Of a stretch of DNA of 43,566 nucleotides, positions 1-43,566 are shown piece by piece (positions within the stretch are counted from its first letter, which is position 1; every line of letters starts with the position of its first letter). The stretch covers positions 1 to 43,566 of the forward strand of contig NZ_AULZ01000027.1 of assembly GCF_000422545.1 (NCBI RefSeq), written 5' to 3'. A model generated the notes under the pieces. The model saw only the letters and a program-made list of their open reading frames with translations. It was not told the DNA's origin and searched no databases. Made by a program: the position numbers and the translations under genes. This DNA is from Desulfocurvibacter africanus subsp. africanus DSM 2603 (GTDB lineage Bacteria > Desulfobacterota > Desulfovibrionia > Desulfovibrionales > Desulfovibrionaceae).

Positions 1-69
1 GGAAACCCTTTGAAAAGGGTTCTCCCCTCCCCGAACCCCACCCCTTCCTAAACTTTTTGGTTTCATCGC

Positions 70-105
70 GGCCCGGAATCCCCGAATAGATTCCGGGCCT
101 TTGAA
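70..105 (+). terminator. Hairpin terminator of an upstream gene
   Basis: An 11-bp perfect stem (70-80 with 89-99, eight-base loop) is followed by a T-rich but interrupted tract. It lies after a G/C-rich palindromic stretch (a second small hairpin, arms AACCCTT/AAGGGTT, near 4-21). It probably ends a gene lying left of the window. Confidence 0.5.
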
Positions 106-159
106 CATATTTTTGGCTGCCGACAGACAAAGACCACGAGATCCCAGCAATGTTTCCCT

Positions 160-288
160 TAGAGCATTTTGCTTTTGAAAATGCTCTGCAAGCCATGCGT
201 CGGCATGGCTTGCCGCTAGCTTCGGCGTAGGCGCAATTCACTTGCGCCGTCAACGCCGGAGCGGGCGTCTTAAAAGCAATCTGCTCTA
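160..288 (+). repeat. Dispersed 129-bp palindromic element, copy 1 (type A, forward)
   Basis: Bounded by TAGAGC and GCTCTA. The left end folds into a 10-bp hairpin (arms AGAGCATTTT/AAAATGCTCT). It is followed by an 11-bp hairpin (GCAAGCCATGC/GCATGGCTTGC), then GGCGCAA/TTGCGCC, then a short ACGCC/GGCGT stem. The right end is an imperfect inverted copy of the left end (about 18 bp, two mismatches). Near-identical copies occur at 13602, 25091, 32410, 34896 and 38031. The TA dinucleotides at both edges could be a target duplication. The element ends three bases before the core of the ribosome binding site of the next gene. Confidence 0.9.
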
Positions 289-298
289 GGAGCTGACG

Positions 299-772
299 AT
301 GGATGTGTGCTTGGCGACAATGCAAGACTATGATGACTGGTTGATCCTCGCTCGCGAGGTTGAACACCTCTTTGGGCCCATGGCTGACGAGACTTCGTTC
401 CAGGAAGCCTTGCGGCAGTTACTCGCCATGAAGCAGGCCTTCTGCGTGCGTGATGGAGACGGTGGGTCTGGCTGCACATTGCTTGGTGGCATAGCCATCG
501 ATGTAGGAGAGAACGCCATTGCCTGGCTTGCGGTAGCGACGCAGGCTCAGGGCCGAGGAATTGGCAAGGCGCTGCTTATGCGTGCTATCGAGGCGCTCGA
601 TCCTGACCGCAACGTGGTGGTACAAACCTTCGCGCCCGAAGTCTTGCAAGGCATCCCGGCGCGCAAGCTCTACCAGCGCTTCGGCTTCATGGATCACGCG
701 CTTGCCGATCCCACGCCCGCTGGAGTTCCCACGGTTGTCATGGTCAGGCTGGCAATCCAACGGAAGGAATAA
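299..772 (+). CDS. GNAT family N-acetyltransferase
   Basis: 157 residues, a normal length for a single-domain GNAT acetyltransferase, which transfers acetyl from acetyl-CoA to an amine. The acetyl-CoA pyrophosphate-binding motif A is seen as QAQGRGIGKALL around residues 82-93, inside the usual beta4-alpha3 unit. A C-terminal ARKLYQRFGF segment matches the common 'A..lYe..GF' motif B. The start is supported by GGAG six bases before ATG. No neighbour suggests the substrate. The upstream repeat copy ends directly before the ribosome binding site, so transcription must either cross the repeat or begin within it. Substrate unknown; family call firm. Confidence 0.85.
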   Translation: MDVCLATMQDYDDWLILAREVEHLFGPMADETSFQEALRQLLAMKQAFCVRDGDGGSGCTLLGGIAIDVGENAIAWLAVATQAQGRGIGKALLMRAIEALDPDRNVVVQTFAPEVLQGIPARKLYQRFGFMDHALADPTPAGVPTVVMVRLAIQRKE

Positions 773-811
773 CCCGACACTGTCGCCGGGTTCAACGCGG
801 AGCGGAAACAC

Positions 812-1549
812 ATGATGAACATAACGCGCACGCCTTTTCCTTATTGCCATGGCGATGCCGATCTCTACGGCGTTCTCGTGCGCGACGAATCCCTTCCGTC
901 GCTCTGTCCCGGCATCCTGCTCATTCACGAATTCACCGGCCTGACAGCGCCCATGCTGGCCCATGCCGAGCGGCTGGCGGGCGAAGGGTACGTCGTGCTT
1001 GCCGCCGATATGTATGGCCGGGGCATCCTGCCGGCTGATGCGTCCGAGGCCAGCCGCATCTCGCGCATCTACCGCGACGACCGCAAGCTCATGCGCGAGC
1101 GTGCCGCGGCGGGTCTGCGCGCTCTGGCTGCAGTCGAGGGCGTCGACGGGAGCGCAATCGCTGCACTGGGCTTCTCTTTTGGGGGGTGCGTGGCCCTGGA
1201 GCTGGCGCGGTCGGGTGCAGAACTGGCGGCGGCCTGCAGTGTGTACGGCTACCTGAACACGCCGTTTCCGGCTGCTCCCGGCGATGTGCGTTGCCCAGTG
1301 CTCGCGCTGCACGGCGCGTTGGACAAGGTCGTGCCCATGGCCGTGGTCGCGCCTTTCGTGGAGGAGATGCGCGATGCGGACGTCCAGTGCCGCATGGTCA
1401 TATACACCGACGCCGGACACGGCTTCTGCAATCCTACAGTGCAGACGGACGCGCGTAGCGGCTCGTTTTATGACCCGAAAATCGCCGAAAGAGCCTGGAA
1501 AGACGTGCTGGACTTCCTGCGCGTCGCCCTGCCTTCATCTCACGCCTGA
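812..1549 (+). CDS. Dienelactone hydrolase family protein
   Basis: 245 residues with an alpha/beta-hydrolase fold of the dienelactone hydrolase (DLH) type, soluble. The expected catalytic features are visible: Glu40 in LLIHEFTGL, the nucleophile elbow GFSFGG (Ser122), Asp171 in HGALDKVVP and His203 in DAGHGF. Classical DLH uses Cys at the elbow; this protein has Ser, as many wider DLH-family esterases do, so true dienelactone hydrolysis is not implied. It begins 40 bp after the GNAT gene on the same strand and may be co-transcribed. The substrate cannot be told from the sequence. Confidence 0.85.
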   Translation: MMNITRTPFPYCHGDADLYGVLVRDESLPSLCPGILLIHEFTGLTAPMLAHAERLAGEGYVVLAADMYGRGILPADASEASRISRIYRDDRKLMRERAAAGLRALAAVEGVDGSAIAALGFSFGGCVALELARSGAELAAACSVYGYLNTPFPAAPGDVRCPVLALHGALDKVVPMAVVAPFVEEMRDADVQCRMVIYTDAGHGFCNPTVQTDARSGSFYDPKIAERAWKDVLDFLRVALPSSHA

Positions 1550-1577
1550 TTCAACGCAATTCGCAGATAAGAACTTC

Positions 1578-1660
1578 GCGGGTCCAGGGGATCGCATCCC
1601 CTTGCGGGGTGCAGGGGCAGCGCCTCTGCCGGGTGGGGTTCGGGGAGGGCGGGTCCTTCC
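1578..1660. repeat. G-rich palindromes between convergent genes
   Basis: This stretch between the ends of two convergent genes contains consecutive small hairpins (GGGGAT/ATCCCC; GCAGGGGC/GCCTCTGC with one G-T pair; further G-runs). Similar G-rich hairpins occur after htpX (about 37992) and after the PilZ gene (about 23654). They probably act as gene-end or bidirectional terminator elements; that role is inference. Confidence 0.4.
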
Positions 1661-1667
1661 CGACTCT

Positions 1668-2531
1668 TCAGTATTGCTTGCGCCGCGAAAAGCCTTCGCC
1701 AAGCACATTGGAGGTCGTGCCCACAATGGTGAAGGCCTTGGGATCGACCCTGTAGATAATTTCTTCCAGGCGCTTGAGCTGTATATTGTTGATGATCGTG
1801 AGCATGACTTCCTTGGGCTGGCCCGAATAGGCGCCCATGCCGTGCAGGAGCGTCACCCCTCGGCGCAGATTGGTCTTGATGGAGTCGGTGATTTCCTGCT
1901 GCCGGTCGGAGATGATGATGACCATCTTGCGCTGGTTGAACATGCCCAGGAAGTACTCCAGCACCCAGGAGCTGATGAAGATCATGGCCAGCGAGTAGAG
2001 CACGTCGTTGGGGTTGAGGAAGAACAGTCCGGCGCCGAACAGGAGCATGTTGAACGTGAAGCCCACTTGTCCCACGCGGATATTGTAGCGCTGGTTGAGG
2101 AATATGGCGACGATGTCCGTGCCGCCGGCCGAACCCAGGGAGCGCAGGGAAATGCCCGCGCCTGCGCCCATGAGGGCGCCGCCCGCCATTACGGCCAGGA
2201 ACTTGTTCTCCAGGACCACGGTCCAGGGCAGCAGTTCGATGAAAAGGGAGAGACTGACCATGCCGAATATGGTGTACAGCACGAAGCGACGGCTTATGAA
2301 GATCCAGCCCACGGCCATGATGGGCAGATTGAGCAGGAAATACCAGACTCCCGGGCTAAACAGGTCGGTTACATAGAACAGCAGGAGTCCAAGGCCGGAG
2401 ATGCCCCCTGTTATGAGCCCATAGGGCAGGGCTACTGCTTTCAGGCCGAAAGCGAATATGGCCGAGCCTGACAGAAGCAGCCAAAGATTCCAGGGAACGG
2501 AATAGGACAGATTTCTAAAGCGTTGCGGCAT
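1668..2531 (-). CDS. YitT family membrane protein (DUF161 + DUF2179)
   Basis: 287 residues. The N-terminal about 200 residues contain some five hydrophobic membrane segments with the YitT signature (ALPYGLITGGISGLGLLL near residues 34-51; SLGSAGGTDI near 131-140). The C-terminal about 80 residues form the soluble DUF2179 domain (GVTLLHGMGAYSG, then a stretch ending in GTTSNVLGEGF). The family is widespread in bacteria and its transport or regulatory role is unsettled. GGA lies 13 bases before the ATG, a weak ribosome site. It follows rex by 89 bp on the same strand and could be read from the rex promoter. Confidence 0.88.
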   Translation of the reverse strand: MPQRFRNLSYSVPWNLWLLLSGSAIFAFGLKAVALPYGLITGGISGLGLLLFYVTDLFSPGVWYFLLNLPIMAVGWIFISRRFVLYTIFGMVSLSLFIELLPWTVVLENKFLAVMAGGALMGAGAGISLRSLGSAGGTDIVAIFLNQRYNIRVGQVGFTFNMLLFGAGLFFLNPNDVLYSLAMIFISSWVLEYFLGMFNQRKMVIIISDRQQEITDSIKTNLRRGVTLLHGMGAYSGQPKEVMLTIINNIQLKRLEEIIYRVDPKAFTIVGTTSNVLGEGFSRRKQY

Positions 2532-2620
2532 AGCTATGACGATCCTTTGCCTTGAATGAAGACAAAGGCCTAACGGATTTTATGCGGAGGATAAACAGGA
2601 AATATCCAAAGACGAGATAA

Positions 2621-3271
2621 CTACTCTTCGGATATTTGCTCGCTGAGGGTGATATTGAAGGCGACGGCAAAAAAGTTGTGGAAGAAATCCACGTACTCAA
2701 CATAAACCCCAGCAGGCACGGTGATACGCGCGGGCGCGAAGTTGACGAGGCCCTTGACGCCGGCTTCGACCAAGTAATTGGCCGCGCGTTGGGCGCGTTC
2801 GGGCGGAGTGGTGATAACGCCCATCTCGATGTTCAGTTCCTGGACTTTTTCCTTGAGGCGACGGGAACAGACCACTTCCAGGCCGGAGATGACTTCGCCG
2901 ATCTTGAAGGGGTCGCAGTCGAAGGCTCCGACGATATGAAAGCCGCGCTGCTTGAAGAACTTGTGCCTGAGCAAGGCCCGGCCGAGGTTGCCCACGCCGA
3001 CCAAAGCGCAGTTCCAGACGCGGTTGATGCCCAGCGATTCCTTGATGGAGGTGATGAGGTCCTGGACGTAATAGCCGACTCCACGTACGCCGAACTCACC
3101 GAAGTAGGCGAGGTCCTTACGTATTTGGGAAGGGTTCACAGCGCAGATGCGGGCCAAGTGCTCGGAGGAAATGACTTCGGAGCCATCACGCTTAAGATTC
3201 TCGAGAACCTCGACGTATACGGCCAGCCGTTGGATCGTAGCTCGGGGAATATGCTGGCTCTTGAGGCTCAT
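2621..3271 (-). CDS. rex: Redox-sensing transcriptional repressor Rex
   Basis: 216 residues, typical for Rex. An N-terminal winged helix (IPRATIQRLAVY at residues 8-19; VNPSQIRKDLAYFGEFGVRG at about 45-64) is followed by a Rossmann NAD(H)-binding domain with GVGNLG at residues 92-97 and a C-terminal dimer helix. Rex senses the NADH/NAD+ ratio and represses respiratory and fermentative genes when NADH is low. It lies downstream of atpE in the same orientation but beyond a strong hairpin terminator, so it is probably transcribed mainly from its own promoter. No good Rex operator is visible directly upstream of it. No strong ribosome site precedes this ATG; the start is set by the conserved N-terminus. 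Confidence 0.96.
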   Translation of the reverse strand: MSLKSQHIPRATIQRLAVYVEVLENLKRDGSEVISSEHLARICAVNPSQIRKDLAYFGEFGVRGVGYYVQDLITSIKESLGINRVWNCALVGVGNLGRALLRHKFFKQRGFHIVGAFDCDPFKIGEVISGLEVVCSRRLKEKVQELNIEMGVITTPPERAQRAANYLVEAGVKGLVNFAPARITVPAGVYVEYVDFFHNFFAVAFNITLSEQISEE

Positions 3272-3310
3272 TGCTGTATACCGTAGCGCTCCAAATCTAA
3301 AATAAATAAG

Positions 3311-3347
3311 AAAATATGACGAAAAGGAGGCCGCTTACGCGGCCTCC
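3311..3347 (-). terminator. Intrinsic terminator after atpE
   Basis: A 9-bp perfect stem (3326-3334 with 3339-3347, loop TTAC) is followed on the minus strand by TTTTC and a further T-rich run. It sits directly behind the atpE stop codon and separates the atp genes from rex. Confidence 0.78.
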
Positions 3348-3360
3348 TCCACGAATCGAA

Positions 3361-3684
3361 TTAGCCAAGCATCGGGTTGGCGAAAAGCAGGATCAGGTTG
3401 ACGACCAGGGCGTAGATGGCCAGGGACTCGATGAAGGCCAGGCCCAGGATCAGGGTGATGGTGATCTTGCCGCCGGCTTCCGGGTTGCGGGCGGTGCCTT
3501 CGCAAGCGGCCTTCAGGCCCATGCCCTGAGCGATGCCGCAACCGGCAGCGGCAATGGCCATGCCGAGGGCGGTGGCAAGGGAGGTCATGGAGATGACTTC
3601 GGGGGCGATCTCGGCGGCGAAAGCAACGCCGGCGACGGCAACCAGAGCCACGGTGTTCAGGATGGTCATAAGAGCCTTGCGCAT
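3361..3684 (-). CDS. atpE: F0F1 ATP synthase subunit c
   Basis: 107 residues. It forms the rotating c-ring in the membrane. An N-terminal hydrophobic stretch with AFAAE resembles a cleavable leader, as in some c subunits. Two transmembrane helices follow, joined by the polar loop ARNPEAGGK. The ion-binding carboxylate is Glu86 ([10 protein letters not shown]); Gln53 in helix 1 and Ser87 and Tyr91 in helix 2 sit where Na+-type rings have ligands, but the usual Thr after the Ser is Leu, so coupling-ion specificity is ambiguous. I take the ATG with GGAG eight bases upstream; an in-frame GTG nine bases earlier lies too close to that site. Last gene of the F0 cluster. Confidence 0.93.
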
Positions 3685-3764
3685 GTCACTCACTCCTCAA
3701 AGTAGTATAATGTTTTGGTCTAGCGACCGTTTCCCCAGTGTTCGTTCGGGCCGGGACGCGCGGT

Positions 3765-4448
3765 TTAGTGCGCGTGCTCCAGGGAGCCCTTCAGGTAAAT
3801 CATGGTCAGCATGAAGAAGATGAACGCCTGGATGGTCTTGGCCAGGCCGAACAGGAAGTACATGGGAATCGTGGCCACGATGGGGGCCATGGAGAAGAGC
3901 AGAATGAGCACGATTTCCTCGCCGCGGATGTTGCCGAAGAGTCGCAGGGTGAGCGACAGCGGCCGGGCCAGGTGCGAGAAAACCTCGATGATGAACATGA
4001 GCGGAGCGAGCGCGAGGATCGGGCCCATGAAGTGCTTGATGTAGCCGAATCCGTGCTCGCGGATGCCCCAGTAGTTGTAATAGAGGAACACGACGACAGC
4101 CATGGCCGCGTTGGTGTTCACGTTGGCCGTGGAGGCGTCACAGCCGGGAATGAGGCCCATCAGGTTGTTGAACCAGATGAAGATGAACAGAGTGGCCAGA
4201 ATGGTGAAAACCTTGCGGCCCTCTTCACCTATGTTGGCCACGACGAAGTCCTCAAGGCCTCCGATGATGACCTCGAAAAAGTTCTGCAGGCCGCCGGGAA
4301 CCATGCTCACTCGCTTCTGGACCAGGATGCCCATGGTGATGAGTATGGCCATAACAACCCAAGTGAAAAAGATGTGCGGGGGTACGGGCACGCCCAGCTC
4401 GTGCAAAAGAACCGGCACTAATTGATGCGGAAGTCCACCAGCGACCAT
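3765..4448 (-). CDS. atpB: F0F1 ATP synthase subunit a
   Basis: 227 residues, polytopic membrane protein forming the ion half-channels next to the c-ring. Signature segments are seen: [10 protein letters not shown] (about 93-102), the essential-Arg helix [13 protein letters not shown] (about 162-174), and a last helix with [18 protein letters not shown]. It is preceded by AAGGAGG at seven bases, and its ATG follows the stop of the upstream gene by one base, indicating translational coupling. With atpE it supplies the F0 motor. The b subunits and the F1 genes are not in this window, as expected where the F0 a/c genes are split from the F1 operon. Confidence 0.95.
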
Positions 4449-4449
4449 T

Positions 4450-4824
4450 TCAAGCCTCCTTCACATTATGACCATGTAACCGGGTTGCACCCCAGTATAG
4501 CGCCGTGACCAGAACCGTTGAAAGCCCTGCGAGCAGGGCCCATACCGGTACTTCCAGCCAAACAATGAGCCCGTACAAAGCCGCTCCCGTCAGTATGAGC
4601 CGGCCGTAGAAGCGTATGAGCAGCGCTGCCACCGCTCCTTTCTGCATGCGCACGATGTGTTGCACGAACTTGGCCAGCGAATAAAGATTCGCCGACGCGA
4701 GCAGCGCACCAGCAGCAAAGGCCAAACCCCAGATCGACAGACGCGCAGCAATCAGGGCCGCAAGCACGAACAAGCCGGCGAGCATGAATTGCGTACGCAC
4801 AAGCCGCCGGACCTCAAGCTGCAT
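4450..4824 (-). CDS. ATP synthase subunit I (AtpI-like)
   Basis: About 124 residues with four predicted membrane helices and a short basic tail ([13 protein letters not shown]). This matches the small, poorly conserved subunit I family encoded ahead of atpB, implicated in c-ring assembly and Mg2+/ion handling. I chose the ATG at 4824 because GAGG lies four bases upstream and it leaves a 25-bp gap to the upstream gene. The longer reading from 4890 (146 residues) has no ribosome site and would overlap the upstream gene by 41 bp. Function is inferred from family and position. Confidence 0.72.
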
Positions 4825-4849
4825 GAAACCTCTACGCAGAAGAGCGCGA

Positions 4850-5116
4850 TCAATCCTTTCCGGAATGCTGGCCAGAGTCTTTCCGTTCATATTCTTGAAT
4901 TCGTTTGACTTCCTCGTACACGCTCTTGAACCCGGCCACTACGCCGAGGATAAGCATGACCAGGGTCAGCCATGGCTTCGTTCCTAGCCATTTATCCAGA
5001 AAGTAGCCCGTGGCCAGACCAATGAAGGTGGCCGTAACGAGCTGCAGGCCAATGGTCGTCGCATTGAGGATGACGCCCCATGTTCCGGAGGGTTGCTTCC
5101 CCTTTTGAAAGAACAT
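4850..5116 (-). CDS. AtpZ/AtpI family F0F1-associated protein
   Basis: 88 residues. Two hydrophobic helices (about 17-39 and 48-66) are joined by the conserved turn GYFLDKWLGTKPW, typical of AtpZ/AtpI proteins encoded at the head of F0 operons and proposed to form a Mg2+/Ca2+ channel or assembly factor with AtpI. The C-terminus is charged (YEEVKRIQEYERKDS). AAGG lies about nine bases before ATG. It is the first gene of the cluster atpZ-atpI-atpB-atpE, with a plausible promoter about 75-100 bp upstream. Confidence 0.82.
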   Translation of the reverse strand: MFFQKGKQPSGTWGVILNATTIGLQLVTATFIGLATGYFLDKWLGTKPWLTLVMLILGVVAGFKSVYEEVKRIQEYERKDSGQHSGKD

Positions 5117-5157
5117 AGCATAAACCTTGAGAACGACGCCTTGCCGGAAAACGGCGG

Positions 5158-5176
5158 TTCGTTCATTTGTTCACAA
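5158..5176 (-). promoter_or_regulatory. Possible Rex operator (one good half-site)
   Basis: On the minus strand the sequence reads TTGTGAA, then four bases, then TGAACGAA. The first seven bases match the classical Rex half-site; the second half is poor. It lies just downstream of the predicted atp promoter, where a repressor would block transcription. Since rex sits at the other end of the cluster, control of atp genes by Rex is plausible, but the imperfect second half keeps confidence low. Confidence 0.27.
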
Positions 5177-5187
5177 GTTGGAGGGCT

Positions 5188-5215
5188 CTTATCACAGCCC
5201 TCGACGGACCGTCAA
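5188..5215 (-). promoter_or_regulatory. Predicted sigma70 promoter of the atp F0 cluster
   Basis: Minus-strand TTGACG (5210-5215), a 16-bp spacer, and GATAAG (5188-5193). Five of six bases match the -35 consensus and four of six the -10. It is about 70 bp upstream of the first atp gene, with no other gene between. Confidence 0.4.
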
Positions 5216-5417
5216 CGCCTTCTCCATGAACAAGGCGGGGAAAACTCTATTTTTCACCTTCGCCGGCCGCTCGTGAAAATGTCGTGTCCGCCTGCCACGC
5301 CTGCTCCGGCATATGCCGGCCCCACTTTATCCTGTTGCATCCGTGGACAACCGCCCGGCTTCGATTTACACCCATTTGCCCCCGGCGTCGACGCCGGAAT
5401 ACCCTCTAAAGCTCACC

Positions 5418-7838
5418 ATGGGAAAACCATTGTCATTAGCTCCTGAACGCCTGCGGGCGGGTTTGCAGCCCGAGGCAGTACCCTATGCGGACTCACGACA
5501 GATCCCCCGCCGCGAGCGCTTCGAGCCTCCACAGCCGAGAGCCTTGCGCGCCCTGAATCTCGCTGTGAACATTCCCGGCAACGAGTACAACGTCTACCTC
5601 TCGGGCGAGGAAAGCCTCGGGCGCACATATTTCCTGCGCCATTTTCTGGAGCCCGTGGCGGCCAAAGCCGATGTGCCTCCCGACGTGCTGTACGTCTACA
5701 ACTTCGATGACGAGGACCGGCCCAGGGCTCTCCAACTGCCCCCAGGCCAGGGCCGCACCTTGAAGGCCGAACTGGCCAAGGCCGTCGCCCTGCTGCGCGA
5801 GCGCATCCCAGGCAGCCTGGAGCAGGACGCTTTTGTCCAGCGCCGTGAGGCCCTGCTCAAGACCTATCAGAGCACCAAGGATGACCTCTATACGCGCATG
5901 GAGGATGAGGCCGAAAGCAAGGGCTTCACACTTGGCATGGAAACAGAGGGGCAGCTCTCCCTTTCCCCGCGCGTCAAGGGCAAGACCTTGTCCCTTGAGG
6001 AGTTCGAAAAGCTCGACAGCGAGACCCAGCGCACTCTTCGCGGCAAGCGGGACGAACTGCTGGCGGCAATGAACGGCATGCTGCGCCAAGTGCAGGCCGT
6101 CGAGCGCGGTTTTACCGAGCAGGAGCGCTCCATCGAGCGGGAATTCGCCTCCAGCGAGGTCCGCGAGATACTGGCCCCATTGCGCGAAAGCTTTGCTTCC
6201 CAGGGCAAAGTCATGGATTATCTGGCGGCCCTGGAAAAGGATGTTCTGGCCAACCTGGAACGCTTCGCGACCCGTCCCGAGCAGCAGCCCCAGCCTCAAC
6301 CACAGCAGCCGCAGGCCGAGCCGGCCCAGGCCGAGGATTTCTGCGGCCGCTACGAGGCCCATCTGCTCGTGGACAATTCGGGCCTGAAAGGCGCTCCCGT
6401 CATCGTCGAGGACCATCCAACCTATTTCAATCTGCTGGGCAGCATGGAGCGCGAGAGCGAGCTCGGCGCCCTGTACACCGACTTCACGCTCATCAAGCCC
6501 GGCGCATTGCACCGGGCCAACCACGGCTATCTCATCCTCAAGGCCGATGACGTGCTCAACTCCCCTTCGGCCTGGGAAGGCTTGCTGCGGGCCTTGCGCT
6601 CGGGCCTGGCGCGCCTTGAAGACCCTTCGGAACACTCGGAGCAGGTGCGTACGCGCACCATCGAGCCCGAGCCCATCCCGCTGCAGGTCAAGATTCTGCT
6701 CGTGGGCACGGACGAGATATACGAGCACCTGCTCTACCATGATAGCCGCTTCCGCAAGCTGTTCAAGATCAAGGCCCACCTGCAGAGCCATGTCGCACGC
6801 TCCGAAGGCGACATCCTGGGATTCCTGCAGGGCTGCGGAACCATCATCGCGGACGCCGGCCTGCTGCCCTTCGACCGCGAGGCCCTGGCGGGCTTGGTAG
6901 ACCACGCCTCGCGCATCGTCGAGGACCAGACCAAGCTGTCCCTGCACTATCCGCTCATCCGCGAACTCATGATCGAGGCCTCGGCCATGGCCAAGCTGCA
7001 AGGCAAGGACATGGTGGACGCCGCCGTGCTGCACGAGGCCCAGGCCGCGCGGGATTTCCGGGCCAACCTCTACGAAGAGGAGTTCATGGCCGACTACGAC
7101 CGCGAGATCATCAAGGTCGCCACTTCCGGTTCGGCCGTGGGCCGCGTCAACGGCCTGTCCGTGACCTACTTCGGCGAGTACGAGTTCGGCCTGCCGCACC
7201 ACATCGCCTGCACCGTGGGCGTGGGCCGCGAAGGCATCGTGGACCTGGAGCGCGAGGCCGAACTGGGCGGCCCGATCCACACCAAGGCCATGATGATCCT
7301 CAAGAGCTATCTGCTGGGCCTGTTCGCCTACGACAAGCCGCTCATCCTCTCGGGCTCGCTCTACTTCGAGCAGTCCTATGCCGAGGTGGAAGGCGACTCG
7401 GCCTCGGGCGCGGAGCTGGCCGCCCTGCTATCGGCTTTGGCCGAGGCGCCGATCGAACTGTCCCTGGCCTTCACCGGAGCCGTGAACCAGTCCGGGGCCA
7501 TCATGGCCGTGGGCGGGGTGACCCGCAAGATCGAGGGATTCTTCGAGGTCTGTCGCCGTCGCGGCCTCACCGGCAGGCAGGGCGTGCTCATCCCGGCCGA
7601 CAACGTGCGCAACCTCATGCTCAAGCCCGAAGTCGTGCGCGCCGTGGCCGACGGCAAGTTCTCCATCTATCCCGTGGCCTGCATCGAGGATGCGCTGGAG
7701 CTGCTCACCGGCATTCAGGCCGGCAAGCGCGGCCCTGACGGGACCTTCCCCGAGGGCACGCTCTACCGCCGCGTGGACGACCGCCTGGGGGCCCTGGCCA
7801 GGGCCGCGGCCCAGTTCGGCCAAAGCTGGAGGATCTGA
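5418..7838 (+). CDS. Lon-related (S16) ATP-dependent protease, AAA_32 type
   Basis: 806 residues from the ATG chosen here; an upstream in-frame ATG at 5313 would add 35 residues that do not look family-like, and neither start has a strong ribosome site. The N-terminal part is a divergent AAA region with a degenerate Walker A, GEESLGRT at 63-70 (Arg replaces Lys). Next come a long charged helical insert and a Gln/Pro-rich linker (about 290-305). The C-terminal S16 protease domain carries the catalytic dyad Ser661 (EGDSASGAEL) and Lys704 (GGVTRKIEGF), 43 residues apart as in Lon. This class resembles Lon-like proteases whose substrates are largely unknown. Cytosolic. The MFS gene follows 50 bp later. 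Confidence 0.9.
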   Translation: MGKPLSLAPERLRAGLQPEAVPYADSRQIPRRERFEPPQPRALRALNLAVNIPGNEYNVYLSGEESLGRTYFLRHFLEPVAAKADVPPDVLYVYNFDDEDRPRALQLPPGQGRTLKAELAKAVALLRERIPGSLEQDAFVQRREALLKTYQSTKDDLYTRMEDEAESKGFTLGMETEGQLSLSPRVKGKTLSLEEFEKLDSETQRTLRGKRDELLAAMNGMLRQVQAVERGFTEQERSIEREFASSEVREILAPLRESFASQGKVMDYLAALEKDVLANLERFATRPEQQPQPQPQQPQAEPAQAEDFCGRYEAHLLVDNSGLKGAPVIVEDHPTYFNLLGSMERESELGALYTDFTLIKPGALHRANHGYLILKADDVLNSPSAWEGLLRALRSGLARLEDPSEHSEQVRTRTIEPEPIPLQVKILLVGTDEIYEHLLYHDSRFRKLFKIKAHLQSHVARSEGDILGFLQGCGTIIADAGLLPFDREALAGLVDHASRIVEDQTKLSLHYPLIRELMIEASAMAKLQGKDMVDAAVLHEAQAARDFRANLYEEEFMADYDREIIKVATSGSAVGRVNGLSVTYFGEYEFGLPHHIACTVGVGREGIVDLEREAELGGPIHTKAMMILKSYLLGLFAYDKPLILSGSLYFEQSYAEVEGDSASGAELAALLSALAEAPIELSLAFTGAVNQSGAIMAVGGVTRKIEGFFEVCRRRGLTGRQGVLIPADNVRNLMLKPEVVRAVADGKFSIYPVACIEDALELLTGIQAGKRGPDGTFPEGTLYRRVDDRLGALARAAAQFGQSWRI

Positions 7839-7888
7839 AGCCGCGGCGTATCCTGGACCGGCCCGGCCGCAGGCCTTAAGCATTCATC

Positions 7889-9145
7889 ATGAGCACGAGC
7901 GAAAAGATCCTCAGCGCGGCGCAGGCCGGATCCGGCCAGTCCGGAGGCCTTTTGCGCGCCTTGCGCCATCGCAATTACCGCCTGTTCTTCGCCGGCCAAG
8001 GCATCTCCCTGGTTGGCACCTGGATGCAGACCATGGCCCAGGCCTGGCTGGTCTATCGCCTGAGCGGCTCCAGCCTGGCTTTGGGACTGGTAGGCTTCGC
8101 GGGCCAGATCCCCGTGTTCCTGCTGGCCGTGTTCGGCGGCGTGGTGGCCGACGCGCGCAACCGGCGCGCCATCATGCTCTGGACCCAGGCCCTGTCCATG
8201 CTCCTGGCCCTGGCCGCGGCGGCCCTGACCCTGAGCGGCGTCGTGCAGGTCTGGCATGTCATGCTGCTGGCCGTGGGCCTGGGCGTGGTCAACGCCTTCG
8301 ACATCCCGGCCCGGCAGGCCTTCGTCATAGACATGGTCGGACGCCAGGACCTGCATAACGCTATCGCCCTGAACTCCTCCATGTTCAACAGCGCGCGAGT
8401 GCTCGGGCCGACCCTGGCGGGCCTGCTGGTGCCCCTGGTAGGCGAAGGCTGGTGCTTCCTGCTCAATGGCGCGAGCTACCTGGCGGTCATGGCCAGCCTG
8501 CTGCTCATGCGCCTGCCCCCGGACGCGCCGAAGCCCACCGGGGCTTCGGCCTGGCGCCGTGTGGGTGACGGCCTGACCTTCGCCGCGCATCACACGGCCA
8601 TACGCACAGTTCTGCTGCTCACCGGATTGAGCAGCTTGCTTGGCACGTCCTACGCGACCCTCATGCCCGTGTTCGCGGACAGAATACTCGGCGGCGGGCC
8701 AGGGGCCTTGGGCCTGCTCATGGGCGCGGCCGGGCTTGGAGCCTTTGGCGGAGCCATGCTGCTGGCCGCCCGGCGCGACTCGCTGGGCCTGGGGCGCTGG
8801 ATCATCCGGGCCGGCGTGGGTTTCGGGCTAAGCCTTGCGGTTTTCTCCCTTTCGCGCCAGCTCTGGCTCTCCGCGGCGCTGCTCGCGCCCGTGGGCTTCT
8901 GCATGGTGGTCATGATGGCCTCGGCCAATACCCTGCTGCAGCAGACCACGCCGGACGGTTACCGGGGCAGGGTCATGGCCCTGTTCTCCATTATGGTCGT
9001 GGGCATGTCGCCCTTTGGAGCTCTGCTGGCCGGAGCCTTGGCCCATTTGATCGGCCCGCAGCTCACGGTGCTGGCCGGTGGGTTGGCCTGCGTGGCCGCG
9101 GCGGCGGGCTTCAGGCCCGGACTGACGCGTTGCGTGGCCCAGTAA
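7889..9145 (+). CDS. MFS transporter (MFS_3 / EntS-like exporter family)
   Basis: 418 residues with about 12 hydrophobic segments. The opening LRHRNYRLFFAGQGISLVGTWMQ (residues about 24-46) is the standard start of MFS_3-type exporters. A cytoplasmic loop with VVADARNRRAIML (the Asp/Arg motif between TM2 and TM3) and a second-half TPDGYRGRVMALF signature are also visible. Such proteins export small molecules such as siderophores or macrolides by proton antiport; the substrate is not predictable. No clear Shine-Dalgarno precedes ATG. Same strand as the Lon-like gene, 50 bp away, so possibly co-transcribed. Confidence 0.88.
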   Translation: MSTSEKILSAAQAGSGQSGGLLRALRHRNYRLFFAGQGISLVGTWMQTMAQAWLVYRLSGSSLALGLVGFAGQIPVFLLAVFGGVVADARNRRAIMLWTQALSMLLALAAAALTLSGVVQVWHVMLLAVGLGVVNAFDIPARQAFVIDMVGRQDLHNAIALNSSMFNSARVLGPTLAGLLVPLVGEGWCFLLNGASYLAVMASLLLMRLPPDAPKPTGASAWRRVGDGLTFAAHHTAIRTVLLLTGLSSLLGTSYATLMPVFADRILGGGPGALGLLMGAAGLGAFGGAMLLAARRDSLGLGRWIIRAGVGFGLSLAVFSLSRQLWLSAALLAPVGFCMVVMMASANTLLQQTTPDGYRGRVMALFSIMVVGMSPFGALLAGALAHLIGPQLTVLAGGLACVAAAAGFRPGLTRCVAQ

Positions 9146-9383
9146 CGGGCAGCATCCCGCTCTGGCGCTGTCCATGGGCATGCGCGAACCTGTCCCTGAT
9201 AATTGCTTCCCTTGGAAATAATGCTCCCGTAAACAGCTTGTCACGACTTCACGCAGGGTACTAAGGTAATGAACTGCGGGTCTGCCCGCGACCAAGCGCC
9301 GCGCAGCCCGCTCCACCGCCAACGGGGAGGCGAAAGGCGTTCCGCTTTGCGGCCGCCGCCCGGCTTCCCCTCTTGGAGGACCG

Positions 9384-10154
9384 ATGTCCAAAGCTTGGAT
9401 CAGAGCCAAACGCCCGGCCTTCGTACGCGACGTGCTACGCGACTTCTGCCTGGCCAGTCTCAAGCTGGAAGAGCAGTTTCGCCATAACGATCAGCATAAG
9501 CGCCTCAACTTCGACGAAATCCGCGACCTTCTCGGCTTCGAGATGAACAAGGGCCTGCTCTGGCGGCTCAAGGACACGGCGCACCACCTGTTTCGCAACG
9601 AACCCGGCGAAAGATTGGTGGGTCGCTTTCTCGATTGGTCCATGGGCTACATTTTTCACGAAACCATCAAGCTCAAGGAGGACGCCTATCAGCAGGCAAC
9701 TTACGGGCAATGGTTCCGCCAGATGCAGGGTACGGCCATGGCCACCGAGGAATCGGACATAACTCGCGAGCTCTACAAGGTCGTGGAACAGACGCGCGAG
9801 TCCATTGAACGCGAAATTGCACGCATACGCTTCATTCTTGCGCACTGCCGCAGACTGTTTCCCCTTTACCTTTGTGAACATAAAGACAACTTGCTTTTGG
9901 CGCGCCTGATCTTCGAGGAACAGGGGCTGGTCGAGGAAACCTTTGGCAACGATTTTGCACGGTTGCAACGCGCCATCTACGGCAGCGAACCCGAGCTCAT
10001 GTACGTGTATGCCTCGAGAAGCCTGCGGCAAGGCGGCTGGATGGAAGATGCGGCCAGGGCCGTGGAGGAAGCCGCGAGATTGTGCAATTCTAGCCCCTTG
10101 GTGTTGCAGGAAAAAGAAATTGTTGATAGTTGGCAGAAGAAACTCAAAGTCTGA
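9384..10154 (+). CDS. Hypothetical protein, helical, soluble
   Basis: 256 residues; I do not recognise the family. It has no signal peptide or membrane segment. Composition is helix-rich with many charged residues. The C-terminal 80 residues (LLLARLIFEEQGLVEE, then VYASRSLRQGGWMEDAARAVEEAARL) look like two or three alpha-hairpins of tetratricopeptide type. GGAGG lies six bases before ATG. The LysM lipoprotein gene starts 51 bp after its stop, on the same strand with its own strong ribosome site, and both may form one unit ending at the terminator at 10768. The 238-bp gap upstream must hold its promoter, but no convincing -35/-10 pair was found. Confidence 0.7.
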   Translation: MSKAWIRAKRPAFVRDVLRDFCLASLKLEEQFRHNDQHKRLNFDEIRDLLGFEMNKGLLWRLKDTAHHLFRNEPGERLVGRFLDWSMGYIFHETIKLKEDAYQQATYGQWFRQMQGTAMATEESDITRELYKVVEQTRESIEREIARIRFILAHCRRLFPLYLCEHKDNLLLARLIFEEQGLVEETFGNDFARLQRAIYGSEPELMYVYASRSLRQGGWMEDAARAVEEAARLCNSSPLVLQEKEIVDSWQKKLKV

Positions 10155-10205
10155 TTCTCGTTTTCCATGGCGAATACTGACCTACAAAAACTAGGAGGAG
10201 ATACC

Positions 10206-10709
10206 ATGAAGAAGCTCACACTATTCGTGTTGGCCATTGCACTCATGACTGCGTTCGGTTGCGCCAAGAAGCAGACCGCCGCCCAGACTGAACCCGTAGC
10301 CCAACAAGAGCAGGCTGTGGAAGAGCCCATGGCTGAGCCGGAGCCTACGCCCGAGCCCGTGGTCGAAGCCGAACCCACGGCGCAGGAGCTGTACGACCAG
10401 CGCTACGCTGCACTGCCCACCACGTACACCGTGGAGAAGGGCGACGCCTTGTGGTGGATCGCCGAGTTTCAGCAGATCTACAACGACCCCTTCATGTGGC
10501 CGCTCATTTACCAGGCCAACCGTTCCCAGATCAGCAACCCGAACCTGATCGAGCCCGGTCAGGTCCTGGAGATTCCGCGCTCCGGCTTCACGCTGCAGGA
10601 CATCAAGGCTGCCCGCAAGATGGCCGGCGCGCCCTGGGCGGACCTGGAGCCCGCCGAGACGTCCGTGCTGCCTTCGGACATCCGTTCCGAGCTGGGCTAC
10701 GGGTTCTAG
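10206..10709 (+). CDS. LysM-domain lipoprotein
   Basis: 167 residues. The start is fixed by AGGAGGAG seven to nine bases before this ATG; a longer reading from 10167 lacks a ribosome site and would hide the leader. MKKLTLFVLAIALMTAFGC is a lipoprotein signal with Cys19, although the lipobox (AFGC) has a bulky residue at -2. A Pro/Glu-rich spacer (about 35-60) precedes a LysM domain (TYTVEKGDALWWIAE, then PLIYQANRSQI and LIEPGQVLEIPR, about 76-130), which binds peptidoglycan. Probably a periplasmic or outer-membrane anchored wall-binding protein. Confidence 0.85.
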   Translation: MKKLTLFVLAIALMTAFGCAKKQTAAQTEPVAQQEQAVEEPMAEPEPTPEPVVEAEPTAQELYDQRYAALPTTYTVEKGDALWWIAEFQQIYNDPFMWPLIYQANRSQISNPNLIEPGQVLEIPRSGFTLQDIKAARKMAGAPWADLEPAETSVLPSDIRSELGYGF

Positions 10710-10767
10710 CCGAGCAGAGACCATAGACCAGCTTTTCTGGATTTTCGCCGCAAGGCATGCTACTGAA

Positions 10768-10801
10768 AAGGCGTTCCGGTAAATCACCGGGGCGCCTTTT
10801 T
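10768..10801 (+). terminator. Intrinsic terminator after the LysM lipoprotein gene
   Basis: A 13-bp stem (10768-10780 with 10786-10798, two G-T pairs, five-base loop) runs into TTT, with extra A-T pairs at the base. It separates the lipoprotein gene from the next gene, whose real start is 58 bp further on. Confidence 0.75.
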
Positions 10802-10858
10802 CAATCCCACCCGAATCAGCACGCACCCGCGCTGTCAACCTATTGGGAGCTTAGACCC

Positions 10859-12685
10859 ATGAGCCTTCTGCATCTAAACAAAACCGAACGCAAGCTGAGC
10901 CTGAAGAACCCGGCCAATCCCGAACTCTTCCGGCGCATCTATCCCTACACCAATATCAGCCGCATAAGCTTCGACGATCGCTTCATCATGCCCAGGCCGG
11001 CCGACCCCATGTTCATCACGGACACTACGTTTCGTGACGGACAGCAGGCCCGTCCTCCATATTCCGTAGATCAGATCAGTCATATATTCGACCTGTTACA
11101 TAAGCTAGGCGGCAAGTCCGGGCTCATTCGCGCAAGCGAGTTCTTCCTCTATTCGGACAAGGATCGCCGCGCCGTGGAAGCTTGCCTGGCCAAGGGCTAC
11201 AAATATCCGCGCGTCACCGGCTGGATCCGGGCCAACGCCAAAGACCTCAAGCTGGTCAAGGACATGGGCCTGACCGAGACGGGCATGCTCACCTCGGTTT
11301 CGGACTACCATATTTACTTGAAGCTGCAGAAGAATCGTAAGCAGGCCATGGACGATTACCTTGAAGTGGTCAGCAAGGCCCTGGATTGGGGCATCACCCC
11401 CCGCTGCCATTTCGAGGACATCACCCGCGCGGACATCTACGGCTTCTGCATCCCCTTTGCCCAGAAGCTCATGCAATTGTCCAAGGAATACCATCTGCCG
11501 GTGAAGATCCGCCTGTGCGACACCATGGGCTACGGCGTGCCCTACCCCGGCTCGGACCTGCCGCGCTCGGTGGCGCGCATCGTGCGCGCCTTCACCGACG
11601 AGGCCGAGGTGCCCGGCGAGTGGCTCGAATGGCACGGCCACAACGACTTCCACAAGGTGCTCGTCAACGGCGTGGTGGCCTGGCTCTATGGCTGCGGCGG
11701 CATTAACGGCACGCTGCTCGGCTTCGGCGAACGCACGGGCAACTCGCCCATCGAGGCGCTGGTCATCGAGTACATACAGCTCACTGGCGACGACGACGCA
11801 GCCGAGACCCCGGTCATCTCCGAGATCGCCGAATACTTCGAACGCGAGTTGGGCTACCGCGTGCCGGACAATTACCCGTTCGTGGGCAAGGACTTCAACG
11901 CCACCAGCGCGGGCATCCATGTGGACGGGCTGCTCAAGAACGAGGAAATCTACAACATCTTCGACACGACCAAGCTCCTCAACCGCAAGGTGCCCATCAT
12001 CATCACCGACAAGTCCGGCCGCGCGGGCGTGGCCTACTGGATCAACCACCAGCTGGGCCTGTCCAAGGACGCGCAGATCGACAAGCGCCACCCGGCCGTG
12101 GGCAAGATCTACGAGTCCATCGAAAAAGCCTACCAGGCGGGCCGCACCACATCCTTCTCCAACCAGGAGATGAAGTCCCTGGTCAAACGCTACCTGCCCG
12201 AGCTGTTCGCCTCCGAATTCGACCACCTCAAGCAGCTGGCGCACAATCTATCGGCCAGGCTCGTGGTGCGTCTCTCGGAATCCCCCGAGGTGCGCTCCAT
12301 GAATCCCGATGCGGCGGGCAAGGTCATCGGCGACTTCCTGGCCAAATACCCGGTCATCCAGTTCGTCAACCTGGTGGACACCGATGGCAAGGTGGTGGAA
12401 CGCGTGGTGGCCAACGAAGAGGACAAGCCTAAATACGCGCCCCTGACTCGAGGCACCGACCTGTCAAGCCGCGAATGGTTCATCACGCCCATGCAGACCG
12501 GCAAGCTGCACATCACCAATTTCTACCAGTCGCAGTACACGGGCAAGCTCCTGCTGACCGTGGCCGTGCCCGTGGTGGACGAGCAGGACAACCCGCGCGG
12601 CGTGCTCGGCGCGGACATTCGTTTCGAGGAGCTGCTCAAGCGACACGCAGAACTTGATCCGCAAGACCCCACCGAGATGGTGTAG
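10859..12685 (+). CDS. DRE-TIM metallolyase/acyltransferase-like enzyme with C-terminal Cache-like domain
   Basis: 608 residues from the ATG with GGGAGC nine bases upstream; a longer reading from 10757 runs through the preceding terminator. Residues about 45-330 are an HMGL-like TIM barrel of the 2-isopropylmalate/homocitrate/Re-citrate synthase group. They carry the DTTFRDGQQ motif (metal Asp and catalytic Arg), the metal-binding HGHND, and GFGERTGNSPIE. These enzymes condense acetyl-CoA with a 2-oxo acid; Re-citrate synthase of anaerobes is one candidate. Residues about 490-600 (AKYPVIQFVNLVDTDGKVV, RGTDLSSREWF, then GVLGADIRFEELL) resemble a Cache/PDC ligand-binding domain. It is unusual here because the protein has no signal peptide or membrane helix. 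Substrate not determined. Confidence 0.82.
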   Translation: MSLLHLNKTERKLSLKNPANPELFRRIYPYTNISRISFDDRFIMPRPADPMFITDTTFRDGQQARPPYSVDQISHIFDLLHKLGGKSGLIRASEFFLYSDKDRRAVEACLAKGYKYPRVTGWIRANAKDLKLVKDMGLTETGMLTSVSDYHIYLKLQKNRKQAMDDYLEVVSKALDWGITPRCHFEDITRADIYGFCIPFAQKLMQLSKEYHLPVKIRLCDTMGYGVPYPGSDLPRSVARIVRAFTDEAEVPGEWLEWHGHNDFHKVLVNGVVAWLYGCGGINGTLLGFGERTGNSPIEALVIEYIQLTGDDDAAETPVISEIAEYFERELGYRVPDNYPFVGKDFNATSAGIHVDGLLKNEEIYNIFDTTKLLNRKVPIIITDKSGRAGVAYWINHQLGLSKDAQIDKRHPAVGKIYESIEKAYQAGRTTSFSNQEMKSLVKRYLPELFASEFDHLKQLAHNLSARLVVRLSESPEVRSMNPDAAGKVIGDFLAKYPVIQFVNLVDTDGKVVERVVANEEDKPKYAPLTRGTDLSSREWFITPMQTGKLHITNFYQSQYTGKLLLTVAVPVVDEQDNPRGVLGADIRFEELLKRHAELDPQDPTEMV

Positions 12686-12706
12686 GCGCACGGGGGAAAG
12701 CCACTC

Positions 12707-13486
12707 ATGGCAGGATGCAGCCTGAAAGGCTTGGCCGCCGTTCTCATGGCGGTGCTTGCAACCGGCGCTCTATTGACCGCCTGCGCCGGCAAGAGCCCCA
12801 TCTATCAGCAGAAACACACGATAGCGCAGCCCTCCACAAGGCAGGGCCAAGCGCAATCCAGCCCGAACAAGGGCAAGATCAGGCCGTATACGGTCATGGG
12901 TGAAACATACCACCCGCTGAAAAGTGCCGACGGCTATGCCGAGGAAGGCCTGGCCTCCTGGTACGGGCGGGATTTCCACGGAAAGGCCACGGCCAACGGC
13001 GAGATGTACGACATGTACAAGCCCAGTGCCGCGCACAAGCTTTTGCCCCTGGGCACGCGCGTGCGCGTCACCAACCTGGAGAACGGCAAGTCCATCTACC
13101 TGACCATTAATGATCGGGGACCTTTCGTTAAAGGCCGCATCATCGATCTGTCCTATGAGGCCGCCAACCGTCTGGGCTCGCTTGATAAGGGCGTAGCCAT
13201 GGTACGCGTGGAAAGCGTGGGCGGCATTCCCGGCGCGGTGGGCGGCAATCTTCCCGGCCCGTTCTACATCCAGGTGGGCTCGTTCACTCAGCGCGACAAC
13301 GCGGACAAACTCAAGGCCGAGATGTACGCCAGCGGCTACCGCTCCACGCGCCTGGTCGAGGCGCAGGTGGACGGGTCAACCTGGTGGCGCGTGCAGGCCG
13401 GCGAATTCCAGAATCTGGCCACGGCCAGGCTGGAACTGAACAGAATAACCTTGAGTTACTCCGAAGCCTTCGTGGTAGCTCGCTGA
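12707..13486 (+). CDS. rlpA: RlpA-type septal ring lipoprotein (DPBB + SPOR)
   Basis: 259 residues. A lipoprotein leader ends in LLTAC (Cys26). The double-psi beta-barrel follows at about 77-165 (EGLASWYGRDFHGKATANGE, then TRVRVTNLENGKS and TINDRGPFVKGRIIDLS), containing the acidic and GRIIDLS features of lytic transglycosylase RlpA. A SPOR domain at about 183-255 (GPFYIQVGSFTQRDNADKL) binds denuded septal peptidoglycan. Expected in the outer membrane at the division site. It begins 21 bp after the DRE-TIM gene, so both may share a transcript, with G-rich GGGGGAAAG as a distant ribosome site. Confidence 0.9.
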   Translation: MAGCSLKGLAAVLMAVLATGALLTACAGKSPIYQQKHTIAQPSTRQGQAQSSPNKGKIRPYTVMGETYHPLKSADGYAEEGLASWYGRDFHGKATANGEMYDMYKPSAAHKLLPLGTRVRVTNLENGKSIYLTINDRGPFVKGRIIDLSYEAANRLGSLDKGVAMVRVESVGGIPGAVGGNLPGPFYIQVGSFTQRDNADKLKAEMYASGYRSTRLVEAQVDGSTWWRVQAGEFQNLATARLELNRITLSYSEAFVVAR

Positions 13487-13502
13487 CAATCCGCCTGGAG
13501 AA

Positions 13503-13523
13503 GGGCCGCCTGCCAAGCGGCCC
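13503..13523 (+). terminator. Possible terminator after rlpA
   Basis: A 7-bp GC stem (GGGCCGC/GCGGCCC, seven-base loop) lies 16 bp after the rlpA stop. The following tract is C/T-rich rather than a T-run, so termination would be weak. Confidence 0.33.
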
Positions 13524-13601
13524 GCTCCTCCTCTCCCAAAGACCTCTTGTGCTTGACGCCGGAGCCGGCCAGATACGGATAGCCGGACGGTTTCCAGCGT
13601 C

Positions 13602-13732
13602 TAGAGCAGATCGCTTTTAAGACGCCCGCTCCGGCGTTGACGGCGCAAGTGAATTGCGCCGTCAACGCCGGAGCTCGCGGCAAGCCATGCCGACGCATGG
13701 CTTACAGAGCATTTTCAAAAGCAAATGCTCTA
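13602..13732 (-). repeat. Dispersed palindromic element, copy 2 (type A, reverse)
   Basis: 131 bp, the reverse complement of copy 1 with few changes, TA at both ends. Hairpin 3 in this copy is extended by complementary flanks (GGCGTTGACGGCGCAA mirrored by TTGCGCCGTCAACGCC), making a much longer stem than in copy 1, at the cost of the short fourth stem. It lies between rlpA and the giant kinase gene. Confidence 0.9.
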
Positions 13733-14364
13733 GACACTGTACGCGCTCCTTACTGCAAACACCTTTCACGCTTGAAAGGGCACTCCGCCCAACTGACACC
13801 AAGCCACGTGCACGAACGCCTCGCTTTGGCAGCCTAGCCGCGCGGGTATGGTTTCTGCAACACCCCTGTCTAAACCTTTGCGTGCAATTATGGCCGTCGA
13901 AATCGGAACCCTTGCGCCTGGGAGGCTTTGCACGACCTGATACCCCAAAAATTTGCCCTGATCATTATTGTATAGACGAGGCGACTTGCACAACCTTATA
14001 TAGTCTCTAGGCAGATCAATTCATCAAGATTGCAAGATTGCCACTCCTTACCTAACCATTATTACGTTGGGAGGAAGGGTATCAGGGCCTCCACAAAGGC
14101 TGCCTCCAACCACTCTGCGCGCATATATGGTCTTCATGAAGGCGGCAGCATCACCATTTCAAATAGCGCTGGGAACACTCCCGCTTCCGGTCCCTATATG
14201 CAAAAATGCCAGATGAAAGCCGTGGTTGGCGGCGGCGAATTCCCGCCGTGCTCCTCGGCTCATGGACCAGAAACAGGGGATGTTCAGTTGTGGGGATGTT
14301 TGCTCGCGTTACGGTCGGCGCACACTCATGGGCAAATCGCTGCAGCCCACCTCAAGGATAGGGA
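13733..14364. other. Intergenic stretch before the hybrid kinase gene
   Basis: About 630 bp, lower in GC than its surroundings, with no ORF that has a ribosome site or recognisable product. It holds scattered AT-rich hexamers (TATAGA near 13971, TATATA near 13998) that could be -10 elements, but none has a well-spaced -35. Probably the long upstream region of the kinase gene. Confidence 0.4.
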
Positions 14365-17300
14365 ATGAATAGCAACGTCTTTCCCATCGTAGCCATCTTT
14401 GTTTCCGCTGGCGGACTGCAAGCCCTGGAGTCGCTCCTGGCTGGCCTGCCACGAAATCCGGGCTTGGCCCTCGTGGTCGTCATGCAGGGCAAATGGAGCT
14501 CGGATGCCTCCCTGCACGGAATCTTGAGCGCGCAGGCTCGCTTTCCAATAATCTGCGCCGGGCACGGCATGGCAGTGCAGGCCGATACGGCCTATGTCAT
14601 ATCGCCAAGCCAAAGCATGAAGATCGAGCACGGTCTCCTGCGCCTGGCGTCATCGGCGGACGAGGTCTTGAAGCCGCACCCGTTCGATCGGTTCTTGCGC
14701 TCGCTAGCCGTGGATCGCGGGCCATGCGCGGCCTGCGTCATGCTTTCCGGCGCGGGCCTGGACGGTATCGCAGGTCTGCGTGCGATACGCGCCGCCGGGG
14801 GGTTGTGCCTGATCCTGGAAGGGGGCGAGATCCAAGACGGCCTGCCGCGCAAGGCTGTCCAGTCCGGTCTGGCAGATTTCGTCCTGCCTGCGGCGAGCAT
14901 GGGCGGAACGCTCCTTGACCTCGTCTCTTGCCGAACTCGCAGCCGGCAAGGCAGCCAAAACGACGGCCCGCGGTTACCAGACGACGCGCAGAGCCTAGCC
15001 GCCATCATATCGGCCGTTCAACAAGCCGCGGGGCAGGATTTCTCCCAGTACAAGCACAGCACGTTGCTCCGGCGCACGCACAAGCGCATGCTGGCGGTCG
15101 GGGCGGCCACGCTGCAGGACTACGCCCGCCTCGTGGCCACGGATGAGGATGAAGCCAGAGCGCTCAAGGACGACCTGCTCATCGGCGTCACGAGGTTCTT
15201 CCGCGACCACGAGGCATTTGATCTTCTCGCCAGACGGGTCTTGCCCGAGGTCCTTGCCCGCAGCCCGCAAGACGATCTGGTCCGCATATGGTGCGTTGGC
15301 TGCTCCACGGGAGAGGAGGCCTATTCAGTGGCCATGCTGTTCCTGGAGCACATGGAGCAGACCGGAGATAAACGCGGGCTACAGGTCTTCGCAACGGATG
15401 CCGACTTCGAAGGCATCGAGGCCGCGCGTGCCGGAATCTACTCCGCTGCCGCGGCGGCGGACATAGGCGAGCGGCGCCGCAGGCGCTTCTTCATGCCAGA
15501 AGGCGAATACTTCCGCGTCCTCCCGAAACTGCGCGACTCGATAGTTTTCGCCGTGCAGGATCTGCTGCGCGATCCGCCCATCATGCGCATCGACCTGATC
15601 GTTTGCCGCAACATGCTCATCTACCTGGACAGCCCGGCCCAGAAGGTCGCGGCGCAGATATTCTTCCAGTCGCTGCATCCGGGCGGCTTCCTTCTGCTTG
15701 GGCCGTCGGAGACACTGGGGGGTTGCGGCGAGCTGTTCCAGGTCGAGGACAAAAAATGGAAACTCTTCAAGCGCCGGCCTTCGGCCACGCTTCCCAAGGG
15801 TGCGCTGCTGACCATGCCGGTCCGGCGCATCGCCTCCATCGGGAGCGAGCAACGCGTTCAGCTTAAGCCGGCCGAGGATCTCGGCCTGACGCTGTTGCGC
15901 ACGCTTGCGCGGCGATACGGCCGTCCGGCGCTGCTGGTCGGCGAACGCAACGAGATCCTGCACTCTTTTGGGGATCTTGGCCCCTATCTGAGCTTTCCGG
16001 AGGGCGAGCCGACAAACTCCCTGTTCCGCACCGCGCGGCCGTTCCTGCGGCCGCACCTCCGCGCTGCGCTGCATAAGTGCCGCAAGGACAGGGTGCCGGT
16101 CGCGCTTGAAGACCTGCATGACGATGGTTCCGCCACTCCGCGATTCCGGCTGACGGTTTCGCCTCTGGAGGCCGACGGTTCGCCAGGGGTGCTGCTGGTG
16201 GTCTTCGAGGCGTCCGAGAGACGCGAGGAGAGCGAAACGCTCGATCAAGTGCGTATCGCTCCCACGGCGCTTGGCAGCAACGAACTCGTGCGCCGCCTGG
16301 AGGATCAACTGCGGGTGACGGGAGAGGAACTCCAGGACATGCTCGCCCGGCATGAGTCCACGCATGAGGAGCTGAGCGCGGCCAACGAGGAGCTCATCTC
16401 CATGAACGAGGAACTGCAGTCCTCCAACGAGGAGTTGGAAAGCTCACAGGAAGAACTGCAGGCCATGAACGAGGAGCTCTATGCGCTAAATACCGAGCTT
16501 CAGGCCAAGGTCGCCGAGTTGGCCGATCTCAATTCAGATATCGAGAATCTCTTCCGCAGCACGGAGATAGCCACGATCTTCCTGGATCAACGCTTATCCA
16601 TCAAACGCTTCACGCCTCGGGCCACGGACATCTTCCACCTGCGGCAGGAAGACCGCGGCCGGCCTTTGTTCCAATTGGCGAGCCTGCTGGAAAGCGGCCA
16701 GGAGGATGCCCTGGCGGAGGATTGCCGCCGCGCCTTAACTGAGCTGGCCAGCATCGAAAAGGAGGTTCGCTCCAAGCCCGGCCGGACCTTCCATGTTCGG
16801 ATATCCCCATATCACTCGCTGGCGAATGTGATCGAGGGCCTGGTCCTGATCTTCGTTGATATTACCGAACGCAAAGCCATGGAGGAGGAACTGCGCCAGC
16901 ACCGTGACGAGCTGGAACGCCTGGTGGCCGAGCGCACTAACGAACTGGCCACGGTCAACGCAGCGCTCACGGCCCTGTTGGCCGACGTCGAAACGGCCAG
17001 GAACGAGGCGCAGCAGCGGGCGCGAGAACTCGATGCGGCCATCTCCTCCATGACTGAAGGCATCATGCTCTTCGACCAGGACAAGCGGCTCGTCAAGATC
17101 AACCAGGTCGCCCAGGACATGTTCGGCTACACGAAAGAGATGCTGGCTCTTTCTCTAAAAGACAGAGCCGGCCCCCTGCTCGCGGAGACACTTGACGGCC
17201 AGCCTGTTGTTTTCGACTCGCTGCCGATCATGCGGGCCTTTGGTGGGGAAACCGTGCGGGACATGGAGATCAAGTACGGCATACCTGGCCGCAGCGAACC

Positions 17301-20172
17301 CCTGTACGCTTCTGTTTCAGCGGCCCCGGTCCAATTGCCCGACGGCAGGCAGATCGGAGCCATAGTCACCTTCGCGGACATCGGCCAGCGCATCAAGGCG
17401 GACAGGCTCCTGCGGGCAAGCGAGGAGCGCTTCCGGGCCACATTCGAGCAGGCCGCGGTCGGTATCGCACACCGCGGCCCCGGCGGCGTATTCATTCAAA
17501 TGAACGACCGGTACTGCGAGATCGTCGGTCGTTCCCGTGAAGAGCTGCTGGGCTTGAAAAGTCAGGACATCACGCATCCCGACGACGTGGACGAGGATCT
17601 TGAACTGACCGGCCGCCTCATGAGCGGGCAAATCGGCACATACTCCAGGGAAAAGCGCTACCTGCGCAAGGACGGTTCCCCGGCCTGGGTCAGTCTCAGC
17701 GTCTCCCTTGTCAAGGGGCCTGACGGCGAGCCGGTCTACGCCATCGCCGTGGTGCAGGATATCTCAGCCCGAAAACAAGCCGAGGAACGTGCCGAAAGCG
17801 TGGCCAAGTTCCCGGAGCAGAATCCCTATCCCGTGCTCCGTTTCGACAGGAGCGGGACGCTGCTATACGCAAACAAGGCCAGCCGGCTGCTTGTGGGCTC
17901 CCCGGAATCCCCACTGGGAAAGACATCAGGCGACCTTCTGGAGACAATCCGGCAAGCGGTCAGAATGGGCCAACGGCGGGATATGGAGGTTTTCCTGGAC
18001 GGCAGCGCCTATCTTCTGGCGATAGCGCCCATACCGGACCAGGATTACGTGAATGTATACGGCATGGACGTGACCGCGCTCACCAGGGTTCAGAACGCCC
18101 TGCGGGAGAGCCAGGCGGACTTGGATCGCGCCCAGACCGTGGCACAGACCGGAAGCTGGCGGCTCGATATCCGGCGAAACGAGCTGATCTGGTCCGACGA
18201 GACCTACCGCTTGTTCGGAATTCCCCATGGGACGCCGCTGACATATGAGCTGTTTCTGTCCCGAGTGCACCCCGACGACCGGGAGCAAGTGGCCACGAAG
18301 TGGACGGCCGCCATTCAGGGCGAGGCTTACGATATCGAGCACAGGATCGTCGTGGCCGGCGCAGTGAAGTGGGTCCGCGAGGTCGCGGAACTGGAGTTCG
18401 ACGGGAAAGGCGAGCTGCTCGGCGGATTCGGGACAGTCCAGGACATTACCGACCGCAAGCGGATGGAGCAGGAACTCATCCTGGCCAAGGAAAAAGCCGA
18501 ACAGCGGGCCAGGATCGAGGAAAGACTCGCTCAGGCCGCTCAGGACCTGTCCACGGCGCGCGACTTGGAGTCGATCATGACCGTCGTGCGCACGTCGACC
18601 AGGGAGTTGACCGGCGCGGACGGTGTTTCGTTCGTCCTGCGCGATGGAGACAAATGCTTTTACGCCGACGAGGACGCCATCGAGCCCCTGTGGAAGGGCC
18701 AGCGCTTTCCCATGGAAATGTGCATTAGCGGCTGGGTCATGCTCAACCGGCAGACCGCTGTGATCAAGGACATCTACGCCGACCCGCGCATCCCCATGGA
18801 CACCTACCGGCCGACCTTCGTCAAGAGCCTGGCCATGGTGCCCGTGCGCAGCGCGAATCCCGTGGCCGCCATCGGCGCTTACTGGGCCGCCGAGCACAAC
18901 CCCGAACCAGACGCGGTAAGATTCCTGCAATCCCTGGCGGACCTGACTTCCGTGGCCATGGACAACGTGCGGCTCTACGACGAGTTGCGGCAGTGGGCGG
19001 ATGCGCTGGAGGCGCAGAAGGAGGTCGCCGAGCAGGCCACCAGGGCCAAGAGCGAATTCCTGGCCAACATGAGCCATGAAATCCGCACGCCCATGAACGG
19101 CATCCTCGGCATGAACGAACTCGCGCTGATGCGCGTAAACGATGCGCAGGCCAGGGAGTACCTGCTGCTGGCCAAGAAGTCCGGCCTGGCCCTCCTGGAC
19201 ATCATCAACGACATCCTGGACCTCTCCAAGATCGAAGCCGGCAAGATCGCTTTGGACCAGGAGCCCTTCGACCTGCGCGACGTTCTCGACTCCACGCTCA
19301 AGCCCCTGTCGCTGGGCGCGGACGAAAAAGGGCTGCACATCCATCATACCCTTGAGGACTGCGCGCCGGAGCGCCTGATCGGCGACAAGGGCCGTCTGCG
19401 GCAGGTGCTCACCAATCTCGTGAGCAATGCGGTCAAATTCTCCGAGCAGGGCGTGGTGCGGGTAACCGTAAGCAGCAACGGCGAAGCCTCGTCCCCGGAC
19501 CGCACGCAACTGCTGTTCACGGTCGCGGACCAGGGCATCGGCATCCCTCCGGACAAGCTTGCCTCCATCTTCGAGAGCTTCGCCCAGCTCAAATCCTCGG
19601 CGCACATCAAGTACGGAGGCACGGGTTTGGGCCTGACCATCTGCAGGCAGCTCGTGGAGCTCATGGGCGGCAGCATCTGGGCCGAGAGCGAAGTCGGCAA
19701 GGGTTCGACCTTCTTCTTCACCATCGAATGCGACGTGGCGCAAGAAGAGGAGCCCAAGGCTGAAACAGGCCGTCCGCAAAAAGCGCTTCAGAAGCGCAGG
19801 CTAAAGGTGCTGCTGGCCGAGGACAACAAGGTGAACCAGCTTCTGGCCATGGAGCTGCTCCGGCGCAAGGGCCACACGGTCAGCCTGGCGGAAAACGGAC
19901 GCGAAGCCCTCGACAAGCTTTCCGCGGATTCCTTCGACCTCGTGCTCATGGACGTGCTCATGCCGGAGATGGACGGCGACGAGGCCGCCAAGCGCATACG
20001 CGCGGGCGAGGCGGGCGATCCCAAAATTCCCATCGTGGCCCTGACCGCTTACGCCCTCAAGGGCGATCGCGAAAAACTATTGGACGCCGGCATGGACGAT
20101 TATCTCTCCAAGCCCATCGACCTGGAGGAGTTTGACCAAGTACTGGAACGCCTGTTCACGACGAACGACTGA
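14365..20172 (+). CDS. Giant CheB-CheR-PAS-GAF hybrid histidine kinase with receiver domain
   Basis: 1935 residues, no membrane segment; AGGA lies upstream of ATG at fair spacing. Domains in order: CheB-like methylesterase (1-190; nucleophile Ser14 and LSGAGLDG present, but no His at the expected QH position, which reads MQGK); CheR methyltransferase (about 210-475; SAM motif GCSTGEE at 312-318, CRNMLIYL); a Glu/Asn-rich coiled coil with NEEL repeats (about 655-725); PAS domains near 726-845, 891-1005, 1021-1140, 1151-1240 and 1250-1370; GAF (about 1393-1540); HisKA with phospho-acceptor His1571 (MSHEIRTP); HATPase_c (N-box about 1682, DQGIGIP at 1722, GGTGLGL); receiver with Asp1863 and YLSKP. 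Such CheB/CheR-PAS proteins sense cytosolic cues. Output is probably through its own receiver and perhaps the two regulators downstream. Confidence 0.92.
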   Translation: MNSNVFPIVAIFVSAGGLQALESLLAGLPRNPGLALVVVMQGKWSSDASLHGILSAQARFPIICAGHGMAVQADTAYVISPSQSMKIEHGLLRLASSADEVLKPHPFDRFLRSLAVDRGPCAACVMLSGAGLDGIAGLRAIRAAGGLCLILEGGEIQDGLPRKAVQSGLADFVLPAASMGGTLLDLVSCRTRSRQGSQNDGPRLPDDAQSLAAIISAVQQAAGQDFSQYKHSTLLRRTHKRMLAVGAATLQDYARLVATDEDEARALKDDLLIGVTRFFRDHEAFDLLARRVLPEVLARSPQDDLVRIWCVGCSTGEEAYSVAMLFLEHMEQTGDKRGLQVFATDADFEGIEAARAGIYSAAAAADIGERRRRRFFMPEGEYFRVLPKLRDSIVFAVQDLLRDPPIMRIDLIVCRNMLIYLDSPAQKVAAQIFFQSLHPGGFLLLGPSETLGGCGELFQVEDKKWKLFKRRPSATLPKGALLTMPVRRIASIGSEQRVQLKPAEDLGLTLLRTLARRYGRPALLVGERNEILHSFGDLGPYLSFPEGEPTNSLFRTARPFLRPHLRAALHKCRKDRVPVALEDLHDDGSATPRFRLTVSPLEADGSPGVLLVVFEASERREESETLDQVRIAPTALGSNELVRRLEDQLRVTGEELQDMLARHESTHEELSAANEELISMNEELQSSNEELESSQEELQAMNEELYALNTELQAKVAELADLNSDIENLFRSTEIATIFLDQRLSIKRFTPRATDIFHLRQEDRGRPLFQLASLLESGQEDALAEDCRRALTELASIEKEVRSKPGRTFHVRISPYHSLANVIEGLVLIFVDITERKAMEEELRQHRDELERLVAERTNELATVNAALTALLADVETARNEAQQRARELDAAISSMTEGIMLFDQDKRLVKINQVAQDMFGYTKEMLALSLKDRAGPLLAETLDGQPVVFDSLPIMRAFGGETVRDMEIKYGIPGRSEPLYASVSAAPVQLPDGRQIGAIVTFADIGQRIKADRLLRASEERFRATFEQAAVGIAHRGPGGVFIQMNDRYCEIVGRSREELLGLKSQDITHPDDVDEDLELTGRLMSGQIGTYSREKRYLRKDGSPAWVSLSVSLVKGPDGEPVYAIAVVQDISARKQAEERAESVAKFPEQNPYPVLRFDRSGTLLYANKASRLLVGSPESPLGKTSGDLLETIRQAVRMGQRRDMEVFLDGSAYLLAIAPIPDQDYVNVYGMDVTALTRVQNALRESQADLDRAQTVAQTGSWRLDIRRNELIWSDETYRLFGIPHGTPLTYELFLSRVHPDDREQVATKWTAAIQGEAYDIEHRIVVAGAVKWVREVAELEFDGKGELLGGFGTVQDITDRKRMEQELILAKEKAEQRARIEERLAQAAQDLSTARDLESIMTVVRTSTRELTGADGVSFVLRDGDKCFYADEDAIEPLWKGQRFPMEMCISGWVMLNRQTAVIKDIYADPRIPMDTYRPTFVKSLAMVPVRSANPVAAIGAYWAAEHNPEPDAVRFLQSLADLTSVAMDNVRLYDELRQWADALEAQKEVAEQATRAKSEFLANMSHEIRTPMNGILGMNELALMRVNDAQAREYLLLAKKSGLALLDIINDILDLSKIEAGKIALDQEPFDLRDVLDSTLKPLSLGADEKGLHIHHTLEDCAPERLIGDKGRLRQVLTNLVSNAVKFSEQGVVRVTVSSNGEASSPDRTQLLFTVADQGIGIPPDKLASIFESFAQLKSSAHIKYGGTGLGLTICRQLVELMGGSIWAESEVGKGSTFFFTIECDVAQEEEPKAETGRPQKALQKRRLKVLLAEDNKVNQLLAMELLRRKGHTVSLAENGREALDKLSADSFDLVLMDVLMPEMDGDEAAKRIRAGEAGDPKIPIVALTAYALKGDREKLLDAGMDDYLSKPIDLEEFDQVLERLFTTND

Positions 20173-20278
20173 GCGAGTAATCAGCAGGCCGGCAACTATC
20201 AGCCTGTGTATTATGCAATACCCTCGGTCCGTATTATCGGCGATAGGTTTGCGTTAAGGCGCATTTTCATTTTACTGC

Positions 20279-20307
20279 TTGACTAAGGGTGGGAATATTT
20301 TGTTATT
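20279..20307 (+). promoter_or_regulatory. Possible promoter of the response regulator pair
   Basis: TTGACT (20279-20284), a 17-bp spacer, then GTTATT (20302-20307), within an AT-rich 217-bp gap after the kinase gene. The -35 is good (5/6) and the -10 weak (3/6). It would give the first regulator its own transcript. Confidence 0.3.
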
Positions 20308-20389
20308 GTTGCTTAATTGGATAGGACTGATCTCATGCATCCGCAACCTGCATGACGCCCAGCTAAATATTTCCGGAGAAATCAACTGA

Positions 20390-20848
20390 ATGACGGACAG
20401 CACACGAATTCTCATCGTGGACGATGATCCGCTTAGCCTGGTCGCCTTCGGTGCCATGCTTGAGAAGCACTTTCCCGTGGACACGGCCACCGGTCCCGCC
20501 CAGGCCTTGGAGCGGCTCGAAGCGCACCCTCCCTATGCCGTCGTAATTTCGGATATGTATATGCCCGGTATGGACGGCATTGATTTCCTGGCCGAAGCCG
20601 GCCGTCTGAGCCCCAGCACGGTGAAAATCATGCTCACGGGGCATGCCGATCTGGAAACGGCCATGGCCGCAGTGAACAAGGGCCACGTATTCGGCTTCTT
20701 CAGCAAGACATGCCAGCCACAGACCCTGGTCACCGCCGTGCGCAAGGCCGTTGCCGAGCACCACAAGCACGGCGCGCGCACCGGCCGCCCTTTCTCCAAA
20801 GGCAAGCTGCTGACCAGGGAGGAGTTCGATTTCCTTACCAGCCAATGA
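20390..20848 (+). CDS. Single-domain response regulator (REC) with conserved tail
   Basis: 152 residues. A complete receiver: acidic pair in ILIVDDDPLS (about 8-17), phospho-acceptor Asp in VVISDMYMPGMDG (about 55), Thr in IMLTGHADLETAM, and Lys in FGFFSK. The receiver is closest in style to those of RpfG/HD-GYP-type regulators (TVKIMLTG.ADL..AM.AVN), but no output domain follows. A short tail ends KGKLLTREEFDFLTSQ. A paralogue follows 119 bp downstream with a similar tail, LTKEEKEFF. No obvious ribosome site beyond GGAG about 15 bases upstream. A 7-bp hairpin (20867-20887) without a T-run follows the gene. Confidence 0.88.
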   Translation: MTDSTRILIVDDDPLSLVAFGAMLEKHFPVDTATGPAQALERLEAHPPYAVVISDMYMPGMDGIDFLAEAGRLSPSTVKIMLTGHADLETAMAAVNKGHVFGFFSKTCQPQTLVTAVRKAVAEHHKHGARTGRPFSKGKLLTREEFDFLTSQ

Positions 20849-20967
20849 TCCTGCCACGCGATACCGACTTGCCCTTGAACGGCAAGTGATTAATCAGTAT
20901 TGAGCAATCCGGCCCTAACCCGCGCGGGCCAATCCCTCATCTCCCTCCACTGCCGCGGGGAGGCCCC

Positions 20968-21423
20968 ATGATCGAACGCGTGCTCCTGGTGGACGACGAT
21001 CCCGTATTCCTCGCCGTGTACCAGGGCGTCCTTTCCCAGCACTTCCAGGTGCAAACCGCCGAGGGCCCCGAGCGTGCCTTGGCGTTGGTGCGCGATCAAG
21101 GGCCATTCGCCGTGATCATCTCGGACATGCATATGCCCGGCATGGACGGCCTGTCCTTCCTGGAACGTATCCGGCACATCAGCCCGCGCACGGTGAAGAT
21201 CATGCTCACCGGCCTGCCAGACCTGCAAACAGCCATGGCCGCGGTGAACGTAACCGGTGTTTTCGGCTTTTTCAGTAAAGAGTGCGACTCGTCGGAACTG
21301 GTGGACAAGGTGCGCGCGGCCATCGCCGAATACCGCAAACGCACGGTCCATAGCGCTGAAACTATTCCAGCTTCGGAAATCCTTACCAAGGAAGAGAAGG
21401 AGTTCTTCTTCAAGAAGGACTAG
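20968..21423 (+). CDS. Single-domain response regulator (REC), paralogue of the preceding gene
   Basis: 151 residues, closely similar along its length to the preceding regulator and evidently a tandem duplicate. Acidic pair in VLLVDDDPVF, phospho-acceptor Asp in VIISDMHMPGMDG (about 52), IMLTGLPDLQTAMAAVN, and Lys in FGFFSK. The tail ends ILTKEEKEFFFKKD. GGGGAGG lies six bases before ATG, a stronger site than that of its neighbour. No DNA-binding or enzymatic output domain; it probably acts by protein contact, possibly as a phosphate relay partner of the upstream hybrid kinase. That link is inferred from position only. Confidence 0.88.
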   Translation: MIERVLLVDDDPVFLAVYQGVLSQHFQVQTAEGPERALALVRDQGPFAVIISDMHMPGMDGLSFLERIRHISPRTVKIMLTGLPDLQTAMAAVNVTGVFGFFSKECDSSELVDKVRAAIAEYRKRTVHSAETIPASEILTKEEKEFFFKKD

Positions 21424-21562
21424 GGACGGCCAGGTCATCGCGGCAACGAGTCCTTGGGCGAATCTCCTTTTTCTGATAAGCGAGGCCGGCCGGCCCGAAG
21501 TGCCGAGGCGGCCAGGCTGACTGCCAAGCCCTACCGCCGTCATCACAAAAAGGAGAACCACC

Positions 21563-22663
21563 ATGGCTCTGTCCATAGGCATCGTGGGCCTGCCCAATGT
21601 GGGCAAGTCCACACTTTTCAATGCACTCACCAAGGCCCAGAACGCCGAGTGCGCCAACTACCCCTTCTGCACCATCGAACCCAACAAAGCCGTTGTGCCT
21701 GTGCCGGACGAGCGGCTGAACGCGCTGGCCAAGCTGGTTAAGCCACAGAAGGTCGTGCATGCCACGGTGGACTTCGTCGACATCGCGGGCCTGGTAAAGG
21801 GCGCGAGCAAGGGTGAGGGCCTGGGCAACAAGTTCCTGGCCAACATCCGCGAGGGCCAGGCCATTCTGCACGTGGTGCGCTGTTTCGATACCGGCGACGT
21901 TGTGCACGTGGACGGCTCCGTGGACCCCCTGCGCGACATCGAAACCATCGATACCGAGCTGATCCTGGCCGACCTGCAGCTCGTGGAGAACCGGGCGGAT
22001 CGCCTGGCCAAGCAAATCAAGGGTGACAAGAAGCTCCAACCCGTGCTCGACGCGGCCAAGGCCCTTGCCGAGCATTTGGGCAAAGGCGAGCCGGCCGCGA
22101 CTTTCGAAGGCCGTGAGACCGACGCCGGCAAGATGCTCTTCAACGAGCTGGGCCTCATCACGGCCAAGAACGTCATCTACTGCTGCAACGTGGACGAGGA
22201 GAGCCTGGCCGAGGACAACGCCCATGTGACGCGCGTGCGCGAACTGGCGGCCCAGCGCGGCGCGCCGGTGGTCAAGATCTCGGCCAAGGTGGAGGAGGAG
22301 CTGGTGGGCATGTCCGACGAGGAATACCTTGAGTTCCTGACCTCCTTCGGGGTTAAGGAATCGGGCCTGGCCCAGGTCATCCACACGGGCTACGCTTCCT
22401 TGGGCCTCATCAGCTACTTTACCGCCGGCGTAAAGGAAGTCCGCGCCTGGACCATCCGCAAGGGCTGGAAAGCGCCCCAGGCCGCCAGCGTCATTCACAC
22501 GGACTTCGAGCGCGGCTTCATCCGCGCCGAAGTCATTGCCTACGGAGACTACATGGCCTGCGGCTCCGAGTCGGCCTGCCGCTCCAAGGGCCTACTGCGC
22601 GTGGAAGGCAAGGAATATGAGGTTAAAGACGGCGACGTCATGCACTTCCTGTTCAACGTCTAA
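21563..22663 (+). CDS. ychF: Redox-regulated ATPase/GTPase YchF (Obg family)
   Basis: 366 residues, the usual length. G1 is [14 protein letters not shown] (about 8-21), G3 [17 protein letters not shown] (about 73-89), and the G4 position reads NVDEE instead of NKxD, the hallmark of YchF and the reason it prefers ATP. The C-terminal TGS domain covers about 280-366 ([22 protein letters not shown], then [10 protein letters not shown]). YchF binds ribosomes and acts in translation and stress responses. AAAGGAG precedes ATG by about eight bases. Followed by a strong terminator. Confidence 0.96.
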
Positions 22664-22793
22664 AGCATAAAAGCCCGGGAAGCTCACCTTCTACGGTTAT
22701 CCCACTTGCCCGGACCATCTTCGGATAATACGCGCCATTCTAATGGGAAAGACAAGGCATTAACTTAACGGATTATCTAAACTTCCTGAACAT

Positions 22794-22836
22794 AGCGCCT
22801 CGTCGGAATTTCTGCTCCGGCGAGGCGCTGTCTTTT
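22794..22836 (+). terminator. Intrinsic terminator downstream of ychF
   Basis: A 13-bp stem (22794-22806 with 22817-22829, one G-T pair, 10-base loop) is followed by GTCTTTT. It lies 130 bp after ychF; no gene lies between. Confidence 0.75.
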
Positions 22837-23748
22837 GGAGCGGCACCCCCCGTATCACTCTTGCGACGGCCATTCAGCACTTCCCGCCCAACCCGTCCAT
22901 GAAAGGCGACCCGCAGCGGCCGTGACTTTCCTTGAGACATGCAAGTACGGCCAGAGCCAGCATTTCTTTTTTCCTCTTCAATGTCTGGTGTTTGCGATGA
23001 GTGCAGAAATAATTCTTATTGTTTCCAAGATTTGCATCTGCATTATGTCATAAAAAAATATGCAGATGGGTCTTTACAGACATCTGGCGACAAGAGTAAA
23101 AGGGAATCAATGCATCGGGACGGTCCCTTTGCAGATTGGGTTCACAGTAACGGAGGGTTGCTATCGTTAAGCCATCTCCCCATAACCGGCATTTGAGTGC
23201 CGCCACAAGATTCGCCAGTGCGCGATGAAGTTCCCGGCTCCTCGCCGATGGGAAACAGCCGTTCCAACGGCTCACCGCGCCTACGGCGAATCTTTTTGAG
23301 CCCCGCCTCCTTTTCTCCCCGATCCCTCTTTCCAGCGCCTCTGATCTAGCCTGCGACCATAAGCTCAAGGCTTACAGCCCCACATCACGCTTGCGGCGAA
23401 GAGTCCGCGCTCCAGCCGATGTCCCCAGATGATGCCCAAGATGCAGCAAAGCGCAAGGATCGACGTCCGCCGTTTATAACCCAGCACAATGGTTTGTCGG
23501 TATTTTGCAAGAAGAGTTGCCGCGAAAAGCAGCCCAAAGCATGTCGGGGACGATGTGCAAGGCATAACCGCACCCTCGCGCGAGGGCGGTCCGCCAGAGC
23601 AACTCGTCAATGAAGTTGGAGGGCCAGGGAAAACTTTCCCGGGGGGGAGGGGCCTGGGGAGGGCAAAACCCTGCCCAGCTTTTACGCGACTTGTGTCAGG
23701 TGCATGTACGACGAATCCTGCTTGCGCTGCGATTCTAGACAGACGGGC
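22837..23748. other. Gene-poor intergenic stretch
   Basis: About 900 bp between the ychF terminator and the end of the PilZ gene, with no supported gene. The first half contains AT-rich sequence unlike the rest of the window and a 9-bp inverted repeat (23035-23043/23060-23068). Short ORFs here lack ribosome sites. The last 125 bases hold G-rich hairpins. Confidence 0.45.
23627..23678 (-). repeat. G-rich hairpins downstream of the PilZ gene
   Basis: Two hairpins: GGGAAA/TTTCCC (23627-23640) and CTGGGGAGGG/CCCTGCCCAG (23654-23678, one mismatch). The second resembles the palindrome after htpX at 37992 in sequence. Position behind the minus-strand gene suggests a transcription-end role. Confidence 0.4.
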
Positions 23749-24654
23749 TCAGATGGAAGCTTGCAGCCTGGCCTGTTCCAAATGGCGCTGGAATACCCAA
23801 TCGGTGAGCACGGGCACGCCATCCGCGGGTAGGCGAGACCAGAGCAGTTCCCCTTCCCCGCCCTGACTGGCCATACCGATGAACTGCAGACCAAGGTCCA
23901 CTGTCTGGCCCTGGTCAGCCACGGCCGCGCTGCGGATGACCGCGAATAAAACCAGCGGGGCGGACCAGGACTGGCCTCCATCCCACAGGCGCATACGCAG
24001 GAAGAACCTGCGGCCTTTTTGGAAAGACAGGCCGTGCATCATCTTCTGGCGGATGACGGTGGGCGAAAGGCGCAGGCGCATGCCGCTGGCGGACATGTCC
24101 ATGATGCGCAGTTGTGATTCCTCATTCGAGTGCACGAGATCGGCCGGGCCCCATTCGTCGAGTTTGCCTTCCTGACCGGACTTGAGGAGTTTGGCGGCCC
24201 AGAGTTCGGCACATACGCTCTGACTCTCCACTGGCTCGATACGCAGAGTAGAGCGGGATAGGACCTCCATGCTCCTGGGCAACTCCAGGATGGCCATGCG
24301 GAATCCGAGCTTGGTCACACCAGCCTCGAGCAGGTTGGAGGAGAAACGACAGAAGCTCAGCTTGCCGTCCCGGCGCACGCCCATGAAGCCGATGGCTTCA
24401 CGGTTCTTTAGATCGCTCAGGCAGACGCCGTGCTCCCTGATCTCCATGTAGACCCGCCCCTGGCGGAGCTGATAAGGCGTGCCGTGGATGGCCGCCATCT
24501 GGTCGCCCTCGCCAGGCAAAAGCAGTTCAAGGGAGGCGCCCTGCTCCATGGCCGACTCGAACCAAGCCTTGGCTTCGCTGACCACGTCATCTTTGGCGGG
24601 TGCAGCGTCGGCGTTTCTACGCCAGGGTAAAATGCCCAGGAGCTTGGCCTTCAT
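23749..24654 (-). CDS. PilZ domain protein (YcgR-like two-part arrangement)
   Basis: 301 residues, soluble. The C-terminal part shows the c-di-GMP-binding PilZ signatures: RSTLR at 134-138 (RxxxR) and DMSASG at 186-191 (DxSxxG), ending with a VDLGLQFIGM strand. The N-terminal part (about 28-125: EGDQMAAIHGTPYQLRQGRVYM, then FMGVRRDGKLSFCRFSS written as a beta-rich run) fits the accessory YcgR-N/PilZN-type barrel seen in flagellar-brake proteins. Expected to bind c-di-GMP and control motility or envelope functions. It has its own good promoter and AAGGTGA before the ATG. The target is unknown; the family call rests on both motifs. Confidence 0.75.
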   Translation of the reverse strand: MKAKLLGILPWRRNADAAPAKDDVVSEAKAWFESAMEQGASLELLLPGEGDQMAAIHGTPYQLRQGRVYMEIREHGVCLSDLKNREAIGFMGVRRDGKLSFCRFSSNLLEAGVTKLGFRMAILELPRSMEVLSRSTLRIEPVESQSVCAELWAAKLLKSGQEGKLDEWGPADLVHSNEESQLRIMDMSASGMRLRLSPTVIRQKMMHGLSFQKGRRFFLRMRLWDGGQSWSAPLVLFAVIRSAAVADQGQTVDLGLQFIGMASQGGEGELLWSRLPADGVPVLTDWVFQRHLEQARLQASI

Positions 24655-24685
24655 GATTCACCTTGTTTAAATGCTTTCCTGCCAG

Positions 24686-24714
24686 ATTATACCGGAATGT
24701 CCATTGACTATCCA
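24686..24714 (-). promoter_or_regulatory. Sigma70-type promoter of the PilZ gene
   Basis: Minus-strand TGGATA (24709-24714), an exact 17-bp spacer, and a perfect TATAAT (24686-24691). It is about 32 bp upstream of the start codon, giving a short leader. Confidence 0.62.
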
Positions 24715-25090
24715 TACTATCTGGACAGCGTTCATGTCTTACATTTAAAAATGTGCGCAGGTAAAGTTAAAAGACAACTCAGCCTCGACACGGCGAATCA
24801 TAGCGAGCCGACAGCCCGCTTCGTATTCCTACGGCACTTACACTTGTCAGCAGCCACCTTCCGCTTCTCGGCATTGACGTGCGCCTTTCACATTCCGACA
24901 TGCAATAAACAGGATTTGGTATTCAACGACTTACTCAATGAACTATTATATCTTCAGATTAGACCTTTCACACGCAAGGCAGAGCGCATCCATTTATCAT
25001 CTCAATTGTACGAAATTCCACTTGTCTTTATTTATACATACTGTCTCAAAACACCATTAGCATAGATGCGCCACAAAAGGACTGCACTTC
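24715..25090. other. AT-rich intergenic stretch
   Basis: About 375 bp clearly richer in A+T than neighbouring genes. One open frame crosses it on the plus strand, but it starts inside the PilZ promoter and has no ribosome site. I see no supported feature here. Confidence 0.4.
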
Positions 25091-25218
25091 TAGAGCATTT
25101 TGCTTTTGAAAATGCTCTGCAAGCCATGCGTCGGCATGGCTTGCCGCCCCGCAGGCGTAGGCGGAATGTAATTCCGCCGTCAACGCCGAAGGGAGCGTCT
25201 GAAATGCAAAATGCTTTA
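25091..25218 (+). repeat. Dispersed palindromic element, copy 3 (type B, forward)
   Basis: 128 bp from TAGAGC to GCTTTA. The left half is the same as copy 1, but hairpin 3 is GGCGGAAT/ATTCCGCC with loop GTA, and the right end reads GAAATGCAAAATGC. The right end still pairs with the left end (AGCATTTTGC core). Almost identical to copy 4. Confidence 0.9.
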
Positions 25219-25284
25219 ATAACCAGAAGACGCCTGATTGGAAGCTGCCCAGCCGCCAAGAAGACCTGGCGGCGATCAAAATGA

Positions 25285-25839
25285 TTAGCCTTCTCCGTCA
25301 TCCTCGAATTCGCTGGCACGCTCGGCCGCCAATTGCTCCGGGCTCATGCTCCAATAAGGCGTGCCGTCGCTCGTGCGACGCACCTTGACCTGCTGGAATT
25401 CGCCTTTCTTTATTTTGGACGCCATGAACACGTCCTTGCCGTCGAACTCGGCCCAGACGCCGGTGACCTTGATCTTCTGTCCCGCGGTCAGGCCGAATTC
25501 CTCCAACTGCTTGCCAACGAAGGCCTTGGGTCCCAGATGCACGGTCACCAGCTCGTCGTCGGCCCTGTCACGCATGATTACGCCAATGCCTGGAGCCATG
25601 CCATCCAGAGGAGTCAACTCGACGATTTCCTGGAAGGAGCCCTTGACCCTATCCAGCTCCTGCGGATCATAGCGCTGGTCGTACTCCCCATTTTGCTCCC
25701 AGCCAGTTAAACCCGAGGCCTGCGGGGTCTCGCTTTCCCCGCAGGCAACCAAGGCCGCAAGAATCACAAAAAACACAAGGGCCCGCACAAAAGCCGCAGT
25801 TCCGGCCGGACGCTTCGCCTGCCCATAAGTACCGCGCAT
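25285..25839 (-). CDS. Hypothetical lipoprotein with OB-fold-like domain
   Basis: 184 residues from the ATG with AAGGAGG six bases upstream; a longer reading from 25974 has no such site. The N-terminus has a basic region, a hydrophobic core and lipobox LVAC (Cys33), so it is probably a lipoprotein. Residues about 75-150 (GIGVIMRDRADDELVTVHLGP, then FGLTAGQKIKVTGVWAEFDGKDVFMASKIKKGE, given in parts) resemble a small OB-like beta barrel, of the type found in periplasmic proteins. The C-terminus is acidic. It stands alone. Family not recognised with certainty. Confidence 0.72.
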   Translation of the reverse strand: MRGTYGQAKRPAGTAAFVRALVFFVILAALVACGESETPQASGLTGWEQNGEYDQRYDPQELDRVKGSFQEIVELTPLDGMAPGIGVIMRDRADDELVTVHLGPKAFVGKQLEEFGLTAGQKIKVTGVWAEFDGKDVFMASKIKKGEFQQVKVRRTSDGTPYWSMSPEQLAAERASEFEDDGEG

Positions 25840-25995
25840 AATTCCCTCCTTGCCTGATGAGCCAACCTTGGTATTGTAATGTGCTCGGAGGATTATGTTA
25901 AGGCTCCAACCTCCCTTTTGTCGCAGCAGCATGAATAAGGCGGCCCGCCCAGAGCACTCTGGGCGGGCCGCCACACAAAGCCGTTAATGCAGGGG

Positions 25996-26166
25996 CTAAA
26001 CGATACGCTCGGCCATCTCTACCGCAGCTTGGCGGACCGCATCCTGGTCGCACGAAGGGCAAGTCATCTCGAACAGCCGCTCCAAAAGCTCAAGCTCGGA
26101 CATATCTTCCACGCTGCCGCGCTCGGCCATGGGCTGCTCTTCAATACTGTCGCGCATTTCCGTCAC
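25996..26166 (-). CDS. Small acidic hypothetical protein with CPxC
   Basis: About 56 residues from a GTG with AGGAGG four bases upstream; an ATG nine bases downstream, or a GTG at 26223, are alternative starts. It is rich in Glu and Met, with ELELLERLFEMTCPSCDQDA in the second half. The CPSC pair could bind metal or form a disulfide, but there is too little sequence to assign a family. It is on the same strand as its neighbours on either side. Moderately likely to be real because of the ribosome site. Confidence 0.45.
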   Translation of the reverse strand: MTEMRDSIEEQPMAERGSVEDMSELELLERLFEMTCPSCDQDAVRQAAVEMAERIV

Positions 26167-26396
26167 GGCTCCTCCTCTCTGGTCCTGGGGCTTGCGAGCC
26201 TCGTTCCCATGCGTATCGGACACCGGACAGTGACTCTCGGCAATGTTGCCCGGCTCCGCAGACCATTGGCCAATCCCGCATCTGGGTCGCGCTTTCGTGG
26301 CGCTGGGCGAAATCTAGCCCTAAGCCTTTGTCCGAGCCAGCGGACGGACTCCGATTTTCATGTCCGTGGATTGCCGACAGACGGTTGAGTCACAAA

Positions 26397-26702
26397 TCAG
26401 CCTTGACTTCTCTCCTCGGTGGCCATGCGCGTAAACATTTCCAGCACCGCGCGGCATTCCTTCTGGATTTCCTTGTCCGCGCGGCCCTCGGCGATGTCTT
26501 CAATAATTTCCAGCAGCTTGGGCGCAGTCAGAAACAGGAAGGCATTGTGGAAGGCCGTGGTTTCGCCGCCGGTTATATCTTCCCATGGGAAAAGACCCAC
26601 AAGGGTCTCCTGATCTTCGGCCAGCACGGCGTAGGCCTTGCCATCCTCGGATTCGAGCTCGAAAACCTCGGGGTGCAATTCCTGCGTGAACAACTTTTTC
26701 AT
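26397..26702 (-). CDS. Small acidic hypothetical protein
   Basis: 101 residues, soluble and acidic. A predicted beta-rich first half (KAYAVLAEDQETLVGLFPWEDI) precedes a helical second half (APKLLEIIEDIAEGRADKEI). GGGAGCGGAG stands just before ATG. I do not recognise the family. It may be transcribed from within the structured segment to its right; no promoter was identified. Confidence 0.6.
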   Translation of the reverse strand: MKKLFTQELHPEVFELESEDGKAYAVLAEDQETLVGLFPWEDITGGETTAFHNAFLFLTAPKLLEIIEDIAEGRADKEIQKECRAVLEMFTRMATEERSQG

Positions 26703-26784
26703 ACTCCGCTCCCTGGCGCTTTCCGGCTACAATCACCGGCGCGCTGCTTCAGCGCCTTCCGGCGCTGGAGTGTCGTGAACAAAA

Positions 26785-27083
26785 TTGACGCTGCCTGTAT
26801 CGCTTTTTGCGCTTACGCGCCTGCCCTTGCAAGGACGGGAGAGAGACAAACCCCACCAGGACTGGCTTCGAGCCTGTTTACGGTATGGCATGCCAATTGC
26901 CTTACATCCATCCGCAGGAGAGGCAACGGCCTTCCTGCAAGGGGTTGCTTCCCGTCGGCCCCTTGCATTGCCTTATACCCATGGCCAACATGGCGAGCGC
27001 CCCGCCATGTTGGCCAGCGGGCCCACCCTACACCCCCACAGGGCCCGTCGGCCGCCTGGCTTCATGCCGAGGCGGCCTTTTTC
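26785..27083 (+). ncRNA. Candidate structured RNA ending in an intrinsic terminator
   Basis: A stretch of about 300 bp with no supported protein gene contains consecutive stems: TGCAAGGGG/CCCCTTGCA (26936-26967), a perfect 14-bp stem (26982-26995/27003-27016, seven-base loop), and a final terminator. A longer-range pairing of GGTATGGCATGC (26882) with the complementary run ending ATACC (26979) would enclose the first. The 5' end is uncertain; TTGACG at 26785 has no good -10. It matches none of the conserved motifs I know for 6S RNA, tmRNA, RNase P RNA or SRP RNA. Confidence 0.3.
27050..27083 (+). terminator. Intrinsic terminator in an intergenic region
   Basis: GGCCGCCT (27050-27057) pairs with AGGCGGCC (27070-27077), with an inner GGC/GCC extension past a one-base bulge. 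It is followed by TTTTTCTTTC. It is plus-strand in direction although no plus-strand protein gene precedes it for over 4 kb. Confidence 0.65.
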
Positions 27084-27620
27084 TTTCAGTCCCAACCATT
27101 CGGCTCGTACGCTGGCGGGCTCCGTCTGTCCAGATTCGCGCTGCCTATCCCCGCAATGGCCTTCGCCTCGTGCCTCTGCTCCGACATACGTGCCTCAATG
27201 CCGAAACGGCCCGCAGCTCCCATGATTTCGTCATCCTGCGTCTGTTTAACATGCTCTGGGCCTCTGCACGGCCATCTCCTATCGTGCATCAATCGGGCAT
27301 ACGCAATGGCGAAAATGATTTAGCCCGTTACGCATGTCATTCCGGCCACTGTTATTCGGCATACTCCCGCCGCTCCATGCGCGGTTTCCGCCAATAGCAT
27401 CCAGACGCCTAGGCGCAAGCGCATCCCTGCGCATCTCGACGTGAGAAAAGAACGTACGAAGCTTTACAAAAACATGCGCTCAGCCTGTGTCGGGCCATGA
27501 AGGCCGTTCAGCCAACCCCGCTTCGACAATACGAAACATGCATGGCATGCAAGTTGCGCTATGGAAGCCGTCAACTATGCCGGATGGTCTTATAAACACT
27601 GCATGAGAGCGGAGAAGCAC
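27084..27620. other. Intergenic stretch without recognised features
   Basis: About 540 bp between the terminator and the small secreted protein gene. Open frames exist because of the base composition, but none has a ribosome site or a protein-like sequence. It must hold the promoter of the following gene; no clear candidate was found. Confidence 0.4.
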
Positions 27621-27869
27621 ATGAGGAAGATCGCCTTGCTCGCGGCCCTGGCCGCTTTTTCGACCACCATATCAGCCAATGGAGGGCTACAGCCCGGCCA
27701 GGCGGTCACCCTGTGCGACGATGGCGGAGCGTACGTCATCGTGAACACGCCCGAAGAATGCAAGGGTACGCCCTCGAACGGCACCATTACCGTCGTGGGT
27801 GGCGATATGATCTCAATAGACATGGATGGCAAGAACTTGATCATTGATACGGCCGGCAAGGATTCGTAA
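27621..27869 (+). CDS. Small secreted hypothetical protein
   Basis: 82 residues from the ATG preceded by GGAG at six bases; upstream in-frame ATGs lack ribosome sites. MRKIALLAALAAFSTTISAN is a classical signal peptide with cleavage near SAN. The mature part of about 60 residues has two Cys (VTLCDDGG and EECKGTP) that could form a disulfide, and several Gly-rich beta-type segments (TVVGGDMISIDMDGKNLII). Family not recognised. Single gene facing the IHF-like gene. Confidence 0.62.
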   Translation: MRKIALLAALAAFSTTISANGGLQPGQAVTLCDDGGAYVIVNTPEECKGTPSNGTITVVGGDMISIDMDGKNLIIDTAGKDS

Positions 27870-27988
27870 GCGGCTGGCCGAGTCTGAGCGCCGGACTTGC
27901 GCGGGCAGGACTCCGCAGCCAAAGCAAGCCGAGCGCGGGAGGCCTGCGCGTTCAGTCCTCGAAGGGACGAGATTTCTCGGCAGGCTGA

Positions 27989-28022
27989 GGGTCTCGAGGA
28001 GAGCGTACCCTCCTCAAGACCC
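27989..28022. terminator. Possible bidirectional terminator between convergent genes
   Basis: GGGTCT-C-GAGGAG pairs with CTCCTC-A-AGACCC (two 6-bp stems around one mismatch). It lies between the ends of two convergent genes, but neither side has a clear T-run. Confidence 0.33.
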
Positions 28023-28060
28023 TTGCCCGAAGACTCGCTAGATCATGGCGAAAGCTGGTT

Positions 28061-28423
28061 CTAATCCTCCAGCTCTTCACCGTTCAGTTCGCCGCGGAAC
28101 TTGCGCGACAAGCGGAAGACCACGACCTTGCGCGGCGGCAAGGTGATGGTTTCGTTGGTCTGGGGGTTGCGCCCCTTGCGAGCCCGCTTGTCGTAAGCCT
28201 CGAACTTGCCGAAGCCGCTGATGAGCAGAGAATGGTCGCGCTTTATGGACTGCTTCATGATGTCGAGCAAGGTTTCCACATGCGCCTTGATCTCGGCCCG
28301 GTTCAAGTCCGTCTTCTCGTAGATGTAGTCCACGATCTCGGCCTTGGTCAGCGTCTTGTTCAGGTGCAGTCTCCGCTCGCCCAGAGAGCTAGCTTCGGAC
28401 CGCGCTTGCGATGCGTTGGGCAT
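28061..28423 (-). CDS. HU/IHF family DNA-binding protein, IHF-alpha-like
   Basis: 120 residues. The HU/IHF fold is clear: TKAEIVDYIYEKTDLNRAEI (about 26-45), SLLISGFGKFEAYDKRARKGRNP written across about 65-87, then the DNA-inserting loop region ETITLPPRKVVVFRLSRKF. The ARKGRNPQT and RKVVVFR pattern favours the IHF alpha side over HU. It bends DNA as a nucleoid and regulatory protein. The N-terminus is about 20 residues longer than usual; the chosen ATG has GGAGGAG ten bases upstream and overlaps the HIT gene by 35 bp, so coupling is likely. Confidence 0.88.
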   Translation of the reverse strand: MPNASQARSEASSLGERRLHLNKTLTKAEIVDYIYEKTDLNRAEIKAHVETLLDIMKQSIKRDHSLLISGFGKFEAYDKRARKGRNPQTNETITLPPRKVVVFRLSRKFRGELNGEELED

Positions 28424-28811
28424 AATCGTTCATCTCCTCCTTGCCGGCATAGGATGTCTGGCCCCAGAGCTTGAGGCCGTCGCCGGCGAACCGCGGGATG
28501 AGGTGGAAGTGGGCGTGCATCACCACCTGGCCTGCCGCGGCGTTGGTATTGACGCCAAAGTTGAGACCATCCGCCCCGGTCCCTTCCATGACGGCCCTAC
28601 CCACGACCTTGAGCGCCGCAAGGATCTCCTCGCCCAGGTCGCTGGGCAAATCGAGCAAGGTACGATAATGCTCCTTGGGAACGAGCAAGGTGTGGCCCTT
28701 CATGCTGGGTGCGATATCGAGAAAGGCCAGCAGCCTTTCGCTTTCGTAGATTTTGGCGCACGGCACCTCGCCGGCCGCTATCCTGCAGAAGATGCACTGT
28801 TCGTCCCTCAT
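28389..28811 (-). CDS. HIT family nucleotide-binding protein
   Basis: 140 residues. The histidine triad is HAHFHLIPR (about 99-107), and the N-terminal CIFC (residues 6-9) is the zinc-binding pair found in many HIT hydrolases. Members hydrolyse nucleotide phosphoramidates or dinucleoside polyphosphates through the middle His of the triad. GGGAGG lies about eight bases before ATG. It is the first gene of a two-gene unit with the IHF-like protein. Confidence 0.93.
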   Translation of the reverse strand: MRDEQCIFCRIAAGEVPCAKIYESERLLAFLDIAPSMKGHTLLVPKEHYRTLLDLPSDLGEEILAALKVVGRAVMEGTGADGLNFGVNTNAAAGQVVMHAHFHLIPRFAGDGLKLWGQTSYAGKEEMNDYAQRIASAVRS

Positions 28812-28993
28812 GGGCTCGCCTCCCTTGCTTCGGCCTGCGCCGGGTTGCCCTGGCCTGCACGGCTAGATCGAACGTTGAAGCGCCGACAGCCGGCATTAGC
28901 TAAAGCTAACGAACTCAGCAGTTTAAATCAAGACGTTTAAAAAAATATTCATTCCCTTTTCTTTTTCGTCCTGCCAACCGAACATGGTATAGC

Positions 28994-30031
28994 ATGCCGC
29001 GCCTGATCGCCTTCCGCCACCCCCGTTCGCGCCGCGGCAGCGCCACGCGCAGGATCTTGCCGGTATTCCTGCCGCAGCACGGCTGCCCCGGACGCTGTCG
29101 CTTCTGCTCCCAGCGGTTGCAAACCGGACTAGACCGCAAGCCTCTGGCCGAACACCATGCCCAACTGGCCGCCGAGTTGGATCGCCTGCACCGGACAGGC
29201 TCCCAGCCCCTGGAAATCGGCTTTTACGGCGCCACATTCACGGCCCTACCCGAACCGTGGCCCGAACGATTCGTGGCCTTGGCTGCATCCTACATGAAGC
29301 AGGGACTTATTGCACGCATCCGCTGCTCCACACGGCCAGATGCCTGCGATTTTTCTTTGCTGTCCAGATTGAGGGACCTGGGGCTAGAACTTGTCGAAAT
29401 CGGCGTGCAGACCTTCGACGCCGAGGCGCTGGCTCGCTCCGGCCGTGGTCACGGACCAGCCGAGGCCCTGGCCGGCTGCCGGGCTGTCAGCGTGGCGGGC
29501 CTGGCTTTGGGTCTGCACCTCATGCCCGGCCTGCCCGGTCAATCCGGCGCCGCCTTCCTGCGCGACGTGGACACGGCCGTATCCCTGGAGCCCGAGAGCG
29601 TGCGTCTGCACCCTTGTCTCGTGCTCGCCGGCACCCCCCTAGCCGGGGATCTGACGGCCGGGAGCTACCGCCCTTGGGGCCTTGCGCGAACCATCAATCT
29701 GCTGGCCCTGGCCTTGCTGCGCCTGTGGAGTCGCTCCGTCGACGTCATTCGCCTGGGCGTCGCGCCCGAGGAGGCCTTCGTCACCAGCATCCTGGCCGGA
29801 CCGTGGCATGCGGCCCTGGGCCAGCGCGCCATGTCACTTGCCCTGTATCTGCACGTCCGCTCGCGCGCCGCGGCTCTGGGCCTGCCAGCCAGGCGGCTGC
29901 ACCTGCCGCGCCGCTACCAGAGCGACGTGCGCGGCTGGCGCGGCGAGCTGTTGCCGGCCTGGCGCAAAATCGGGCTTGAGCCCGAGGCCCTGGTTGTCTG
30001 GGATCGCGAGTTCTTCTTGCTGGAGGCCTGA
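28994..30031 (+). CDS. Radical SAM protein (Elp3/oxygen-independent coproporphyrinogen-oxidase-like)
   Basis: 345 residues. The [4Fe-4S] cluster motif CPGRCRFC is at residues 31-38, preceded by LPVFLPQHG, the start common to Elp3-type radical SAM proteins. The barrel contains EIGFYGATFTALP (GGE-like strand), STRPDACD, and VEIGVQTFDAEAL, all usual for this group. The C-terminal part is an unassigned extension rich in Arg and Leu. It cleaves S-adenosylmethionine to start a radical reaction; substrate unknown, perhaps tRNA or cofactor modification. The start is uncertain because no ribosome site precedes it. Confidence 0.85.
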   Translation: MPRLIAFRHPRSRRGSATRRILPVFLPQHGCPGRCRFCSQRLQTGLDRKPLAEHHAQLAAELDRLHRTGSQPLEIGFYGATFTALPEPWPERFVALAASYMKQGLIARIRCSTRPDACDFSLLSRLRDLGLELVEIGVQTFDAEALARSGRGHGPAEALAGCRAVSVAGLALGLHLMPGLPGQSGAAFLRDVDTAVSLEPESVRLHPCLVLAGTPLAGDLTAGSYRPWGLARTINLLALALLRLWSRSVDVIRLGVAPEEAFVTSILAGPWHAALGQRAMSLALYLHVRSRAAALGLPARRLHLPRRYQSDVRGWRGELLPAWRKIGLEPEALVVWDREFFLLEA

Positions 30032-30102
30032 TCTTGTTTTAGCTTCCCGCCCGGTGAAATGGCGTCAAGGTGCATTGCACAGAGGCCAAGGAGAGTGAGC
30101 CC

Positions 30103-31032
30103 ATGGAATGGCCGCATAAGGACCTGCTGGATGTTGGACAACTCAGCCGCGAGGAAGCCGAGCACGTTTTCCGCACCGGCCGATATTTCCAGGAGATCAA
30201 CGCCAGGCCGGTGAAGAAGGTGCCCACGCTCAAGGGCCGCACCGTGGTCTTGTTCTTCGCCGAGCCGAGCACGCGCACCAAGACATCCTTCGACATGGCC
30301 GCCAAGCGGCTTTCGGCCGACACCTTTTCCCTGGCCAAGTCCGGCAGTTCGCTGACCAAGGGCGAAAGTCTCAAGGACACTGCCTGGACCTTGCAGGCCA
30401 TGAGCCTGGACGCCCTGGTCATACGCCACCAGGCCAGCGGCGCGGCCCAATATTTGGCCGAGCGGCTGGAGTGCTCCGTGATCAACGCGGGCGACGGCTG
30501 GCACGCCCACCCCACCCAGGCCCTGCTGGACGCCTTTACCCTGTACCAGGAATGGGGTTCGGTGCAGGGCAAGACCATCCTAATACTGGGCGACATTGCC
30601 CACAGCCGCGTTGCGCGTTCCAATGTGCAGCTGCTGACCATGCTGGGCGCGAAAGTGCGCCTGTGCGGACCGCGCACGCTCATGCCTTCGGCCGTGGGAG
30701 GCTGGCCCGTGGAGGTCGGCTATAACCTGGACGAGGCCGTGCGCGGCGTCGACGCCGTCATGTGCCTGCGGCTGCAGCTTGAGCGCCAAACCTCCTGCCT
30801 GTTCCCGGACGGGCGCGAGTACGCGCGCTCATACTGCCTGGGCATGCGCCACCTGGAACGGGCCAACGCCGGAGCGAAGATCCTGCACCCAGGCCCCATC
30901 AACCGCGGGCTGGAGATCTCCTCCGATGTCGCGGACTGCCCGGACAGCCTTATCCTCGACCAGGTGGCCAGCGGCGTGGCCGTGCGCATGGCCCTGCTTT
31001 TCCTGTACGTGACGCGCAAGGAGGTCGAATGA
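30103..31032 (+). CDS. pyrB: Aspartate carbamoyltransferase catalytic subunit
   Basis: 309 residues from the ATG preceded by AAGGAGAG. It catalyses carbamoyl phosphate plus aspartate to N-carbamoylaspartate, the committed step of pyrimidine synthesis. The carbamoyl-phosphate signature [12 protein letters not shown] (about 47-58), [11 protein letters not shown] (about 131-141), [14 protein letters not shown], and the C-terminal LHPGPINRG are all present. No regulatory pyrI gene is nearby. Its stop overlaps the pyrC start, so pyrB and pyrC form a coupled pair. Confidence 0.96.
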
Positions 31033-32306
31033 TGGCCGCACCTGAACTGGTTATCCGCAATGCGCGGTGCTTGGGCCGGGCCGTGGACCTGCTCGTGTCC
31101 GACGGCAAGGTGCTGGAGCTGACCGATCACGCGCCCGATCGGGACTATGGCGCAGCGCGAACCGTGGATGCAGGCGGCGCGATCCTGCTGCCGGCGCTCA
31201 TCGACGCACACACGCACCTGCGCGAGCCCGGCTTCGAATACAAGGAAGACATTGCCTCGGGCCTGGCTGCCGCCGCGCACGGCGGCTTCGGCCGGATCAT
31301 GTGCATGGCCAACACGCGGCCCGTCAACGACCACGCACCCATAACGCAGGCCATGCTCGGCGCGGCCCGCAAGACTTGGCCCCAGGGCCCGTTCCTGCAC
31401 CCCATCGGCGCGCTGACCAAGGACCTGAAGGGCCAGGAGCTGGCGCCCATGGCCGAATTGGCCGAGGTCGGCTGCGTGGCCTTCTCCAACGACGGCTTGC
31501 CCGTGGCCGATACGGAACGCTTCCGTCGCGCCGTGGAGTACGCGGCCAGCGTGGGCCGGCCGGTCATCGACCACTGCGAGGACCCGCACATGGCCCCAGC
31601 CGCGGGTGTCAACGAAGGCGCGATCTCCAGCCGCCTGGGCCTGCGCGGCCAGCCCGACGTGGCCGAAGCCGTGCAGGTGGCCCGCGACATCCTGCTGGCC
31701 GAATATCTGGCCATTCCCATCCATCTGGCGCACATCAGCTGCATCCGCTCGCTGGAGTTCATCCGTGCGGCCAAGGCGCGCGGCGTGGCGGTCACGGCCG
31801 AGACCTGCCCGCACTACCTGCTGCTGACCGAAGAGGCCGTGGACGGCTACCGCACCGAGGCCAAGGTCAACCCGCCACTGCGCACGCAGGCCGACCTGCA
31901 GGCCATGCGCGCGGCCATTGCCGACGGCACCATCGACATGCTCGCCACGGACCATGCCCCGCACGCCGCGCACGAGAAGGATGTGGAGTTCGACTTGGCC
32001 CCGTGCGGCATCTCCGGCCTGGATACGGCCCTGCCGCTGACCTGGGATCTGGTGCGCGAAGGCGTGCTGGACGAAGCGGCCTTCCGACGCCTGTGGCACG
32101 AACGGCCCGCCGAGGTCTTCGGCCTGCCGGCCAACTATTTCCGGCCCGGCGATCCGGCGGACTTCATCCTGTTCGATCCCGAGGCCCGCTGGACCCTCAC
32201 GACCGAGACCATGCGCTCCAAGGGCAAGAACACGCCCTTCCTTGGCAGGGAGATGCGCGGACGCTGCACGCTGCTTTCCATGGCCGGCAATGTGGTGCTC
32301 GGCTAG
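31029..32306 (+). CDS. pyrC: Dihydroorotase
   Basis: 425 residues, multifunctional-type (class I) dihydroorotase, which interconverts carbamoylaspartate and dihydroorotate. Zinc-site signatures are [10 protein letters not shown] (about 58-67), IDHCED (about 180), IHLAHIS (about 233) and LLATDHAPH (about 305-313). AAGGAGG stands four bases before the ATG at 31029 and seven before a second ATG at 31032; either may be used. Overlaps pyrB by four bases. The class I form is often active on its own or with PyrB. Confidence 0.95.
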
Positions 32307-32409
32307 CCCTGGCTTCGAATGGCGATTAAAGGTCCGGCTCAATTCCGACAGCGGCGTAAGCCGACGCGCGGCTCCATACGAAACGAGGCGACGCCTTTTC
32401 GCCCCGGTT

Positions 32410-32537
32410 TAGAGCATTTTGCTTTTGAAAATGCTCTGCAAGCCATGCGTCGGCATGGCTTGCTGCCCCGCAGGCGTAGGCGGAATGTAATTCCGCCGTC
32501 AACGCCGAAGGGAGCGTCTGAAATGCAAAATGCTTTA
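32410..32537 (+). repeat. Dispersed palindromic element, copy 4 (type B, forward)
   Basis: 128 bp, differing from copy 3 by one base in the body (TTGCTGCC for TTGCCGCC). TA at both edges. It lies between pyrC and the YejM-like gene. Confidence 0.9.
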
Positions 32538-32725
32538 GCAGATATCGCGCTCCTGGCCACTTCGCCGGTCCGGCGCACATCCTCTGTCCAGCGCCACAAG
32601 GCAGGCATGCGCAGCCGGGCGCGTACGGCCTTGACAGCGTTCGTTCAGGCAGCTAGCACGGCAAGCAGATCATCGCGCAACCCGAGCACCTCGTAGCGGC
32701 CATGTCCGCACGCCGATAGGCCAAT

Positions 32726-34615
32726 ATGTTCACCAGCTTTTTTTCCGTACTGCTGCCGACAGACAGGCAGCTCTTCTCGCTTTTGGCCCTGTTCGGCCTA
32801 TGGAGCGCTTTCGTCTCCTGCCTGGCTTTCCTGCCCGCCCTGGCACCGGTGCTGCAAAACGCCAGCCCCATGGTCCGCGCATACCTGCTGGCCGCCACCG
32901 TCTCGCACATGGCCATGCTCAACGCCGCCGCCGTGTTGATCGCTTTGGCTGCCTACATCCTGACCAGATCCCGCACCGTGGCCTGGAGCCTGGCCTTCGC
33001 GCTCATGTTGGCCTTGAATCTTTTCCTTCTGGCCGACGCATACTCCTTCTCCATCTTCCGCCTGCATCTCAATGCCATGATCTTGAGCCTGGCTCTGCCT
33101 CCGACCGGTTGGAGCTCCCTGGACCCGACCTCCAGCGCTGTCCTCAAACTTGCCCTGGCTTTCGGCGTGCTGCTCCTGGCGCAAATCGCCGGCCTGCTAT
33201 GGGCCATGCGTGGCGCGGTCCGGCTCAAACGGCGGGCCCTCGTGGGCCTGGCTTGCGTCCTGATAGCCATCGTGGCTGCGGACAAGGCCACCTATGCCTA
33301 CGGCGACCTGTTCGGCCGGCGCGAAATCCTTCAGGTCGACAAGCTGTTCCAGCTCTATCAGCCTTTTACCGTAAAGCGCATGGCGTCCAAGACCTTCGGC
33401 GTCAAGGGCAACAAGGGCGACGCTTATGCCGCGAGCGATCCGGCCACGCTCGCCGTGGGCCAACTGGCCTATCCGTTACGGCCGATTGAGCTTGGACAAG
33501 CCAGCGCACGTCATAACATCGTGCTCGTCCTCCTCGATGCCTGGCGCTTCGACATGCTGAACGAGGCCGTCACGCCCAACCTGGACGTCTTCGCCAGGGA
33601 ACACGCCACGACTTTCGCCAACCACTATAGCGGCGGCAACACCAGCCGCTTCGGGGTCTTTTCCCTGCTTTACGGCCTGCCGGGCTCCTACTGGAATGAT
33701 GCGCTCAAGCAGCGCAAGGGCAGCGCTCTCATGGACACCTTGGCCACGGCAGGCTACGAGTTTCATATCACGTCCAGCGCGGACCTGCGCTGGCCCGAGT
33801 TCCGCAGGACCGCCTTCGTGAACCTGGCCGAAGCCGACATACGCGATGCTTTCGATACCAAAATCAAGCACAAGCGCGACCGCACCCTCACGGACGCATT
33901 CGCGGCCTTTGCCGCCAAGCGCGCCCTCGGTCCAGGCAACAAGCCTTTCTTCTACTTCCTGCTCTTCGATTCGGCCCAAAGCCCCTACAGCTACTCCGAG
34001 GAATACGAGAAGCTCGCCTCTCAAAGCGCGTTGAGCGCCGCAGGCGGAGACGGATTGGCACATGCCAACCGCTACCGGAACGCCCTCCGTTACCTGGACC
34101 AGCTGTGCGGAGAAATCCTGCGCGCGGTGCTCGACACGCGCCTGGCCACGAACACGATCCTCGTCTTCACCAGCGCTCACGGCGAAGAATTCGATGAACT
34201 TGGCTTCCTGGATGACAGCAGCGCCTTCACCGTCGGCCAGACCAAGGTGCCCATGCTGGTCTTCTGGCCGGGCCGCCCGCCCGCCCGTGTGGAGCGACTC
34301 ACCTCGCACCATGACCTCGCTCCCACGCTGCTGGGCATGCTCGGCGCGAACAACGAGCCGCGGGACTACTCCGTGGGCCAGGACCTCTTCGCGGAAATGG
34401 GCCGAAGCTACGTGACCAGCGCGAACTGGGACGCCACGGCCTACATCGACGGCTCGAACGTATGCATCTTTCCCGCCGAGAGCAGCTCGATGCTGTCCAC
34501 GGAAATCCGCGACAGCGAGAACCGCCCGGCCGACAAGCCCGGCGAGGTCCTGAAGCGCATACGCCCGAATCTGTCCCGGATGGCCCAGGACATGGGGCGC
34601 TTCTACCGGCGCTAG
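32726..34615 (+). CDS. YejM/PbgA-like inner-membrane sulfatase-fold protein
   Basis: 629 residues. The N-terminal about 190 residues hold five hydrophobic helices (DUF3413-like). A linker follows, then a periplasmic alkaline-phosphatase/sulfatase fold: IVLVLLDAWRFDMLNEAVTPN (in parts, about 265-285), GGNTSRFGVFSLLYGLPGSYW (about 305-325), FTSAHGEEFDELG (about 480) and SHHDLAPTLLG. In enterobacteria YejM/PbgA couples lipopolysaccharide level to LpxC turnover and binds cardiolipin. The same architecture suggests an envelope-lipid role here, but orthology is not shown. No clear ribosome site. It has its own transcript between repeat copies. Confidence 0.85.
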   Translation: MFTSFFSVLLPTDRQLFSLLALFGLWSAFVSCLAFLPALAPVLQNASPMVRAYLLAATVSHMAMLNAAAVLIALAAYILTRSRTVAWSLAFALMLALNLFLLADAYSFSIFRLHLNAMILSLALPPTGWSSLDPTSSAVLKLALAFGVLLLAQIAGLLWAMRGAVRLKRRALVGLACVLIAIVAADKATYAYGDLFGRREILQVDKLFQLYQPFTVKRMASKTFGVKGNKGDAYAASDPATLAVGQLAYPLRPIELGQASARHNIVLVLLDAWRFDMLNEAVTPNLDVFAREHATTFANHYSGGNTSRFGVFSLLYGLPGSYWNDALKQRKGSALMDTLATAGYEFHITSSADLRWPEFRRTAFVNLAEADIRDAFDTKIKHKRDRTLTDAFAAFAAKRALGPGNKPFFYFLLFDSAQSPYSYSEEYEKLASQSALSAAGGDGLAHANRYRNALRYLDQLCGEILRAVLDTRLATNTILVFTSAHGEEFDELGFLDDSSAFTVGQTKVPMLVFWPGRPPARVERLTSHHDLAPTLLGMLGANNEPRDYSVGQDLFAEMGRSYVTSANWDATAYIDGSNVCIFPAESSSMLSTEIRDSENRPADKPGEVLKRIRPNLSRMAQDMGRFYRR

Positions 34616-34626
34616 CCTTGGCCCGA

Positions 34627-34647
34627 TTGCCGGGCTTGCCCCGGCAA
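34627..34647 (+). terminator. Possible terminator after the YejM-like gene
   Basis: An 8-bp stem (TTGCCGGG/CCCGGCAA, five-base loop) with GGCC on both flanks able to extend it. No T-run follows, so the role is uncertain. Confidence 0.3.
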
Positions 34648-34691
34648 GGCCTCAGACTTGCCACGCGCCGGGCTTAACGTAGACTGCGGCC

Positions 34692-34835
34692 ATGGGCATG
34701 AACGAATTCCTGCAAATCCTCCCCCTGCTGGCCATCCTCGCCGCGGTCATCGGCCTGCGCATCCTGTCCCGCAAACGGCCCATGACCTGGGACCGGCTCA
34801 AATCCGGACGAAAACGGACACCGCGCGAAAAATAA
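34692..34835 (+). CDS. Very small single-pass membrane protein (47 residues)
   Basis: Read directly: MGMNEFLQILPLLAILAAV begins a hydrophobic helix (about 6-26), followed by RILSRKRPMTWDRL and a strongly basic tail ending TPREK. This is the shape of a single-pass protein with a positively charged cytoplasmic tail. No good ribosome site is seen. It sits 77 bp after the YejM-like gene and before repeat copy 5. Coding status is uncertain; the coherent helix plus positive-inside tail is the main support. Confidence 0.42.
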   Translation: MGMNEFLQILPLLAILAAVIGLRILSRKRPMTWDRLKSGRKRTPREK

Positions 34836-34895
34836 GCTGCCGGACCGAGGAATGCATGTCTCCCCGACCCGCTAGGTAGCCCCCTGACCCAATCC

Positions 34896-35024
34896 TAGAA
34901 CAGATTGCCTTTAAGACGCCCACTCCGGCGTCGACGGCGCAAGTGAATCGCGCCTACGCCTACGCGCGGCGGCAAGCCATGCCGACGCACGGCTTGCAGA
35001 GCATTTTCAAAAGCAAATGCTCTT
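34896..35024 (-). repeat. Dispersed palindromic element, copy 5 (type A, reverse)
   Basis: 129 bp, reverse orientation, more diverged than the others (TAGAACAGATTGCC end; loop and hairpin 3 changed so the GGCGCAA stem is broken). One edge has TT instead of TA. It ends four bases from the stop codon of the phosphofructokinase gene, so transcripts of that gene run into it. Confidence 0.85.
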
Positions 35025-35027
35025 GCC

Positions 35028-36374
35028 TCAAACCACGCCGTCCCCCTGGAAATAGGACAACTGCCCCGTGGATTCGAGCACGCTGCGCCAGTAGTTGGAG
35101 CAGGTGTCGATGCGCTTGCGGCCGCCGCGGGTGATGAGCTGCAGGGGCACGTTCACGTACTGGGAGTTCCAGCGGCTGACCATCATGGCCGTCTTGCCGG
35201 CCATGCCCGCGTGCACCGCGTTCTGGCCCAGGAACCCGCAGTAGATACGGTCATTGGTGTTGGCCGGCACCGAGCGGATGATGTAGCTCGGGTCGATGTA
35301 TTTGAGCGTCATGTCGATGCCCGCCTTCTTGAAGTGGTCCTTGATGCTGCCGATGAGCAGGCTGGCGATGTCCCCCAGCACCGGGTTGCCCGAGGCGTCG
35401 GTCTGGCCCGTGGACTTGAGCAGGTCCTGGCCCGCGCCCTCTGCCGTGACGATGACCGCGTGGCCGCGCCGGCGGATGCGCCGTTCAAGGGCCTTGAGCA
35501 GGCCGGTTTCGCCGTCGAGTTCGAAGGGGTCCTCGGGCACGAGCACGAAATTCACGTCCTTGAGGGCCATGGAAGCCTGGGCCGCGATGAAGCCCGATTC
35601 GCGGCCCATGACCTTTACCAGCCCGATGCCGTTGGGCGCACCGTTGGCCTCGGTGTGCGCGCAGTCGATGGCCTCGCAGGCCTTGCCCACGGCCGTGTCG
35701 AAGCCGAAGGTCGTGGACACGTACTGGATGTCGTTGTCAATGGTCTTGGGGATGCCGATGATGCCGATACGCAGGTCGCGGCCGGCGATCTCCTGCTGGA
35801 TCTTCTCGGCAGCGCGCATGGTTCCGTCGCCGCCGATCATGAACAGGATGTTGATGTTCAGCCGCTCCAGGGCGTCGACGATGCCGTCGATGGGCTGCGG
35901 CCCGCGCGAGGAGCCCAGTATGGTCCCGCCGAACTGGTGGATGCGCGAGACGGCCATGGGATTCAGCTCCATGATCTCGTGCCCGTACTTGGGGATGAAG
36001 CCCTCCAGGCCGTAGCGGATACCCATGACCGCGGACACGCCATAGTTATGGAAGGCTTCCAGCACGATGGAACGGATAACGTCATTGATGCCGGGGCACA
36101 GGCCGCCGGCCGTGACCACTGCGCACTTGGTCTTGGACGGGTCGAAGTAGATCTTCTCGCGCGGGCCGGCCTCCTCCATGGAGGACGTATTGTCGCCCCG
36201 CGTATCGCAAGAGGTAGTGTGCACGTCGAGCAGCACGCGCGAGTCGTCGGAAATGAAGCGGCCATGTCGCAGCGGCGAGTCTATCTTCGCCTTGCCGAGC
36301 GCGGGGATGACCGTATCCTCGGGATGGGGGATGGGATCGGGGCAGAGCCTCGATTTTTGACTTGGCTTGGCCAT
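35028..36374 (-). CDS. ATP-dependent 6-phosphofructokinase
   Basis: 448 residues from the ATG with CGGAGG upstream; a longer reading from 36524 lacks one. It phosphorylates fructose 6-phosphate to the 1,6-bisphosphate in glycolysis. Motifs: GGLCPGINDVIRS (phosphate donor loop), GGDGTMRA, PKTIDNDI, TTFGFDTA, MGRESGFIA and the late IDPSYIIRSVPAN. The Gly after the GGD triad favours ATP, where pyrophosphate enzymes have Asp there; the Lys in PKTIDND is also seen in the plant/trypanosome group of ATP enzymes, to which this length fits. Convergent with its left neighbours and divergent from Hsp20. Confidence 0.9.
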   Translation of the reverse strand: MAKPSQKSRLCPDPIPHPEDTVIPALGKAKIDSPLRHGRFISDDSRVLLDVHTTSCDTRGDNTSSMEEAGPREKIYFDPSKTKCAVVTAGGLCPGINDVIRSIVLEAFHNYGVSAVMGIRYGLEGFIPKYGHEIMELNPMAVSRIHQFGGTILGSSRGPQPIDGIVDALERLNINILFMIGGDGTMRAAEKIQQEIAGRDLRIGIIGIPKTIDNDIQYVSTTFGFDTAVGKACEAIDCAHTEANGAPNGIGLVKVMGRESGFIAAQASMALKDVNFVLVPEDPFELDGETGLLKALERRIRRRGHAVIVTAEGAGQDLLKSTGQTDASGNPVLGDIASLLIGSIKDHFKKAGIDMTLKYIDPSYIIRSVPANTNDRIYCGFLGQNAVHAGMAGKTAMMVSRWNSQYVNVPLQLITRGGRKRIDTCSNYWRSVLESTGQLSYFQGDGVV

Positions 36375-36530
36375 GCATGGACCTCCGGAATCCGGCGGTG
36401 AGTGTGTCGATTCGGGCCGGGCGTTACCCCGGGACATGGACCTTCGACTAGTATTGCCTTCTTTCCAGCCCATGGGCAAGGCCGTTGCGGTTGACATGCT
36501 CCACTGGATATTCCCGGGCGACACGGCGCA

Positions 36531-36558
36531 TTGACTTCAGGCCCGCAGGGATTATGAA
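36531..36558 (+). promoter_or_regulatory. Possible promoter of the hsp20-htpX pair
   Basis: TTGACT (36531-36536), a 16-bp spacer, then TATGAA (36553-36558). It is 77 bp before the Hsp20 start. Spacing is slightly short. No CIRCE element is visible. Confidence 0.36.
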
Positions 36559-36634
36559 TAATCTATCGGCGCGTCCGGCGCTCGTCATGCGGCGCGCAGC
36601 GAAACCTGCCGGCAGGGCCGGCGAGCGAGGACAC

Positions 36635-37078
36635 ATGGCCAAATACAACTGGTCGCCCTGGATCGCGGCTGTGACCAAAGCCAGGCAGGAACGACCTGCC
36701 GAAACAGTGGGCCATCCTGGCTGCAGACTTCCCGGGCGCGGTGGGCAATACGCGTGGCATCCCTGCCTGGACATGTACGAGTCCGCCTCGGGCGTGACCC
36801 TAAGCGTGGAGCTGCCCGGCCTGAGCCGCGAGGACATCTCCCTCGAAATCGAAAGCCGCGGACTGCTCATTTCCGGTGAGCGCCGCCCGGAGAAGGACCC
36901 GGAGGAAGGCGTTTTCCACATGTTGGAACGCTCCCACGGCCGTTTCGTCCGCCATGTGGACCTGCCCGAGGGCCTGGACCTGTCCGCCATACGGGCCGTG
37001 CTGCGCGACGGGGTGCTCACCGTAAGCGTGCCGCGTGCACCATCGGGCGGAGGCAGGCGCATCCAGGTGGAGGATTAG
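36635..37078 (+). CDS. Hsp20/alpha-crystallin family small heat-shock protein
   Basis: 147 residues from the ATG with GAGGA just upstream; upstream in-frame ATGs have no ribosome site. The alpha-crystallin domain spans about 48-140: DMYESASGVTLSVELPG, then DISLEIESRGLLISGER, FVRHVDLPEG, and VLRDGVLTVSVPR. It holds unfolded proteins in an ATP-independent way in the cytosol. htpX begins 51 bp later on the same strand, a sensible stress pair. Confidence 0.93.
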   Translation: MAKYNWSPWIAAVTKARQERPAETVGHPGCRLPGRGGQYAWHPCLDMYESASGVTLSVELPGLSREDISLEIESRGLLISGERRPEKDPEEGVFHMLERSHGRFVRHVDLPEGLDLSAIRAVLRDGVLTVSVPRAPSGGGRRIQVED

Positions 37079-37129
37079 CCGGCCGACCGCCGACACGCCA
37101 CCCAGAACCCAATCAGGAGCATCCGCAAC

Positions 37130-37981
37130 ATGTCCAGCCAGCTCAAGACCGGCCTGCTGCTCGGCCTGCTCACCGCTATCGTCCTGCTCATCGGCCAGGC
37201 CATCGGCGGCAGGGGCGGTCTCATGCTTGCCTTTCTCTTCGCCATAGTCATGAACGTCGGCAGCTACTGGTTCTCGGACAAGATCGTCCTGTCCATGTAC
37301 CGCGCCCGCGAACTCGCGCCCGAGGACGCGCCCATGCTGCACGCCATGGTGGACGAACTGGCGGCCGAGGCCCGCATTCCCAAGCCCAAACTTTACGTCG
37401 TGCCCCAGGAAAGCCCCAACGCCTTCGCCACGGGCCGCAACCCTGAAAATGCCGCCGTGGCGGTCACCGAGGGCATCATGCATCTGCTCAGCCCCGAGGA
37501 GCTGCGCGGCGTCATCGCCCACGAGCTGGCCCATGTAAAGAATCGCGACATTCTCGTGCAGACCGTGGCCGCTGTTCTGGCCGGCGTAATCGTCATGCTG
37601 GCCAACTGGGTCAAGTGGACGGCCATCTTCGGCTTTGGCCGCAGCGACGAGGAAGGCGGCGGCAACCCGCTGGCGGCCCTGGCCATGGCCATCGTCGCGC
37701 CCATCGCCGCGACCATCATCCAGTTCGCCATCTCCCGCTCGCGCGAATACCTGGCCGACGAAACCGGCGCGCGCATTTCGCGCAGCCCCCTGTCCCTGGC
37801 CGGAGCCCTGGAAAAGCTCAGTCGAGGCAGCGAGCGCGTGCCGCTGCACGGCAATCAGGCCACCGAGAACATGTTCATCGTCAACCCGTTCTCGGGCCGC
37901 AGCATGATGAGCCTGTTCTCCACCCACCCGCCCATCGAGGAGCGCGTGGCACGCCTGCGCCAGATGGCCGGCGCACGTTAA
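37130..37981 (+). CDS. htpX: Membrane zinc metalloprotease HtpX
   Basis: 283 residues (M48 family). Two N-terminal hydrophobic segments (about 8-24 and 30-46) and two central ones flank the catalytic HELAH at 131-135. The third zinc ligand lies in the SREYLADETGA segment. GRNPENAAVAVTEGIM precedes the active site as in all HtpX. It degrades misfolded membrane proteins together with FtsH. AGGAG lies about nine bases before ATG. Follows hsp20 and probably shares its transcript; a strong palindrome follows. Confidence 0.96.
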   Translation: MSSQLKTGLLLGLLTAIVLLIGQAIGGRGGLMLAFLFAIVMNVGSYWFSDKIVLSMYRARELAPEDAPMLHAMVDELAAEARIPKPKLYVVPQESPNAFATGRNPENAAVAVTEGIMHLLSPEELRGVIAHELAHVKNRDILVQTVAAVLAGVIVMLANWVKWTAIFGFGRSDEEGGGNPLAALAMAIVAPIAATIIQFAISRSREYLADETGARISRSPLSLAGALEKLSRGSERVPLHGNQATENMFIVNPFSGRSMMSLFSTHPPIEERVARLRQMAGAR

Positions 37982-37991
37982 AGAATAAGAG

Positions 37992-38018
37992 CTGGGGGAG
38001 GGCTTTGCCCTCCCCCAG
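37992..38018 (+). terminator. Strong palindrome (terminator) after htpX
   Basis: A 12-bp perfect GC stem (37992-38003 with 38007-38018, TTT loop) lies 10 bp after the htpX stop. A CTTTTTAG run follows eight bases later, merging with the left edge of repeat copy 6. Confidence 0.55.
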
Positions 38019-38030
38019 GACCCCGCTTTT

Positions 38031-38158
38031 TAGAGCATTTTGCTTTTGAAAATGCTCTGCAAGCCATGCGTCGGCATGGCTTGCCGCCGCGTAGGCGTAG
38101 GCGCAATTCACTTGCGCCGTCAAAGCCGGAGCGGGCGCCTTAAAAACAATCTGCTTTA
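38031..38158 (+). repeat. Dispersed palindromic element, copy 6 (type A, forward)
   Basis: 128 bp, TA at both edges. It is close to copy 1; one base differs in the AACGCC box (AAAGCC), which weakens the small fourth stem. It follows the htpX terminator directly. Confidence 0.9.
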
Positions 38159-38359
38159 TTGAAGATTTGTTTCAGAAAACTAGGGCTTACTCTGTATTCC
38201 TGGAGCAATTCGCCCTGGACTTTTCCGGCCCTGTAGTGGTTGAGTAAAGCGCAACCAAATGGATGTTGGGCATTCGATGGATGCGCAAAGCCTGCGTTGC
38301 CGTGCTTTCATGGTGATTCATCATCCGATTCGACCGTCGCCATTTGCATTGGAGTGATC

Positions 38360-39757
38360 ATGCGCGCGCTTTCATCTAATCGGCCCATTGCGATTCTCCT
38401 GTCCTGCTTGCTCTGTCTGCTGCTCACGCAAGCCTTTGGGGGTCGCGCCGCCCTGGCCGCGCAGACACCCGACAACGACTTACGGCGCTCGCCCATCGTA
38501 CGCGCCGTGGAGAAAGTCGCGCCCGCCGTGGTCAACATAACGGCAGCTCGTCAGGAGCAGCGCAGCATGAACCCCTTCGCCGACTTCTTCGGCCAGGAGA
38601 TGCAGCCCTTCTTCGGCCAGATGTTCCCCGAAACCCAACGCACGGTCATCGCCACCAGCCTGGGCTCGGGCGTCATCATCGACGGCAAGGCCGGGCTCAT
38701 CCTGACCAACGCGCACGTCGTGGCCGAAGCAACCGACGTGACCGTGCGTCTGCAGGACGGTCGCGAATTCGCCGTGGAACTGGTGGGAGCGGACCCGGAC
38801 TTCGACCTGGCCGTGCTGCGCGTGAACAGGAAGGAGCTGAAGGGCCAAGCCCTGCCCCAGACCGCAATGGGCGATTCGTCCTTCATCCTTATCGGCGAGA
38901 CCGTCATCGCCATCGGCAACCCCTTCGGTTTCACGCACACCGTGACCACCGGCGTGATCTCGGCCGTCAACCGTACGGTGCGCACCGACGAGGTCGCCTT
39001 CACGGATTTCATCCAGACCGACGCGGCCATCAACCCCGGCAACTCCGGCGGGCCGCTGCTCAACATCCTTGGCGAGCTCATCGGAGTGAACACGGCCATC
39101 CAGGCCCAGGCCCAAGGCATCGGCTTCGCCATCCCAATCAACAAGGCCCGCCGCGTGGTGGATGAGCTGGTCGCCTCGGGCCGCGTGGCCCACATCTGGC
39201 TCGGCCTGGACGGCCAGGACCTGGACCAGGCCTCGGCCAGTTACTTCGGGCTGGCCCGCTGCGCCGGCATGCTCGTGACCCTTGTGCGCCCCGGCACTCC
39301 CGCTGCGCGCGCCGGCCTCAAACCCGGCGACGTGCTCCAGACCGTCGACGGTCTGGCCGTGCAGGACAAGGATCACTACCTGGACATCCTGCGCAACTAC
39401 ACCGTGAACCAGCCCATGACGCTTGGCGTGCAGCGCGACGGAAAGCTCCTGAAGGTCGAGGCACGCGGAGCGCGCTTCGATGCCGCCACGGCCCAGCGAT
39501 TGGCCGTCGAACGTTGGGGCCTGAGCATCGACGAACGCTCCTCGCGGGGCGCGGCGGCCGTGAGCCGCGTGAACCCGAACAGCCCGGCCGGCAAACTCGG
39601 CCTGCGCTCCGGCGACGCCATCCTGCAGATCGGCGCATACCACATGGCCAACGCCGACGACTTCATCAAGGCCTTCTCCCGCTACCGCCTCAAGAACATG
39701 GTGCTCATGAAGGTGGCGCGCGGCGGCCGGGCCTATATCGTGCGCCTGCGCATATAG
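38360..39757 (+). CDS. HtrA/Deg-like periplasmic serine protease with two PDZ domains
   Basis: 465 residues from the ATG with GGAG six bases upstream; an ORF start 40 codons earlier has none. A signal peptide (about 1-34, ending LAAQ) precedes a trypsin-like protease domain with His119 (TNAHVV), Asp149 (DFDLAVL) and Ser229 (GNSGGP). PDZ1 covers about 255-355 (VRPGTPAARAGLKPGDVLQTVDG) and PDZ2 about 375-460 (NPNSPAGKLGLRSGDAILQIG). It degrades or refolds damaged periplasmic proteins. The Phe-rich stretch NPFADFFGQEMQPFFGQMF (about 71-89) is the LA-loop-like region. Which Deg paralogue it is cannot be told. Confidence 0.93.
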   Translation: MRALSSNRPIAILLSCLLCLLLTQAFGGRAALAAQTPDNDLRRSPIVRAVEKVAPAVVNITAARQEQRSMNPFADFFGQEMQPFFGQMFPETQRTVIATSLGSGVIIDGKAGLILTNAHVVAEATDVTVRLQDGREFAVELVGADPDFDLAVLRVNRKELKGQALPQTAMGDSSFILIGETVIAIGNPFGFTHTVTTGVISAVNRTVRTDEVAFTDFIQTDAAINPGNSGGPLLNILGELIGVNTAIQAQAQGIGFAIPINKARRVVDELVASGRVAHIWLGLDGQDLDQASASYFGLARCAGMLVTLVRPGTPAARAGLKPGDVLQTVDGLAVQDKDHYLDILRNYTVNQPMTLGVQRDGKLLKVEARGARFDAATAQRLAVERWGLSIDERSSRGAAAVSRVNPNSPAGKLGLRSGDAILQIGAYHMANADDFIKAFSRYRLKNMVLMKVARGGRAYIVRLRI

Positions 39758-39798
39758 CCGACCTTTCCCACCGCGCGTGTCTCTGCTAGCCTGGACGC

Positions 39799-40524
39799 AT
39801 GCGCATAGCCGTCATCTCCGACATCCACGGCAACCTGAACGCCCTGCGTCGGGTCCTGGACGATATCGAAAGCCAGAGGGCCGAGGATATCGTCTGCCTG
39901 GGCGACACCGTGGGCTACGGCCCCGAGCCCGAGGAGTGCCTGAGCCTCGTGCGTGAGCGAGGCATCTCCATGGTCATGGGCAACCACGAGCAGGCCCTGG
40001 CCGACCCCGCGTTTCTCGACGGCTTCAACCCGCACGCCCGCGAAGCCCTGCGGCATACGGCCACATTCCTCTCCGCCGACTCCCTGAACTACATCCGCCA
40101 ACTGCCGCGCTTCATCGTGCGCCACGGCGCGCGCTTCGTGCACGGCCTGCCGCCGGAAAGCGTGGGGACATACCTCTTTCAGGCCGACACGCGGAAGCTG
40201 CGCGGAATCTTCGAGGCCGCGCGTGAGCGCATCTGCTTCGTGGGTCACACCCACGAGCTGCTGCTCGTGTGGTATGACGGCGAACGCGCCACCAAGGATG
40301 AGCTTCGGCCGGGCCTGAATCCCGTGGTGCCCTCCTACCGTTACATCGTCAACGTGGGCAGCGTGGGCCAACCCCGCGACGGCGACAACCGCGCCAAGTA
40401 CGTTATCTGGAACAGAAAGGCGCACACGGTGGAACTGCGCCGCGTAGAGTACGGCTACAAGGACACGGCGGCCAAGATCATCGCGCGGGGGTTCGACAAG
40501 CGGTATGCGGAGAGGCTGTACTGA
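39799..40524 (+). CDS. Metallophosphoesterase (calcineurin-like)
   Basis: 241 residues. All metal-binding motifs are present: SDIHGN (about 7-12), GDTVGYGPEP (about 35-44), GNHEQ (about 61-65), HGLPP, and GHTHE (about 149-153). It is close to the bacterial group related to diadenosine-polyphosphate and serine/threonine-type phosphatases, with unknown natural substrate. It begins 41 bp after the HtrA-like gene on the same strand and may be its operon partner. No strong ribosome site. Confidence 0.9.
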   Translation: MRIAVISDIHGNLNALRRVLDDIESQRAEDIVCLGDTVGYGPEPEECLSLVRERGISMVMGNHEQALADPAFLDGFNPHAREALRHTATFLSADSLNYIRQLPRFIVRHGARFVHGLPPESVGTYLFQADTRKLRGIFEAARERICFVGHTHELLLVWYDGERATKDELRPGLNPVVPSYRYIVNVGSVGQPRDGDNRAKYVIWNRKAHTVELRRVEYGYKDTAAKIIARGFDKRYAERLY

Positions 40525-40557
40525 CAGACTGGGGGGTTAATTGGCACGGGGAGTGGA

Positions 40558-41358
40558 ATGGACAAAGTGAATTCAGGCAATCTTAGGCGATATGGAGACG
40601 CTCCCTTTTCCGTGGCCGTCATACACGGAGGGCCGGGAGCCGCCGGGGAAATGGCTCCTGTTGCGAAAGAGCTATCTCTTGTCTGCAGCGTCCTGGAGCC
40701 GCTCCAGACGGTGACGTCCCTCGAAGGTCAGATTCAGGAGCTGCAAAAGGTCCTGGAGAACCATGCGCACCTGCCCATAACCTTGATTGGTCATTCCTGG
40801 GGTGCCTGGCTTGGCCTGATCTTCGCTGCTCACTGCCCTTCGTTTGTAAAGAAGCTGATCCTGGTTGGGAGTGGGCCATTCGAGGAAAAATATGCCTCAA
40901 GCATCATTGATACCAGACTGAAGCGCCTGGATGAGCAAGAGCGGCTTTTTGCGCATTCCTTTATGGAGTCGTTGCGTAGGGGGGAAAGCCAGGATGAAAA
41001 GGCGGCTTTTGCACAATTTGGCAAGCTCATGGCGAAAGCCGACACATACGATCCTCTGCCTCTTGGCGTCGAAGAGGAAGTGAACTGCCGTGGCGACATC
41101 TTTCGGAAGGTTTGGGAGGAAGCCCGTGCGTTAAGGCAAAGCGGAGGGCTTCTGGACATTGCAAGGCAGGTCCGGTGCCCGGTTGTCGCGATTCACGGGG
41201 ATTACGATCCACATCCATCCGAAGGCGTCAGAAATCCTTTATCTCTAGTTATTAACGACTTTCAGTTCATTCTGTTGCCAAACTGTGGTCATAAACCCTG
41301 GGTGGAAAGGTCTGCCAAAGATGCATTCCACCGCATTCTGATGGACGCAGTGAACTGA
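40558..41358 (+). CDS. Alpha/beta hydrolase
   Basis: 266 residues. HGGPGAAG (about 24-31) is the oxyanion-hole region, GHSWGAW (about 79-85) carries the nucleophile Ser, GDYDPH the Asp, and CGHKPW the His. The HGGPG form is typical of proline-iminopeptidase-like hydrolases, but the cap here is short and helical. GGGGAG precedes ATG by four bases. Codons use more A/T than those of its neighbours, which may indicate recent acquisition. Its substrate is unknown. Confidence 0.85.
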   Translation: MDKVNSGNLRRYGDAPFSVAVIHGGPGAAGEMAPVAKELSLVCSVLEPLQTVTSLEGQIQELQKVLENHAHLPITLIGHSWGAWLGLIFAAHCPSFVKKLILVGSGPFEEKYASSIIDTRLKRLDEQERLFAHSFMESLRRGESQDEKAAFAQFGKLMAKADTYDPLPLGVEEEVNCRGDIFRKVWEEARALRQSGGLLDIARQVRCPVVAIHGDYDPHPSEGVRNPLSLVINDFQFILLPNCGHKPWVERSAKDAFHRILMDAVN

Positions 41359-41408
41359 CTTCCAGCAGGACGCGAGAGTGGCACGGCCTGATCCAACCAA
41401 TAGGTCCG

Positions 41409-41819
41409 TCACCGCTCCTGACGCCGGGCCAGCAGGTCGCGGATATCCTTCAGCAGCACCTCCTGGCGCGTGGGCGCGGGTTCGACCGGCGGCTCGGCCG
41501 CGCTCTTGCGACGCATGCTGTTGATGCCCTTGACCAGCAGAAAAACTGCCAGGGCCACGATAAGGAAATCCACCACGCTCTGAATGAACGCGCCGTAGCG
41601 CAAGGTCACGGCCTCCACGCCTTCTCCTGCTGGTTTGAGCAGCAAGGACAGGCTGGAAAAATCCACGCCTCCCACCAGCACCCCTACGGGCGGCATGATC
41701 ACGTCCTCCACCAGGGACGTCACGACCCTGCCGAAGGCCGCGCCGATGATGATGCCCACGGCCAGATCGACCATGTTGCCCTTGACGGCGAACTCCTTGA
41801 ATTCCTTGATCAGGCCCAT
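41409..41819 (-). CDS. mscL: Large-conductance mechanosensitive channel
   Basis: 136 residues, normal for MscL. The N-terminal helix and TM1 are highly conserved ([20 protein letters not shown], about 6-25), then [15 protein letters not shown], and TM2 near 80-100 ([21 protein letters not shown]). It ends with the charged cytoplasmic helix ([12 protein letters not shown]). It opens under membrane tension to release solutes on osmotic downshock. GGAGG lies about seven bases before ATG. Confidence 0.97.
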
Positions 41820-41892
41820 GCGCCCTCCGGTAGATGAGAGTAACTCCCATGTTGGGCATAGGCCTTGGCGGGTAAAATGGCAATACAGCGAA

Positions 41893-42846
41893 TCAGTCCT
41901 CGGTCCAACCCAAGACGCGGCATTTACCGGCGGGGCCGCCGTCGCATTGGATGAGTTCCAGCAGCGATCGACCCAGGCTGTCGAGAATCATCTTCTTATC
42001 TATATGCAGTTCGGCATAGGTTCTGGCTTCGGTACGCGCCCCTGACGCGTGCCATTATCCGCCAGCAGACCGGTCACGACATTGGCCAGACTCTCGGCAT
42101 CGGCGTGCGGCACGACCAGGCCGCCGGCCTGGGTCACCACGCGGGCCAGTTCGCTGCCGGGCGCGGCCGTGGCCACCACCGGACCGCCGCAGGCCAGGAT
42201 GGACATCAGCTTGGAGGGCATGCAACGGCCGTCGGCGCCGGGCCGCTGGGGCAACAGGTGCGCGTCGGCCTCTGCCAGCATGGCCGCATGCGTCGCTTCG
42301 GGCTGCAAGGGCAGGAAGTGCAAGTTCGGCACGTCGCCATGGTCCTGGGCCCGGCTCCACACCGAGCATGGTCCGCAGCACGCCTTTGCCTTCCACTCGC
42401 TCGATTGGTTTGAAGACTTCCAGGTCGGCCCAGTTGGGCAGCAGGCTGATACGCTCCGGCCGCACGCCCTTGCGCTCCAGGGCCAGGCCCATGGAGCGCG
42501 ACACGGCCGAAACGCGGTCAAAACGGGTCAACAGCAGGCGTTCAAGACCGTGGGCCAGGGCAAGCCCGGCCTTGCCGAGCGGACCGCCGGGCTTGGCAGG
42601 GACGTGGAGCGGACAGCGTTACACGCGCACGCCCGCGCGCTCCTCGCGCCAAGCCCAGCCGGCAGACTTCGGCGCTGCTCGCCACCAGGGGTAATACGGA
42701 CGGGCCGTAACCACACGCACGTCGAAGCCGCGCGTGGCCAGACCCTCGGCCATCTCGGCCGTGTACTTGCCCACGCCCACGGGCTCCATCGCGTAGTTGA
42801 GCCCGTGAACAAGCACGCGCGGCCTGGCGGAAGGAGCTGGACGCAA
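41893..42846 (-). pseudogene. Decayed WcaI-type glycosyltransferase
   Basis: Fragments of one glycosyltransferase-4-like gene read in three frames. The N-terminal part (VLVHGLNYAMEPVGVGKYT, then VVTARPYYPWWR) is intact up to GVRV, where a TAA stop (42619-42621) replaces the codon expected for Tyr before RCPLHVP. The same frame continues to RFDRVSAVSRSMG and LLPNWADLEVFKP, but about 70-80 residues are missing between. A second gap and frame change near 42350 leads to NLHFLPLQPEATHA and MPSKLMSILACGGPVVATA. A last frameshift at a GGGG run near 42040 leads to [15 protein letters not shown] and the original stop at 41893. It is not functional as it stands. It probably once followed the fucose synthase gene in an exopolysaccharide operon. 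Confidence 0.78.
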
Positions 42847-42851
42847 TTGGA

Positions 42852-43566
42852 TCAGAGCGCCATGAGCCTGGGAGGGGCCACGTTCTCCAGGTACCACTCA
42901 TACGTCTGGCGGATGCCTTCATCCAGAGGGACCTTGGCCCGCCAGCCAGTTGCGTGCAGCCTTGTCACGTCCAGCAGCTTTCTTGGCGTGCCGTCGGGCA
43001 TGCTTTTGTCGAACACGACCCGGCCCGTAAAGCCCACGGCCTGGCGCACGTGCTCGGCCAGCTCGGCAATGGTCACGTCCTGGCCCACGCCCACGTTGAC
43101 GATCTGCTCTTCGTCATAATTTTGCATGAGGTGCACGCTGGCATCGGCCATGTCGTCCACGTGCAAAAACTCCCGCCTGGGTTTGCCCGTGCCCCACACG
43201 ACCACCTCGGGCGCGCCGGCCTCCTTGGCCTCGTGGAACTTGCGCAAAAGCGCCGGCAGGACGTGCGAGTTCGCCAGATCGAAGTTGTCGCCCGGGCCGT
43301 AGAGGTTGGTGGGCATGAGCGAGATGGCGGAAAACCCGTACTGGCGGCGGTAAGCTTGGCACATCTTGATCCCCGCGATCTTAGCTACCGCGTACCACTC
43401 GTTGGTCGGCTCAAGCGGCCCGGTCAGCAGATGCTCCTCGTTTATCGGCTGGGGCGCAAGCTTTGGGTAGATGCACGAGGAGCCCAAAAAACACAGCTTC
43501 TTGACCCCGCTTTTCCAGGCCGCGTCGATGACGTTGGTCTGGATCAGCAGGTTGTCGCGGATGAAC
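42852..43566 (-). CDS. fcl: GDP-L-fucose synthase, N-terminus outside the window
   Basis: The last 237 codons are present; the frame is open to the window edge. A short-chain-dehydrogenase-like epimerase: [19 protein letters not shown] and the YxxxK pair in [12 protein letters not shown] (catalytic Tyr and Lys), then [23 protein letters not shown], and [13 protein letters not shown]. It converts GDP-4-keto-6-deoxymannose to GDP-L-fucose with NADPH for surface polysaccharide synthesis. The decayed glycosyltransferase follows within a few bases of its stop, so both probably belonged to one polysaccharide operon running from the right. The Rossmann glycine motif lies beyond the window. Confidence 0.92.

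Follow-up and report, generated by a model that had tools for sequence, protein, structure and literature searches.

Which acetyl-CoA-condensing enzyme carries a Cache domain behind its catalytic part, and what might such a domain do there in the cytosol? This question is raised by an open reading frame in a 43,566-nucleotide stretch of DNA from Desulfocurvibacter africanus subsp. africanus DSM 2603 (contig NZ_AULZ01000027.1), which is referred to here as the window. The frame runs on the + strand from an ATG at 10859 to a stop at 12685 and encodes a protein of 608 aa, in which the following features were assigned.

10859..12685, + strand: putative Re-citrate synthase with C-terminal Cache, 608 aa, P0001 (ORF, Pfam, collinearity with the L186 protein described below)
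11015..11770, + strand: HMGL-like DRE-TIM barrel, residues 53-304 (PF00682, E 1.5e-27; Foldseek match 6ktq, E 3.6e-24)
11033..11047, + strand: presumed catalytic/metal motif R59-D60-G61-Q62-Q63 (identical in 58 of 58 rows)
11633..11647, + strand: HGHND motif, residues 259-263 (all five columns invariant in the 58-row alignment)
11900..12064, + strand: weak HCS_D2-like post-barrel part, residues 348-402 (PF22617, E 0.0018, below the curated cut-off)
12215..12640, + strand: single Cache domain, residues 453-594, with a long N-terminal helix, 453-473 (Pfam, AlphaFold2, Foldseek and VIA)
12470..12481, + strand: R538-E-W540-F541, equivalents of PctA R126, W128 and Y129 (profile alignment to PctA)
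12524..12526, + strand: Y556, equivalent of PctA Y144 (Y 47, F 7, K 1 of 55)
12614..12616, + strand: D586, equivalent of PctA D173, the key Asp of the amino-acid motif (D in 55 of 55)

An alternative in-frame ATG at 10757 would yield 642 aa; it was rejected as the start, as relatives align from 10859 and a hairpin with a T-run (10770-10801, read by eye) separates the two ATGs. For comparison the best 80 of 586 relatives were retained, and 57 of these, picked by eye, were aligned with the window protein (alignment A1, 58 members). The 23 omitted relatives were in some cases near kin of retained rows and in others cut or frameshifted (L003, L005, L007, L008, L010, L011, L016, L019, L024, L028, L032, L039, L046, L049, L053, L054, L060, L061, L062, L066, L071, L079, L080). 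Three of the 58 aligned members are short Bacillota rows without the Cache region, and Cache counts refer to the other 55. The first-pass annotation had described a DRE-TIM enzyme of the acetyl-CoA-condensing kind, which is confirmed by the PF00682 match and by intact catalytic residues: R59, D60, H259, H261 and N295 show no variation in 58 of 58 rows, whereas a loss of catalytic residues in orthologues had been named as part of a refuting outcome. As in the DRE-TIM family, the R59-Q63 motif would have a catalytic/metal role and HGHND would bind metal. The HCS_D2 model matched 11 of the 58 aligned members at E 0.001. The cytosolic placement proposed earlier also holds, since hydropathy averaged over 19 residues peaks at 1.19 in the whole protein and at 0.09 in the first 60 residues, so that no signal peptide or transmembrane helix is apparent; in the family 4 of 58 rows reach 1.6-1.64, all within the Cache. 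A membrane or exported protein was considered and finds no support in hydropathy. The neighbours in the window (LysM and RlpA by Pfam) gave no hint at function.

Our preferred reading, to which we assign a probability of about 0.6, is a Re-citrate synthase whose cytosolic Cache responds to a small amino (or oxo) acid and adjusts citrate formation accordingly. In the proposed mechanism, a divalent-metal-dependent DRE-TIM enzyme would make citrate from acetyl-CoA and oxaloacetate, as the initial reaction on the way to 2-oxoglutarate and glutamate in an anaerobe that lacks Si-citrate synthase. R538 would hold the carboxylate of the ligand and D586 its amino group, binding would be relayed via helix 453-473 to the catalytic part, and the ligand would tune citrate synthesis towards glutamate, as LeuA does for isopropylmalate synthase. 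The enzyme superfamily, the Cache fold and the conservation of the pocket are supported here, and the Re-citrate synthase assignment is supported indirectly; the ligand class and the control of the enzyme we infer. Glutamate or a related amino acid is a guess at the ligand, and it is only a tentative suggestion that the cytosolic Cache responds to such an end product and thereby regulates how much carbon enters the oxidative arm of the TCA cycle. Citrate synthase is a metabolic control point, and if the Cache controls this enzyme, a class of domains familiar chiefly from receptors at the cell surface acts as a metabolic feedback sensor. In that case, anaerobes of several phyla would have, on an enzyme of this superfamily, an allosteric tail of another kind than LeuA and RAM.

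The reality of the Cache was indicated by several lines of evidence. Pfam dCache_1 matched residues 471-592 (E 7.4e-12; 45.8 bits, barely above the cut-off of 45) and MCP-like_PDC_1 residues 520-592 (E 6.3e-9; 36.7 bits against a cut-off of 27). Across the family at E 0.001, MCP-like_PDC_1 was found in 55 and dCache_1 in 54 of the 58 aligned members. AlphaFold2 predicted the whole protein with pLDDT 89.2 and pTM 0.75, and the Cache alone with pLDDT 92.5 and pTM 0.87, as the long helix followed by a PAS-like sheet. With this model, Foldseek placed KinD chains at the top (E 1.6e-8) and WalK/YycG, Tlp3, Mlp37 and PctB further down, while VIA gave Z scores of 16.3 for WalK/YycG and 16.1 for KinD, with 129-133 residues aligned at 2.8-3.5 Å. 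A chance Cache match is ruled out by the family-wide scan together with the predicted fold and the structure matches. The structure prediction suggested earlier as a check thus returned a Cache-like fold and not one unlike Cache/PAS, and for the architecture of a catalytic DRE-TIM part with a C-terminal Cache, family models, AlphaFold2 and structure searches are concordant. One Cache module is present, and a double Cache is absent.

After the catalytic part, isopropylmalate synthase (IPMS) carries a LeuA domain and SaHCS a RAM domain. LeuA (2-isopropylmalate synthase) shares with the 608-aa protein a DRE-TIM barrel followed by a C-terminal regulatory domain, but there this is the LeuA dimer domain, with leucine feedback, in place of a Cache. 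The Cache had been said to occupy the position of the LeuA domain of IPMS, and it does follow the catalytic and post-barrel parts. In the Sulfolobus homocitrate synthase 6ktq, the top structural match of the whole protein, the enzyme's own RAM domain, which is ACT-like, was deleted in the crystal (dRAM). Re-citrate synthase is already known, as an uncommon type of citrate-forming enzyme that occurs in many anaerobic bacteria, and what is unusual here is that a central-metabolic enzyme carries a Cache in the cytosol. That Cache domains are normally extracytoplasmic, as the first-pass annotation stated, is mostly true, with the exceptions Diacid_rec and YkuI_C, families that are principally intracellular (PMC4822843). 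Both resemble the present case in being cytosolic, and YkuI is matched by the Cache profile of the 608-aa family (E 6.4e-4). They differ in that YkuI_C, found with EAL (PMC4822843), and Diacid_rec occur in signalling/regulatory proteins, whereas the protein here is a metabolic synthase. Since Pfam models find the Cache, databases probably show the architecture. Among the papers searched and listed, none was found to describe a Cache in synthases of citrate, homocitrate or isopropylmalate, a remark in the original biochemical papers being possible; the words 'cache' and 'domain' do not occur in the main text of PMC12016533, nor 'citrate' in the main texts of two papers, on Desulfovibrio fitness and on amino acid pathway gaps. 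Likewise, the literature consulted yielded no account of the control of Re-type citrate synthases.

The ligand class was approached through the amino-acid receptor PctA, whose numbering was fitted onto the profile alignment from PMC10104139. In that paper, the carboxyl group of the ligand is bound by R126 of PctA, W128 and Y144 are favourably placed towards the ligand, and D173 is described as key and Y129 as structural. Five of the six PctA amino-acid pocket positions are kept by the Cache: R538 (R126), W540 (W128), F541 (Y129), Y556 (Y144) and D586 (D173). The sixth, Y121 in PctA, is T533 here and variable, being Y or F in just 6 of 55 rows. W540, F541 and D586 are invariant in the 55 Cache-bearing rows, position 538 is R in 50 of them and position 556 is Y or F in 54. 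The exact pattern R-W-F-Y-D is found in 45 of 55, and R/K, aromatics and D in 51 of 55. Conservation reaches at least 90% in 14 of the 140 Cache columns, which include four of the five kept positions (hypergeometric 3e-4); S558, L564 and T567 are equally conserved, and some of these columns may be structural. The missing equivalent of Y121 and the single Cache mean that the domain is not a dCache_1AA member. The pocket pattern R-x-W-F/Y...Y...D and the fold are common to PctA, Tlp3 and KinD, except that Tlp3 has Lys for Arg and KinD lacks W and D; these are, however, sensor domains of receptors with a double Cache, whereas a single Cache sits on a cytosolic enzyme here. From the conserved residues we infer a small ligand for the Cache, an amino acid being the most likely kind.

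If the Cache of a Re-citrate synthase instead sensed a carboxylate (pyruvate, citrate or 2-oxoglutarate), it would provide feedback on the state of product or substrate. KinD, which was solved with pyruvate, is the top Foldseek match and among the best VIA Z scores, VIA further gave Z 15.1 for CitA, 14.9 for citrate-bound CitA and 14.8 for succinate-bound DctB, and R538 aligns with the KinD Arg replaced by Ala in the R131A structure. We nevertheless regard carboxylate sensing as unlikely, as KinD has Phe in place of W540 and Ala in place of D586, both invariant in 55 of 55 rows, while W and D are both retained by Tlp3, solved with isoleucine, and by PctA, solved with amino acids. This would favour an amino acid over a plain carboxylate.

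A Re-citrate synthase with a ligand-free Cache, serving purely as a structural or oligomerisation part, was weighed against the distribution and conservation of the domain. Cache-bearing proteins among the best 80 of 586 relatives come, going by their record titles, besides Thermodesulfobacteriota, from Nitrospirae, Spirochaetes, Omnitrophota, Elusimicrobia, Lentisphaerae and others. The 143 strong matches in the phylum (E ≤1e-100) comprise 138 with Cache (one split over two contigs), 4 short and 1 cut; the Cache-less forms, in G016, G034, G212 and G294, are closed frames of 455-489 aa. In the phylum of the Bacillota MAG G298, 32 of 299 genomes have a match at E 1e-40, and none of the matches listed for these 32 extends past residue 465, which indicates that the enzyme can do without the Cache. 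Both the lack of the domain in Bacillota and four Thermodesulfobacteriota relatives and the lower mean column identity (0.57 in the Cache against 0.73 in the catalytic part) would suit a ligand-free part. Conservation is, however, concentrated on the sensor-pocket positions, even though the three further columns named above are equally conserved, and we consider a ligand-free Cache quite unlikely. The Bacillota relatives without it form a natural control for the role of the Cache in the sensing enzyme that we favour.

The first catalytic-region tree was built from 68 rows plus the window protein, and the second without the long or outgroup rows L081, L082, L083, L154, L155 and L156 and without L080, whose match breaks off within the Cache and which was labelled as Cache-less in the first tree. 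Changes between long and short labels numbered 6 in the first tree, 5 without L080-L083 and 4 in the second tree. With four to six changes and an unsure root, we make no call between loss of the Cache by the short forms and its original absence from them. L151, L152, L153 and L154 are Cache-less relatives from four Thermodesulfobacteriota genomes, and the grouping of L152 and L153 with sequences from the Bacillota search suggests gene transfer. Among plasmids, the search returned 162 records, none covering 80% of the query, and the 30 matches listed were mainly leuA genes. Homologues of 37-40% identity, annotated as pyruvate carboxyltransferase, are carried by the Deinococcus plasmids NZ_CP097152.1 and NZ_CP031163.1, where the match stops at query residue 446, ahead of the Cache.

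The 608-aa enzyme is very probably a Re-citrate synthase. No NCBIfam equivalog for an isopropylmalate, homocitrate or citramalate synthase was passed: none of the 19 models listed reached its cut-off, the top one being nifV with 136.1 against 462.9 bits. The own genome encodes LeuA and CimA proteins that exceed their cut-offs, and its NifV-like protein falls short of the one set for it; aconitate hydratase (923 bits, cut-off 612) and NADP isocitrate dehydrogenase (530 bits, cut-off 490) were detected as well, and no match to Si-citrate synthase (PF00285, Citrate_synt) was found in this genome.

This complementarity extends to the phylum. In 297 phylum genomes, with thresholds of E ≤1e-100 for the 608-aa protein and ≤1e-50 for Citrate_synt, 118 had the Re gene only, 120 the Si gene only, 25 both and 34 neither (Fisher 1e-26, a value that overstates independence because of the kinship among genomes and of genes that may be absent from drafts). 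When Citrate_synt matches were counted from 1e-10 on, the numbers were 116, 131, 27 and 23; restriction to genomes of 95% completeness or more, with the first threshold, gave 84, 94, 20 and 13. The switch also occurs inside families, as in the own family, where 8 of 11 genomes have Re only and 3 of 11 Si only. Within the phylum the two genes thus tend towards mutual exclusion. Outside it the exclusion is weaker in a small, hand-picked set, the 18 genomes of several phyla behind the relatives' loci, of which 7 have a Citrate_synt match, one just partial. Both synthases occur in genomes such as G162, G187 and G211 (family f71), and for the 25 genomes with both, pure replacement is no explanation.

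A possible link to a characterised enzyme is provided by L186. This genome has exactly one match, a protein of 629 aa and 71,766 Da from its ATG, which is 54% identical to the 608-aa protein over 583 residues without gaps, Cache included. We take it to be the Re-citrate synthase of Syntrophus aciditrophicus SB. Kim et al. (2013) reportedly dealt with the Re-citrate synthase of S. aciditrophicus, which is said to have been produced in E. coli and purified with a Strep-tagged subunit of 72,892 Da. The difference between this mass of the tagged subunit and that of the L186 protein is about one tag. On this assumption, the S. aciditrophicus enzyme would resemble the 608-aa protein in its Cache and in being collinear, and the L186 sequence would be tied to the tested enzyme solely by the presumed identity of the genome and by the mass. 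In the order of G250, 60 genomes at least 97% complete were surveyed (G250 itself 95), and 42 of the 60, the L186 genome among them, have a match at E 1e-40.

According to PMC12016533, the Re-citrate synthases of S. aciditrophicus and C. kluyveri are known and have been isolated, and the Heliomicrobium HM1_2993 type, which catalyses the same reaction and is kin to homocitrate synthase, is about 28% identical to both. The clostridial enzyme is represented in our comparison by 33 Bacillota rows (one a duplicate), presumably of C. kluyveri type. They are 50-62% identical over the catalytic part and, unlike the 608-aa protein, are Cache-less, their matches stopping near residue 450. Putative Re-type citrate synthases are described in PMC11257099 for Endomicrobiaceae without a canonical citrate synthase. 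One result speaks against a simple reading of Re-citrate synthase homologues: acetate gave Si-type labelling in an anammox culture although a Re-citrate synthase candidate is present there, which the authors ascribe to a side population (PMC8027424).

Gene order was compared in 85 sources (80 loci, L151-L153, L186 and the window), many of which end at contig ends. An aconitase-family gene lies near the synthase in 11 of 85, an isocitrate-dehydrogenase-like gene in 10 of 85 and both in 7 of 85 (L006, L010, L036, L041, L042, L045 and L070). Six of the ten dehydrogenase neighbours pass the NCBIfam cut-off for NADP isocitrate dehydrogenase (L003, L006, L036, L041, L042 and L045); for the other four (L010, L056, L058 and L070) isocitrate dehydrogenase models are on top, below all cut-offs. 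The aconitase-family neighbours of L070 and L073 pass the NCBIfam aconitate hydratase cut-off and those of L006, L008, L010 and L014 the 'hydratase' model PRK11413, while those of L036, L041, L042, L045 and L033 (a fragment) match general large-subunit subfamilies of aconitase/isopropylmalate/homoaconitase and, taken alone, would also suit a homocitrate pathway. In an Elusimicrobia MAG (L070:5986-11703), the genes for Re-citrate synthase, malate dehydrogenase, aconitate hydratase and an isocitrate-dehydrogenase-like protein stand in one row, with malate dehydrogenase between the synthase and aconitase.

Of IPMS, homocitrate synthase and Re-citrate synthase, the candidates named in the first-pass annotation, the last fits best, in view of the complementarity among genomes, the order of neighbouring genes and the collinearity to the enzyme presumed to be that of S. 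aciditrophicus. In the catalytic-region tree, 64 rows of long and short forms are separate from LeuA, CimA and the NifV-like protein, as one deep clade (support 100, very long branch). A second homocitrate, isopropylmalate or citramalate synthase, to which the nifV top match, the sub-threshold NifV-like paralogue and the five neighbouring dehydratases with homoaconitase-type subfamily matches might point, is highly improbable in view of the low nifV score, the LeuA and CimA already present, the complementarity with Si-citrate synthase, the six NADP isocitrate dehydrogenase neighbours and the deep clade apart from the paralogues.

Further genes recur around the Re-citrate synthase. An aspartyl-tRNA synthetase cluster (members scanned: L015 and L186) is located upstream in 36 of 85 sources and is preceded in 23 of 85 by a histidyl-tRNA synthetase cluster (member scanned: L015); examples are L015:2562-5728 and L186:6575-9636. 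A protein of 252-267 aa is encoded upstream in 4 of 85 sources (window 9384-10154, L004:4398-5201, L012:5215-5973 and L050:4927-5694), and its copy in the window had no Pfam or NCBIfam match at E 1. At 14365-20172 the window also encodes a 1935-aa protein with CheB, CheR, PAS, GAF, HisKA, HATPase and receiver domains.
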